DNA from: Candidatus Limosilactobacillus faecipullorum
Lineage (GTDB): Bacteria; Bacillota; Bacilli; Lactobacillales; Lactobacillaceae
Assembly: GCA_019118465.1 (NCBI GenBank)
Contig: DWYX01000039.1
Coordinates: 1-64,000, forward strand
DNA: 64,000 nucleotides
Direction of reading: 5' to 3'
Shown here: positions 1-64,000 of the stretch, piece by piece
Layout: every line of letters begins with the position of its first letter
Numbering within the stretch: position 1 is the first letter of the stretch
Translations under genes and position numbers: made by a program
The notes under the pieces: generated by a model
What the model saw: only the letters and a program-made list of their open reading frames with translations
What the model was told of the DNA's origin: nothing
Database searches by the model: none

Positions 1-270
1 GAACGACCAGACCAACCGATTGGGGGAAAACAATTTTGGCGGATTATGAATCATGTTGGTGATTTACTGGGGATTAACTACTTGGGTACCCATACCATGC
101 GAAAAACCGGAGCTTACCTTGTTTATGAACAAACCCATCATAATATCGGGTTGGTAATGAAATTACTGAATCATTCTAGTGAAGCGATGACATTAGCTTA
201 CCTTGGGTTGGACCAAGAAACGAGGGAAACAATGCTTGATCGGATTGATTTTGGCCAGTTAAACGTTTGA
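1..270 (+). CDS. Tyrosine recombinase/integrase C-terminal fragment (truncated by window edge)
   Basis: HTMRKTGAYLVYEQTHHNIGLVMKLLNHSSEAMTLAYLGL matches the catalytic C-terminal region of phage-type integrases (HxxRKT, LLNHSS...T..Y). Confidence 0.75.
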   Translation, partial: ERPDQPIGGKQFWRIMNHVGDLLGINYLGTHTMRKTGAYLVYEQTHHNIGLVMKLLNHSSEAMTLAYLGLDQETRETMLDRIDFGQLNV

Positions 271-385
271 GCTTAAATATGCGCTCAGCTGTAAGTTAGT
301 CAGGATATCGGGGGGATTACTATTAAATATCTGGGAAAATTAAACATATTATTATTATGTAAATCTATTTGGGAGGAAATAGAAA

Positions 386-1864
386 ATGGGACGAAATATT
401 CGGATGCGGGTACCGATCTACAAAACTGATCGGGAAAAACAAATGATGAACAATCGCGAGCGTCGTAAGACACTACTAGAAAAAGCCAAAAAGACGAAGC
501 CTAAAGCGAATCCAACCGTAAAAACAGAAAAGGAGGTGCCAACAACACCTCAATTTGAAAATTTGAAATCTCAGATTAAACAGTTAAAACAACAGTTAGC
601 ATCTGAAAAAGCCCAGCATCAACGAAGTGAACGAAAAAGTCAACAGCAAATTCGAGACTTAAAAATCGCTAATCGAAAATTACGGCAAGAGAAACAAGTT
701 GCTTTGGCTGAAGCTGATGCAAAATTAAAGGAAAATCTTGAGAAGATAAAATTAAAAAAGACGAAATTGTACCAAGCAAAAATGCATCTCGAACGGGAGC
801 AAGCTTTCCTCGATTCAGTTGGTTGGAATCAGTCCGATGAGCTATCAACTTTACTAGCTAAACAATCAAAGCTAGCGGCTTGGTGGGCGGTAAATTACTT
901 GAAGTCCGCTGAAATCTTTACTCACCAACGCCAGACTTGTGCTTCGCTGAAGAATAAAGATCGTCAACTACAGAAGGAAAATCAACGATTAAAAGAGGAA
1001 CTAAAAAAGGAAAAACAGAAAAATGACCGTCTCCGCCATCAACTACATGAATTGAATGCATCAATTCATGCTACCAATGAAGAATTACGGAGCCGGCGAG
1101 CGGAAATTTGGTTAGAGCACCTTATTGATTACCTAACGCCAACAACTCTGAGTCAGTATGATCAATTGGAAACTTTAAACCGAAAGTTGCTTCAAACTTT
1201 TAAAGTCGCTAGTAAACAATCGTTTAGTAGTAACCTTAATCAGCAATTACGGTTTGTGTATGGTTACTTACAAGTTGATGATGGTCAATTCTTTATTTAT
1301 GATGTAAATCATGAAACTAAGCATTCGTTAATCATTAGTGAACATCAACAAGCATTGATGAATTTAGAGGATGGCATCGCAATTAAAGCCCAACGAAACG
1401 TAATGACTGATCAATATACCTTAGTTCGGATCTACCCGGTTATAAATCATGTTCGTTTACATGAAGCAAAACTTAAAACTCCTAAAAAGGTAAAGTCCCA
1501 AGCGCAAACTACGATAGCAGACGAACGCCTTTCAATCGTTGACCAAGCAAAACTTAATTGGTTAGCTGCTCAAAGAATTTTGGTCGTTGGAAATAAACGT
1601 GCTCAAGCCTTTGTTGATACCTTAAAACCATATGTCGAAGTAAAATTAATGGATGGTTACGAGGATCATCCCCGCCAAATTTTTATCGCAATGAAAGCGG
1701 CTGATTATGTCTTTATTTTAATCGATAGCGTTCCTCATGCGATCACTGATTATACAAAGACCCAATCTGACCTTGCACCAGGTGGCAGAAAGGTTCAAAT
1801 CTTCCGAAACCCGCAACCAGATGCAGGTTTAGCTCGGTTAAATTATCTTTATGCAACTAAATGA
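386..1864 (+). CDS. Basic coiled-coil protein with C-terminal DUF2325-like domain
   Basis: 492-aa ORF with SD (gggaggaaatag); long K/E/Q/R-rich coiled coil; C-term ILVVGNKRAQAF...DGYEDHPRQIFIAMKAADYVFILIDSVPHA resembles DUF2325. Confidence 0.6.
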   Translation: MGRNIRMRVPIYKTDREKQMMNNRERRKTLLEKAKKTKPKANPTVKTEKEVPTTPQFENLKSQIKQLKQQLASEKAQHQRSERKSQQQIRDLKIANRKLRQEKQVALAEADAKLKENLEKIKLKKTKLYQAKMHLEREQAFLDSVGWNQSDELSTLLAKQSKLAAWWAVNYLKSAEIFTHQRQTCASLKNKDRQLQKENQRLKEELKKEKQKNDRLRHQLHELNASIHATNEELRSRRAEIWLEHLIDYLTPTTLSQYDQLETLNRKLLQTFKVASKQSFSSNLNQQLRFVYGYLQVDDGQFFIYDVNHETKHSLIISEHQQALMNLEDGIAIKAQRNVMTDQYTLVRIYPVINHVRLHEAKLKTPKKVKSQAQTTIADERLSIVDQAKLNWLAAQRILVVGNKRAQAFVDTLKPYVEVKLMDGYEDHPRQIFIAMKAADYVFILIDSVPHAITDYTKTQSDLAPGGRKVQIFRNPQPDAGLARLNYLYATK

Positions 1865-1895
1865 TTTCCAATAAGATAATTATGTTAAGTCAAGT

Positions 1896-1944
1896 GTAAA
1901 AATAACGGTGAACCTCCAATTAAGAGAGTTCACCGTTATTTTTA
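1896..1944. terminator. Bidirectional intrinsic terminator
   Basis: aaaaataacggtgaac...gttcaccgttatttttatt inverted repeat between convergent genes. Confidence 0.75.
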
Positions 1945-3123
1945 TTCAACCACTAAAATCTTAGCACTTTCCATCGCTTTTTCGCTCAACTCTTGACCAA
2001 TTCCTGGGCGGTTAGGCACTTGGTAATATCCATCAACTGGTTGGTAGTGGTATTTACCAGAGCCGTAATTATCAGGTTTTAGGTTGATTTCGTGTTCTTC
2101 GTGAATTAAGAAGTTACTGATGGCCGCTTCAACCTGAAGCGTTGCGGCAGTTGCAATTGGTCCACCACAAGTATGGAATTGAACGCCGACGCCATACGTA
2201 CTTGCGAGATTAGCAATCTTAACGGCTTCAGAGATCCCACCGCAGACGCCAACGTCAGGTTGAATAACCCCAATACTGTGATTTTCCAAAAGGGGTTTGT
2301 ATTGCCACCGTGTCGTTAAACGTTCACCAGTTGCTAAGGGAAAAGGTAGTTGTTCTGCAAGCGGTTTGAACTCGCCAACCTCTAGTGGACTAAATGGCTC
2401 CTCATAGTAGTAGATGTTTAATGGTGCAACCATTTGTCCAAGCTGGCGAGCTGAATTTGGCTCTAGCTTACTATGCGATTCCAAAATTAATTCACATTCG
2501 GGACCGATCGCTTCCCGAATGGCAGTCAAACGATCGTAAGTCGCTTGTAGTTGAGGTTGGGTCAGTAAGTAACGATTTGGAATAAAGCGAGCTTGTTCTT
2601 CAAATTGAAGGGGATCAACCTTAAAAGCTCGGTAGCCTTGGTCATAGGCTTTTTTGGCAACTTCTTTAAATTCAACGGGGGTTTTAACTAGCCGGGAACA
2701 GTCTTCCCAACCATATTGGAGTTGGCTCGCATAAGCCCGCAAACGCTCATGACTTTTCCCACCGAGCAGTTCATAGACGGGAACGCCAAGCGCTTTTCCC
2801 TTCAAATCCCAAAGAGCGGTATCAAGGGCGCTAATGGCGGCATAAAGAATTGCGCCACCGCTTTTTCCCCAAAAGGTATGCTGATAAAGGCGTTGCCAAT
2901 GATATTCAATTTGACTGGGATCCTCATTGATCAGCATTTTTCCTAAATCGACAATCGCATGGGTGGTTGCAACTTCACCATGGCCATAGGCAACCCCAGC
3001 TTCCCCCCAGCCGGATAATCCAGAGTTAGTAATAATTCGAACAACGACTGGATGCCAGTATTTCTGCAATGCTGGCCACTTGACTTGATAAACTTCAACC
3101 CGTTTAATTTGCATCTTATTCAC
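1942..3123 (-). CDS. Enolase-superfamily (mandelate racemase/muconate lactonizing) dehydratase
   Basis: 393 aa; FKVDPLQF, YYEEPFSPLE, ATGERLTTRWQYKPLL, IQPDVGVCGGISEAVKIA motifs. Confidence 0.85.
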   Translation of the reverse strand: MNKMQIKRVEVYQVKWPALQKYWHPVVVRIITNSGLSGWGEAGVAYGHGEVATTHAIVDLGKMLINEDPSQIEYHWQRLYQHTFWGKSGGAILYAAISALDTALWDLKGKALGVPVYELLGGKSHERLRAYASQLQYGWEDCSRLVKTPVEFKEVAKKAYDQGYRAFKVDPLQFEEQARFIPNRYLLTQPQLQATYDRLTAIREAIGPECELILESHSKLEPNSARQLGQMVAPLNIYYYEEPFSPLEVGEFKPLAEQLPFPLATGERLTTRWQYKPLLENHSIGVIQPDVGVCGGISEAVKIANLASTYGVGVQFHTCGGPIATAATLQVEAAISNFLIHEEHEINLKPDNYGSGKYHYQPVDGYYQVPNRPGIGQELSEKAMESAKILVVE

Positions 3124-3997
3124 CCTTAATTGAGTTTGGTACCTTGAAGTACTTCACGTTCATCCCACTTGGTTTTTTTGTCAGATCATGACCGTAGTAC
3201 TTGATCATAATCTTGGAAAGGGTACCGTTCTTTTGCAGCTTGGCTAATTCCTTGTTGATCTTCTTTTGGAGACCTGGTTCGTTCTTATTAATCAAGAAGC
3301 CGATTCCTTTCCCCATTAAGTTTGTCCGGTAGTAAAGTCCCTTGGCCATTGTTAAGCCCTTAATCTTGCTCCGCTTATAACCAGTACTTAGACCGTAGTA
3401 GTCGTTTGGAATAAAGTCAACCTTACCATTCGCAACATCGTTCATTAATCCATTGGCACTATCGTAGTTAACTAACTTGGCACCCATGTATTGGGCAAAA
3501 CGTTGGTTAGAAGTTCCCGCTTCACCAGCTGATTTCTTTCCCTTCAGATCCTTCCAAGAATGAATTCCGGATTGATCTTTGGCTCGCACTAGTAAGCCCC
3601 CAAAGGAATACTTGTACGGTGTTGAGAAGAGGTAGCGCTTACGATAAACAGAGGAAAGGTTAAAGTTCCCAGCTGCAATGTCAGCTTTACCAGAAGAAAC
3701 CGCAGTTAGTTCACCAGCCACGTTTAATTCCTTAAATTGGATTTTCATCCCCAGTCCTTTGGCCACTGCCCGAGCAATCTCAACTTCATACCCAGTTAAA
3801 TGCCCTTTCTTGTCATGGAAGGATGAGGCATACATATCACCCGGCGTTGCGACCACTAAAGTATTTTTGCTCTTGTTAGCGGCGGCGTGTACTTTTTTTG
3901 CATGTTGGAAACCAAAGAGGCCTCCAAGCGTTAATCCAACGACCGTTGTTGTAGCTACCAAGATAGTTAACCATTTTTTCTTTTTCATCATCAACAC
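3116..3997 (-). CDS. Family 3 amino-acid-type ABC substrate-binding protein, no neighbouring permease/ATPase
   Basis: SBP_bac_3-like: GYEVEIARAVAKGLGMKIQFKEL, GKADIAAGNFNLS; N-terminal signal sequence without a lipobox Cys. Confidence 0.8.
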   Translation of the reverse strand: MLMMKKKKWLTILVATTTVVGLTLGGLFGFQHAKKVHAAANKSKNTLVVATPGDMYASSFHDKKGHLTGYEVEIARAVAKGLGMKIQFKELNVAGELTAVSSGKADIAAGNFNLSSVYRKRYLFSTPYKYSFGGLLVRAKDQSGIHSWKDLKGKKSAGEAGTSNQRFAQYMGAKLVNYDSANGLMNDVANGKVDFIPNDYYGLSTGYKRSKIKGLTMAKGLYYRTNLMGKGIGFLINKNEPGLQKKINKELAKLQKNGTLSKIMIKYYGHDLTKKPSGMNVKYFKVPNSIKGE

Positions 3998-4043
3998 TCC
4001 TTATAAGGCAAAATAATAACTATGTCTTAAATTGTAACTCTTT

Positions 4044-4057
4044 TGAAAACGATTACA
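4044..4057. promoter_or_regulatory. Candidate CcpA cre site
   Basis: TGAAAACGATTACA matches the cre consensus; upstream of the SBP/dehydratase operon. Confidence 0.5.
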
Positions 4058-4372
4058 ATGGATACTAACCGGAATGATTGTTAACTATATTTAATTAAAT
4101 TTACAAATTTAGCATAAGTGTTGAATACGCGGCTTTTTGATGAGAGGAGAAATCAAAAATAAATTATTATAAAAATCTGTGATATGATTAGTGAATCATT
4201 TTTAAATTAATTTTGCTGATTTACTAAGGTTAAATGTGAACAAAGAGCTTTGAAATCACAAGATTGTTAAAAATCCCACAATCATTGACTTAAAGATATT
4301 GATGAGTTAAAAATTTTCGGTTAGCAAACTTAATAGCGGTAAAATAAAAGAAAACGATTGAAGGCGAATTAG

Positions 4373-5386
4373 TTGATATATCTAGATTTACAAAATGGTG
4401 GCCAATTGCTGAATGAAATGTTAACCTTTCAAGCCTTACCAGAATTTTTGCAAAATAGTGAGCGTTTCAAGGATCAAACCTTACTTTATTTTTATTTCCC
4501 GGCCCGACCAACTGTGATTTGCGGCCATTACCAAAACGTTTACCGGGAGGTGAATTTAACGTACTTGCGAGAACATCAAATTGACCTTGTCCGGCGTAAT
4601 TCTGGTGGCGGAGCTGTCTTTGTTGACCCCGGGAACTTAACCTATGTCTACATCGATACAGCTAAACAAGTTAAGAATCCCAAGTTTCCAATATATACCG
4701 CGCCAATCCTTAAAGCTCTTCAAACCCTCGGGATTACGGCTAAACAAACGGGACGAAATGATTTAACTTACCAGGGAAAGAAGTTTTCGGGGATGTCCTT
4801 TGCCAAAATCGGTGATCGGGTTTCATATGGGGGCACTTTAATGGTGGATGTAGATACGACAATGGCGAATAAAGTCTTAACCCCACCAGCTTCGAAGTTA
4901 GCTGATAAGGGGATTCGCTCTGTCAAGAGCCGGGTGACAAACTTAAAGCCTTATTTACCTATTGATTTTACGGTTAATGATTTACGAGAACGAATCCTTG
5001 ACCAAATTCCAAATCTTCAAGTTGCGGAGTTAACACCGGTGGAATGGACGGCCGTTCATCGCCTAGCAGGCGAGAAGTATGGTCAAACCAAGTGGATTTA
5101 TGGTTTGAATCGCTCTGACCACTACGTTGATGCATATTTTCAAGGCGTTGGTAGTTTAGGGATTGGCTTTAATTTAGTAAGTGGTAGGATCGCTAACGCC
5201 AAAATCTTTGGTGACTTGCTTCAGATGGATCAAATGCAAGCAGACCAATTGGCTTCCCAACTAAATGGGTTACCGCTTAATGAGACAAAAATCATTTCAG
5301 TTCTGGATCAATATGGTCTCGGAACGAAAATTAGTCCAGAAGCGCCATTTGTCCTTGCGCAGAAAATAGCGACGCTCGAAAACTAA
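4373..5386 (+). CDS. lplA: Lipoate-protein ligase
   Basis: 337 aa; VRRNSGGGAVFVDPGNLTYVYI and GRNDLTYQGKKFSGMSFAK motifs. Confidence 0.9.
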   Translation: MIYLDLQNGGQLLNEMLTFQALPEFLQNSERFKDQTLLYFYFPARPTVICGHYQNVYREVNLTYLREHQIDLVRRNSGGGAVFVDPGNLTYVYIDTAKQVKNPKFPIYTAPILKALQTLGITAKQTGRNDLTYQGKKFSGMSFAKIGDRVSYGGTLMVDVDTTMANKVLTPPASKLADKGIRSVKSRVTNLKPYLPIDFTVNDLRERILDQIPNLQVAELTPVEWTAVHRLAGEKYGQTKWIYGLNRSDHYVDAYFQGVGSLGIGFNLVSGRIANAKIFGDLLQMDQMQADQLASQLNGLPLNETKIISVLDQYGLGTKISPEAPFVLAQKIATLEN

Positions 5387-5485
5387 CCAAATGCCTCTTT
5401 TTCATGACGATAAGGCCGTTATGTAAATGATGTAAACGCTAAACTGAAAAGGTAAAATCGTTGCGAAACGTTAGGAGGAGTTAAG

Positions 5486-7717
5486 ATGCCTATTCAGTAC
5501 CATATCCAAAGCCAAGAATTTCATTTGTATAATGACCAAGTTAGTTATTTAATCCGCGTTTTAGAAAATGGTCAACTCGGCCATTTGTATTATGGGGCTC
5601 GGATCCCCGATGAAGCTGATCATGGTTACTTAGTCGAAAATACCTATCGTCCCATGACTACTTATGTTTCACCGGATGACTATTCTTTTTCATTAAGCAA
5701 TGTTCAACAAGAATATCCGCCATACGGAACTAGTGACTACCGTCATCCCGCTTATGAGGTTAAGCAAGCCAATGGGAGCACGGTCACGAATTTCACCTTT
5801 GAAGGTTACCAAATTATTAATGGTAAACCGCAATTAACGGGGTTACCAGCAACCTATGCTAGTTCATCACATCCGGCAACAACTCTCGAAATTGCCTTAG
5901 TTGATCAGTTAACCCAAGTTAAAATGATCCTTAGCTACAGTATTTTTAGTGATTCCCCAATTATTGCCCGGAATGTCCGCTTTGAAAATCATGGCAAGGA
6001 AACCGTCACTTTAACTACAGCGCAAAGTTTAAGTGTCGATTTGCCAGATGCTGATTATGAATGGGTACAATTCTCGGGGGCTTGGGGGCGGGAACGCCAT
6101 CCCCATGTCACTCCATTGCGACCAGGCCTTCAAGCCGTTGATAGTTTGCGGGGCGCTTCAAGTCATATGCAAAACCCATTTTTGATTTTAAAACGGCCCC
6201 AGACCACGGAAATGAGCGGGGAAGCTTATGCGGTGAGTTTAGTTTATAGTGGAAACTTCTTAGCCCAAGCTGAAGTGAACGAGTATGACGTCACCCGACT
6301 TCAAATTGGGATTAATCCTTTCCATTTTGCTTGGCAATTAACTCCCGGCACCAATTTTCAAACCCCCGAAGCCTTAATTGCTTATACTGAAAAAGGCTTA
6401 AATGACCTTAGTCAAAGCTTCCATCGCCTTTATAATGACTGCCTAGTTCGGGGAGCCTGGCAACATCAGGTCCGGCCAGTTTTGATTAATAACTGGGAAG
6501 CCACCTACTTTGATTTTACTGAAGAAAAGCTCATCGCGATTGCTAAGCAGGCCAAAAAACTCGGAATCGAATTATTCGTTTTAGATGATGGTTGGTTTGG
6601 TGAACGGATGACTGAAACCGACGGATTAGGAGACTGGTGGCCGAATCCAAAACGCTTACCAAACGGAATTGCGGGGCTTGCTAACCAGATTCATCAACTG
6701 GGGCTGAAGTTTGGTCTGTGGTTTGAACCAGAAATGGCCAACCGCAATAGTAAATTAGTCCGGCAACATCCCGATTGGTTAATCCAAACTCCTAACCGTC
6801 CCCAATCCCAAGGCCGCCGTCAATATGTTTTAGATCTTGCCCAGCCGGAAGTGATTGACTACCTCTTTGATTTAATCGCTAAAGTTCTCCACGATGGTCA
6901 AATTGACTATGTAAAGTGGGACATGAACCGCAATATGAGTGAAGTCTACTCCTTAGCCTACCCAGCGAACCAACAAGGGGAGATTTTCCATCGCTATATT
7001 CTCGGTGTTTACCAGCTTTATGAACGACTTCGGCAAGCCTTTCCGAAGATCCTATTTGAATCCTGTGCTAGTGGTGGCGGTCGTTTTGATGCGGGAATGC
7101 TTTATTACGCACCCCAAGCGTGGACCAGTGATGATTCTGATGCAATCGAACGGTTAGCGATTCAAGGTGGGACCTCTTATGGTTATCCTTTAAGCAGCAT
7201 GGGGGCGCATGTTTCAGTGACACCGAACGAACAAGTCGGGCGGTTAACGCCGTTGAACACTCGTGGTAACGTTGCTTACTTTGGCGACCTTGGCTATGAG
7301 CTCGATATTACTCAAATGACACCGGCAGAATTAGCACAAATTAAAGCGCAAATTGAAGAATACAAGCGGTACCGATCAGTGTTCCAATATGGGAACTTCT
7401 ATCGCTTAACCGGGCTCGGCCAGGCTAAGTTAATTAACTGGCTAGTCGTAAGTCAGGACCAACGGATTGCCATTCTAGGTAACTTTAAGGTCTTGAATGA
7501 CGTTAATGCGCCATACCGGCGTTTGCGGATTCCTGGCTTAAAAGCCGACTTTCGTTATCACGTCACAGAAGTTAAACCTGCTGGGAAAGTTAATCGGGGA
7601 AGTTTTACGGGTCAGGAGCTAGCTAGGCTTGGTTTAGTGATTTCCGATGCATCGGCAGGCCAAACGAACGAAACTACAGATTTTTATAGTCGCTGCTTTA
7701 TCTTGGAGGCGGAATAA
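5486..7717 (+). CDS. Alpha-galactosidase (GH36)
   Basis: 743 aa; LDDGWFGERMTETDGLGDW, DYVKWDMNRNMSE, ESCASGGGRFDAGMLYY, TSDDSDAIERL motifs. Confidence 0.95.
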   Translation: MPIQYHIQSQEFHLYNDQVSYLIRVLENGQLGHLYYGARIPDEADHGYLVENTYRPMTTYVSPDDYSFSLSNVQQEYPPYGTSDYRHPAYEVKQANGSTVTNFTFEGYQIINGKPQLTGLPATYASSSHPATTLEIALVDQLTQVKMILSYSIFSDSPIIARNVRFENHGKETVTLTTAQSLSVDLPDADYEWVQFSGAWGRERHPHVTPLRPGLQAVDSLRGASSHMQNPFLILKRPQTTEMSGEAYAVSLVYSGNFLAQAEVNEYDVTRLQIGINPFHFAWQLTPGTNFQTPEALIAYTEKGLNDLSQSFHRLYNDCLVRGAWQHQVRPVLINNWEATYFDFTEEKLIAIAKQAKKLGIELFVLDDGWFGERMTETDGLGDWWPNPKRLPNGIAGLANQIHQLGLKFGLWFEPEMANRNSKLVRQHPDWLIQTPNRPQSQGRRQYVLDLAQPEVIDYLFDLIAKVLHDGQIDYVKWDMNRNMSEVYSLAYPANQQGEIFHRYILGVYQLYERLRQAFPKILFESCASGGGRFDAGMLYYAPQAWTSDDSDAIERLAIQGGTSYGYPLSSMGAHVSVTPNEQVGRLTPLNTRGNVAYFGDLGYELDITQMTPAELAQIKAQIEEYKRYRSVFQYGNFYRLTGLGQAKLINWLVVSQDQRIAILGNFKVLNDVNAPYRRLRIPGLKADFRYHVTEVKPAGKVNRGSFTGQELARLGLVISDASAGQTNETTDFYSRCFILEAE

Positions 7718-8343
7718 TGTCACGGCGGATGTTTTTAGCAGGAAGTGGCGTCCTCCTCTGCGGCATTAGTGTGGGGATGTTACAAGTTGCTAGCTTTGGT
7801 TTTGACCCTTTTACTTGCTTCGTAACCGCAATTGATCATTTTGGTCATTTGAGTTTTGCGGTTGGTTACCCAATTATCACGGCAGTGATGTTGATTTTCT
7901 TCTGGATAGTGAACCGGCACTTATTAGGGATCGCAACCATCTTAAATCTTTTTTTGATTGGAACCTGTGCCCAGGTGACAAAAGCCTTGAGTTTAAGTTT
8001 GGGATTAGATAGCTTTACCAGTCGGGCATTATTTATGGTTAGCGGGTTAGTTTTGATGTGTCTTGCATCCGCCTTGTATTACACTGCCGATCTTGGCGTT
8101 TCGGGGTATGATGCGGTCGCCTTAACCTTAGCCCAACGCTTTCGGCAAATTCCATTCCGGTGGTGGCGGATTTCCTGTGATTTAATCTGCGTCCTCGTTG
8201 GCTTTGCTGGTCAAGCTTCAGTTGGAATCGGTACGGTCATCACGGCCCTTTTCATGGGTCCCTTAATTACCTTCTTCCAGAAGACGGTTTCGGAGCCGCT
8301 TTTGAACCAAAAGAAGCCCGTTGCCGATAAGTCCGCGGACTAA
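7717..8343 (+). CDS. YitT/YczE-type integral membrane protein
   Basis: 208 aa, multiple TM segments; start overlaps the stop of the GH36 gene. Confidence 0.6.
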   Translation: MSRRMFLAGSGVLLCGISVGMLQVASFGFDPFTCFVTAIDHFGHLSFAVGYPIITAVMLIFFWIVNRHLLGIATILNLFLIGTCAQVTKALSLSLGLDSFTSRALFMVSGLVLMCLASALYYTADLGVSGYDAVALTLAQRFRQIPFRWWRISCDLICVLVGFAGQASVGIGTVITALFMGPLITFFQKTVSEPLLNQKKPVADKSAD

Positions 8344-9142
8344 GCCCGAAGGTCGCTTTAAAAGCCCGGCGAAAGGTTTGGGGATGCTGATAACCAGTTC
8401 GTTCAGCAATTTCATTAATTGTTAAATCGGTCGATTCCAAAAGATGGCGGGCGGTGGTTAGGCGGAAATTTTGCAGATAAGTGCTAGGTGTTTGTCCCGT
8501 GGCATTCGAAAAGAGTTGGCTGAAATAGCTCCGATTTAAGCCAACCGCCGCGGCTAATTTGGGGACGGTAACGGTATCAAGGTGATGACTAAGATAGGTG
8601 ATTGCTTTTTGAATGTAGTCTGACATGGGGGTGAGTTCATTTGGTATTACTGCTGGAGCTTGAGCCACGGTACTCAGAAATTCAAGAAGATAACGAAGGG
8701 CTGATAACTCGGCTTGACCATGGGGATGGGCCTCTAACTGAAGTAGTTGGTTAACGCATTTAACCAAGGTCGTTCTATCAGTTTCCCCAAAGATTGGTTC
8801 AGTAGGCGAAATCTGAAGTTGATCGATTAAGTAGGGAGCCATTGACCCCGTAAAGCCAACCCATACGTAAGACCAGGGTGTTTGTTGGTCTGCTCGGTAA
8901 ATGGTTTGTTGATTTGGGACAATCAAAAAGCCTTGCCCGGCGTGGAGGTGGTAAGTAATGCCATCGCTAGTGAAGGTTCCGGCACCTGCAAGGACATAGT
9001 GGATCAAATAGTAAGGCCGGACGGCTGGCCCAAAGGTGTGACGAGGCATGGTATCAGAACGGCCAGCTGCAGTAAGTGCTAGTTGCTCTCCCGCAGTCCA
9101 AAAATTTTGACTAATTGCATGTTCCATCATTGTCACCTCCAA
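8267..9142 (-). CDS. AraC-family regulator with N-terminal cupin domain
   Basis: 291 aa; two C-terminal HTH motifs ending FRRAFKATFGLSPRTYR; convergently overlaps the preceding gene by 77 bp. Confidence 0.85.
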   Translation of the reverse strand: MEVTMMEHAISQNFWTAGEQLALTAAGRSDTMPRHTFGPAVRPYYLIHYVLAGAGTFTSDGITYHLHAGQGFLIVPNQQTIYRADQQTPWSYVWVGFTGSMAPYLIDQLQISPTEPIFGETDRTTLVKCVNQLLQLEAHPHGQAELSALRYLLEFLSTVAQAPAVIPNELTPMSDYIQKAITYLSHHLDTVTVPKLAAAVGLNRSYFSQLFSNATGQTPSTYLQNFRLTTARHLLESTDLTINEIAERTGYQHPQTFRRAFKATFGLSPRTYRQRASFGSKAAPKPSSGRR

Positions 9143-9231
9143 TTATTAATTTTATTCTAGCAATTTGCCTCTTTAATCACAATTAGCTACGGAAAATTTT
9201 GCTACAATAAAATCAAAAGGAGGTCTTCCAG

Positions 9232-9558
9232 ATGGTCGATTATGAAGTTCAGGAACGTGATTGGAAAACTTTTCGTAAACATATTGGAACTTGGCAAGAA
9301 AATTACATGGAAGCCTTGTTAGACCAGTATCAAGAAATCGCCAATGATCACACTATTGCTCCTTCAAAACGGTTTTGGAAACTTTGTGATCGAATCAAAA
9401 AAGATGCTAAACTCCCAGGGGTAATTATTGAAATGAGTCGCTCTCTCATGATTCATAATTTACTGAATCGCTATGATTCAAGTGCGATTACGTTGAACGA
9501 CTTAAAGGATTTTACGCCAGAATTGCAAGCTCGAATTAAAGAGATTGTTGAGAGTTAG
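9232..9558 (+). CDS. Hypothetical protein
   Basis: 108 aa with SD aaaggaggtctt; family not recognised. Confidence 0.6.
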   Translation: MVDYEVQERDWKTFRKHIGTWQENYMEALLDQYQEIANDHTIAPSKRFWKLCDRIKKDAKLPGVIIEMSRSLMIHNLLNRYDSSAITLNDLKDFTPELQARIKEIVES

Positions 9559-9587
9559 TCAGAATAAGGTTGTTAATATTGAAATTC

Positions 9588-9629
9588 AAAGCGGGTGGGA
9601 AGAAATTTGATTTTCTCCCCACCCGCTTT
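9588..9629. terminator. Hairpin terminator with GGGTGGGAAGAAA motif
   Basis: aaagcgggtggg...cccacccgcttt, 12-bp perfect arms. Confidence 0.7.
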
Positions 9630-9671
9630 ATTCCATATTTTCAAATATTGTCTTTCAAATCCACTTACAAC

Positions 9672-9711
9672 TGGTTTGCAACCACTAGCTGTGGTTTGCA
9701 ACCACTAGCTG
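9672..9711. repeat. 20-bp perfect tandem duplication at the 3' end of the tcyP-like gene
   Basis: tggtttgcaaccactagctg x2 (9672-9691, 9692-9711). Confidence 0.95.
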
Positions 9712-11070
9712 GCCATCATCGAATTTATCTTTATCTAGTTCATTCATTCGCTTTGCGGTAACTACACCAGCTAAAATAGAATCATTGACATTTAAGGCAG
9801 CCCGCGCCATATCAATAATTGGGTCGATTGCAATTAGGACTCCCATAATGGCAACTGGAAGGTTCAGAGTTCCTAGTACCATTAATGTTGTAAAGGTGGC
9901 GCCACCGCCAACTCCAGCAACCCCAAAGGAGGAAACAACGTCAATCGCAACTAAAGTTAAAACAAATTGCCAGGAGAAAACGTTGATTCCAACTGTTGGA
10001 GCAATGATTGCGGCGACCATTGATGGATAAATTCCGGCACAGCCGTTTTGCCCAATCGTTAAACCAAAGCTTGCTGAGAAGTTTGCGATTGAAGAACTTA
10101 CCCCTAGCGCATCCCTTTGAATTTTAACGTTTAAAGGTAAGGTCCCGGCGCTTGTCCGAGAGGTGAAAGCAAAGATAAGAGCAGGCCAAGCCTTTTTGTA
10201 ATAAATCATCGGGTTGATTCCATTAACCATTAAGATGATCGTGTGGACGATAAACATGGTAATAATAGCGACGTAAACCGCAATGATAAAGATTGCCAAT
10301 TTTGCAATTGAAGCGAAACTACTTGTCGCGGTTGCCTTAATCATCAACGCAAAGATTCCGTAAGGTGTTAACTCCAAGACCATCTTGACTAAGCGACTAA
10401 CTAACCCTTGAGCAACTGAGATAGCACGGGCGATAACATGAGCATCTTTAGGTTGATTATCTCGTAACCATAAGTAAGATAGACCAACCAAAATTGAGAA
10501 AATAACAACCGCAATTGTACTAGAAGACCGAGTTCCGGCGAAATCTGCAAAAATATTCGTTGGCAATAAGTTTGTAATCTGTTGCGGGAGAGTTACGCCC
10601 TTTAAAGAAGTTTGATGGGTTTTAATGGCCTCGATTGCCGTTGAATTGGCGGCCATCCCCTTAATAAAATCGGCTCCTGGCAACTTAAAAAGAAAATCAC
10701 TCATAATTCCGATTAAAGAAGCAACGGCCGTTGTCCCAAGTAACAAGCCTAAAACGCTAGTCGTCATCTTTTTTAAGTTCGCTTGGGCCTTTAAACGGGT
10801 AAAAGCACCAACTAAGGAAACAAATACTAAAGGAATAACCAACATTTGTAAAAGAGCAATATAACCATTCCCAACAATATTGATCCAATCAATTGCGGCA
10901 CTAGTTGTTTGACTAATTGGCCCGTAAAGAATTTGGATTAGGGAACCACCAATAATCCCAAGAACTAGTGCTAAAAAGACAAGCTTATTAAAGCCCCAAT
11001 GGCGACGATGCAAGTTAACCATCCCGAGCATAATTGCTACAGTAATGGCAATAATAACAAATGATTGCAT
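9685..11070 (-). CDS. tcyP: L-cystine/dicarboxylate-type sodium symporter (TcyP-like)
   Basis: 461 aa; FTSRTSAGTLPLNVKIQRDALGVSSSIANFSASFGLTIGQNGCAGIYP typical of the TcyP/DAACS family. Confidence 0.85.
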   Translation of the reverse strand: MQSFVIIAITVAIMLGMVNLHRRHWGFNKLVFLALVLGIIGGSLIQILYGPISQTTSAAIDWINIVGNGYIALLQMLVIPLVFVSLVGAFTRLKAQANLKKMTTSVLGLLLGTTAVASLIGIMSDFLFKLPGADFIKGMAANSTAIEAIKTHQTSLKGVTLPQQITNLLPTNIFADFAGTRSSSTIAVVIFSILVGLSYLWLRDNQPKDAHVIARAISVAQGLVSRLVKMVLELTPYGIFALMIKATATSSFASIAKLAIFIIAVYVAIITMFIVHTIILMVNGINPMIYYKKAWPALIFAFTSRTSAGTLPLNVKIQRDALGVSSSIANFSASFGLTIGQNGCAGIYPSMVAAIIAPTVGINVFSWQFVLTLVAIDVVSSFGVAGVGGGATFTTLMVLGTLNLPVAIMGVLIAIDPIIDMARAALNVNDSILAGVVTAKRMNELDKDKFDDGQLVVANHS

Positions 11071-11103
11071 AAGTTTGACTCACTTTCTAAAAATAATCGA
11101 ACC

Positions 11104-11139
11104 AAAACAAAAAGAGCTCTCAGTGCGCGCACCCTGAGA
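11104..11139 (-). terminator. Intrinsic terminator inside the tcyP leader (attenuator)
   Basis: On minus strand TTCTCAGGGTGCGCGCACTGAGAGCTCTTTTTGTTTT; TCTCAG/CTGAGA arms then T-run, lying between the leader ORF and tcyP. Confidence 0.7.
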
Positions 11140-11171
11140 ACCCTAATAACTAAGAATAATAAATAATTAGG

Positions 11172-11279
11172 CTAATTTTTCTTAGTAATTAATGGAGTTT
11201 TTGGTAACGCAAAATAACATGTTGGCATTTCAGCACAACATGGGCAACAAGGGTTAAATTGTTGACTTGCGTTAACCAA
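11172..11279 (-). CDS. Cys-rich leader peptide (35 aa) upstream of the cystine symporter
   Basis: TTG start, AAGGAG SD 8 nt upstream; translation MVNASQQFNPCCPCCAEMPTCYFALPKTPLITKKN*; Cys codons 11,12,14,15 lie in the 5' arm of a hairpin. Confidence 0.7.
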   Translation of the reverse strand: MVNASQQFNPCCPCCAEMPTCYFALPKTPLITKKN

Positions 11280-11313
11280 ATGTAAAACTCCTTTCGTGTC
11301 ATGATTCTCAAAC

Positions 11314-11343
11314 AGTATAACAACAGCACTTATTTTTTGTCAA
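11314..11343 (-). promoter_or_regulatory. Sigma-A-like promoter of the Cys leader/tcyP unit
   Basis: Minus strand TTGACA (11343-11338), 18-nt spacer, TATACT (11319-11314). Confidence 0.65.
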
Positions 11344-11346
11344 CAT

Positions 11347-11391
11347 AAAAAAAGACCTTGATGGAGATTAGGCAGCCACTCCATCAAGGTC
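11347..11391 (-). terminator. Strong intrinsic terminator
   Basis: gaccttgatggag/ctccatcaaggtc 13-bp perfect stem, followed on the minus strand by TTTTTTT. Confidence 0.9.
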
Positions 11392-11640
11392 CCGGTTAGG
11401 CGTCACCAAGCTTTCGTCAGGGCAAGCTGATGACATAATTATTTTTAATAAGTTAATTATAATACTAAGTCAACTGATCAACAAGCTTTTCTTATAAGAT
11501 GGAAAATCCAAGTTAACCGAAAGATTAGCTTGGATTTCACGGTGATGATCTTCGGCGGCCTAGCTAAAAGCTACTTTGTTTCGGGCTGTTTACATCCCAC
11601 ACCTCTGATTAACTCAGTGGTAGTCTTTAAAACAAAAAAG
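11347..11640 (-). ncRNA. Candidate structured RNA/leader ending at the 11347-11391 terminator, class unassigned
   Basis: Several local hairpins on the minus strand (ACCACTGAGTTAATCAGAGGT; AATCCAAGCTAATCTTTCGGTTAACTTGGATT; GTCATCAGCTTGCCCTGACGAAAGCTTGGTGAC) plus terminator, no ORF. Confidence 0.4.
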
Positions 11641-11660
11641 GTCAAATATTCAAGGTTAGT

Positions 11661-12755
11661 TTAATCATTCTTAGCGCTTGCTTGACCATAAGGTTTAATT
11701 AACTTTTGTAATTTTTTAGCAGTACTAGCAGACCGGAAATGATATTGATTACTTGCCGAATCATCTTCTAGGGCTTTCCAGAACTTATCTGGATCAAATG
11801 ATTGGGCTAAAGCGTTCAAGAGTAAACTTAAATTCTTGATTTGCCGGCGGGTTTGACGATTTTCTTGGAAGGCCGCCGTAAATTCATCAACGTCTAAGTC
11901 ATCCAGTCCTACAAACTCTAAGACATGAAGGTAGTCTTGGAGGACGGCCCCATCATAACGTTTTAAGAGCCGGTTGACGTTTTTCTGTTCTTTAAGAGCA
12001 TCAATCAAGTAACTGGCAGCCCCAAAAATCAAAGCTGGATCATACTTACTTAAATCAATTCCTGGTAGTTCATCATCGGTGGCTGTATCAACTTTTAGAT
12101 CGGCTTGAGTTGGTAATTGTGCAAAGTGTTGGTCCAAAGCTTGATAGGCGGTAACGTTCTTTGCTTGTTTAACAACTTGATCTGGTTGCAAAACGACGAG
12201 TTTAGCGACTTCTGCAGGGGATAAGACGGGTTGGTCCGTTTGACCATTCAAAATGGTAATGGTCCCATCACTATATTGAGCCTTTAATTGTTGATTATTT
12301 ACAATCCAGCGAAGACTTTCCTTAGCCATATCGAGGTCTTGCCACCGGGAAAGACGGTCATTAACGGTGTTTACAAAAGCTTTTTGACTATTACTCCAGT
12401 ATTTCCGGTCTTGCCCTTTTCGGTCTAAGACGATTAGGTAAGGGGTCTTGCGGAACATCTTGGGGTGGGTCGCCAAAGGATTTGTTGCTTCCTTCCTTAC
12501 TTCTGTTACCTTGCGGACTTGGTAAGTAATTTTTTGCTTTTGACCGTTGGCGAGGTTTAAAATTTCAAAGCGATCATCACTCTTATTTCCAAACAGAGTT
12601 GGGTATTTCGCCTTTAATTGCTTAAAATTAATCTCATTCGGTGAATCCCAAGTATACTTACGTTTACCATTGCCGGTAAAACCGGGATTTGCCCAGTAAG
12701 AGGTCTTGCCACTTGACTTGGCAGTGTAGATCAAGGCATATGCCATTTTTATCAA
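11661..12755 (-). CDS. Hypothetical protein
   Basis: 364-aa ORF; no recognised family. Confidence 0.6.
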   Translation of the reverse strand: MIKMAYALIYTAKSSGKTSYWANPGFTGNGKRKYTWDSPNEINFKQLKAKYPTLFGNKSDDRFEILNLANGQKQKITYQVRKVTEVRKEATNPLATHPKMFRKTPYLIVLDRKGQDRKYWSNSQKAFVNTVNDRLSRWQDLDMAKESLRWIVNNQQLKAQYSDGTITILNGQTDQPVLSPAEVAKLVVLQPDQVVKQAKNVTAYQALDQHFAQLPTQADLKVDTATDDELPGIDLSKYDPALIFGAASYLIDALKEQKNVNRLLKRYDGAVLQDYLHVLEFVGLDDLDVDEFTAAFQENRQTRRQIKNLSLLLNALAQSFDPDKFWKALEDDSASNQYHFRSASTAKKLQKLIKPYGQASAKND

Positions 12756-12895
12756 TCCTTTTTTTCTTTAGTAACAGAATACCGCAAAAAGCGTAATCTG
12801 TTAAATTTGATGCAAATTTCTTTTGAAAGCATTTTCGAACTTGATCTGGTAAAATATGCTTAATTGTTAATCGCCCAAAACGAGGAGGAAAAAGA

Positions 12896-14131
12896 ATGCA
12901 ATACACAACGAAATCACCAGCGCTTTGGACTGCAATCAAGCACGAAGAAAATCGGCAACAAACCACGATTGAACTGATTGCATCGGAAAATATTGTTTCG
13001 GATGCGGTTCGCGAAGCTCAAGGATCAGTTCTAACTAACAAGTATGCGGAAGGGTACCCCCAAAAGCGGTATTACGGGGGCTGTGAATACATTGACCAAG
13101 TTGAACAACTAGCAATCGATTATGCCAAAAAACTTTTTGGGGCCGCCTATGTAAACGTTCAACCGCATTCTGGTTCTCAAGCCAATATGGCCGTTTACCA
13201 AGCCTTATTAAAGTCTGGGGACGTTATTCTAGGAATGGGGATGGATGCCGGGGGCCACTTGACTCACGGGGCCAAAGTTAATTTCTCCGGTCAAAATTAC
13301 CAGGCATATGGTTATAGCCTAAACTCCAAAACAGAAGAACTCGATTACGACGCAATTCGCCAACAAGCCCTTGAGGTAAAACCAAAGTTAATCATTGCTG
13401 GCGCTTCCGCTTACAGTAAGATTATTGACTGGCAAAAGTTCCGGGAAATTGCTGATGAAGTTGGGGCCTACTTGATGGTTGACATGGCGCATATCGCTGG
13501 TTTAGTCGCTACCGGGGCTCACCCGAGTCCAATTCCGGTGGCTGATGTGGTTACGACAACTACTCATAAGACTTTACGAGGACCACGTGGGGGGATGATT
13601 CTCTCTAAGGATCCGGAACTTGGTAAGAAGTTTAACTTCGCCTTGTTCCCAGGGATTCAAGGCGGACCACTAGAACACGTTATTGCTGGGAAAGCGCAAG
13701 CCTTTTATGAAGATCTCCAACCCGAATTTAAGACTTACATTGATCAAGTCGTTAAAAACGCAACTGCTATGGCTGAAGTCTTTAGCGCTTCTGAACTTGT
13801 CCGGGTTGTTTCTGGCGGAACGGAAAATCATTTGCTAAACCTTGATTTAACTAAAACCGGTTTAACAGGGAAAGACGCTCAGACCTTGTTAGATTCTGTT
13901 CACATAACCACCAATAAAGAATCGATTCCAAATGACCCACGAAGTCCATTTGTAACGAGCGGTCTGCGAATTGGCACACCTGCGATTACTAGCCGCGGAT
14001 TTGATGAAGCCGACGCCAAGACTGTTGCTAATTTAATCCTAAAGGCTTTAGCTAATCCAACTGATGAAAAGACTTTGGCTGAAGTCCAAGTAGAAGTTAC
14101 GAAATTAGTTCAAAAGCATGTCATTTACTAA
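12896..14131 (+). CDS. glyA: Serine hydroxymethyltransferase
   Basis: 411 aa; [29 protein letters not shown] aggagg. Confidence 0.98.
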
Positions 14132-14143
14132 TGGTAAATCAAA

Positions 14144-14176
14144 CTGAGGAGAATTTAATTTCTTCTCAGTTTTTAC
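14144..14176 (+). terminator. Intrinsic terminator of glyA
   Basis: aaactgaggagaa-tttaat-ttcttctcagttttt. Confidence 0.75.
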
Positions 14177-14217
14177 TTAAAATTAATTAACATAATCATT
14201 CGAAAGTAAAGAGAGAT

Positions 14218-14640
14218 AAATCCTGCTTACTGATTGGTGCAAATGGTCAGACAGGGAGGTTAGTCCTCAAAATGGCGCTTCAAGCCGATAATCAAGTAGC
14301 TGCCTACGTGTGGCATCTTAAAGGACTACCTTCACAACCGCACTTAAGCATTGTTGAGGTAACTTGAAAGATCAAACAAAGCTCGTAGCTTGGATGAAAC
14401 AAACCGATGCGGTGGTTGTAACTCTTAGTAATTATTTGATCATATTAATCGCCCACTCTTCCAGTGGGCTCTCCCCCAGATTGTGAAGGCAATGCATAGG
14501 GGAGGGGTGAAATGGATCATCACACTTTCCGCTTCCATATTCGGTACCAGCTAGAACGGTTTTAAGAGCTAACTTTAATGGTTACGGGCTTAATAATCAA
14601 GAGCGATTTGAATTGGTCCTAGACCATTAGTGAATCGGCA
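14218..14640 (+). pseudogene. Decayed NAD(P)-binding (NmrA/SDR-like) oxidoreductase
   Basis: LLIGANGQTGRLVLKMALQADNQVAAYV..., then GNLKDQTKLVAWMKQTDAVVVTLSNY in another frame; multiple stops and frameshifts. Confidence 0.65.
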
Positions 14641-14990
14641 ATTTAAAATACCACCAAGACGACTGTTTTTAGCCAATCCGAACTAATCAATAACTAGTCA
14701 CAAAAATGATTGTGTAAATAGTCTTACTGATACGTTTGTGAGTCAGCAAGCAATCGTGATTTTTAAAACTAAAGCAAAAATGAGCTATTCACTGAAGATA
14801 AATATCTGAGCAGTCGAAATCGAATCTGAATTGACTCGACAAACTTGAAAAATAAAATTCAGAACGAGTTTAAGTAGTTACTGGTAAGTTAATAATTTGA
14901 GGTGACTGCTTTTTCTTTCATAAACCTGTCATTAAAATTATAGTTTTAATGACATCGCTAAGAAAAAGAGAAAATACTTCTCTATACAAA

Positions 14991-15024
14991 AAGACTCTAG
15001 CCGTAAGCCTGGAGTCTTTTTGTA
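14991..15024. terminator. Bidirectional terminator
   Basis: aaaaagactctagccgtaagcctggagtcttttt. Confidence 0.65.
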
Positions 15025-15034
15025 TGTTATTAAA

Positions 15035-15660
15035 TTCAGTTACATGCGCTTTTTCTTCAATCCTAAGCATAATCTAGAAAGCGTCACACCAATCATGCCA
15101 AGTACTGAAGCAACTCATTATTTGTGGTAAGGTTTCCTTGTGTTCTGCACGAGCCATAGGCTTCTTGCTTGCATTTTGCTTAACATTTGCCATATTAGTA
15201 ACAGTTGTCTCTGTAGTTGATTCATTGCTCGCTGTAGCTTATTTAGCTTGAGTATCGTTCAATGCTTGCTTAGCAGAAGCAAGTTGATCTTGAGCATTCT
15301 TTAACTCAGTTTAAGCATTTGCTAGTACAACCCCTACATTCTTCATGTCAGATAGTTTTTGTTCTAATTTCTTAAGTGAATTTTGATCATTTGCATCACC
15401 ATTTACAGCATTTTTTCAGCTTCACTTACTGCACTTGACTTAGCATTCACATTTGCTTGAGCCTCCTTTTGGTCTTGAGCAATTTGATCTTTTTGCTGGT
15501 CAATTTGTTGTTGGGTTTTCGCTTGTAATTCTGGAGTAGTTGACTTACTTAAGCCTTGGGCAGAATTAACAACATTTACATGTTAGGGAGCTGCGGTAGC
15601 AACTAACGCAACCCCAGCAACGGCAGTAATCATAGTTAATGCTTACTTAGCGAACCACTT
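15035..15660 (-). pseudogene. Decayed LPXTG-type surface protein
   Basis: Minus strand fragments: signal-like MITAVAGVALVATAAP*, coiled coil STTPELQAKTQQQIDQQKDQIAQDQKEAQANVN, degraded LPQ(T) sorting signal and KKKRM* tail; several in-frame stops. Confidence 0.65.
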
Positions 15661-15899
15661 CAGTCGGGGAACCTCCGTTATCTCCCAACATCCACCCTAG
15701 CCCCCCTTTGGCATTTGGGGAAACTTGATCCTAACGCACTGGCAGACCCGTCACCAACGGAAGCAACCCGTATTATTCGGGAAAGAACATGCCCTTTTGA
15801 CTTTAATTCGCCAATATCGATTACAAGCAAGTGGTCAATCGATTCAGCCACCCTGGTAATTTATTCCACCCGGAAACAACGCTTAACACCTCTTAAGGA

Positions 15900-16400
15900 A
15901 TAACTTCCCATGTTCCCCACAGTGCACTATATAAGTACCTATTAACTATCAACCAGTGACTTTGGCGAGAACTCCGCTAGTTACTAATTCAATATCACTG
16001 GGTCGTTCCTACGTACTTCTTCCAATTGTCAAGATCAATTCCGCAAGCGGCTAATAGTAACCAACTATCATTTAAGATTTCCATTGACTATCTGCCATCC
16101 CCCGTGATATTAACTGATGTCCCTCCCCAAGGTAGCCCGTGGTTACTCATGGATATCACACCCCCTCGTCACCGATGGATTAACTCGACAGAAGTGAAGT
16201 GCCTAGCAAGGCTAGCTCATGACCTTAATAGTCGGAATTTTAGCAACCAACTGGCTATAAACGAGTTGCTATTAGCCACTTATTATCAACAACTACCGGT
16301 CGCCCCAACTTGGAATGCCCTCTGGTACTCCAACAGTCGACTACTAATGAATAATATTCATCCTCATGGAACCCAACAGATATGTACTGCCCAGCTATAA
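15900..16400 (+). pseudogene. Possible ComK-family remnant
   Basis: WINSTEVKCLARLAHDLNSRNFSNQLAINELL...W lines up with the B. subtilis ComK core (W-I-x4-V-K ... F-S-N ... W spacing) as recalled from memory; upstream part in another frame. Confidence 0.35.
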
Positions 16401-16693
16401 TTAATTTATCAATAAGATCAAGGTTTCCAAAATAGAATGTTGAAATTACAGCATTTCTTTTACATTCTACAGGCAAACAGGGGTGAAACCTAAGCTTTAA
16501 TTTATTAGGATTTTTTAACCGTACTTCCGTATCCACGGAGGTAAATTAACAAAACATCCCCACTAGAGTACGTTCTAACGGGGATGTTTTGTTAGTGCCA
16601 AATTAGTATCATTAAAGGTAATTTTTTCTTTTTGTATCTTTTTGTGTACACAATTAAGTACTAATGATAGAATGAATTTAGGAGGTGTTAAGG

Positions 16694-16972
16694 ATGATTG
16701 TCAAAGCAACTACTACAAAAGACTTGCGTCAAAATTTCAAGAAATACGCTGACAATGTTTCTGAATATGGTGAAACCATTTTGGTCACGCGTCCAAATCG
16801 TAAAAATATAGTCCTTATTTCAGAAGAAGAATACAATTCTTGGCAAGAAACTAACTATTTGATGAGTACAGATGCAAACAAGAAAGTACTATTAGAAGGT
16901 ATTCAGGCCACTGGCTCTGGAAAAACATTAACTCCTGCAGAATGGGATCAACTGGTCGAAAATAATGAGTAA
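16694..16972 (+). CDS. yefM: YefM/Phd-family antitoxin
   Basis: TTTKDLRQNFKKYADNVSEYGETILVTRPNRKNIVLISEEEYNSWQET; ATG at 16694 with ggagg SD. Confidence 0.9.
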   Translation: MIVKATTTKDLRQNFKKYADNVSEYGETILVTRPNRKNIVLISEEEYNSWQETNYLMSTDANKKVLLEGIQATGSGKTLTPAEWDQLVENNE

Positions 16973-17240
16973 AAGATTGAATGTATCCTTTGCTGGTCAT
17001 GGCTGGGAAGACTACCAATGGTGGCAAACAAACAATAAAGCCGGTCTAAAACGAGTTAATAAACTAATTAACGATACTATGCGCTCTCCGTTCAGGGGAA
17101 TTGGTGAACCAGAACCATTGTCTGGAGAACTCTCAGGCTACTATTCACGACGAATCAACAAAAAAGATCGCATTGTATACCGAGTATTTGCTGATCGAAT
17201 TGAAATAATTCAGTTGCGTTTCCATTATTCAGATCACTAG
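16965..17240 (+). CDS. yoeB: YoeB-family mRNA interferase toxin
   Basis: YQWWQTNNKAGLKRVNKLI...GIGEPEPLSGELSGYYSRRINKKDRIVYRV; overlaps the antitoxin by 8 nt. Confidence 0.9.
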   Translation: MSKRLNVSFAGHGWEDYQWWQTNNKAGLKRVNKLINDTMRSPFRGIGEPEPLSGELSGYYSRRINKKDRIVYRVFADRIEIIQLRFHYSDH

Positions 17241-17289
17241 TGGTTCTGGTAAGGTAGCCAAAAACTTTCCGGTTATAGGTGACTGAGGG

Positions 17290-17460
17290 TGAACCTAGCA
17301 TTCACTTTACGTTGATCTTGATGATGAAGGTCATGGAAGTGGCCGAAGCTTAAAAAAGAATTCTTTTGCTTGGTACCAAAAAGTGATTCAGACGAATGGA
17401 AAATATCTATTGATGAAAATCTTTTAGATTATTTGTCCTTGTCAAAGCACTTTTAGGTAA
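17290..17460 (+). pseudogene. Fragment of GH1 6-phospho-beta-glucosidase C-terminus
   Basis: VDLDDEGHGSGRSLKKNSFAWYQKVIQTNGKYL. Confidence 0.6.
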
Positions 17461-17478
17461 CAAACACACCATAAACAG

Positions 17479-17515
17479 CACAAAAAAACGGGTTAAGTGT
17501 CGTCCTTAGCCCGTT
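17479..17515. terminator. Intrinsic terminator-like hairpin
   Basis: acgggttaag-tgtcgtc-cttagcccgt flanked by A/T runs. Confidence 0.7.
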
Positions 17516-17758
17516 TTTAATTTTCCCTATGTTAGGGACGTAAAAGTGTAGTTTTAGGCAATCGCCTCTTGATTAAAACCACGGTTGGTCAAGCTCGTCC
17601 GTTGATTAACACGTTACCAGGTTTCTAAGAGAAATTAACCAATGAACTTGCTTAACTGGTGGTATGGAAAATAATCTTTTATTATTAGGGACTTATGTCA
17701 CAGCCCCTCTTTTTATTACCCAGTATCGAGTCTGTAATTCTCCTCCCGATCTTGATTT

Positions 17759-18721
17759 TTATGGCAAGAAGCCTTCCTTCCGGGCGTTGTTTTGAATGTC
17801 TTCCAAGGTCTTGGCCGACTTAGCCATTGCGGCTTGTTCATCTTCATTCAATGGCATTTCGATGATCCGGGCAATTCCGTTGGCGTTGATGACAGCAGGA
17901 GTACCAAGGTAAACCCCTTGTTGACCATATTCACCAGCCATGTAAGCCCCAATTGGCATTACCATGTTGGTGTTCCGCAAGATTGCTTCAGTAATCCGAA
18001 CTAAGGCTGAAGCAACCCCGTAGTAAGTAGCACCCTTACCTTCGATAATGTCGTAAGCCTTGTTCCGAACTTGGTCTTCAACTTCCTTCAAGTCATCCAT
18101 GGAGTAACCACGGTTCTTAGCGAATTCAAGTAGTGGCTTTCCACCAATCGTAGCGGCAGAGTAAGCAACGAATTCGGAATCCCCGTGTTCAGCCATTACG
18201 TAGGCATCGATGCTTTGGGGACTAACATTGAAGAGCTTGGATAAGGCAATCCGTAACCGGTAAGAGTCAAGGGAAGTCCCTGAAGAAAGCACTCGGTTAG
18301 CTGGGAAACCAGAGAATTCCCGAACAGCGTTGGAAAGAATGTCAACCGGGTTACCAGCAACCAAGAAGATTCCTTGGAAACCAGATTCAACTACGTTCTT
18401 GGTAATGTCCTTAATAACGGCTAAGTTCTTGTTAACCAATTGAAGCCGCGTTTCACCTGGCTTTTGTGGAACCCCTGCCGTAATCACAACAAGGTCTGCT
18501 TCAGCACAGTCAGCGTATTCCCCAGAAACCATGCGAACTGGTGTCCCAAAGGCCGCTACAGCATCTTCAAGGTCGAGGGCGTTCCCAACGGCCTTCTTCT
18601 TCGTGTGGTTGATGATAATTAATTCGTCAGCCAATGGTTGTTGTGCCATAGCGTATGCGTAGGCAGTCCCAACGGAACCGGCTCCAATCAAAACAACTTT
18701 TTTCCGGTGATTCATAACCAT
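17759..18721 (-). CDS. ldh: L-lactate dehydrogenase
   Basis: 320 aa; VVLIGAGSVGTAYAYA, GNPVDILSNAVREFSGFPANRVLSSGTSLDS, AEHGDSEF. Confidence 0.96.
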   Translation of the reverse strand: MVMNHRKKVVLIGAGSVGTAYAYAMAQQPLADELIIINHTKKKAVGNALDLEDAVAAFGTPVRMVSGEYADCAEADLVVITAGVPQKPGETRLQLVNKNLAVIKDITKNVVESGFQGIFLVAGNPVDILSNAVREFSGFPANRVLSSGTSLDSYRLRIALSKLFNVSPQSIDAYVMAEHGDSEFVAYSAATIGGKPLLEFAKNRGYSMDDLKEVEDQVRNKAYDIIEGKGATYYGVASALVRITEAILRNTNMVMPIGAYMAGEYGQQGVYLGTPAVINANGIARIIEMPLNEDEQAAMAKSAKTLEDIQNNARKEGFLP

Positions 18722-18928
18722 AAAAATCCTCCTCTAAATCTTGAGTTTATCACAAAATGATAAACGTTTGCTCACATATTCATTATTCTTGATAATCCCT
18801 TTGGTGTCAAGAAATTGCACATGAAATGCACAAATTGGAACTTGAAATGCCCTCAGCCTGGATTAACGGTTTTACTAATGAAATATTAGCATTTAGTGAA
18901 GTTTATTTCGTAACTTTTTTCCCAAACT

Positions 18929-19928
18929 TTAAAGAGCATTCACACGGTTTGGCGTATCGCCATGCGTGATAACATCTAAGGTCGCATCAAGACCACCATA
19001 GATTAAGTTAGCGACGGCTTCATCAGTATAAAAAGCTACGTGAGGAGAATAAATAATTTTTTCGTGGTTGAGGACCTTTTGAAAAAGCTCATCCGAAAGG
19101 GTCTGACCCGCCATGTTTTTCGGTACATAAGACCCCTCATTTTCATATACGTCGAGGGCGGCTCCGCCAAGTTGACCACTATCAAGAGCTTCCAATAAGG
19201 CTTTAGTATCAACTAAGCCACCCCGGGCGGTGTTTACCAGATAGGCGCCATGTTTAAACCGCTTGAACATTTTGGCGTCAAAGAGATGGACGTTTTCATT
19301 TCGCAACGGGATATGCAAGGTCACGATGTCAGCGTCCTTAACCGCTGCTTCAATGGAATCCATATACGTGATAAAGTTGAGATCCACTCGGGGATGTCGA
19401 TCATAAGCAATCACTTTACTGCCTAAGCCGTGGAAAAGGCAAGCCACATGAGCACCAATATGACCAGTACCCAGAATGGCAACTTTCATTTCACCAACCA
19501 CTTGTCCCCGGGCAGGTTCTTCCCAAGTGAAGTTGTGGGCTTGAACCCGTTTTTGGATTGTTGGGACCCGGCGGACAAGGTTGAGTGCTGAGGTTAAGGC
19601 ATATTCAGCAATTGAAGCTGGTGAGTAGCTTGGAACGTTAGAAATAATAATTCCTTGTCGAGTGGCTTCGGCTAAGTCGTACATATCAAAGCCAGCGCTC
19701 CGTTGAGCAATTTGGTTAATTCCCATTGCTTTAAGGCGGGCATAGGCATCGTGAGGAATCGCCGTAACTTGTAGGGTGTTTACGCCATCGAACCCCTTCG
19801 CATCATCGATTGTATCTTCATTGATTACTTTTTCCGTCATTGAAATTTGAACGTCATGTTCTTTAGCCCACTTAATTGCGTAAGGCTTATCCTCTGCTTT
19901 GATCCCATACATCTTAATTGAATACATT
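18929..19928 (-). CDS. D-2-hydroxyacid dehydrogenase (D-lactate dehydrogenase-like)
   Basis: AILGTGHIGAHVACLFHGLG, LVNTARGGLVDTKALLEAL, SPHVAFYTDEAV; likely ATG at 19928 with GGAG SD. Confidence 0.9.
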
Positions 19929-20216
19929 ATTTTTCTCCAATCTAGGGTGAAAGTCCTCTTCATCTGTTTTTTCAAAGTATCAAAGTTCTAATCGTTCTCT
20001 TCCCCTTTGATTTTAGCTTATCTTTGGGTAAAACCTCAAATAAAAGTCCAGTGAGAGAAAAACTGGTAATTCAACTACGAAAGCGCTTGATAGGTTAATT
20101 TTCAAAATGATCAAATTTTGATAATTAGAAAAAACATTAGAATTTATGGTTGACTTTTTAATTTAACTCCCGTAAACTAACACCATCAAAATTAAATATA
20201 CATATTCAAGGAGGGA

Positions 20217-21335
20217 TTGCTCATGGAAGCTAGTGTCAAACCTACTTCAAAGCAAGCGTCTACTACATATGCGAACGCCTCCCGCTTCAAAGAAGCACTG
20301 TATCGGGTGTTCGCCGCAACCGCCAACGCCATTCTCGTAGTTCTAGGGGGTGGACTTCTTCTTTCAACCGTCGGGAACCTAACTGGTGTCCATGCTATTT
20401 CTTTAGTTGGGGCCGAAGCTCAAGCCCTACTTGCCCCAGCAATCGGGGTCGCCGTCGCTTCACAATTGAATACGACAACTTTAGTTACCTTTGCCTCGCT
20501 AGTTTCAGCAACTGTCGGTGCCAATGCGGTTCATTTTACTAACGCATCTGTACATACTACAACCGCAACCGGCCAAGCTTTTGTTTCAACAGTTGGCGCT
20601 CCGGTAATGACTTCTGGTCAACCAGTTTCGGCGCTTTTAGCAGCGGTTGCTTGTGTTCTAGTTGGAAAATACTTAACGGGTAAAACGCCGCTTGATATGG
20701 TTCTTGTCCCATTTGGGGCTTTAGCCGTTGGGGTTGCCTTCGGTTTATTAGTTGCCGCTGTCGTTACACCAGCTCTCTTAGCGGTTTCAGCTTACATTGC
20801 TCACTCAATGACGGTTAACCCCGTTTTAGGTTCAGTTGTTATCTCATTAGTTTGGTCATTGTTCTTGATGACCCCGGCTTCATCCGCCGCCTTGGCAGTT
20901 GCCTTGATGTTGGATCCCGTTTCATCCGCTGCGGCTTTGATCGGGACGACCACCCAATTCGTTGCCTTTACGGTAATGTCTTGGCGGCAAAATGAACTTG
21001 GAGCTAACATCGCTCAAGGAATTGTCACACCGAAACTGCAATTTCCAAATCTTTTGTTAAACCCATATCTCTTAGTGCCATCGCTTGTTTCAGCGGCCGT
21101 CTGCGCCCCGGTAGCAACGGTTCTTTTCCACTTCCGTTCCACCTACACGTTAGGAGGTTTAGGTCTTAACTCATTGATTGCCCCAATCGCTTACCTTTCT
21201 CGGGGATGGGATCAATTTGCCACCTACATGACTTTGGGGGTTGTTGTTCCCGGAGTCATGTCATTAGCAATCTACCTCTTCATGAAGAAAATGGGTCTCA
21301 TCGGGGAAAACCAACTTCATCTTGAAGTATTCTAA
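20217..21335 (+). CDS. PTS-type EIIC_2 membrane protein
   Basis: 372 aa; hydrophobic; NAILVVLGGGLLLSTVG, NPVLGSVVISLVWSLFLMTPASSAALAVAL typical of PF13303. Confidence 0.75.
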   Translation: MLMEASVKPTSKQASTTYANASRFKEALYRVFAATANAILVVLGGGLLLSTVGNLTGVHAISLVGAEAQALLAPAIGVAVASQLNTTTLVTFASLVSATVGANAVHFTNASVHTTTATGQAFVSTVGAPVMTSGQPVSALLAAVACVLVGKYLTGKTPLDMVLVPFGALAVGVAFGLLVAAVVTPALLAVSAYIAHSMTVNPVLGSVVISLVWSLFLMTPASSAALAVALMLDPVSSAAALIGTTTQFVAFTVMSWRQNELGANIAQGIVTPKLQFPNLLLNPYLLVPSLVSAAVCAPVATVLFHFRSTYTLGGLGLNSLIAPIAYLSRGWDQFATYMTLGVVVPGVMSLAIYLFMKKMGLIGENQLHLEVF

Positions 21336-21358
21336 TTTTTAAAATATCAAATCAATAA

Positions 21359-21388
21359 AAAAAGCTCCGTCAAAAACGGAGCTTTTTT
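21359..21388. terminator. Intrinsic terminator
   Basis: aaaaagctccgtcaaaaacggagcttttt. Confidence 0.85.
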
Positions 21389-21399
21389 GTAGTCTTCAT

Positions 21400-22443
21400 T
21401 TACTTTGTAACTACCACATAAGACTTAATCGTCTTCCGATCAGCCATGTCTTGGTAGGCTTGATTGATTTGATCAAGGGGATAACTTTGGGTGAAGACCT
21501 TCCCAGGGTTGATTTTTCCATCGAGAACAGCCTTTAAGAGTAATTCCTTGTCGTAAGTAGTTACTGAAGCGGGACCACCTGCTAAGCTGATATTCTTGTA
21601 GAATGGCATCGTTAAGTCAAACTTAGCGTCATGAGGTAAACCAACCCGACCGATAATGGCACCAGGACGAGCAACGTTCAATGCCGTTTGGTTAGATGCC
21701 CGAGAACCAACGCATTCAAGAATAGCATCGGCCCCAAAGTTATTCGTCAAGACGAGAATCTGCTTTTCACCTTCAACGCCTCGTTCAGCTACGTTATCAG
21801 TGGCACCGAATTCCTTAGCAAGAGCTAAAAGATCTTCATGACGCGAAGTCGTAATGATCTTCTTTGCGCCCCGCAGCTTAGCCGCAATCACAGCAGAGAG
21901 GCCAACGGCTCCATCCCCCATCACGACAACCGTGTCGCCAGGCTTAACGTTAGCCACAGCCGTAGCGTGGTAACCAGTTGCCATCACGTCGGCAAGGGTT
22001 AACAATGACTTTAACATGTCTTCAGAGTAATCTTTTGGTTTCCCTGGTACCTTAATCAATGACCATTGAGCATGTTGGGCCCGGTAGTATTCAGCTTGGG
22101 TACCTTCACTAAAATTATCAGTGTGATCTTGGCAAACCCCATCAAAACCAGCTAAGCATGCAGGACAGTGGCCACAACCATGGGTAAATGGCGCAATTAC
22201 AAAGTCTCCTGACTTAACCGTAGTGATAGCAGAACCGACTTCTTCCACGACCCCAATGGCTTCATGACCAGAGTTAATGGAATCAGTTGGCTTGTCATCT
22301 AAGCCCCGAAATGCCCAGAGGTCAGAACCACAAACACACGCGCGGTAAACCTTGATAATAACGTCATCATCAGCTTGTAGGGTTGGCCTGTCAACATCCT
22401 TAATAACAACGTTACCTTTTCCCTCGAAAAATGCACTTTTCAT
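21400..22443 (-). CDS. Zinc-dependent alcohol dehydrogenase
   Basis: GHEAIGVVEEVGSAI, CGHCPACLAGFDGVC, VVVMGDGAVGLSAV. Confidence 0.92.
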   Translation of the reverse strand: MKSAFFEGKGNVVIKDVDRPTLQADDDVIIKVYRACVCGSDLWAFRGLDDKPTDSINSGHEAIGVVEEVGSAITTVKSGDFVIAPFTHGCGHCPACLAGFDGVCQDHTDNFSEGTQAEYYRAQHAQWSLIKVPGKPKDYSEDMLKSLLTLADVMATGYHATAVANVKPGDTVVVMGDGAVGLSAVIAAKLRGAKKIITTSRHEDLLALAKEFGATDNVAERGVEGEKQILVLTNNFGADAILECVGSRASNQTALNVARPGAIIGRVGLPHDAKFDLTMPFYKNISLAGGPASVTTYDKELLLKAVLDGKINPGKVFTQSYPLDQINQAYQDMADRKTIKSYVVVTK

Positions 22444-22546
22444 ATGAATCTGCCTTTCTTAATCTGAATCATCACATTTAATTATAGTTAAGGTTTGAGC
22501 AAATTTAAAATGCTTATCGTTAATGGTGAACCATCCAAATTTTGCA

Positions 22547-23305
22547 TTAATTAAATAAAGTCCGAACCCCCATCGTGATAATCAAGATTGCTACCAGTAG
22601 TTTAATAATCCGCGCTCGTTGTAACTTTGCGGTCATCCAAAGTATCATTGGTGGTGCCATCATCGCTCCAGCAAGGGAACCAATAATTAACCCAAGTGCC
22701 GCTGACCAATCAACGTTTCCACTACTCAAGTGAAGCAAGGTCCCAACGACAGACATCCCCACTAAAACAAAGGAAGAGGTAGCTGAGGCATTAGCCAATG
22801 GAGCGCCAAGAATTAATAATCCTGAAGTAATTGGACCACCCCCACTCAGTCCAGCGATTCCAACCATTAGACCTCCTAGTATCCCGTAACCAAAACTGGC
22901 TCGACCAGCTGATTCATTCCTCCTTGAAGTGAGCTTTTTCGTGCGATAGGTTCGGTAAAATAACTGACTTCCAAGGGCAATTAGAATTAAACCGATCAGA
23001 ACCGTATATAATTTTTCTGGGATAAACGGCGCCAACCAAAAGCCAACTAAAATGCTAGGGATGGCGGCAATTAGCATCCGGACACCTAGGTGAAAGTCAA
23101 TTAGGTGCCGGCGGTAATATTCATAACATCCTAAGATTAGCGCAGGTAAAGCTGTCACAATAGAAGTTGCGGCAGCAGAACTCGGTGATAACTTAAAAAA
23201 TGCTGTCAAAACCCCGAGATAAATCGCCCCACCTCCACCACCAGTTGAGATAACGAAAACGCCGACTAATAAACCAACAATGATCATTAAGATTAAATTT
23301 CCCAT
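22547..23305 (-). CDS. TauE/SafE-family membrane transporter
   Basis: STGGGGGAIYLGVL, AGLSGGGPITSGLLILGAPLANASATS. Confidence 0.85.
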   Translation of the reverse strand: MGNLILMIIVGLLVGVFVISTGGGGGAIYLGVLTAFFKLSPSSAAATSIVTALPALILGCYEYYRRHLIDFHLGVRMLIAAIPSILVGFWLAPFIPEKLYTVLIGLILIALGSQLFYRTYRTKKLTSRRNESAGRASFGYGILGGLMVGIAGLSGGGPITSGLLILGAPLANASATSSFVLVGMSVVGTLLHLSSGNVDWSAALGLIIGSLAGAMMAPPMILWMTAKLQRARIIKLLVAILIITMGVRTLFN

Positions 23306-23413
23306 CTAATCAACTCCATAATGAACTACTCCTAGTATAAGATTTATAAGGCAAAATAAAAAGGAGCAAGTGATGGGAAGTCATTTCTTGCTCCTAATGG
23401 ATATTTGATAAAA

Positions 23414-24301
23414 TTAGGCCTTTAAGAAGTTTGGATCTAAGAACTCAGCTTTTGGGTAGTGGTAGAAACCTTCTCCGGCTTCGTGACCATAATGACCAGC
23501 ATCAATCATTTCTTTCAACTTATCGGCAATCAACTTAGCGTCAGGATTACCAGTTTGGTTAAAGTCATTCATTGAAATTTGGTATGGTGTCCGGAGACCA
23601 ACGATATCCATGATCATGAATGGTCCGGATGGGGCACCAGTTGAGATCATCCAGTCTTTATCAGTTTCATGTGGATCAGCAATCCCCTTTGCCCAAGTAG
23701 CCATGGCGGCGTTCAAGAATGGAACTAACAAAGCGTTGAGGATATAACCTGGATATTCTTTATGCATTTGAATTGGCACCATCCCAATCGTCTTTGCAAA
23801 GGCAACTGCATCATCGATCACATCAGGATCAGTAGCCGACGTCCCAACGATTTCAGCAACGTTGTACTTCCAGATTTCGTTCGCGAAGTGAATGTGCAAG
23901 AACCTGTCCGGCCGGTCAACGTATTGTACAAGTTGACTTGGCATGAAGGTGGAAGAGTTACTTGCAACAATTGTTTTAGCTGGTAAGACTTTGGTTAAAT
24001 CAGCGTATATTTGCGCCTTAACTTCGATCGCTTCTGGAACAGCTTCGATAACCAGATCAGCATCCTTAACTGCTTCCGTAAGGTCAGTTGTTAAGAACAT
24101 CCTGTCATAAGTTGCGTCAAAGTCTTTTTCAGCAAGGTTTACGTCTTTTTGATAATGCGGCTTTAATCCTTTAAGCCGACGTTCAGCCTTATCTAAGTGG
24201 CGGTTCCAAACGGAAACATTAACTCCTTTTAAAGCCGATTGGAAAGCAATTTGACTACCGAGAGTTCCAGCACCAATCACCGTTAAATTTTGAATTGCCA
24301 T
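23414..24301 (-). CDS. 3-hydroxyacyl-CoA dehydrogenase
   Basis: VIGAGTLGSQIAFQSALKG, DADLVIEAVPE, ASNSSTFMPSQL. Confidence 0.9.
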   Translation of the reverse strand: MAIQNLTVIGAGTLGSQIAFQSALKGVNVSVWNRHLDKAERRLKGLKPHYQKDVNLAEKDFDATYDRMFLTTDLTEAVKDADLVIEAVPEAIEVKAQIYADLTKVLPAKTIVASNSSTFMPSQLVQYVDRPDRFLHIHFANEIWKYNVAEIVGTSATDPDVIDDAVAFAKTIGMVPIQMHKEYPGYILNALLVPFLNAAMATWAKGIADPHETDKDWMISTGAPSGPFMIMDIVGLRTPYQISMNDFNQTGNPDAKLIADKLKEMIDAGHYGHEAGEGFYHYPKAEFLDPNFLKA

Positions 24302-24389
24302 TGCTATCCCTCCTTAAAATTTCTTTAATGGCAGTGCAGCACGAAAACGTTTCCAAACGGTAGAAAGTAACTCATAATTGATTGACTAA

Positions 24390-24423
24390 AAAGAGACTAG
24401 CTACAAAACGTCGCTAGTCTCTT
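24390..24423. terminator. Intrinsic terminator
   Basis: aaagagactagc-tacaaaacgt-cgctagtctctt. Confidence 0.7.
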
Positions 24424-24470
24424 AAGTGTTCTTAAATGAGTTTTTGGGATAAAGTGTGAAAAACTAGAAA

Positions 24471-24581
24471 TTACTTCTCCTTCGCACTATCTAAGGCCTT
24501 CATAATTGAAGGATTCTTAGAATGGCAGTCTTTCAACATTTGTAAGTCTTCTGCTGATAATTCAACAACATACTTCGACAT
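24471..24581 (-). CDS. Small hypothetical protein (36 aa), absent from the ORF track
   Basis: MSKYVVELSAEDLQMLKDCHSKNPSIMKALDSAKEK*; purine-rich SD gcgagggaaaaag. Confidence 0.5.
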   Translation of the reverse strand: MSKYVVELSAEDLQMLKDCHSKNPSIMKALDSAKEK

Positions 24582-24668
24582 CTTTTTCCCTCGCTTCATT
24601 AATTTATGCACTTATCCTACCACAGATTCAGAAATAAGTTAATAACTTCTAGGTGAATTAATTTTAAA

Positions 24669-26060
24669 TTAAACTTGACCCAATATTTTTTTGGCATCCA
24701 TAATTTGCTTTTTAACTTCTTTGAAGCTCGTTCCACCAAGGGATTGCCGTCGTTTAATCGCAACTTTAGCTTGTAAATCGTGATAAACGTCCTCCCCAAT
24801 TTCAGGCATTATCCGTTTGTATTCAGTAAGTGGAATTTCTTGCAAGGTCGTGTTAGTCTGTAGCCCCTTTAAGACTAATTCGCCAACAATTTCGTGGGCT
24901 TCCCGGAAAGGAATCCCCCTAACCGCTAAGTAGTCTGCTAATTCGGTTGCGTTAGAGAAATCGCGTTCCGTGGCCGCTTGCATTTTGGCTTTATTTACCG
25001 TTGCTGTCTTTAGCATCCCCGCCATGATCGATAAGGACGGAACAATCGTTTTCACGGTGTCAAAAACCCCTTCCTTATCTTCTTGCATATCCTTGTTATA
25101 TGCCAACGGCAAGGACTTCATTACGGTTAAAAGACTCGTTAAGTTGCCGAAAACCCGGCCACTCTTGCCCCGGATCAATTCAGCCATGTCGGGATTCTTC
25201 TTTTGAGGCATAATTGAGCTCCCGGTTGAATACTGGTCGGATAATTCTAGATAGCCAAATTCGTATGATGACCAGAGAATGATTTCTTCGCAAAGCCGTG
25301 ACAGATGCATCATCAGAATCGAAGCATTACTTAAAAACTCAAGGGCGAAGTCCCGATCCGAGACAGCATCAAGCGAATTAGTATAAGGAGCTGAGAAGCC
25401 AAGTTCTTTAGCGGTCATCTCCCGATCAATTGGGAAGGTCGTTCCTGCCAAAGCGGCTGCTCCCAATGGCGAAAGCTTGGTATGCTTTTGGTTAAACTCA
25501 AACCGTTCGACATCCCGTTGGAACATGGCAAAATATGCCATCAAGTAATGGCCGTATGAAATCGGTTGGGCGTGTTGCAAATGGGTGTAGCCGGGCATAA
25601 CTGTTTCAACGTTTGCTTCTGCCTTTTCTACCAAAACTTTTTGTAAGGCTTTGATTGCTGTAATTACTTTGGGTAACCGTTCTTTCACGTACAAATGAAA
25701 ATCGGTGGCGACTTGATCATTCCGACTCCGCGCCGTGTGCAATTTTCCAGCAACGGGACCAATCTTTTCGGTTAACAAAGCTTCCATATTCATATGGATA
25801 TCTTCGTTTTCGACGGTAAAAGTAAGTTTCCCCGCTACTAGGTCAGTTTGGAGTTTTTTTAGTCCCGTAATAATTCGGTCAGCATCCTCAGCCGGCAAAA
25901 TATGGGTAGCCTTTAACATCTTAACGTGGGCTAGCGAACCCATTAGGTCTTCTTTGGCCATTAATTGATCAAAACCAATTGAAGCCCCAAATTCGTCCGC
26001 CGCCTCAGAAACGGTGGCCTTAAACCGCCCACCCCAAAGTTTATTGGTCGGCATTCGCAT
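24669..26060 (-). CDS. argH: Argininosuccinate lyase
   Basis: 463 aa; [24 protein letters not shown] signature. Confidence 0.97.
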
Positions 26061-27261
26061 CCTCCTTTAATTTGTCATGAACTTGCGCATAAACTTGGGT
26101 TGGCAAGCCCCAGAGTTTGATAAAACCAGCAGCGGCTTCGGAATCAAATTGATCGGCGGCTGTGTAGGTTGCTAAGGATTCGTCATACAGGGAATTTGGT
26201 GACTTCCGGCCTTCGCAAATTACGTTCCCCTTAAAGAGTTTTACCCGGACAATCCCGTTAACATCCTTTTGACTTTCAGCTAAGAAGGCTTGCAAGCTGT
26301 CCATTAAAGTTGTAAACCAAAGCCCGTTGTAAATCAGATCTGCAAGTTGCTTTTCGATTACTGGCTTAAAGTGGGCCAAAGACTTCTCGGTCGCAATATC
26401 TTCGATGTCTTTATGAGCGGCTAACAAAACAGTAGCAGCTGGGCATTCGTAAATTTCCCGGGACTTAATCCCGATTAACCGGTTTTCAACGTGGTCGATC
26501 CGCCCGATCCCGTGTTTGCCGGCTAGCTTATCCAAGGTCATGATTAATTGAGCAAGGGACATTGGTTGGCCGTTCAAGGCGGTTGGTACCCCATGTTCAA
26601 AGCTGATCGTAATCACATCTGGTGTGCCAGGGGTATCTTCTAAAGCAACGGTCCGATCATATGCATCTGCCGGTGCTGCGGTCCATGGATCTTCCAGAAT
26701 CCCACATTCGTTGGCCCGACCCCAAAGGTTTTCGTCGATTGAGTAAGGACTCTTTTTGTTAATTGGCACTGGAATCCCGTTTTCTTTAGCGTAATCAATT
26801 TCGTCTTCCCGTGCCCAGTGGTTATCACGAATTGGGTCTTCAATCTTCATTTCTGGAGCTAAGGCATGGATGCCAACTTCAAACCGAACTTGGTCGTTTC
26901 CCTTCCCAGTACAACCATGAGCGATTGCGATTGCGCCTTTTTCCTTAGCGATCTCAACTAAATGTTTAACAATCAACGGCCGCGAAAGCGCCGATACCAA
27001 TGGATATTTATTCTCGTACATTGCATGCCCCTGAAGCGCTGGTAATACATAATCATGCGCAAATTCTTCCTTAGCATCGATCACGATTGATTCAACTGCT
27101 CCGACTTTTAGCCCTTTTTCTTTAATAGCTTCCAAGTCTTTGCCTTCACCCACGTCAATACACACAGCAATAACGTCATAACCCTTATTTTTAAGCCATG
27201 CAATTTCAACTGAAGTATCTAATCCACCTGAATAAGCTAAAACAACTTTATCCTTTGCCAT
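26041..27261 (-). CDS. argG: Argininosuccinate synthase
   Basis: 406 aa; [28 protein letters not shown]. Confidence 0.98.
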
Positions 27262-27360
27262 AATTATATCTCCTCTTTATTTCTGTATATTTATGATTGT
27301 TAAGTATTGTAGCTACTTTTGTATTAATATGCAAGGATAATTTGATAAAAAGTTAATTTA

Positions 27361-27379
27361 TGCAAATATATATTTTGCA
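27361..27379. promoter_or_regulatory. Palindrome upstream of argG, candidate ArgR operator
   Basis: TGCAAATATATATTTTGCA, AT-rich inverted repeat of ARG-box size. Confidence 0.35.
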
Positions 27380-27602
27380 ACATCTTGTCAAAGTCGCTGT
27401 ATTAACAACGGTTTTGGTCAGTTTTAGAGATTTGAGATTCATTCAAAAAATTAAATAAAATACTATTTTATGATTTTACAAATCAATAGTGTCAGTGCAT
27501 AAAATTTAAATAAAAAGAGCAAGAAGCATCCAAGACTTCCTACTCTTTGTCGTGTTATTTAATTTTGAAATGTTAAACCAAGAATAACTCGTCTTCAGCT
27601 CT

Positions 27603-27944
27603 TTATTGTAAAAAACGATCATAATCGATTGATGCACTAGAAATCCCATCGGGGGCATCTGGAAAGGTAACGATAACCCCTTCTTTTTGATCATAGTCGA
27701 TTAAGCAATCATGGCTCCCGAAGAACCAAGCATCCTCGAAATTGATATGGTAATCAATCTCATCTTTTTTGACGTGGATAATGGGCCGATCAGGATAGTT
27801 GTCCTTGGCATAGCCTTGCTTATGATCATGGTTGACTTTTTGCCCGGGGATTTGGCGAGCAAAAAATTTTACTCCATCCCCAGCTTTTAAACCAAGTTCC
27901 TTAATGATGGCTTGACTTGCTTGATCAGTAATAATTAACCGCAT
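27603..27944 (-). CDS. HesB/IscA-like family protein
   Basis: 113 aa; MRLIITDQASQAIIKELGLKAGDGVKFFAR fold pattern. Confidence 0.6.
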   Translation of the reverse strand: MRLIITDQASQAIIKELGLKAGDGVKFFARQIPGQKVNHDHKQGYAKDNYPDRPIIHVKKDEIDYHINFEDAWFFGSHDCLIDYDQKEGVIVTFPDAPDGISSASIDYDRFLQ

Positions 27945-27959
27945 TTATTACTGACCCTC

Positions 27960-28691
27960 CTAATCTGCCACGTTAACTGTAGGGGTGTCAGCCGTCAAAA
28001 TCACGTTCTTCAATGGTTTAACCCCGAAGTTTTCTTCGATTAATTCAGCCAAACGGTTCATCGCAATGTTTGCCCGTTCTGATTGAGCAGGGTTAACGGA
28101 TTCGATAACCGCAACGATGTTTTGAGAGTTTTCGTCAAGCATCGTCCGTTGGGCATCCCGCCAGTTTAAGCACCGACAAACGGCACCATCGTTATCATAC
28201 CAAGCTATTTCCCCTTCAAGGGTTGGTTCATCCTTGTCTGCCCCAACTGGTTGGAAGGCTAATCCTTCATGAACCACCCCGAGACGTAAGCTCTCTTGGA
28301 TCTTGTCCCGGTCTTCAATTCCAATTGGAACCCCATTGGCGATGGAAATTGAGTTATAAAGGTCAACTAATGGATCAATGGTTGAAATCCCGGTTTCTTT
28401 GTCAACCCGCTTTAAGAGCGCTTCGATTGAAGAACGAGCACCCTTCTTCTTCTTAAAGGCTTGGTAAGCCGTCCGCCATTCAGCGACCACCGGATTCTTA
28501 GCAAATTGGGCTTCGCCTAAAAATTCGTCCGCTGCTTGGTCCATGGCTTGATTTAGCATCTTCCGCCGTTCAGCTTCAGAAAGTTTTGCGTTATGGTTAT
28601 CAATCCCATCTGCAAACAAAATATTTACTTGGGCTCCTGGAAAAGTATCAAAGAAACTTTGGTCAACAGTAACATTATCCAACATAATCAA
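27960..28691 (-). CDS. B3/B4 tRNA-binding domain protein (PheT-related)
   Basis: STIDPLVDLYNSISIANGVPIGIEDRDKI...GEIAWYDNDGAVCRCLNWRDAQRTML. Confidence 0.85.
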   Translation of the reverse strand: MIMLDNVTVDQSFFDTFPGAQVNILFADGIDNHNAKLSEAERRKMLNQAMDQAADEFLGEAQFAKNPVVAEWRTAYQAFKKKKGARSSIEALLKRVDKETGISTIDPLVDLYNSISIANGVPIGIEDRDKIQESLRLGVVHEGLAFQPVGADKDEPTLEGEIAWYDNDGAVCRCLNWRDAQRTMLDENSQNIVAVIESVNPAQSERANIAMNRLAELIEENFGVKPLKNVILTADTPTVNVAD

Positions 28692-29183
28692 TCAATCCTC
28701 CTTTGATTGTAAGTAACGGGCTAAATCAACCGTTTCCCGCGCTACTTGGTCAATTCGATGTTTCGTCTCATCTTCAATAATCTCCGTCCGGTAAATTTCC
28801 CGGGCTTCAACAAAAGCGCTATTCGTTACCACTTTTGCTTTCATAGCAGCTAAAACCGGTTTTAATTGGTACTCAGCTGCCAAAAAGAAACGAGGAGATC
28901 CAGCATTGGCGATAAAGCCAACTGCTTTATCTCGCAAACCATCTTCTGGCAATAGATCCAAGACGTTCTTTAAGACGCCCGGAATTGAGCCTTGAAAAAT
29001 TGGCGTTGCAATCACAATGGCATCCGCTTTATCAAGCGCAGTGGCGACTTTTAAGGTGTCTCCTTCATATTCATGAAAATCACGTCCGTCACTCGGTTCA
29101 ACCTTTAAATCCCGTAGGTCAAGGAGTTGAAATTCAACGTCGGTTCCATAAGAACGCCCGATTTCTTTTTCAACTTCGCGCAT
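28692..29183 (-). CDS. NADPH-dependent FMN reductase family protein (5' end possibly disrupted)
   Basis: VATALDKADAIVIATPIFQGSIPGVLKNVLDLL; homology continues upstream of 29183 (KLKVVGLSGSVAGSQTITT), see findings. Confidence 0.75.
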   Translation of the reverse strand: MREVEKEIGRSYGTDVEFQLLDLRDLKVEPSDGRDFHEYEGDTLKVATALDKADAIVIATPIFQGSIPGVLKNVLDLLPEDGLRDKAVGFIANAGSPRFFLAAEYQLKPVLAAMKAKVVTNSAFVEAREIYRTEIIEDETKHRIDQVARETVDLARYLQSKED

Positions 29184-29258
29184 CGTTGTAATCGTCTGTG
29201 ATCCAGCGACAGAACCAGATAAACCAACTACCTTTAACTTTCACTTCATCCTTTCTCA

Positions 29259-29707
29259 CTAGTATTTGCGGTACATCCCCGCTTTAACTTGTTCCCAATC
29301 AGCGCCAATGTTTTTCGCTACCCGCCCCAATAATTGTTTCAATTGGGCTTGTTCACTCGTAGACAATCCCGCCTGGGCAACCCTTTCGGAATATCGATTC
29401 TCCCGTTCAATTAAATCCGCTCGGATCCGTCCCAAATCGGTCACGTATAAATGCTTTAAGCGCTGATTTTGAGAATCGATTTGTCGGATAACTAGCCCTT
29501 GAGCGGCCAATTTACTAACCGCTCTAGAAACCGTTGCCCGATCAACCTTAAGGAGTTTGGAAAGTTGATCCGCAATGATGCCGGGGCGTTCCGCAATCTG
29601 GACGAGGTAAAGGTACTGGCCGCGAGCTGGTGTTGCTTGAACTCAACGTTCGCAATTGAATCTAGTGCCCGGGCAATCGTCCCAATTTCCCGTAAAATTG
29701 TGGTCAT
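29259..29707 (-). pseudogene. MarR-family regulator split by a frameshift
   Basis: MTTILREIGTIARALDSIANVEFKQHQL (29492-29707 frame), then GQYLYLVQIAERPGIIADQLSKLLKVDRATVSRAVSKLAAQGLVIRQ... in another frame. Confidence 0.8.
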
Positions 29708-29760
29708 TTCATCCCTCCCTCGGATCTAGTTTACTATTTTTAATTGCATTTGCAATAAAG

Positions 29761-30333
29761 CTATTGGATTTCCTTTAACAAAAGGTCATCGCATTGGTAA
29801 TGATCTCCCATATAGAATTCATGTGTTCCGGCTTGCTTAAAACCGTAACGATGATAAAAGCCCTGGGCCCGTTGGTTCTTTTGCCAAACACCTAACCAAG
29901 CTTGCTTAAAACCGTGTTCTTTGGCATATTCGAGGGCATATTCCATCAGATAGTTGCCGAGATGTTCACCCCAATACCGGGGGAGTAAGTAAATGCGTTG
30001 GATTTCCATTGCTGCTGGGAAATTACTTTCTGTCTGCGTTGGCCCCCAATTAAGCTTTAAATAGCCAATTGGTTGGCCGTTTCCTTCAAGAAAAAAGGTC
30101 CGTGAAGTCGGTGCTTCAACTTCAGCTTGAAGTTTGGAGAGGTTGTAATTATTACTGGTATAGTCAACGACGCTCTGCAATGTATTATAAGGGCTAAAGG
30201 TTGCCATGAAACTCTCGGTCGCAATTGCTTGGAGGGTTGTTAAATCCCGCTCAGTTGGCTGAACTGGCCGAATATTTAACTTTAACATCGAGAGAATTTG
30301 GACTTGGTTAGATTTAGTGTTGGTAATTGGCAT
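29761..30333 (-). CDS. GNAT family N-acetyltransferase
   Basis: IQRIYLLPRYWGEHLGNYLMEYALEYAKEHGFKQAWLGVWQKNQRAQGFYHRYGF. Confidence 0.9.
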   Translation of the reverse strand: MPITNTKSNQVQILSMLKLNIRPVQPTERDLTTLQAIATESFMATFSPYNTLQSVVDYTSNNYNLSKLQAEVEAPTSRTFFLEGNGQPIGYLKLNWGPTQTESNFPAAMEIQRIYLLPRYWGEHLGNYLMEYALEYAKEHGFKQAWLGVWQKNQRAQGFYHRYGFKQAGTHEFYMGDHYQCDDLLLKEIQ

Positions 30334-30539
30334 CTTAATCCCCTTTTCTATGTAATCGATTTCATTGATTATATTTTACCAAACTAATCAATTGTGTGCT
30401 AATTCTTTTCCCTATCTATCAAGCTTGTATCTTTAAACGTTTAAATGTATAGAATCATTAATTATTGAATTGCATTGATGACTTTCTTTTCAAACAGATA
30501 ATGATAGAATGGAAAGAAAACGTTGAAAGAAGGGGTTTT

Positions 30540-31613
30540 GTGGAAGCCGATCGTTACCATAAATTAATTGAAGAAGAATTAACTAATTTACCAGATTATG
30601 TACGAGCCTATTATCGGGGAACCAACCATTCAGTTACCACGACATACCAGTATTTAACCGAGTTTCGTCGCTTTTTTACTTGGTTGCGGATCAATCAAAT
30701 TTGTAAAGCAACGTCCAATTCCATGATTGAAACAGGGACCTTAGCTAACCTTCGACGAGACGATGTGATGCTTTATATTGACTACTTAAAGCACAGTACC
30801 AATGCGCGAGGACAGCAAAATTCAGCGACTTCAATCAATCGGTCAATTAATGCCCTGCGGTCACTTTTTAAATTTTTAACCATTACAGCGGATAATAATA
30901 ACGGGGAACCATATTTTGACCGGAATGTGATGTTGAAAATCCCTTCTTTAAACAGTACTCAAACTTTAAATTATCGTGCCCATGCCCTGGCTTCTCATAT
31001 GTATCGGGGACAGCAAAAATTTGATTTTTTAGATTTCATTGAACAGGAATACCCAAAGCAATGCGATAAACGGGCCCAAACGGCTTTCAAAATTAATGGT
31101 GAACGAGACCTGGCCATTATCGCTTTGATCCTAGGTACCGGCGTCCGGGTTTCTGAAGCTGCGAACGTAAACGTTGGCGACCTTAATTGGCAACAAAATA
31201 TGCTTGATGTGACCCGTAAAGGGGGCCAAAAGGACAGTGTCCCCATTGCCCCCTGGACGATTCCCTACCTCAAACGCTACCAAGCGATTCGCGCGCAACG
31301 GTATCATGCATTAAAAAAGGATGTTGCCTTCTTTTTGACTAATTATCACGGTGAAACCCGACGGATTAGTGCGAATAATATTGAACGACTCGTCCGTAAA
31401 TACTCTGCCGCCTTTGGTCATCCCTTAACACCGCACAAGCTCCGCCACACCCTAGCATCGGAACTATATGCCATTACCAAAGACCAAGTGCTCGTTTCGC
31501 AACAGTTAGGACAGAAAGGTACATCAGCGACCGATCTTTACACTCACGTGGATCAACAAGTCCAAAAAGATGCCTTAGCGCAAATTAGTCATGAAAATCC
31601 GGAGGAAACCTAA
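30540..31613 (+). CDS. xerS: Tyrosine recombinase XerS-like
   Basis: NVMLKIPSLN...FLDFIEQEYPKQCDKRAQTAFKINGERDLAIIALILGTGVRVSEAANV...VTRKGGQKDSVPIA...TPHKLRHTLASELY; GTG start at 30540 inferred from SD and the length of the XerS N-terminus. Confidence 0.85.
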   Translation: MEADRYHKLIEEELTNLPDYVRAYYRGTNHSVTTTYQYLTEFRRFFTWLRINQICKATSNSMIETGTLANLRRDDVMLYIDYLKHSTNARGQQNSATSINRSINALRSLFKFLTITADNNNGEPYFDRNVMLKIPSLNSTQTLNYRAHALASHMYRGQQKFDFLDFIEQEYPKQCDKRAQTAFKINGERDLAIIALILGTGVRVSEAANVNVGDLNWQQNMLDVTRKGGQKDSVPIAPWTIPYLKRYQAIRAQRYHALKKDVAFFLTNYHGETRRISANNIERLVRKYSAAFGHPLTPHKLRHTLASELYAITKDQVLVSQQLGQKGTSATDLYTHVDQQVQKDALAQISHENPEET

Positions 31614-31614
31614 A

Positions 31615-32514
31615 ATGTGTACAGCAATCACCTTTAAAGACCGCGCTCAAAATACTTATTTTGGTCGGACAATGGACTTTCCCCTTAAAGCTACCCCATG
31701 GCGCTTAACCTACGTTCCAGCCGGCTACCAGTGGCAAATTCGGCCGAGTGAAAAGTATTTGACGGGGAAGTACGCCCTTTTAGGGGGGATGCGCTTGGCA
31801 GATGGACATTATCTAATTGGGGATGCCGTCAACTCTGCTGGTTTGGCTTGTGCTGAGTTGTATTTCCCAAATCAAGTGGCTTATTATGATACCCCTCAGT
31901 TTTACCGAATTAATCTAACCCCTCAAGACGTGATTACCTGGATCCTAACTCAACACAAGAGTGTCCAAGAAGTTGCTGATCACTTAAGTCAAATCGCAAT
32001 TATCAGTCAACAATGGTACGACAGGGACATCATTCACCCCTTCCATTGGATTTTAAATGATGATACCGGGACTTATTTAATCGAACCAACAAGCGAACAA
32101 TTAACGATCAAAAAAGCCCCTCACGGGATCCTAACAAATGCGCCATCCATTGAAGAGCACGAAACTAAACTTACCAAACTCGTTGGTGGCACTCCTACTA
32201 AGGAACGGTTAGCAGCCTTTCCAAAACGTTTACCAGTTACCCGAACCCCTTCTAATCGTTATCTCCGGACGGCTCTAACCCTTGCTAAACAACCAACGCC
32301 AACGAAACGGGATGCCTTTTTACTGGGTCGGAAAGTCCTTGAACGGGTCGAGATGGAACCGCTAGAAGGTCATGAAGATTATACTCACTACGTCGGCGTA
32401 ATTGACCGCTCCCACCTTGACTACGATTTTACCGATGTTGAGTTTAACCAACATCACCGTGCTTCGCTCCGCCATCTCATGAAAAAATATGATAAGCCAG
32501 TAATGTTTCATTGA
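31615..32514 (+). CDS. Choloylglycine hydrolase / penicillin V acylase family (Ntn hydrolase)
   Basis: Cys2 nucleophile MCTAITF, R18 and D21 (FGRTMDF), later SNRYLRTA; ATG 31615 with ggagg SD inside the xerS 3' end. Confidence 0.9.
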   Translation: MCTAITFKDRAQNTYFGRTMDFPLKATPWRLTYVPAGYQWQIRPSEKYLTGKYALLGGMRLADGHYLIGDAVNSAGLACAELYFPNQVAYYDTPQFYRINLTPQDVITWILTQHKSVQEVADHLSQIAIISQQWYDRDIIHPFHWILNDDTGTYLIEPTSEQLTIKKAPHGILTNAPSIEEHETKLTKLVGGTPTKERLAAFPKRLPVTRTPSNRYLRTALTLAKQPTPTKRDAFLLGRKVLERVEMEPLEGHEDYTHYVGVIDRSHLDYDFTDVEFNQHHRASLRHLMKKYDKPVMFH

Positions 32515-32518
32515 TAAA

Positions 32519-32558
32519 AAACGGATATCAGGCAACTCTAACTGATATCCGTTTTTTT
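32519..32558. terminator. Intrinsic terminator
   Basis: acggatatcag-gcaactcta-ctgatatccgttttttttg. Confidence 0.85.
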
Positions 32559-32654
32559 TGATATGAACATTAGCCAAACAACAAACTAATATTATTTGTG
32601 ATTATCGACAATCAATGTTACAATCTGACTATCATTAAGGAGGATGATCTTAAA

Positions 32655-33593
32655 ATGAAGAACATTTACTTTGACCACGACGGCAATGTTGATGATTTAG
32701 TTTCTCTGTTATTATTACTCCAGGCTCCTGATATTAAGTTACTCGGAGTTGGGGTTGTTGACGCTGATGGCTATCAAGATCCCGCCACGGAAGCTTCGCG
32801 GAAGATCATTGATCGTTTCAACTTGCGCAATGATCAATTAGCAGTGGCTAAATCAAGTGCCCGTCCCCACCATCAATTCCCTAAAGAATGGCGTTTAAGT
32901 TCATTCTCATTTAACCATTTCCCAATCCTCAACGAACACGGGACAATCCAAACTCCCGAAGCCGAATTACCAGCCCATTTAGACATGGTTGAAAAGATTA
33001 ACAACGCCGATGGTCCGGTAACCCTAATCTTAACGGGTCCAATCTCAGACTTGGCAATGGCCCTAGATACTGACCCAACGATTGAAAGTAAGATCGAAAA
33101 GGTTTACTGGATGGGTGGCTCCCTTGACGGTCACGGAAACGTTTCTGAACCTGGTTTTGACGGGACAGCCGAATGGAACGCCTTCTGGGACCCTGAAGCC
33201 GTAGCCCGGGTTTGGCAATCAAAGCTTGACCTGCAAATGGTCGGATTGGAAAGCACCGAAGAAATCCCGTTAACTAAGGAACTTCAATTACACTGGGCAA
33301 GTAAACGCCAATATCCGGCCTTTGACTTAATTGGCCAAGGTTATTCCCTGGTTCTTTCCTACGAAGCCAACTCGGTATACTACCTCTGGGACGTTTTAAC
33401 CACGCTCGCCGCCTTGAAGCCGGAACTGGTCGAAACAGAAAAAACTACTTCGATTGTTCGAACTAATGGCGCGGCTGCTGGACGAACGGAACGGAATCCT
33501 CATGGTACCCCAATGGCCTTGGTAACTAAGGCTGATAAGGACGCCTTTTTCAAGTTTTTTGATGAATTAGCAATGTCGGCTAAATTGAAGTAA
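32655..33593 (+). CDS. Nucleoside hydrolase
   Basis: FDHDGNVDDLVSLLLLL, LILTGPISDLAMAL, MGGSLDGHGN; ATG 32655 with aggagg SD. Confidence 0.9.
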   Translation: MKNIYFDHDGNVDDLVSLLLLLQAPDIKLLGVGVVDADGYQDPATEASRKIIDRFNLRNDQLAVAKSSARPHHQFPKEWRLSSFSFNHFPILNEHGTIQTPEAELPAHLDMVEKINNADGPVTLILTGPISDLAMALDTDPTIESKIEKVYWMGGSLDGHGNVSEPGFDGTAEWNAFWDPEAVARVWQSKLDLQMVGLESTEEIPLTKELQLHWASKRQYPAFDLIGQGYSLVLSYEANSVYYLWDVLTTLAALKPELVETEKTTSIVRTNGAAAGRTERNPHGTPMALVTKADKDAFFKFFDELAMSAKLK

Positions 33594-33594
33594 A

Positions 33595-33634
33595 AAATCG
33601 GTCAGGAGAAAAAATTCTCACTGACCGATTTTTT
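33595..33634. terminator. Bidirectional terminator
   Basis: aaaatcggtcag...ctgaccgatttttt. Confidence 0.8.
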
Positions 33635-35834
33635 ACTTTTTCCCAAACAGCCTTCCAAGGAAACCCTGTGATTTCTGAGTTTGTTTCTTAGCAAGCTCAT
33701 TTAGGAGCTGGTCGCGTTTCTGATCTGCAATTACTCGCTGCCTACTTTCTTCTTGCTGAAGAGCGATTAATTGACTCAAAGCATCTTGTTGGTGATCCTT
33801 TTGATGTTGCCGTTCGTAGTAGCGTCGGACAAGTGGTTCGCCAATAAATTGATCGAATTTATCGATATTTAGGATCATCCCAATATCGTTTTGCACAATC
33901 CCAATCCCGAGTTCCCGCGGTAACATATTGAAATAGTTATCTAGGGTTTCATTATTGTTTTGGTACATATTCGACTTTAAGTCATTAAAAATCGCCTTGG
34001 AGACTGTGAAATGCTGATCATCCCCATCAGTAAAGTAAACGTTCTTGAAGTTATTTTCGGCTAAAAGCATCCGCCAAATCGTCTTGTTTTGGTCCTGTTT
34101 GTAGTCATAATGACGATTAATAATCGTAGTTAAGCGGTTCCCAAAACCAAATTCAGTTAAAATTTCTTTTAAAATTTCCCGGGTTAAACTGAGGTAATCT
34201 TGAACTAGGCGACTTTCTTCATCTCCCGAAAGGTGATTTAAGCGCTCGTTTAACCGGTAAACAACCGTCCGATATAGGTGATCATTAAGGCTATTTTCTA
34301 AAATATGATAATCGTATTTTTGATCAACTTGCGGTAACCAACCGGCTTCAAATGATAGATAATAGACCCGCTTGGTAATTTCTTCGAGGTTATTAATCCC
34401 CTTACTGGAGGCATTGTGATTCATAGCAAAAACGCTGGTGTTGTGAATCCCAGTAATCGTATTTGACCATTGTTTAATTGCGTTCGTCGCTACTTTCGAA
34501 TGAAAGAAGTTTTCGTAAAGTTCATCAATAATCATTGGCGAGATGAAGCGTTGTGACCGTAGATAATGGTCTAAGAAGTTCACCGCCCGTTCACTCCGGG
34601 CACTATTAGAACTATTGATCTCAGAATATTGGACACTCGGTGAAGTATCACCAGTAAAGGGCTTAAAGTAGTCCCGGACAAGCAAAGTTTTCCCGGTGGT
34701 TCCCCGACCAATCAAAACTAGTGTTAAGGGAATCTGATCTGCAGAACGGCCGAAGTTAGAGTGACGGTAGATTTCCTGGATCTTCCAAATTAACGGTGAG
34801 GTCATTAGATAGAGAAAAGCAGTGAGGGCTTGTAAGCTTTCATCCCGCACCTTATTTGTCCGAAAACTATCAACCACATCAACGAAGGTTTCAACGTCTT
34901 CGTGCGTTAGCTTAGGTTCGACCAAGGTCTCATATTGATTGGTAACCGTATTTTGGACTAGGATAGCCTGTTCATCTTCGTCGTAAGTCCACATTGGCAT
35001 CGGATAGAGCTCATTTTCTTGGATAGCACGTTTTTCAGTTTGAGCAAAGGCTTGGTAATAGAGAACTTTGGCATTTTCGTTCGCTTGATTTTGGTCCCGG
35101 CGTTTATTTCCTTTTGGTGTATAAACTGCTTGAACCGCTTTAACCCAGTGCGGTCTTAAGACCTTTTCCCGGGCTTGATCATCACTGACCGCCGTAATTT
35201 CATCTTTAGATAAGCTAACTTTAGTTTCGACCTCATTTGCGACTTCATCCGTTAGAATAGCTGTCATCGTTTGGCGATCTTTTCCCCGAATTTGGTCAAT
35301 TAGCTTTCGACTTAGGTAATCGGTACTATCTTCAGTGAAATTTGTTTCAAATAATGCTTTATGAGCTTGATAGATAGCTTGATCATCCGGTTGGTCCTTT
35401 TGTCCCCGATACATCCAAACCATTTCATGATTTTTAGTCATCGCTTGCTTAGTAAGGTTCATTGAGCCATTAAAGAGGACAAAGTCAGTCTCATTTTCGA
35501 GTAAAAAGTACTTACTGTGAAAGAGGTCCTTTTTGGTGAAACGGAGTTGAAGACTGCCATCACTAATCCGATCCAGAAAGGTATCACTCGCTACTTCGAG
35601 CTCTTGGACTCGGCGAGGAACGTTGTAAACTTGTTCCATCTTTTGACCGGTCCGGTTATCTTCCATCCCCAATATTAACTTAACGGTCTTAAATCGTGGA
35701 AGGAGCCCATTTTCAATTATCTTAAACGAACTAACAAATGACACTCCGTAAAATGAATCAAAACCGGTGACTAATTCCCAAAAATCAGGGTGATTTAACA
35801 TTCGCTGGTTCTTTAAATCATAAACTGCTAACAT
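33633..35834 (-). CDS. PLD-like domain / P-loop ATPase fusion protein (paralogue 1)
   Basis: HSKYFLLENETDFVLFNGSMNLT (PLD-like), Walker A LIGRGTTGKTLLV, Walker B SPMIIDELYENFF, C-term GFLGRLFGKK; ATG at 35834 preferred because the upstream ATG would place the SD inside the ORF. Confidence 0.75.
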   Translation of the reverse strand: MLAVYDLKNQRMLNHPDFWELVTGFDSFYGVSFVSSFKIIENGLLPRFKTVKLILGMEDNRTGQKMEQVYNVPRRVQELEVASDTFLDRISDGSLQLRFTKKDLFHSKYFLLENETDFVLFNGSMNLTKQAMTKNHEMVWMYRGQKDQPDDQAIYQAHKALFETNFTEDSTDYLSRKLIDQIRGKDRQTMTAILTDEVANEVETKVSLSKDEITAVSDDQAREKVLRPHWVKAVQAVYTPKGNKRRDQNQANENAKVLYYQAFAQTEKRAIQENELYPMPMWTYDEDEQAILVQNTVTNQYETLVEPKLTHEDVETFVDVVDSFRTNKVRDESLQALTAFLYLMTSPLIWKIQEIYRHSNFGRSADQIPLTLVLIGRGTTGKTLLVRDYFKPFTGDTSPSVQYSEINSSNSARSERAVNFLDHYLRSQRFISPMIIDELYENFFHSKVATNAIKQWSNTITGIHNTSVFAMNHNASSKGINNLEEITKRVYYLSFEAGWLPQVDQKYDYHILENSLNDHLYRTVVYRLNERLNHLSGDEESRLVQDYLSLTREILKEILTEFGFGNRLTTIINRHYDYKQDQNKTIWRMLLAENNFKNVYFTDGDDQHFTVSKAIFNDLKSNMYQNNNETLDNYFNMLPRELGIGIVQNDIGMILNIDKFDQFIGEPLVRRYYERQHQKDHQQDALSQLIALQQEESRQRVIADQKRDQLLNELAKKQTQKSQGFLGRLFGKK

Positions 35835-35946
35835 AATTAATCCGCCTTTTTTATTCTTAATTTTCATTATATGGAGAATCTTGAGTGATCACAAGTTATG
35901 AAAAAAGAGTTATTCCATTCAAAAATCGGAATAACTCTTTTTTTGA

Positions 35947-37131
35947 TTATTTAGTACGTTCAATCAAAGTTGCTGCGCCCATGCCACCACCGATGCAAAG
36001 GGAGGCCAAGCCAAGCTTTGATTGCCGCTTTTGCATCTCATAGAGCAAAGTGACAATGATCCGAGCACCGGAGTCACCAAGGGGATGACCAAGGGCGATT
36101 GCGCCTCCATTAACATTGACAATTTTGGGATTTAAACCGAGTTCTCGAATCGTGACCACTGATTGTGCCGCAAAGGCTTCATTGACCTCAACCAAATCAA
36201 GATCGTCTGCTTGTAAAGCATGTTTCTTCATCAACTTATTGGTCGCTTGTAAGGGTCCAATTCCCATAATGGCTGGATCAACTCCTACTAAGTTTCCGTC
36301 GATCCAGTAACCAAGAATTGAATAACCGTCTGCTTCAGCCTTTTCGGCGTCCATTAGGATTACAGCGGCAGCTCCGTCATTAATTCCCGACGAATTACCG
36401 GCAGTCACATCGCCACCCTCTTTAAAGACCGGCTTTAATTTTGCCAAAGCGGCCATTGAAGTCTCTCGGATTGGTTCATCCTCGTCAACTACAACCGTTT
36501 GCTTCTTTGTTTTAACGGTTACCGGAACGATTTCATCCTTGAAGCGACCACTTTCTGTCGCTTTAATGGCTCGTTCCTGGCTTTGCAAGGCAAAAGCATC
36601 TAAGTCTTCTCGCGAAACTGGGTACCGGTCAAGAAGGTTTTCCGCTGTCATTCCCATTGGGTAGTGATAAAAGGCATCCGTTAGGCCATCTTGGCTTAGG
36701 CTATCAACTAACTCACTATTTCCAAAACGATAACCAAACCGGCCCTTTTTCAAAATATAAGGGGCGTTTGACATGCTTTCCATTCCACCGGCAACCATGA
36801 TCTCAGCATCCCCCAGCAGAATTTGCTTGGCTGCTAAAGAAATTGCCTGCATTCCTGAACCACACAGAACGTTGACCGTCATTGCCGGAACTGTCTCAGG
36901 TAAACCGGCGTGCATTGCTGCTTGACGCGCTGGGTTTTGTCCTTGCCCAGCTTGGATGGCCATCCCCATATATACTTCATTAACTGCAGTTGGCTCAACT
37001 TGAGCCCGGTGAAGCGCTGCTTGAATTGCGATTGTTCCTAATTCAACCGCTGAGAGTGATGAAAGTATGCCCCCCATTTTTCCAATTGGTGTCCGGGCGG
37101 CTCCTACAATCGCTACTCGTCGCATTTTCAT
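35947..37131 (-). CDS. Acetyl-CoA C-acetyltransferase (thiolase)
   Basis: NVLCGSGMQAISLAAKQI, NVNGGAIALGHPLGDSGARI, SLCIGGGMGAA. Confidence 0.96.
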   Translation of the reverse strand: MKMRRVAIVGAARTPIGKMGGILSSLSAVELGTIAIQAALHRAQVEPTAVNEVYMGMAIQAGQGQNPARQAAMHAGLPETVPAMTVNVLCGSGMQAISLAAKQILLGDAEIMVAGGMESMSNAPYILKKGRFGYRFGNSELVDSLSQDGLTDAFYHYPMGMTAENLLDRYPVSREDLDAFALQSQERAIKATESGRFKDEIVPVTVKTKKQTVVVDEDEPIRETSMAALAKLKPVFKEGGDVTAGNSSGINDGAAAVILMDAEKAEADGYSILGYWIDGNLVGVDPAIMGIGPLQATNKLMKKHALQADDLDLVEVNEAFAAQSVVTIRELGLNPKIVNVNGGAIALGHPLGDSGARIIVTLLYEMQKRQSKLGLASLCIGGGMGAATLIERTK

Positions 37132-37195
37132 GACCTCACTTTATTGTTCATTCCAAAAAGCATTTTACCGAAGACTAATTTGCAGGTCAATTGGT

Positions 37196-38053
37196 TTACT
37201 CATTTAAATAAGCCAATAAGGCCGGTAATTCCGCTTCAGCTTGTTCCATTCCTTGTTGATAAAGCTTTTGGATTTTCTTCGTATTGTTTTCTAATCGGCC
37301 AACCTTAATTGTATTGTTGGGGTTAAAAACATACGCCTGGCGTTGGTTTACCAAGCGGTTTAATTCCTTAACTTGCTGGTTATACATTTCTGGCCGCTTG
37401 ATTGCGGTTTCCACAAACTTGGGATAGTCCTTGAAGCCATGTTCAAACATTTCCTTTAAGATATTCCTGGTTGGCTTTTTCCGGTAATCACTTGGTCGGG
37501 TCCGAACAACCACAATTTTATCAAAGCCTTGTTCTTGGGCAATGTTAAAGGGAATTGAATTGGCTAAGCCCCCATCCAAACATTCGCCAGCTGTTGTCTT
37601 TTGCGGTGCGGTGAAGAAAGGCATCGAACTTGAAGCCTTTAAATCCGTTTCTAATTCTTTACCTATTGGGTCAGTAAAAGTGACCGCCTTCCCCGAAGTT
37701 AATTCGGTTGCAACAATCGTAAAATGGGAAGCGGACCGTTCATAGGCCCGTTCATCAAAGTTATGCCAATCCCATCCATGATCTTCAAAAAGAAAATCTA
37801 GGTTTAAGACTTCTTTTTTCTTAAGTAGTCGCCGCATTGAAATGTAATCGGCATTATGACGGTAGGTGGTATTTACATGGACCATCCGTCCATATTGTTT
37901 TGAAACAAATTGGGCGCCACAAAGAGCCCCGGCCGAAACGCCGATTACACTTTCAAATTCAAGATGGTGTTTTAAAAACGCATCGGTAATTCCGGTTGAG
38001 TATTGGCCCCGCATAGCCCCACCTTCCAAAACTAAGGCCGCATGATAAAGCAT
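37196..38053 (-). CDS. Patatin-like phospholipase
   Basis: ALVLEGGAMRGQYSTGITDAF, GVSAGALCG, DGGLANSIPF; ATG at 38053. Confidence 0.9.
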   Translation of the reverse strand: MLYHAALVLEGGAMRGQYSTGITDAFLKHHLEFESVIGVSAGALCGAQFVSKQYGRMVHVNTTYRHNADYISMRRLLKKKEVLNLDFLFEDHGWDWHNFDERAYERSASHFTIVATELTSGKAVTFTDPIGKELETDLKASSSMPFFTAPQKTTAGECLDGGLANSIPFNIAQEQGFDKIVVVRTRPSDYRKKPTRNILKEMFEHGFKDYPKFVETAIKRPEMYNQQVKELNRLVNQRQAYVFNPNNTIKVGRLENNTKKIQKLYQQGMEQAEAELPALLAYLNE

Positions 38054-38134
38054 AACTTTCCCTCCGTTTTTTAAGCTGAATAGGATTATTATACAACAAG
38101 CTCTTCTATCGTTAATTATCTTTTTTCGCAGATT

Positions 38135-39357
<1,223 letters not shown>

Positions 39358-39425
39358 GATTATAATAAAGGATGAGTTGAATAATTATGCTCATCCTTTT
39401 TATAATGCGACAAGGAGTGATTAAC

Positions 39426-40288
39426 ATGCAAATTGGGTACATTGGGACTGGTGTCATGGGTTCGGGGGTTATTTCAAATCTCTTGCAACACGGTGAAGCT
39501 GTTAAAGTCTTCAATCGGACTAAAGTACATGCCCAAGCGGTTCTGAACCGAGGGCAACCTGGGTCGGTAGTCCAGCAGAATTAACCAAGCAAGTGGATGT
39601 ATTGTTTACTATGGTTGGGTTCCCAACTGATGTTGAAGAGCTTTATCTCGGCAAAAATGGAATTTTAGCAAATACTCATCCGGGCCAAGTCCTTATCGAC
39701 ATGACTACCAGTAAGCCGTCATTAGCGAAAAAGATTGGTGAAACTGGTGAAGCCAAACAAGTACGCGTAATTGACGCCCCTGTCTCTGGTGGTGATATTG
39801 GTGCTAAAAACGGGACTTTGACTGTCATGGCCGGTGGCGACCGAAGCGTTCTAGATGATCTGAAAACTCTTTTCAGTGAATTTTCTAAAGAGGTTAACTA
39901 TTTTGGTCCATACGGTGCTGGTCAACACGCCAAGATGGCCAATCAAATCATGATTGCAGGAACAATGACCGGGTTAACCGAAGCCTTAGTTTACGCTAAA
40001 GGAACCGGTTTGGACCCTGCCCAAGTGATCCAAACTTTGCAAGGTGGTGCTGCCGAAAACTTCAGCCTTGGAACTTATGGACCACGAATCCTAAAGGGCG
40101 ACTACACACCTGGCTTCTTCACCAAGCACTTCTTAAAGGACCTGCGAATTGCCGTTGACGAAGCCGAAGCGATGCACTTAAACCTTCCCGGCACCGCTCT
40201 TGCCAAACAACTCTACACCACCCTCGTCGACGAGAAAAAACTTGGTAACGACGGAACCCAAGCGTTGATTAAGTTGTGGTGGAATTAA
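39426..40288 (+). pseudogene. Beta-hydroxyacid (3-hydroxyisobutyrate-like) dehydrogenase with a frameshift near 39550
   Basis: MQIGYIGTGVMGSGVISNLLQHG... ends early at 39584; the rest (VDVLFTMVGFPTDVEELYLG...) continues in another frame; one missing G in GAGGGCAACC restores the frame. Confidence 0.8.
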
Positions 40289-40299
40289 ATGATCTCCCC

Positions 40300-40383
40300 G
40301 ATCTGATACGGTAATAAGGACAATCAGGTGTGAAAGCCAACAAGGCTAGATTCAAGCTAAGTCCTTATTTAGAGTGTCAGATC
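40300..40383. other. Long imperfect hairpin, unassigned
   Basis: GATCTGA(TAC)...AATAAGGAC...GTCCTTATT...(GTG)TCAGATC nested arms with inner AGCC/GGCT stem. Confidence 0.45.
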
Positions 40384-40676
40384 ATCTAGGAAAACTGGAT
40401 TATGCGGGATATAATGCTAGAACAGGATAACCTCAAGGAGATAACCACTTTTTTGAAGTCATGTTCCTATCTGGAGCGCTAAACTTAGCAAAGATTGAGT
40501 AAAAAGTTTCACCCAAAATCAAGCGGCGATAAGGAAAATAACCGTTATGAACTAACAATTTGCTTGATTATCATATTTCTATCTAATTAAATATTAGAGA
40601 ATAAGGAAAGTATACTTATGGTAAATTATTATAATTTTTGCTTTAAATTTAAATCTTTAGTATTATCTATATTTTT

Positions 40677-41783
40677 TTGACGATTGCCATATATCATCCA
40701 AATAAGTGGGTTATTTGGATGACGGCAATGGTAATTTTAATGCTTGATTTAATTGATGCAAGAATTAAATTTCAACCAATTATAAAGACAATCAATCTAA
40801 TAATTCAGCTTTTGGCGCAACCCTTCATAATCTCATTTTCAATTGGAAATGTATTAGGCTTTATTGGAGCGGTTAATCCAGTAGGTATTCTGGGTAGTTT
40901 AATAGCTCTAGGTGTTTATGTAATATTTAATTTGTCTTATGCGCAACAAATTGTCAAGCTGATTAACTCAAATATATTTCGCCTTTTATGGATTATTTAC
41001 TTTTTTCAAATTGCAATAGCTCCCCCAGCATATTTTGAAATGTATGAAACTAATGATAATTGGATGGGTACATTGCTTACAACTGGCGCAATTGGCGCTG
41101 TTACTTACGCAGTTGTGATTATAAAAATTATGAAACACTGGCATTTTGGTGATCCTGTTTCTTTAATTAGAGATAGTGCAAAGTCAAATTTTGTGGTGGT
41201 AACTGTATATGTATTACTTACCTTGTTATTTCTTTACAGCGATTTGGTTAGCACCAATGGTTTAGAAAAATTAACTTCTTTTTCAATTTGGAAATTGTTA
41301 TTAACTACCGTCGAAGCAGCGATTGGTGAAGAATTTCTCTGTCGATACGGAATTCTAACATTACTACTAGATTTTGTTAGAAATTTTCGTTTGAGAATAC
41401 CGATTGCTATTTTGGGAAGCTCACTTATCTTTGCTCTTTTCCATTTTCTAAATCTTTCCCATCAAAATTTATCATTGACGATTTATCAGTTTTGTTTCAC
41501 TGCCATATCTGGGATTTTCTTTGCTTTGATATTTTTATATACTGGGCATTTGGAAATGGTGGTATTAATTCATTTCTTATTTGACTTTTCTTCTTCTCTT
41601 ACTAGTGGGAATGCATCGCTGACTGGAAATATTACTTTGAGTGACTATCAATCAATTATTAATTTAGCTATTCTTATGTTGATTTTATTGATTTGGATGA
41701 TGTTTGGTAAACGGCATCAAGTTATGGAGAGAAATGCCAAAATTTTAATAAAGAGTAAGGTGGTGCAAAATAATGCTAAATAA
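40677..41783 (+). CDS. CPBP-family intramembrane metalloprotease
   Basis: GEEFLCR, FALFHFLN, HFLFDFSSS motifs in a multi-TM protein. Confidence 0.8.
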   Translation: MTIAIYHPNKWVIWMTAMVILMLDLIDARIKFQPIIKTINLIIQLLAQPFIISFSIGNVLGFIGAVNPVGILGSLIALGVYVIFNLSYAQQIVKLINSNIFRLLWIIYFFQIAIAPPAYFEMYETNDNWMGTLLTTGAIGAVTYAVVIIKIMKHWHFGDPVSLIRDSAKSNFVVVTVYVLLTLLFLYSDLVSTNGLEKLTSFSIWKLLLTTVEAAIGEEFLCRYGILTLLLDFVRNFRLRIPIAILGSSLIFALFHFLNLSHQNLSLTIYQFCFTAISGIFFALIFLYTGHLEMVVLIHFLFDFSSSLTSGNASLTGNITLSDYQSIINLAILMLILLIWMMFGKRHQVMERNAKILIKSKVVQNNAK

Positions 41784-41915
41784 TTTAAAACTACTTAGAT
41801 ATGAAAAATAAGAAGAAGGCAATTTAAAGCACACCTTAAAAGTAGAGAAGCAAGCTCCAATAAAAAAGTCCAGAATGGTAAAATTCATCCTGAACTAATC
41901 TTAGATTGTTTTCTT

Positions 41916-42413
41916 TTAGGCATAATGATGAGCGACTTTCCCACAAACAGCGGCAACAATAGCCCCTAAAAGGTCATCAATAAAGGTATTAACATGGTTT
42001 TCATCGGTATCAAATTGCTTGATGATCCCGGACTTAACCCGATCAAGGTAACCGAAGTTGGTGGCGCCAATCGTGCCGTAAATTTCAGAAATTTGTAGGG
42101 CCAAAGCTTCATCAACCCCAAATACCCCCGCATCATTTTCGATAATTGATTGTAGTGGTTCAGCAATAGCCCCTGCTTCTGCTAAACGATCAAGTTCAAG
42201 GGCAACCATGGCGTTATTTAGTAATTCTCGCTTATGCAAGACGGTGATTAATGATTCATAACATTCATCGACAGTTAATTCGGGGATGAACTCCTTTTGA
42301 AGGTCATAAGCATCAACGGCTAAATCCCGTAAGTTTACACCCCGTTCTTTCAAGCGCTTCGTCACGAATTCGTAAGCTTTGGTATCTGGATATTTAAAGT
42401 GTTTATTGTACAT
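41916..42413 (-). CDS. pgpA: Phosphatidylglycerophosphatase A-like
   Basis: 165 aa; AYEFVTKRLKERGVNLRDLAVDAYDLQ, HVNTFIDDLLGAIVAAVCGKVAHH. Confidence 0.75.
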   Translation of the reverse strand: MYNKHFKYPDTKAYEFVTKRLKERGVNLRDLAVDAYDLQKEFIPELTVDECYESLITVLHKRELLNNAMVALELDRLAEAGAIAEPLQSIIENDAGVFGVDEALALQISEIYGTIGATNFGYLDRVKSGIIKQFDTDENHVNTFIDDLLGAIVAAVCGKVAHHYA

Positions 42414-42531
42414 GAAAAACGTCCCCCTTCTTAAAAACGAGAAGTGAGGCCATTTAACCTCTCTTCTCGTTTTCTTTACATAATTATGATAACTTTAACA
42501 CTGACTAATTGGTTCGCCAAGATTTCTGCCA

Positions 42532-43605
42532 TTACTTAACAAACATTTTAAATTCCAAGAATAAATCATTATATTCCTGGTTAACCTTCTTTGGCAGATC
42601 CCGGTAAACTTGTAAATGCTTCATCGTTTGCTTGTCAGGATAGAAGGCTTTGTTGCTCGTAACCGACTTATCAAGGTACTTCATCGCAGCTTGATTTGGC
42701 GTGGCATAACCAACATAGTCCGCATTTTGCGCCGCATTCTTTGGTTCTAACATGAAGTTAATGAAGGCATTGGCTGCTTTGACGTTTTTGGCAGACTTTG
42801 GAATGACAAAGTTATCATACCAAATGTTACTCCCTTCGCTAGGAACGATATAGTGTAAGTGTGGGTTAACATCCATCATTTCCGCCGCATCCCCGGAGTA
42901 AGCAATCCCAATTGCCGCTTCGTCCTGCTTCATATACATCTTCATTTCATCGGCCACGACCGCTTTCGCATTTCCACTTAAACCACGTAACTTCTGTTCG
43001 GCTGCCTTCAACTCACCGTAATTAGTGGTGTTAACTGAATGGTCCTGGGTAATTAAAGCAATCGCCATCATGTCACGCGCACTATCATACAGCATTTCTT
43101 GATTCCGATACTCCGATTTCCAAAGATCGGTCCAATGCTTCGGCGGATTTTTGACTAATTGATCATTGTAGACGATTCCTAAAGTCCCCCAGAAATAAGG
43201 GACCGAGTACTTATTATGCGGATCAAAACTTTGATTCAAAAATTGCGGTGCCAAGTACTTCATATTAGGAATTTTGCGGTGATTCAGTGGTTGAATTAAA
43301 TGCTCTTTCTTCATCCGCTGAATCGTATATTCACTAGGGACGACTAAATCATAGCGTGTTCCCCCTTGTTCGATCTTCGTTAACATGGCTTCGTTTGAAT
43401 CAAAGGTTTCGTAATCCACTTGGTAGCCAGTTTGCTTTTCAAACTTCTTAATTAGACTTGGGTCAATATAGTCTCCCCAATTATAGATTACCAAAGTTTT
43501 TGTAGAGGAAATTGCGCTTTGTTTAGCTGTTAGTTGGTGGTTCCAAACCATTAAACCCGCAATTACCGCAACTAAGACGACGATCGCCGCAAAGAGTTTT
43601 TTCAT
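42532..43605 (-). CDS. potD: Spermidine/putrescine ABC substrate-binding protein
   Basis: LVIYNWGDYIDPSLIKKFEKQTGYQVDYETFDSNE. Confidence 0.95.
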   Translation of the reverse strand: MKKLFAAIVVLVAVIAGLMVWNHQLTAKQSAISSTKTLVIYNWGDYIDPSLIKKFEKQTGYQVDYETFDSNEAMLTKIEQGGTRYDLVVPSEYTIQRMKKEHLIQPLNHRKIPNMKYLAPQFLNQSFDPHNKYSVPYFWGTLGIVYNDQLVKNPPKHWTDLWKSEYRNQEMLYDSARDMMAIALITQDHSVNTTNYGELKAAEQKLRGLSGNAKAVVADEMKMYMKQDEAAIGIAYSGDAAEMMDVNPHLHYIVPSEGSNIWYDNFVIPKSAKNVKAANAFINFMLEPKNAAQNADYVGYATPNQAAMKYLDKSVTSNKAFYPDKQTMKHLQVYRDLPKKVNQEYNDLFLEFKMFVK

Positions 43606-43607
43606 CT

Positions 43608-44399
43608 TTAACGACCTCCTTTCGGTGTTGGCTTAACCGAGAACCGGTAGTAAATGTAAACCAGCACTAAGGAAACCAAGAACATCACGGTTGAAAGAGC
43701 ATTAATCTCCAAATCAATCCCTTGCCGGGCCCGAGAATAGATTTCTACCGAAAGGGTTGAGAAACCATTTCCCGTCACGAAGAAGGTCACTGCGAAATCG
43801 TCCAAAGAGTAGGTCAAAGCCATGAAGAAACCGGCCTTAATCCCGTCCATAATCCCTGGAATGGTGACTTGCGAGAAGGTTTGCCACCGGGTCGCTCCTA
43901 AATCGAAAGCGGCATCAGTCAGCGATTGTGGTAATTCTTTAGCTTTAGGAAGGACCATCAAGACCACGATTGGAATACAAAAGGCAATGTGGCTTAGTAG
44001 AACTGACCAAAAGCCAAGTTTAATCCCCAAAAAAGTAAAGAAGATTAAGAAACTAGCCCCGATAATAACGTCAGGGGAAACCATTAAGATATTATTTAAA
44101 ACTAAAACATTTTGCCGCCAAGCACGGTGCTTAATTTTTTGGATTAAAAGCGCCCCACTCGTCCCGATTACTGTTGAAATCAAGGCAGCAAGGAGGGCAA
44201 TGATGATTGTATTCAAAACAATGCTAATCATCCGGGTATCGGCAAATAAAGCTTGGTAATGGATCCAGGAAAAGTGCTTAAAGCCATCCATCGTTTCGCC
44301 AGAACTAAATGAATAGTAAATCAAGTAGAAAATTGGTGAATACATTAGGATAAGGACCACTGCCAAGTAAACTTTACTTAAGGTTCGTCTTTTTTTCAT
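43608..44399 (-). CDS. potC: Spermidine/putrescine ABC permease
   Basis: MYSPIFYLIYYSFS; AAFDLGATRWQTFSQVTIPGIMDGIKAGF. Confidence 0.93.
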   Translation of the reverse strand: MKKRRTLSKVYLAVVLILMYSPIFYLIYYSFSSGETMDGFKHFSWIHYQALFADTRMISIVLNTIIIALLAALISTVIGTSGALLIQKIKHRAWRQNVLVLNNILMVSPDVIIGASFLIFFTFLGIKLGFWSVLLSHIAFCIPIVVLMVLPKAKELPQSLTDAAFDLGATRWQTFSQVTIPGIMDGIKAGFFMALTYSLDDFAVTFFVTGNGFSTLSVEIYSRARQGIDLEINALSTVMFLVSLVLVYIYYRFSVKPTPKGGR

Positions 44400-45205
44400 C
44401 GGTGGACCCCCTTCCCAGAATCATCAGTTAGGAGCATAACAATTAACATGGCCACGACCAGGACAACCCCAATCGTTGACCCCATCCCCCAGTTTTGGGT
44501 GGTCAAGAAGTGTTCCTCAATCGCCGTCCCCAGGGTAATCACCCGGTTTCCGCCAATCAACCGCGTAATCATAAAGAGGGAGAGCGATGGAATGAAGACT
44601 GCTTGAATTCCTGCAAAGACCCCGTTTTTAGTTAGCGGTAAGATTACTCGGCGAAAAGTCTGCCACCGGCTAGCACCAAGGTCTAAGCTAGCATTAATCA
44701 GTGATGGCCGAATTGCCACAATCGAGTTATAGATCGGCAAAATCATAAATGGCAATTCGATGTAGGCCGCGACCAACATAAAACTGGCATCAGTGAAGAG
44801 AAGCTGGTGGCTGCCAATCCCCACAAACCGTAAGAAGTTATTAATCGAGCCGTTTTCCCCTAAAATCCCGATAAAGGCATAGGTTTTTAAAAGGAGGTTA
44901 ATCCAAGTTGGCATAATAATCAGTGCTAGCCAGAAGTCCCGACTTTTGAACTGAGCAATAATATAAGCTACCGGATAGGAAATCACGAGGGTTACGACCG
45001 TAATTAAAAAGGCATACCAGACCGAATTAAAAGTCATTTTTAAGTAAACCCCCGATTTGGCAAAATCAATGTAGTTTTGCACCGTAAAATGGCCATTCAG
45101 ACTGAGAAAGGATTGATAAAAAATCAAAACTAACGGGGCAACCACAAAGAGGGCGAGCCAAAGGTAATACGGAAGGGAGAAGAACCAGTGCTTTTTATTC
45201 GTCAT
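44396..45205 (-). CDS. potB: Spermidine/putrescine ABC permease
   Basis: [28 protein letters not shown]; 4-nt overlap with potC. Confidence 0.93.
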
Positions 45206-46299
45206 TCTTCCACCCCCTGATATGATTCAAGTCGCGCATCGAATTCGGCTTGAGTTTCGTTGGCCCGCATCACGTGGATGTCTTCTGGGTCAAAGGTAAT
45301 CCCTATTTGCTTGCCGACCGTTGTCTTGTGGATCGAATTAATTTTCCATTCGTGGCCATCAGTATCATGAACCATGATTTGATAATCCACGCCTCGGAAA
45401 AGTTGACTGTCAACGGTTGCCGTCAACTTTCCTTTTTCAACTGTGGTAATATCTAAATCTTCAGGTCGGAGAACGACTTCAACTGCTTCGCCAGGGGTAA
45501 TCCCGGCGTCAACACAAATAAATTCCTTACCGTCAATAGCAACCGCAAAATCCCGTACCATTGTGGCTGGAATAATGTTGGATTCACCAATAAAATCAGC
45601 CACAAAGTGATTTAGCGGTTCATCGTAAATATCAACCGGAGTTCCTGATTGTTCGATCAATCCGTCGTTAACAATCATAATTTGATCACTCATCGCCAAA
45701 GCTTCTTCTTGATCGTGCGTAACAAAAATAAAAGTGATCCCTAGTTGCCGTTGCAAGGCCCGGAGTTCGGCTTGCATATCTTTCCGTAACTTATGATCCA
45801 AGGCCGACAAGGCTTCATCAAGTAACAAAACCTTGGGCCGATTAACGATCGCCCGCGCAATTGCGACCCGTTGGAGTTGCCCACCGGAAAGTTCATCTAG
45901 TTCCCGATGAGCATAACCTTCAAGGTGTACTAAAGCTAGGGCTTCAGCCACCCGTAATTGGATCTCTTTTTTCTTCATGCGTTTTAACCGCAAGCCAAAG
46001 GCGATGTTATCAAAGACGTTGAAATTAGGAAAAAGTGCGTAATCTTGAAAAACTGTGTTAACTTGCCGTTTGTTTGCCGGTAATTGATTGATTTGTTGGC
46101 CATCAAAGTAAATTTTCCCATCATTTGGGAAGTCAAACCCCGCGATCAGTCGTAAGATGGTCGTCTTTCCGGACCCTGAGGGGCCCAAGATGGTATAGAA
46201 CTTACCCTCCTCAATTTCAAAATTGATATCCTTTAAGATTACGTTATCGCCAAACTGCTTTTTAACGCCTTCAAATTTAAGAATCGCCAATCGTTTCAC
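45202..46299 (-). CDS. potA: Spermidine/putrescine ABC ATPase
   Basis: [44 protein letters not shown]. Confidence 0.97.
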
Positions 46300-46324
46300 T
46301 CCCCTTTACTGAATTAACTTATAA

Positions 46325-47485
46325 TTAGTGCTTTGTTCTTGTTTCAATTTCGTCAACAATCCGCTTAAGCTCTTGCCGCTGTTCGGCTGGCAGATCCATG
46401 ATAATCCGGGTCAGCATTGCCCGATCCTTCTTCAGCATAAACATGAAAACTTGCTGGATCTGACTTTCCATTTGGGTTACTTCTAGTTGCGGATCGTCTT
46501 TGTTTCCAGCTTTCGCTAAAGACTTTTGCGCTTCATAGAGCACCCGCAAGTAATCCTTCGTAATTTCAAGATCATAGGACCAAAGAGCTTTAGCTAGGAA
46601 CTTTCCAAACTGTTCAAAAACCCAAACTTGTTCTAACAGTGATAAGCCGGATTTTTGTGCCATTGGGCTAGCCATAAAGCTAGCCATGTTCGTCAAATCA
46701 CTCACGATCGTTAGCGGATGGACTTGTAATAAGTAATCGTTGAGATAATTTTCAACAAGTCCCCACGCATCATCCGAAGTAACGTTGCTCGTTTCCCCTT
46801 CTTCGGCTAAATACTGTTTGAAGTAATCAAGTAAGTTACCATTTAGTTTGCGAATTTTAACCGCCAAGGACTCAAATCTAGGATCTTCAGCAGTTACTAG
46901 ATGATCATCAGAGAACTGGGCGTATTCGCGGAAGATTTCACTTGCTTTTTCCGTCACCGGAACCGGATTTTGAAGGTCAAATTGGACCCGTCGCGTAAAA
47001 AGCGCTAGGGGTTGGTTTGCGGAATCATCCCCACTTTGGGCTAACTGAAGTGACAGGTCTAATAAATTGTTAAATAACTTTTCCTGATCGGTTTCATCTA
47101 GTAAAGGACCATTAAAGTTGGCTAAACTTGCTTGGTACTCTTGATTTGCCCGTTCAATCGCGAAATTCGTGGTAACCTGAGGAACGACTTGACCATTGGT
47201 AAGGACCAGTTTTAAATACTGGTTCGCCTTCTCTCGGGTAAAATGACTACTTACCATCATCGCAATTAATAAGTGTTTAAAGACGATGTTTGGTTCCACC
47301 CGCAAAAACTCGGTCCCCGGAACAACAATGGGAAGCTTAGTGGCTTCATTGATATACAATAAAACATCAAACCGATTTGCCCGCGCTGGCTTTACAAACC
47401 AATTTGTAAGCTGGGATGATTTGGCAGCTGAGTCAGTCTTCATTGATGAAAAATTTTTAATAAATTGTTTGGTATAACTAATCAA
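46325..47485 (-). CDS. Hypothetical protein
   Basis: 386-aa ORF directly upstream of potA; family not recognised. Confidence 0.6.
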   Translation of the reverse strand: MISYTKQFIKNFSSMKTDSAAKSSQLTNWFVKPARANRFDVLLYINEATKLPIVVPGTEFLRVEPNIVFKHLLIAMMVSSHFTREKANQYLKLVLTNGQVVPQVTTNFAIERANQEYQASLANFNGPLLDETDQEKLFNNLLDLSLQLAQSGDDSANQPLALFTRRVQFDLQNPVPVTEKASEIFREYAQFSDDHLVTAEDPRFESLAVKIRKLNGNLLDYFKQYLAEEGETSNVTSDDAWGLVENYLNDYLLQVHPLTIVSDLTNMASFMASPMAQKSGLSLLEQVWVFEQFGKFLAKALWSYDLEITKDYLRVLYEAQKSLAKAGNKDDPQLEVTQMESQIQQVFMFMLKKDRAMLTRIIMDLPAEQRQELKRIVDEIETRTKH

Positions 47486-47669
47486 ACGATCACTCCTCTT
47501 CGTTGACTTGCCAATTTACTGTATCATATTTTGATCGTTAATAGGGTTTTTAAGCTAAAATAACCCCGATAAAATTATTCTCTTATTCTTACTGTACCAC
47601 ACGACCAACAAAAAAGAGTAAGTGCTAACCAATCGGCCGGACTTACCCTGTAAATTTCCCTTTAAAGAC

Positions 47670-48512
47670 TTAACGCCAAAGGACATTGATAATTGCTGTT
47701 AAAATCGCTTTTTTCTGGTGTAAAGCAGTGTGGCTAGTGTGCGGGAAAATTCGTTGGTAATAATGAACATGTTTGTTCTTGATTAACGACGCCAACATCT
47801 CTGATTGAACGGTTGGCACTTCCCCATCGGTTCCCCGAGCATTTTGCCCCATCCAATTATAGATGTAATCATCACTTTGTAGCTTTGCGGTTTGAATTTG
47901 TTTTTCAAGGACCAAGAAATTCGGATCGTTCGATTGTTTAAATAACCACTTCGTATACTTGGTTTTGGCGCCAAAAGTCTCATCGGCTGGGGTCCCTAAG
48001 AGAATCACTCGGTGAAAATTAATTTGTTTTTGAATTTGCTGGTTGGCAATGTAAACATGCAACCACTCTGTCCCACCATAGGAATGGGCAATCACGTTTA
48101 AATCGTGGATATGATATTCATGGGCAAGGACTAGCAAAACCCGTTTTAGTTGGCGAACTTGGGGATGATAAGTAGGAAAGTAATTCCACGTGTACAGCAA
48201 TTGGATTAAGGCGTTCTTTTTTTCCTTAACCGTTCCTTTTACCCGAACATGGCCATTTGGCGAAACCCATACAGTCATGGTATGTTGGGCAATATTTTGC
48301 TTGGCGGTTTGCTGAATCAACTTTTGATAAGTCCAACTATTTCCACCCCAACCAGGGATTAATAATGTTGGGGTGTTTGAGTAATTAAACTTTGACTGGT
48401 TGGGGTTGATAGTTGTCATTTGACTTCCCCGAATCAAATAGACTTGCCCCAATAAAGCCCCAATTACCACAATTGTAATAAGGATCAACCCTAGCTTACC
48501 CACCTTTTTCAT
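47670..48512 (-). CDS. Alpha/beta hydrolase (DUF915-like)
   Basis: TPTLLIPGWGGNSWTYQKLI, NVIAHSYGGTEWLHVY. Confidence 0.85.
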   Translation of the reverse strand: MKKVGKLGLILITIVVIGALLGQVYLIRGSQMTTINPNQSKFNYSNTPTLLIPGWGGNSWTYQKLIQQTAKQNIAQHTMTVWVSPNGHVRVKGTVKEKKNALIQLLYTWNYFPTYHPQVRQLKRVLLVLAHEYHIHDLNVIAHSYGGTEWLHVYIANQQIQKQINFHRVILLGTPADETFGAKTKYTKWLFKQSNDPNFLVLEKQIQTAKLQSDDYIYNWMGQNARGTDGEVPTVQSEMLASLIKNKHVHYYQRIFPHTSHTALHQKKAILTAIINVLWR

Positions 48513-48542
48513 CGGTATCCCAGCTTTCCATGATTACGAGCA

Positions 48543-50858
48543 TTAACCAAAGAGCCGCGCCCAGAAACCCTTCTTTTTCTTCTTAGGTTGCTCATCAGTG
48601 ACTGGCTTTTTATCCGTTTCGGGTTCTGGCGTTGGCTTCATAGGATGATCATCAATCCCAATCCACTTGTAGAAGGGAGCGGCCTTGATTTCAACAAACT
48701 TCCCAGTCTTACCGTTAATCCCGCCGACACATAGTTCAACTGGCAAAGCATTCCGATATTCATTTTCAGCATCAGCACTAAACCCGTTAAAGCTATTCAA
48801 CTTCGAAATATCAAAAATCAAACTGTTCTTTTCCGGCCGGAAACGGAAGTCTTCTTCCTTTGCTAAGTAGAGTTTTGCCCATTTACTCCGGGTGTTTTCG
48901 CCAAAGTCGTCACATAAACCATCTGCAAAGTAGTCTGGCACTGGCAAATCAGCGAGCTTGTAGTATTCGCGGAAAATTCGCCGGGTCATTGCTAAGAAGT
49001 CTAGTTGGCCAGTCTTTGCGTCAAACATCCGCCATGGCGTTCCGTCGTCCTCTAACAAATTGGCCATCCGTACCACAAAATCCTTAAAGAGGGTATTGTC
49101 TAAACCTTGTCGTACCTCAAAAATATACTTAGCCGCAACTGGTTTCTTTTCGTTATCAATAACCTTATCCAGTTGTAGGTAGTAGGTTCGCCGTGCCGTT
49201 TCCCGTTGCATTGTAAAGCCCGTGTGGTAGTTGGTGGTCCCAATTAATGGGGCAACTGGTTTAGGGCTATTTACCAGTTGGTTCATCGTATCGACGATTA
49301 ACCGCCGACTATATTGCCGCTGTTGGAAGAAGTAAGGCTCGATTTCATCAATCAAAACTGGATAAGTACTCCCCTGTTTCATATAGCTTTCCAGGGCTTG
49401 AACGGTTTTGGCCTTCCGCTGGTTAGCGTCCATTGGGTAAATGGTCCCAAAGTCAATCATTGACTTATCAGTTCCCCAAGTTAACTGGTTAATGACTCGC
49501 AATAAGGTCGACTTCCCGGAACCAGCACTGGCCCCTAAGATAAGGAAGTTCGGGATATCATTCCCGTCTTCAGGGTTGAGGCTGGCTTTTTCCCGAATTT
49601 CCCAAAGAAATGGCGCGGTGAAGGCATAGAGAATCGCCTCGTAGAACCGCTTCCCATATTCCGGGGTGTAATCAACCACAAATTGGGTATAGCCATTCAT
49701 GACTGCTTCAATTTGCTTTAAACTCCGCTTAATTTGAGAAATCGTCGCCAATTGACCAAATGGTAATGGGTATGTTCCGGTGTCATTTGGAGTGTACAAC
49801 CCAGTTTGATTCCGGGTAATATTCCGTTCGAGTGGTCGATCGTAAAGAAAGGTTGTATATTTCTTTTCAACCGCCAAATCTTGGGGCGAAACAGTTGCTA
49901 GCAAATCGTCATGAATTTGTTTAGCGATTTGGTCCCGCTGTTTAATTTTTGGCCGGGCCGCTCGTGGGGAAACAGCTTGCTTTTGTAACTTGTAGACGAG
50001 GTCATGTTGTTTAATTCGTCGCTCTGCTTCTTCACGATCCCTAGTCCGGTTTAAGGTGACATTTCGCATCCCCAAAGGAACATCGGCACGTAACTGTTGC
50101 CGGTCAAGCTGATGTTGGACATCATCGACGAGGAGGTCGGTCATTTCGGTCTCAACCAACTCATCGGTGACTTCATTCGTCAAAATAACAACGCTGTTCC
50201 CTTCTTCATCCGGGTTAGCCTTCTTCCGCGCTTGCAGTTGTTCTTGGGCTTTGGTCAGTAAATGATTTGAGAAGTAAGAAATTAAGGCTGGTCGTAAGTC
50301 GAGCTTAAAATGATTTAAAAGGTTTTCATAAAGCGGATCGTCGTCAAAGACATAGACATCTTCAAACCGATTGTAGTTGGGGTCAAAAGATGGTTCATCT
50401 AAGTCGACTGACCCCAAAACAACCCGCGTTTCTTGGGTCTGCGGGTTTGAAAGTAAATAAAAGCGAGAATGGAGGGCTTGAGTTGGCGCAATTTCAACTT
50501 TTAAAATTCCTGCAATCGCCATCATCTGTAACTGACTGGATAAACGGAGAAAGAGCTTGATTGCTTCTTTATTAGCCACCTTTAACATTGCGCTTGCCAA
50601 GGCATCCTTCGTCACCGTCTCCATTGAAGTGTAATGGTGAGTAGATGAAGGATTTCCCAAGGCAACTTCTAGTTGGACAAAATCACTAAGGTACCGATTC
50701 AAGAAGGTCGCACTTAACTCCCCTGTTACCGCCGTCAATTGGGGGTACTTTTTGGCATCAAAAATTTCCGCAATTGTCATTGCCTCATTTTGATGATTAT
50801 GTACTACATGAATCCGCTTATTCATTGATCCATTGTCAATTTCGGTTGCCATTACCAT
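48543..50858 (-). CDS. PLD-like domain / P-loop ATPase fusion protein (paralogue 2, degenerate PLD site)
   Basis: HSRFYLLSNPQTQETRVVLGSVDLDE, Walker A LILGASAGSGKSTLL, Walker B YPVLIDEIEPYFF, sensor-like LIGTTNYH, C-term KKKKGFWARLFG. Confidence 0.75.
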   Translation of the reverse strand: MVMATEIDNGSMNKRIHVVHNHQNEAMTIAEIFDAKKYPQLTAVTGELSATFLNRYLSDFVQLEVALGNPSSTHHYTSMETVTKDALASAMLKVANKEAIKLFLRLSSQLQMMAIAGILKVEIAPTQALHSRFYLLSNPQTQETRVVLGSVDLDEPSFDPNYNRFEDVYVFDDDPLYENLLNHFKLDLRPALISYFSNHLLTKAQEQLQARKKANPDEEGNSVVILTNEVTDELVETEMTDLLVDDVQHQLDRQQLRADVPLGMRNVTLNRTRDREEAERRIKQHDLVYKLQKQAVSPRAARPKIKQRDQIAKQIHDDLLATVSPQDLAVEKKYTTFLYDRPLERNITRNQTGLYTPNDTGTYPLPFGQLATISQIKRSLKQIEAVMNGYTQFVVDYTPEYGKRFYEAILYAFTAPFLWEIREKASLNPEDGNDIPNFLILGASAGSGKSTLLRVINQLTWGTDKSMIDFGTIYPMDANQRKAKTVQALESYMKQGSTYPVLIDEIEPYFFQQRQYSRRLIVDTMNQLVNSPKPVAPLIGTTNYHTGFTMQRETARRTYYLQLDKVIDNEKKPVAAKYIFEVRQGLDNTLFKDFVVRMANLLEDDGTPWRMFDAKTGQLDFLAMTRRIFREYYKLADLPVPDYFADGLCDDFGENTRSKWAKLYLAKEEDFRFRPEKNSLIFDISKLNSFNGFSADAENEYRNALPVELCVGGINGKTGKFVEIKAAPFYKWIGIDDHPMKPTPEPETDKKPVTDEQPKKKKKGFWARLFG

Positions 50859-51174
50859 GCTACTCCAATCATTTAAACTTTTTATACCAAATCTTTGGCT
50901 TTTACTTTTTATTTTAACAGTTCACAATTCATTTTATCAATAGGGGGAAAAGTTGAATTCGATCATTTATCTGCCTTTTCTTGAGAGTCAGCCCAATTTT
51001 CCCCATCCGAGTTCGGTGTTTTATGAAAAGCTGGTTTAAAAGTCCAAATACACTCCACTCCTTTTGGCTGGCGTTTAGTGCTCGGGCAATTTCTTTAATG
51101 GTGATTTTTGGTGGATGAACCGCAGAGTATTCTTAGTACGCTTAATATTTGTAACTTGAAGCTTAAAAACAGTA

Positions 51175-51545
51175 ATGAAAAATGCGCAGCTACTCCATTG
51201 CGATCCCCAAAATTATGAAGCTTGGGATGAGTTGATGTGGGCTAGCTCCCTTTCCCACATCAATCTAACTGATTGCAAGAGTGACGGAGGGAACTTTGCA
51301 ACCCACATGCTTAAACATGAAGTCAGTGGCATGTTCGGCGTTACTCACAGAATAGGCTTAGTCGTAATCTGGCCAAGTTGGCTCGTTACGTTTATTTGAA
51401 ATGATCTCCCTTGGTTTGTTTAATTTGCTAAAACGGTAATAGGCGTTGATCAAGAAGATGATGATGAAACAATTGCCCTTGTCAGAACTGAAAAAATGGA
51501 AGCTTTCTACCGCTCAATCGGATGCCGATCAACTTTGATGAATTA
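51175..51545 (+). pseudogene. Iron-containing alcohol dehydrogenase remnant
   Basis: DPQNYEAWDELMWASSLSHINLTDCKSDGGNFATHMLKHEVSGMFGVTHRIGLVVIWPSW, then DQEDDDETIALVRTEKMEAFYRSIG in another frame. Confidence 0.75.
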
Positions 51546-51560
51546 GTAATTACTATTTAA

Positions 51561-51599
51561 AAATCCCGCGAGGTCCTTCAACCCCACGGGATTTTTATC
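51561..51599. terminator. Intrinsic terminator
   Basis: aaaaatcccgcgaggtccttcaaccccacgggattttta. Confidence 0.6.
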
Positions 51600-52489
51600 T
51601 AATAGTTTTTCGTTACCGCTCCAGTTAAGTAGTTAATGCGGATATTTGACTGGACGTTTGGCACAAAGCAATTAAACTCCAAACTTCCGTCTTTAGACTT
51701 CGCCTCAATGTGCGCCCCGGCAGGAACTTTGGCATTGCCATCGTAAATATCGGTTACCCGGTAACGGACTTGTTTCCCTTGATCTAAAGCCTTCCGCACT
51801 AGCCCTTCATAATAGTTTTGACCAGTTGAAGTTGAACTCCGGGCTTCATTAGCCCAAGCAGTCTGCGTTGCGATGTTCTTTGGATTCGATTCAGAAGCAT
51901 CAAAGTAATTCAAGCCTCCAACCAAGGCATAACCCAATAAGTGTCCTCGATCATAGGCATGACTTGGACCGTTGGTTAAATGCATTGCTTGCAAAAAACC
52001 TGCTGGTCGCCACTCGGTTGCTCCGTTTCCAGTCGATTCACGACTTTGATATTGGCGAGTCGTTCGGTTTAACCATGCATCCCCGCGCCACGGTCGACCG
52101 AGCGCATCAAGCTTATTAACCGCATATGGAGCACTACTGATTTTTGCATTCAAATTAGTTTGGTCATTATTAACGATATAAGCCCCGTGACCATTCCATT
52201 CGAGATTGCCACTTAACTGGCTTCGCACATTGGTTGTCAAAACCGATGCTGCTAAGCTTTGACTAGGTGGAGTTAAGGAACTATTGCTAGATCGATAATA
52301 ATGGTGCCAGTAACCTAAGAACTGATTAATAACCCCTTTTAATGAATCATTTTGACTAGTTGTTTGGGTAGTTTGAACGGCACTGCCATTTTGACTACTA
52401 CTTGCTGGCCGTTGAAAGGCACTTGCTACCACGAACAAAATTGCGGCAACTAAGAGCCAATGCCAGAATCTACGAAATTTTCGTTTCAT
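51599..52489 (-). CDS. DNA/RNA non-specific endonuclease (EndA/NucA-like, secreted or anchored)
   Basis: [15 protein letters not shown] catalytic motif, N-terminal TM/signal. Confidence 0.9.
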
Positions 52490-52566
52490 GTTTCGACTCC
52501 CTAAATCCGTTATTATTTATATTCTAACATGATTAGCGAGTCATTTGAACGTTTATTCGTAAGAAA

Positions 52567-53955
52567 TTAATCAGCCGATTGTTTTACTTCATCGCGGTGG
52601 CGGAGGTAGAACAAGGCAATAATGATTACTAAGAAGATTACCCCAACCGAAACAGAAACCCGCGTATCAGGATTAATGAACATGAAAAGGACAATTATCA
52701 CTAATGATGCTAGGGCAAAGTAATTGTAGTAAGGGAAAAACGGAACTTTGAAAGGATGGTCAAGAAGATCTTGCGGGTTCTTCTTCCGGTAATTTAATTC
52801 CGCAAGCAAAATTACAAACCATGGGACTAGCCCTGGCAAGACACTTGAAGAATAAACGATCACGAAGAGGTTTGAAGAAGCTGAGTTAATTGAAGTTAAA
52901 ACAAAGTTCACGACAAACCCAACAAAGATCCAGAAGGAAATCGTTAAGATCGCAACGTTTGGAACCACATGCTTGGAAAGCCGACCGAAGAAGGCCGGGA
53001 CTTCTTTATCAACGGAAAGCTTAAAGAGCATCCGACTAGCAGAGTAAATCCCGGAGTTTGCCCCAGATAAGGCAGCCGTTAAAACAACAAAGTTAATGAT
53101 CCCAGCGGCCCCCGTGATTCCGACCTTCGTAAAGGTTTCAACGAATGGTGAACCAACCTCGTTCAATTGATTCCAAGGGTAAATGGAAACAATGACGAAA
53201 ATTGCTCCAATGTAGAAAATCAAGATCCGCCAGATAACGGACTTAACAGACTTAATAATCGCATGTCGTGGAGAAGCAGATTCACCAGCCGTAATCCCAA
53301 GTAACTCAACCCCTTGGTAGGAACCGGCAATCACAGCCATTGAGAAAACAAAGCCTTTCAAGCCACCGGGGAAGAATCCACCGTGCGTCCAGAGGTTACT
53401 AATTCCAACTGGATGCCAGTTGTTACCAAGACCTAACGTAATTACAAGGAGTCCGATGATGATCATAAAGATAATCGTGACCACCTTAATCATCGCAAAC
53501 CAAAATTCAAGCCGGCCGTATGCTTTAGCAGAAGCTAGGTTTGCTAAGGTTAAAACCACGATCATTACGATCCCAGAGATCCAATCTGGCAGGTTTGGCC
53601 ACCAATAGTTTAGATATTGACTCATAGCGATAATATCAGAAATCCCAACAATAATAAATTGGAAAACATTACTCCACTTAACGACATATCCAGCAGCTGG
53701 GTGAATATATTCCGCCCCGTAATCAGCGAAGGACCCAGTCCCAGGTTTTAAGTAAACCAATTCTCCAAGGGCCCGCATCACTCCATAAAGCACTAAGCCA
53801 ACAAAGGTATAGGCTAGGAGGACTGATGGCCCAGCCCATTTAATCGTAGAAGTTGCCCCCATGAAAAGTCCTGACCCGATCGTTCCCCCGATCGCAATCA
53901 TTTCCATCTGACCCGGCGTCATCGATCGCTTTAACTGTAGCTCATTTTGTTCCAT
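52567..53955 (-). CDS. APC-family amino acid permease
   Basis: MIAIGGTIGSGLFMGATSTIKWAGPSVLLAY; 12 TM-like. Confidence 0.93.
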   Translation of the reverse strand: MEQNELQLKRSMTPGQMEMIAIGGTIGSGLFMGATSTIKWAGPSVLLAYTFVGLVLYGVMRALGELVYLKPGTGSFADYGAEYIHPAAGYVVKWSNVFQFIIVGISDIIAMSQYLNYWWPNLPDWISGIVMIVVLTLANLASAKAYGRLEFWFAMIKVVTIIFMIIIGLLVITLGLGNNWHPVGISNLWTHGGFFPGGLKGFVFSMAVIAGSYQGVELLGITAGESASPRHAIIKSVKSVIWRILIFYIGAIFVIVSIYPWNQLNEVGSPFVETFTKVGITGAAGIINFVVLTAALSGANSGIYSASRMLFKLSVDKEVPAFFGRLSKHVVPNVAILTISFWIFVGFVVNFVLTSINSASSNLFVIVYSSSVLPGLVPWFVILLAELNYRKKNPQDLLDHPFKVPFFPYYNYFALASLVIIVLFMFINPDTRVSVSVGVIFLVIIIALFYLRHRDEVKQSAD

Positions 53956-53985
53956 GTTAATCCCTCATTTCCATTTACCATAGAT

Positions 53986-54036
53986 ACAAAAAACCAGACC
54001 TTTCAAGCCATTCAATGAAATGGTTGAAAGATCTGG
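53986..54036 (-). terminator. Intrinsic terminator in the permease leader (attenuator)
   Basis: Minus strand CCAGATCTTTCAACCATT-TCATTG-AATGGCTTGAAAGGTCTGG-TTTTTTG. Confidence 0.85.
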
Positions 54037-54074
54037 CGTGGTTTAACTATTAACTTAATCCACCGCAAAACCCC

Positions 54075-54146
54075 TCAACCGCAAACTGTTGTTGTGGTTG
54101 AGGTGGAGGTAGTTTGTGAGTTGAGACTTAAACTTAGCAATAACAT
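54075..54146 (-). CDS. Thr/Ser-rich leader peptide (23 aa) upstream of the APC permease
   Basis: AGGAGG SD 8 nt before ATG; MLLLSLSLNSQTTSTSTTTTVCG* with 7 Thr and 5 Ser; Thr codons in an 8-bp perfect hairpin (54073-54080/54096-54103). Confidence 0.8.
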   Translation of the reverse strand: MLLLSLSLNSQTTSTSTTTTVCG

Positions 54147-54454
54147 TGTAACTTCCTCCTCTTACGATTTTTCGCCTTTAATAGTAGCACTATCCATTGA
54201 TAATTGCAAGAAAATGATTAGATTTTCCTAATTTAATTTTCAGAAGCCGTCTTTTTACCCGTCTTATTTGGTTTTAATTGATTAGTTAAAGATTATCCAA
54301 TAAGTAGCAGCGCTACGATTCTCGGCAACATTCTGCTCAAGCTAGCTTCTCCTACGGAATCGTACTCTAGATGAATATTCAGCTTTGAATTTTGCTCTGT
54401 CATCAGCGTCTATTAGTGCTTATCACCACAGAATTTCCGACGAAGCCTTTTACC

Positions 54455-56224
54455 CTACATACTATGCAATACCCGCTCGATATCGTCAACGATCTGTTCT
54501 GGAGTGAGATGGTACCATTCGGCCAGGACTTCAGTTGGGACATTATCAGCAAATTCCCGGGGAGCCCCGAAGTTGAGCGTCTTAATGTTAGTGGCGCCGA
54601 AGTAGCGGGCGATCATTTCACCAAAGCCGCCACTTAAGTTACCGTCTTCAAGGGTGACTACAAGGTCATGTCGTTCTTGTAGGTAGTGAAGATCTTCTCG
54701 ATCAATGTTGGTAAGCGACTTGGGGTTAATCAAACTAGCATCAATATTGAGCTTCCGCTTTAATTGGGCAACGACTTCTTCACCAAGGGCCCAGAAGTCG
54801 CCAACGGCCATAATGGCAACTTCACTCCCTTGGTGAGCGATTTCGTAATCAATATTACCATAGTTGTCCTGGGTTGCCGGCCGATGTAAGAGCGCCTTTT
54901 CCGGTTGCCGAATCACAACTGGAACTTCCGTTTGACTAATTGCCCATCGTAGCATCGAAATCATTTCTTCGACACTAGTTGGAGCTAAATACTCAACGTT
55001 TGGTAAACTGCTAATGTAAGAAATGTCAAAATCACCCTGATGAGTTGCTGACCCACTACTAATGGTTCCATTCCGTACGATCATCACAACCGGGACCGAG
55101 TTTAAGGCCATATCATGAACCAACTGGTCATAAGCTCGTTGCAAAAAAGTACTGCTTTCAAAAACAACTGGCCGAATACCAGCCTGGGCCATTGCGACCG
55201 CTGAGGTAACAGAAGTTTGTTCAGCGATTCCAACATCAAAGTAATGATCTGGAAATTCTTTTTCAAACCGTTGGAGATCAAAGACTCCTGGAATGGCTGC
55301 CGTAATTGCCGCAATTGGCGTTCCTAACTTAACTTGGCGAATTAGTTCATCAATAACCGCTTCAGAATAGGTTTCGGTTGGTTTTGTTCGCTTATCTGCA
55401 CCCGTCTTAAGGTCAAATGGATCTCGCCAGTGGTAACGTTCTGGTTCCGCTTCTGCTGGCGCGTAACCGGCCCCCTTTTTAGTGACTACATGCAAGACAA
55501 TCGGATGGTCAATATCCTTAACTTCCCTAAAAGTTTTAATCATAGTTGCTAAATCATTACCATCAGCAACATACCGATAATCAAGCCCCATAAACTTAAA
55601 AATATTATTCTCACTTTGCCCATTCGTTGCCCGTAATTCGGCTAAGCCTTGATAAAGGCCACCTTGATTAGGGGCAATCGAGTTTTGATTATCATTCACC
55701 ACGATAATGAGGTTGGAATGAAGCTTAGCCGCATTATTAAGACCTTCAAAGGCGAGACCGCCACTCAAGGACCCATCCCCAATTACAGCTACCAAGTTTT
55801 CGTGTTTTTTTAACATATCCCGGGCTTGAGCCATCCCGACTGCTAAGGCCACTGAAGTTGAAGTGTGACCGATTTCGAAGAAGTCATGGTCACTTTCTTC
55901 TGGATTGGTATAACCCGAAACGTCTTCATAGTGGTCAGGATCTAAGAAACCTAATTTCCGGCCCGTTAACATCTTGTGCGGGTATGAGAGATGAGATACA
56001 TCCCAAATCACTTTATCATGGGGTGAACCAAAGACATAATGAAAAGCTAATGTAACTTCCATAATCCCTAAGTTAGGACCAACGTGTCCCCCAATGGCAC
56101 TGTCCCTTTCCAAAACCAATTGGCGCATTTCAGTCGCTAATTTCTTTAGTTGATCAAGACTTAACCCTTTTAAGTCCGCTGGTTCATTAATCTCGTTTAA
56201 TAAATAATCTGGGTGCAGATTCAT
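54455..56224 (-). CDS. dxs: 1-deoxy-D-xylulose-5-phosphate synthase
   Basis: 589 aa; GHVGPNLGIMEVTLAFHYVF, VIGDGSLSGGLAFEGLNNA, YDQLVHDMAL. Confidence 0.95.
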   Translation of the reverse strand: MNLHPDYLLNEINEPADLKGLSLDQLKKLATEMRQLVLERDSAIGGHVGPNLGIMEVTLAFHYVFGSPHDKVIWDVSHLSYPHKMLTGRKLGFLDPDHYEDVSGYTNPEESDHDFFEIGHTSTSVALAVGMAQARDMLKKHENLVAVIGDGSLSGGLAFEGLNNAAKLHSNLIIVVNDNQNSIAPNQGGLYQGLAELRATNGQSENNIFKFMGLDYRYVADGNDLATMIKTFREVKDIDHPIVLHVVTKKGAGYAPAEAEPERYHWRDPFDLKTGADKRTKPTETYSEAVIDELIRQVKLGTPIAAITAAIPGVFDLQRFEKEFPDHYFDVGIAEQTSVTSAVAMAQAGIRPVVFESSTFLQRAYDQLVHDMALNSVPVVMIVRNGTISSGSATHQGDFDISYISSLPNVEYLAPTSVEEMISMLRWAISQTEVPVVIRQPEKALLHRPATQDNYGNIDYEIAHQGSEVAIMAVGDFWALGEEVVAQLKRKLNIDASLINPKSLTNIDREDLHYLQERHDLVVTLEDGNLSGGFGEMIARYFGATNIKTLNFGAPREFADNVPTEVLAEWYHLTPEQIVDDIERVLHSM

Positions 56225-56370
56225 TTTTCCTACTCCTTTAACTTCCGCGCTAAACGGTTTACCCCAAGTGAAATCAACTATATTTTATTTTACAACAACT
56301 CGGAATTAAAGCGAAACCTTTTTCCAATGTGATAAACTGGTTCTAGAATTAAACGAAAGAGGCGTTAAGA

Positions 56371-57627
56371 TTGCCAATTAAGAATGCCGCTACGGAGAAG
56401 CTTGCCCCTGAGCTTCCTCTTACCGCGGAACAATCCCAATTAGTACAACAGATTAATGATTTTGCTCAAAAGCATTTTAGTGATAAGCAAGCCAGTGTTT
56501 TTGTGGTCGAAGGTGAAGCCGGAACTGGTAAAAGTGTTGTCCTAACCCACCTTTTTAATCAGTGGCAAATCGCTGCTCGGACCGAACCGAAAAGTCTGTT
56601 CTATCACAGTAACAATCGTTTTCTCGTAAACCATCCCGAAGTTCTGAAGGTTTATCGGCAATTAGCTGGAGAACAGCCGCATCTTTTAAAAAAAGATTTT
56701 CAACGGCCAACGACGATGATCAACCAGCTGGAGAAGCAAGATGACCATCTCGACCTTGTAGTAATTGATGAAGCCCACCTCCTCCTTTCCAAACCCGACC
56801 ATTACAATAATTTTTATCACGAAAACCAATTACTTGAAATTCTAAAACGGAGTCGGGTCGTAGTTATTGTTGTTGATTTTCGACAAGTACTCCGAATGAA
56901 GAGTCTTTGGACAAGGGAGCGGCTTGAAAAACTCCTTGCCCCTTACACAACTAAATTCGTTAAACTCCGCCACCAATTTCGAATGCAAGCTCCCGATGAA
57001 TTAGTATCCTGGTTGGATGATTTTTCAGATGGGATAATTAATCCCCTTCCCCAAAATGCACGTCAAGGATATGATTTTCGAATTTTCGCTGATGCAGAAG
57101 CAATGCGGCAGCAAATCATTCAACGAAATCAACAAGTGGGTCTTGCCCGGGTTCTTTCAACTTCAGGTTACCCGTCTATTCTTGACGGCGGTAAACATTA
57201 CATTCGAGAAGGTAAATTCAAAATGCCTTGGGATCAATATAATTTCACCCAAACTCCCTGGGCTGAAATTCCCGAAACAATTGATGAGGTTGGCTCAATT
57301 TATACCTGTCAAGGTTTCGATCTCAATTATGCAGGAATTATCATTGGTCCTATTTTCTACTTGGACCCAAAAACAAACCGGCTAGAGGTTGATTTATCTA
57401 AGTACACCGATACCGAAGCTTTTAAACGGCGAAAGGACCTTACCGATCTGGTCGAAATTGAACAGCTTAAGCATTTAATGATCCGTAATGCCCTAAATGT
57501 TATCTTAAAGCGCGGGGTCCTGGGCACATATATCTATGCCCATGATCCAAAACTACGCCAAAAGTTAATCAACCTCTTTCACGAAATTAATCCGGAGGTA
57601 TCCAGAAATGAAGAAAAACGACCATAA
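56371..57627 (+). CDS. DUF2075-type ATPase/helicase-like protein
   Basis: VVEGEAGTGKSVVLTHLF (Walker A), LVVIDEAHLLL, VDFRQVLR, RHQFRM, SIYTCQGFDLNYAGIIIGP. Confidence 0.85.
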   Translation: MPIKNAATEKLAPELPLTAEQSQLVQQINDFAQKHFSDKQASVFVVEGEAGTGKSVVLTHLFNQWQIAARTEPKSLFYHSNNRFLVNHPEVLKVYRQLAGEQPHLLKKDFQRPTTMINQLEKQDDHLDLVVIDEAHLLLSKPDHYNNFYHENQLLEILKRSRVVVIVVDFRQVLRMKSLWTRERLEKLLAPYTTKFVKLRHQFRMQAPDELVSWLDDFSDGIINPLPQNARQGYDFRIFADAEAMRQQIIQRNQQVGLARVLSTSGYPSILDGGKHYIREGKFKMPWDQYNFTQTPWAEIPETIDEVGSIYTCQGFDLNYAGIIIGPIFYLDPKTNRLEVDLSKYTDTEAFKRRKDLTDLVEIEQLKHLMIRNALNVILKRGVLGTYIYAHDPKLRQKLINLFHEINPEVSRNEEKRP

Positions 57628-58285
57628 ATGGCTCCTAATTGGTGTCGCAATGATTCTAACTATTATCTTTTTAGCCCTCTTAATTCGTGACTTTATGCCG
57701 GAAATCAAGCTTCTCCTCCACTACAATCTCCAGAATCGGGCCCTCTTGATCGAAATGATTCGTTCTCATGGCTTAAAAGATATGCTTTTCTTGGTAATAG
57801 TGATTGCCCTCTTAAATGCCATTCCAGGAGCCTCAAATTCGGTAATTTGTATCTTCACCGGGCTTTGTTACGGTCCAGCAATAGGCTTCTTGATTAACTG
57901 GATGGCTAACATCCTTGGAAATTGTTCAATTTATGCTTTAATCGATCACCTTAACTTCTCTAAGCACTTCAAAGAAAACAAAATTCTCGACCGCTTGATG
58001 CATCATGAACATCCCTTGGTTGGATTAACGATTGGCTACATGGTACCGGTTATTCCAAGTATTCTGGTTAACTACTCCTGTACCCAATTAAAAGTCAAAC
58101 GCTCTCAATTTTTACTAATGGCAACGGTGGGAATGTTGCCAACCTCATTTCTATATGCCTTTGGTGGTGACGCCATTATGAAAGGAAACTTTAAGCGGAT
58201 CATTGTGGTAGCTATCCTAGTTGGAGGGTTAATTTGTTTGCGGCAGATGATTGTTCGTCATCGGCGGGGGAAGCAAGTTGGTTAA
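57608..58285 (+). CDS. TVP38/TMEM64 (VTT-domain) membrane protein
   Basis: AIPGASNSVICIFTGLCYGPAIGFLINWMANILGNCSIYAL; overlaps preceding gene by 20 nt. Confidence 0.8.
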   Translation: MKKNDHKWLLIGVAMILTIIFLALLIRDFMPEIKLLLHYNLQNRALLIEMIRSHGLKDMLFLVIVIALLNAIPGASNSVICIFTGLCYGPAIGFLINWMANILGNCSIYALIDHLNFSKHFKENKILDRLMHHEHPLVGLTIGYMVPVIPSILVNYSCTQLKVKRSQFLLMATVGMLPTSFLYAFGGDAIMKGNFKRIIVVAILVGGLICLRQMIVRHRRGKQVG

Positions 58286-58459
58286 AGCGAGAGGAATTAC
58301 TTCTAAATTATTGGGAGTGATTTTTATTTTATATTAGTTAAAGTAAATCTGTGGTAATTACTTTTGTTCAAAAAATATACCAGGGAAGAATTTTCATTCC
58401 CTCCCTGGTCATTCTGTAATTTTCATCATCCATGCACAGGCAAAAGCGATCTTGAATGC

Positions 58460-59305
58460 TTATTTCCGATGTCCCGTCTCAATTACTGGTTGTGTCCCCC
58501 GCTCACTGATGATGGCTACAAGGATATTATTGATAATCGCTAACCGATCTTCGTCAGATATGTTAAGATCAAGTTCCTTTGTTAACCGTTCGATAGCGTC
58601 TTCAACGATTGAGACCGCCCCGTCAACAATCGTTTGGCGAGCCGCTAAGATGGCGGCTGACTGTTGTTTTTGAAGCATGGCTGAGGCAATTTCAGTGGCA
58701 TAAGCTAAATGAGTTAGACGGGTTTCCATTACTTCAACCCCGGCAACTTGCAAACGGGCTTGAAGTTCTTGCGTCAACTTTTCAGAAACTTCCGTTGCGT
58801 TTCCCCGTAAGGTTAACGCCCCTTCATCTTCAAAGGTATCGTAAGGATATTCACTAGCAACGTGCCGAATAGCTGATTCAGATTGAATCTCGACAAATTC
58901 TTCGTAATCATCAACCGCAAATAAAGCCTGGGCTGTATCGACAGCCTTAAAGACAATCACGGCCGCAATTTCGACTGGATTCCCCTTCAAGTCGTTAACC
59001 TTCAGGACTTGGCTATTAAAGTTGCGGACCCGCAAGGAAACCGTATCCTTCATCGTGAGCGGAACCGTTAAGAATAAGCCGGCGTCCCGGATCGTACCAA
59101 TGTAATTTCCAAAAAAAGTTAAGACCTTGGCCGTATTTGGTTGGACAACTGTTAATGACGACCCCGTTAACAAACCTAACAAGATAAAAAGGGTTCCTAA
59201 CAAAATGCTTTGTAAATATAAGAACCAGCCACCAGCGGCAAGCAGAGCTAAGGCAATAATCAAGCCAAGATAACCATTAACGTGAAATACAGTTTTTTCC
59301 TTCAT
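58460..59305 (-). CDS. SPFH-domain (prohibitin/stomatin-like) protein
   Basis: DLKGNPVEIAAVIVFKAVDTAQALFAVDDYEEFVEIQSESAIRHVAS; VMETRLTHLAYATEIASAMLQKQQS. Confidence 0.9.
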   Translation of the reverse strand: MKEKTVFHVNGYLGLIIALALLAAGGWFLYLQSILLGTLFILLGLLTGSSLTVVQPNTAKVLTFFGNYIGTIRDAGLFLTVPLTMKDTVSLRVRNFNSQVLKVNDLKGNPVEIAAVIVFKAVDTAQALFAVDDYEEFVEIQSESAIRHVASEYPYDTFEDEGALTLRGNATEVSEKLTQELQARLQVAGVEVMETRLTHLAYATEIASAMLQKQQSAAILAARQTIVDGAVSIVEDAIERLTKELDLNISDEDRLAIINNILVAIISERGTQPVIETGHRK

Positions 59306-59325
59306 CGTTTTGACCTTCTTCCAAA

Positions 59326-60867
<1,542 letters not shown>

Positions 60868-60990
60868 TCAAACGGCCTGATTGGGATAAAGAGAATGATG
60901 GTTGATTTGTTAGAATCAGCCGTCTATTTGGATTTATCCTCTAAAGCCTTGGCTTTCGACTTGAGTTTCTAATATTTGAAGATGAAACAA

Positions 60991-61022
60991 GGGTGGGAAG
61001 AAACGTAGGTTCCTTCCCACCC
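60991..61022. terminator. Hairpin terminator with GGGTGGGAAGAAA motif
   Basis: gggtgggaag-aaacgtaggtt-ccttcccaccc. Confidence 0.65.
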
Positions 61023-61041
61023 TCTAACCTCTAAAGTGGGG

Positions 61042-61227
61042 TTACTTTTCGCTTGTCAGCTTGCCCCCAACTGCGTAATGATCATGTTGCATTTCGCTTA
61101 AAACGATGTGAATCCGTTCTGCAGGGACGTTGGCATTCTTAGCAATCGCTGCCGTAACGTCTTCAACAAGTCCCTTCAGTTGTTCGGGAGTCCGGCCTTC
61201 AAGTAATTCAATGTGTACTAATGGCAT
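61042..61227 (-). CDS. 4-oxalocrotonate tautomerase family protein
   Basis: MPLVHIELLEGRTPEQLKGLVEDVTAAIAKNANVPAERIHIVLSEM; Pro1 nucleophile. Confidence 0.93.
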   Translation of the reverse strand: MPLVHIELLEGRTPEQLKGLVEDVTAAIAKNANVPAERIHIVLSEMQHDHYAVGGKLTSEK

Positions 61228-61291
61228 CTTTGAGCCCTCCTTTTACTAGTAAACACATTTTACCATACTTAAATTTAACCTGCACTTAGAA

Positions 61292-63121
61292 CTAATTAGC
61301 TTTCCGGAGTTGTTGCCGAATGGCACTAACATCCTCTTTTTTACCGGTAAAGATTAACCGATCATTGTATTCCAAAACTGTTGACCCATGGGGATCAATC
61401 CAGTGGTTTCGCCGGCGAATCCGACTAACGGTAATTTTATCGATAAATGGTAAGTCCATAAGTTGCCGACCAGTAAAGCGGTGATTAACCACCCGAACTT
61501 CATATAGGCCAGTTTCTGTATCAGTCAACATTTGCATTACTGATGGTGATTCAATTAAGGCCCGTAAAACACTGGTTTCAACGTTGAAGGCGTTAAAGAT
61601 TTCGACCCCTTCGGCCATTAGTTGATCCATCCGGTCATTATTAACGGCCCGACTGTTTTGGAAGGCAATCACCCGTTTAATCCCACTTTGGAGGGCGGCT
61701 TGAACAAATTCAAAGTTGGCTTCGTCATTGAGGTAACAAGCCGCCAAGATATCAACATCATTTAAACCTGCTTTGGCTAAACTAGCCTTGGTAATTTCTG
61801 GTAGGAGCACTAGGTTTTTAACTTCACTATTGTAAGTCTTGTAGTTCTTTTCTGCTGTCGTAACAACATGAACTTCGTACCATTCATTAGAAAGTTGTTG
61901 GGCAATTGGCACGGTCACCATATTGGCTCCAACCAAAACAACCCGTTGCTTGATTAAATCTTCCTTAGAAAGTTTATAAACGGAGTTGAAGATAGTTGGC
62001 GCTAAGATGCAGACCAAAACCGCCGCTAAAATAAAAGTCCCGGCTTGAGTACTAGAAATAACTTTTAAGTTTTGGGCTACTTGAACGGTTGGCAAAACTA
62101 AGGTAATCGTAGTGGCGGTTAAAAAGCCCCCAGCGACTGAGTTACGACTTGAGAAACGCGTTCGGTAAACCAAAATTGGTACTAACTTCGCGAGAAAGAA
62201 GCAAACTACTAAGATTGGAATTAACATTAATGCCCGCGGATTAGTGAATAATTCCCGAAGGTTTAACTTAACCCCGGTCATAATAAAGAAGATTGGAATA
62301 AAGAAACCGTAGCCGATGGAAGTTAATTTCTCCGCCGTTGATTCATGGGGCTCAAGGAGTTTCATGACCATCCCAGCTAAGAAGCTCCCTAGGATGGTTT
62401 CGGCCCCGACTTGTTCGGCAATGATAACCAAGGTAAAGATCAAGAAGAAGGCCAAGCGGATATCTAATTGCGTCGTGGCCTTTGTAATTTTGTTAAACCA
62501 AACAAAAGGTTGCTTAAACCGGTAAAGAAGAAAGAGCGCCGCTAATAAAAGCAAAACCAAAAGCCATAGTCGACTCGCATTGCCTCCGTTCAACGTGGCG
62601 TACACTGTTAAACCAAACATCGGCACGACTTCACCAAGGACCGCTGTTAAAAGGATCGTTTGCCCCATTGGTTTACTAAGAATTTCCTTTTCCTTTAGGG
62701 TCGCAATTACCACCCCTAAGGCAATCGTGGAAAAGAGAATAATTGCTAAGAGCGGATCGGGAAAGAATCCGGTAAATTTAAGGACAAAACTTAGGCCGGC
62801 TGCAACCAACAAAATCCCACCAAAGGCTAGCGAAGCCAATTTAACTGGGGAAGCTTGATCGTCATCATCGTTAGGTTTTGACTTAAACAAACTAAAGTCA
62901 ATTTCCATCCCCGATAAGAACATCAGCAAGATAACCCCCATCTCTGAAAGTAAAGCTAGGGTGCTATTCTGCTGGACTAGGTTAAAGCCGGATTCCCCTA
63001 AGACAATTCCGACCACAATTTCCGCAACGGCGGTCGGCATACTAGTAACTTTAAACCGCGCCATCGTAATCGGAATCACCAGGGCGGCTAAAACGACAAT
63101 AAACATTGAAAGTTGAGTCAT
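61292..63121 (-). CDS. CPA2-type cation:proton antiporter with TrkA-like regulatory domains
   Basis: VLGESGFNLVQ, ILGSFLAGMVM; C-terminal VVLVGANMVTVPIAQQLS and VSRIRRRNHWIDPHGSTVLEYNDRLIFTG. Confidence 0.9.
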   Translation of the reverse strand: MTQLSMFIVVLAALVIPITMARFKVTSMPTAVAEIVVGIVLGESGFNLVQQNSTLALLSEMGVILLMFLSGMEIDFSLFKSKPNDDDDQASPVKLASLAFGGILLVAAGLSFVLKFTGFFPDPLLAIILFSTIALGVVIATLKEKEILSKPMGQTILLTAVLGEVVPMFGLTVYATLNGGNASRLWLLVLLLLAALFLLYRFKQPFVWFNKITKATTQLDIRLAFFLIFTLVIIAEQVGAETILGSFLAGMVMKLLEPHESTAEKLTSIGYGFFIPIFFIMTGVKLNLRELFTNPRALMLIPILVVCFFLAKLVPILVYRTRFSSRNSVAGGFLTATTITLVLPTVQVAQNLKVISSTQAGTFILAAVLVCILAPTIFNSVYKLSKEDLIKQRVVLVGANMVTVPIAQQLSNEWYEVHVVTTAEKNYKTYNSEVKNLVLLPEITKASLAKAGLNDVDILAACYLNDEANFEFVQAALQSGIKRVIAFQNSRAVNNDRMDQLMAEGVEIFNAFNVETSVLRALIESPSVMQMLTDTETGLYEVRVVNHRFTGRQLMDLPFIDKITVSRIRRRNHWIDPHGSTVLEYNDRLIFTGKKEDVSAIRQQLRKAN

Positions 63122-63272
63122 ATTACCCTCCCGTGAAAATTTTTATTACCATAGATTACCGCAAGTTTGCGAAAAATACCAGTTGAAAGTTTTCGAGAAA
63201 ATAAATTTTCTTAACCTTCAAAAATAAGCTACAATCATAGTAACAATACTTTTTTAGAAGGAGTATGGGGAT

Positions 63273-64000
63273 ATGCTAAGGAAATTATCCGCTTGTACCA
63301 GTATCTTGATTGGTAAGCAAGCGTCAATTGATGGAACCATTATGATTGGACGAAATGAAGATGCCAAAGCCGCTTGGCCGAAGCATTTTATCGTTCATGA
63401 GCGGGGAAAAGTTGGGGGCCACTTTGTTTCTAAAGAAACAGGGCTGAGCTTGGATCTCCCAACTGACAGTTACAAGTACACAGCCACTCCTGAATGGACT
63501 GACAAGTACGGTCTCTTTGAAGAAGCCGGGATTAATGAGTACCACGTTGCTATGAGCGCCACCGAAAGTGCTTATACGAACGAACGAGTACTTGGTTTCG
63601 ACCCGCTAGTTAAGGACGGTTTAAACGAAGAAGCGATGGTTACGGTCGTCCTTCCCTTCGTTAAAACTGCCCGGGAAGGGGTACAACGACTCGGAAGCTT
63701 AATCGCCGAACACGGGACTGGTGAAACGAATGGGGTCCTCTTCGCTGACGACAATGAAGCTTGGTACTTTGAATCCGGGGCGGGGCACTATTGGGTTGCC
63801 CAACGGATTCCGGATGATTCATACGCCGTTGTTGGGAATCAACTAGCGATTCAAGAAATCAACTTTAATGATCCCGATAACTTCATGTTCCATCCGGAAA
63901 TTCAAGAATTTGTCACTAAACACAATTTAAATCCTGCTGATGATGGCTTTAACTTCCGCGAAATTTTCGGGACTCACGACCGGTCGGATGCCATCTATTC
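63273..64000 (+). CDS. C69-family dipeptidase (truncated by window end, absent from ORF track)
   Basis: MLRKLSACTSILIGKQASIDGTIMIGRNEDAKAAWPKHF...GLFEEAGINEYHVAMSATESAYTNERVLGFDPL; open to the window edge. Confidence 0.9.
   Translation, partial: MLRKLSACTSILIGKQASIDGTIMIGRNEDAKAAWPKHFIVHERGKVGGHFVSKETGLSLDLPTDSYKYTATPEWTDKYGLFEEAGINEYHVAMSATESAYTNERVLGFDPLVKDGLNEEAMVTVVLPFVKTAREGVQRLGSLIAEHGTGETNGVLFADDNEAWYFESGAGHYWVAQRIPDDSYAVVGNQLAIQEINFNDPDNFMFHPEIQEFVTKHNLNPADDGFNFREIFGTHDRSDAIY

Follow-up and report, generated by a model that had tools for sequence, protein, structure and literature searches.

A short threonine-rich open reading frame (ORF) upstream of an amino acid permease gene, in the genome of a Limosilactobacillus whose closest named relatives are L. 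alvi and L. ingluviei, is very probably the leader of a ribosome-mediated transcription attenuator, which would sense the supply of threonyl-tRNA and control a ThrP-like (threonine/serine) permease. The initial annotation of the window (the whole stretch of DNA that was analysed, 64,000 nucleotides) had likened this layout to thrL, an analogy that is borne out by the conservation of the frame and of the Thr codons, by a covarying antiterminator and by folding with the ribosome at successive positions, and that is further backed by the best match of the permease (ThrP, below the cut-off) and by Thr T-boxes on orthologous permeases. Based on sequence and energy computation, we infer that the leader regulates the permease gene; ribosome stalling and transcription termination in the cell, as well as threonine transport by the permease, are predicted on the same grounds. 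Upstream of the leader ORF is a dxs-like gene; between the end of the ORF and the permease start there are 119 nt, which include the terminator. The features of the locus are the following:

54209–54204 and 54186–54181, minus strand: putative leader promoter, −35 TTGCAA, 17-nt spacer, −10 TACTAT (read by eye)
54160–54155, minus strand: Shine–Dalgarno (SD) AGGAGG of the leader ORF (read directly; an SD is present in every aligned leader)
54146–54075, minus strand: leader peptide ORF, MLLLSLSLNSQTTSTSTTTTVCG*, 23 codons (sequence reading, conservation, shuffles)
54087–54113, minus strand: control codons Thr12–Thr20, ACT ACC TCC ACC TCA ACC ACA ACA ACA (conserved run, stall folding)
54096–54103, minus strand: region 1, CCTCAACC, 5' arm of the protector hairpin 1:2, within the control codons (pairing, folding)
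54071–54080, minus strand: region 2, GGTTGAGGGG, partner of region 1 or region 3, overlapping the stop codon (pairing, folding)
54038–54063, minus strand: small stem GTGGATTAA/TTAAACCAC between regions 2 and 3, capping the antiterminator (fold of 54014–54088)
54022–54030, minus strand: region 3, CTTTCAACC, 5' arm of the terminator, pairing with region 2 in the antiterminator (pairing, folding)
53988–54037, minus strand: intrinsic terminator 3:4, hairpin 54037–53994 followed by T6 at 53993–53988 (−25.6 kcal/mol)
52567–53955, minus strand: gene presumed to be regulated, encoding a ThrP-like amino acid permease of the APC family with 462 aa (ThrP model and PF00324 matches)

The leader ORF and its promoter

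Re-reading the sequence returned the ORF at 54075–54146 on the minus strand, with the peptide MLLLSLSLNSQTTSTSTTTTVCG, exactly as first described, along with the AGGAGG motif ahead of it and the reported richness in Thr and Ser (7 Thr and 5 Ser, i.e., 12/23). The 7 Thr codons are held within 9, a density reached in 0/3000 dinucleotide shuffles of the leader. Among the 69 SD-led ORFs of 8–45 aa in the 64 kb (a count in which the leader ORF was entered with two start codons), only this leader has more than four of any one residue per nine codons. The alternative reading of the CAACAACAG run in the Gln frame was ruled out, the Thr frame being kept in 43/43 aligned leaders. At the position equivalent to the putative promoter, relatives have TTGCAT/A and TATTCT; a consensus scan of the locus listed neither the TTGCAA/TACTAT site nor the terminator hairpin.

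Pairing regions and ribosome position

Three hairpins had been described at the outset, and each of them can be found again. In the first one, CCTCAACC (54103–54096) and GGTTGAGG (54080–54073) pair perfectly over 8 bp, while the ACC ACA ACA ACA run placed in this hairpin is divided, ACC belonging to the stem and the ACA codons to the loop. The second stem, GTGGATTAA (54063–54055)/TTAAACCAC (54046–54038), has 4 + 4 bp with one A·A mismatch, and the long hairpin preceding the permease spans 54037–53994, with its T6 at 53993–53988. The decisive fourth pairing, i.e., the antiterminator 2:3, was not part of this description. The core of region 2, GGTTGAGGG, is located at the end of the leader ORF, around the stop codon, and complements region 1 (CCTCAACC) and equally region 3 (CTTTCAACC); according to the pairing and folding of regions 1–4, the antiterminator is mutually exclusive with both the protector 1:2 and the terminator 3:4. 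When the sequence is folded up to the terminator loop (54014–54088), the result is a long capped 2:3 antiterminator (−26.7 kcal/mol, z −5.6; for the window's 2:3 duplex, −20.2 kcal/mol and z −4.0), while the terminator forms once region 4 is included (53988–54064; −33.3 kcal/mol, z −7.1).

The leader was then folded with a ribosome on each codon, whose leading edge was assumed to reach 12 nt beyond the A-site codon. With the ribosome on codons 12–19, the probability of 2:3 is 0.99–1.00; it declines to 0.64 on codon 20 and 0.23 on codon 21, and is 0.00 from codon 22 through the stop. Given these values, the codons that would free the antiterminator are just those of the Thr/Ser run, the productive positions moving one codon upstream if the leading edge is set to 15 nt instead. 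Without any ribosome, 1:2 reaches 0.91 and 2:3 about 0.16. At equilibrium and with region 4 present, the terminator wins wherever the ribosome sits; therefore, the choice must fall during transcription, with the antiterminator forming first, as it likewise must in other attenuators.

Under the proposed mechanism, ample threonine would let the ribosome pass the Thr run and reach the stop codon in or next to region 2, which it would mask, leaving 3:4 to pair and transcription to end at the T6 terminator. Under threonine shortage, the ribosome would stall at codons 12–19 and cover region 1, thereby freeing region 2; 2:3 would form before region 4 is made, and the RNA polymerase would continue into the permease gene. 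If the leader were not translated at all, the 1:2 hairpin would form and the terminator would win again.

Conservation of the leader across Lactobacillaceae

Orthologous permeases were taken from 64 loci, from which 45 leaders were analysed and 43 aligned. Thr-rich, SD-led leaders precede these permeases throughout Limosilactobacillus, and also in Ligilactobacillus, Pediococcus, Weissella, Lentilactobacillus and further genera, the SD, the ATG and the Thr run being kept in the 45 leaders. The alignment of leaders upstream of orthologous permeases, which had been put forward as a check, thus finds both the frame and the Thr codons conserved. In the 43 aligned leaders, the ATG-to-core distance takes seven values, yet all of them preserve a single frame, and indels within the Thr run are whole codons. 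The N-terminal part of the leader is not conserved, in contrast to the Thr run, which reads TTTTSTT, with one Ser, outside Limosilactobacillus. As for the stop codon, it falls between −8 and +13 nt from region 2 in 43/43, in differing frames and extensions.

The antiterminator covaries. Over the 43 leaders, 82% of the cells of the 2:3 helix are paired, vs. 29–47% when the arms are slid, and 41 cells show changes on both sides (0/500 shuffles as high), kinship among the leader sequences inflating such paired-cell counts. Compensatory changes include GTGGTTGAG/CTCAACCAC to CTGGTTGAG/CTCAATCAG and, in two genomes, GGTTG/CAACC to GGCTG/CAGCC. The 1:2 helix is paired in about 94% of cells (25–47% when slid) but is weaker as evidence of covariation, because it has varied little. 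RNAalifold, applied to the whole leader alignment, mainly returned 1:2, since 2:3 competes with it, which is why 2:3 was counted explicitly. With a score limited to the pairing of regions 2 and 3, a ribosome stalled in the Thr run leaves 2:3 formed in 42/43 family leaders and a ribosome at the stop abolishes it in 37/43; in about half of the relatives, 1:2 shields region 2 only weakly when there is no ribosome. Another family score was dropped as unspecific, since the terminator arm contributed to it whatever its pairing partner.

A few leaders depart from this pattern. In L. caecicola (L036), the leader ORF and its Thr codons are absent while region 2 and the terminator remain, an apparent decay of the attenuator, and two other loci (L044 and L061) show divergent or weak pairing. 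Outside Lactobacillaceae, no match was returned by a strict leader pattern, nor by R1, a covariance model built on the leader and here run on 199 genomes drawn from the order.

The amino acid probably sensed

The best NCBIfam model of the permease, which also matches PF00324, is ThrP (NF047867), a Thr/Ser transporter, over the full length and with 546.1 bits, where the curated cut-off lies higher, at 850. Orthologous permeases of Liquorilactobacillus, Periweissella and other genera have no leader but a T-box (RF00230), whose specifier was read by eye from Rfam alignments and proved to be ACU (Thr) in every case inspected:

L069, L071, L072, L077, L079, L083, L084: Thr (ACU) T-boxes before orthologous permeases
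L215–L218, L220, L224, L233: Thr (ACU) T-boxes before orthologous permeases

That one permease family uses a leader peptide and a T-box for the same amino acid lends independent support to threonine, and owing to these ACU T-boxes, it is probably Thr rather than Ser that the leader of the ThrP-like permease senses. Permeases with leaders and permeases with T-boxes fall into different clades of the permease tree (8 label changes vs. 50 in shuffles), whose deep branches are weak. A second clade of paralogues, about 65% identical and carrying neither sensor, is nested next to the leader clade; in the genus and the family, no leader and no T-box was found upstream of them (L156–L163, L173, L178–L181, L183 and others). 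Nor was either sensor seen upstream of thrC.

One may still ask whether the leader is a dual switch, its TCC, TCA and AGT codons making serine sensed as much as threonine. The window leader does have five Ser codons, two of them inside the control run, stalls at Ser14 and Ser16 also yield the antiterminator, and ThrP, the nearest characterised permease, carries both amino acids. We nevertheless regard a dual switch as unlikely, considering the single Ser of the TTTTSTT run outside Limosilactobacillus, the ACU T-boxes on the orthologues and a separate Ser-run attenuator on another permease of the same genome (see below). Hence, of the earlier prediction that the permease carries Thr and/or Ser, the Thr part stands as the main signal, in line with the ACU specifiers, while the Ser part is disfavoured by the existence of that separate attenuator.

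A probable serine sister attenuator

A search of 201 genomes of the family with the covariance model R1 recovered the known leaders; in four Limosilactobacillus genomes, that of the window among them, it also returned a second element:

G000:C21:10288–10379 (L257:1501–1592), minus strand: Ser element in the window's own genome (R1 match)
L258–L260, L294–L323: further loci of the permease concerned, read for the Ser leader

This element encodes the leader peptide MIKPFFNILSVSSSSTSTWLVG, and downstream of it come a region 2, a terminator and then the gene of an APC permease. Among the top PDB relatives of that permease are 6f2g/6f2w (293 bits), the entries for BasC, a bacterial Ala/Ser/Cys exchanger. 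An SSSS core or a near-SSSS leader is present in 25/29 of the BasC-like permease loci read in Limosilactobacillus, the Ser run being spelled with both TCN and AGY codons. The Thr and the Ser module are both present in L. reuteri, of which a laboratory strain exists. In the distinct Ser leaders scored, the 2:3 complementarity has z values from −1.1 to −5.9 and is strong in the clade of the window. The window's own genome and G100 (a relative's complete, 2-Mb genome) contain 33 PF13520 matches, among which such leaders are found on ThrP-like and BasC-like permeases only. One Ser leader (L313) lacks a base near its start, so that the Ser run is no longer in frame; the sensor may have been lost recently, or the assembly may be wrong here.

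Outside the promoter, the SD and the core, the Thr and Ser modules have low sequence similarity. An 18-bp motif, TTCTAATRRTATTCTAAT, is nonetheless shared by them: it occurs at both Thr and Ser leaders in most members of the genus but has been lost from the window's own sequences. In G100, exact copies exist at only two places, G100:C1:449252–449269 (L324) and G100:C1:1029209–1029226 (L325), which start 33 bp before the modelled Ser element and 31 bp before the modelled Thr element, respectively. The motif is an 11-bp-spaced near-direct repeat spanning the spacer and the −10 box, and could serve as operator for a regulator common to both modules, or be left over from a duplication of the module. 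Judging from the sequences, the two modules are likely of common descent. The broader scenario is a portable Lactobacillaceae attenuator (promoter, leader and 1:2:3:4) that was duplicated onto an APC permease of the other subfamily with a codon swap between Thr and Ser, the ThrP-like family of sister lineages being under a Thr T-box instead; for this scenario as a whole, we consider the chances evenly balanced. If true, the duplication would represent a natural codon re-programming of an attenuator, combined with the exchange of two RNA sensors for one signal. Moreover, since serS is under a T-box in the window's own genome, leader-peptide and T-box sensors coexist in one genome.

Three other readings of the Thr leader were weighed. 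That the transcript is a constitutive small RNA or the terminator of the upstream gene, with a chance ORF and no regulation, would agree with a promoter-like sequence followed by a strong terminator, but is highly improbable given a frame kept across codon-sized indels, a covarying antiterminator and a conserved stop position relative to region 2. Less probable still is a general translation sensor of the ermC type, responding to antibiotic or stress stalling without sensing any amino acid: although any stall near codons 12–19 would free region 2, the Thr codons are held against drift when the N-terminal part is not, the sister element has TCN and AGY Ser codons before a likely Ser permease, and the regulated genes are amino-acid permeases. 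Just as improbable is a role in permease translation (coupling or reinitiation) or a functional peptide, with termination left uncontrolled, since the good SD of the leader ORF and the help that bacterial leader peptides can give to reinitiation (PMC4833913) are outweighed by the 119 nt and the terminator before the permease start and by a conservation limited to the Thr run.

Relation to known systems

The leader of the E. coli thr operon (thrL), represented in Rfam by the Thr leader family, is a classical attenuator. The window leader resembles it in having a short SD-led ORF with a Thr run, a protector, an antiterminator and a terminator that exclude one another, and, by inference, sensing of Thr-tRNA through ribosome stalling. 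It differs in preceding a permease instead of a biosynthetic operon, in combining Thr with some Ser instead of Ile, and in having an unrelated sequence in a Lactobacillaceae host. At the locus, Rfam gave no match up to E = 1, Thr leader family included, and the T-box model RF00230 had no match at window positions 52000–56500 or on contig C13. A Thr T-box would share the permease family, the amino acid signal and the terminator outcome with the window leader, but it reads uncharged tRNA directly, whereas the leader works via a translated ORF. The likeness to ThrP is that of a sequence score below the cut-off for what is the best NCBIfam match.

To our knowledge, amino-acid-specific leader-peptide attenuation was long held to be absent from Firmicutes, where T-boxes do the job, and ribosome-timed leader switches have rarely been reported there. 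Documented cases include the ilv-leu leader of S. aureus (PMC5794164), the branched-chain leaders predicted in L. lactis and streptococci (cited in PMC5794164), the His leaders of hisS*/hisZ in bacilli, described in 2010 as leader peptides replacing T-boxes when none was known in Firmicutes (PMC2965389), and His attenuators in the B. cereus group, Eubacteriales and Erysipelotrichales (PMC9413887). For the B. cereus group, APC and LIVCS transporters with Thr T-boxes have been described (PMC2494555). Like the reported Firmicutes leaders, the window leader would follow classical ribosome-mediated attenuation; unlike these His and branched-chain leaders, the Thr and Ser pair would control transporters, spans several genera of one family and comes as sister modules.

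No Thr or Ser leader peptide in lactobacilli was found in the literature searched, whose coverage mostly excludes subscription journals, and it is for this reason that we call the leader a new sequence family. By sequence, its mechanism and parts would be those of the classical thr/trp/his attenuators, while the Thr/Ser pair, the exchange between T-box and leader, and the Lactobacillaceae setting appear to be unreported. One bacterial family keeps a leader for probable threonine uptake and its serine twin, with a permease family split between leader peptide and T-box, which offers a tractable system, probiotic lactobacilli included, for asking why RNA sensors replace one another and how the specificity of an attenuator shifts. 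In addition, leader codons could be used for naming the substrates of permeases.

Neighbouring genes

Downstream of the permease and on the same strand, the adjoining gene (52489–51599, minus strand) encodes a DNA/RNA non-specific endonuclease (PF01223) with an N-terminal membrane-like segment. Further along the window, positions 48543–50858 (minus strand) encode a 771-aa protein with a P-loop (GASAGSGKST), which matched nothing in Pfam, NCBIfam or PADLOC at E 0.001. Finally, a 418-aa helicase/ATPase-like protein encoded at 56371–57627 (plus strand) has weak PADLOC matches to Nhi (E 6e-11) and AbiO (E 6e-9).
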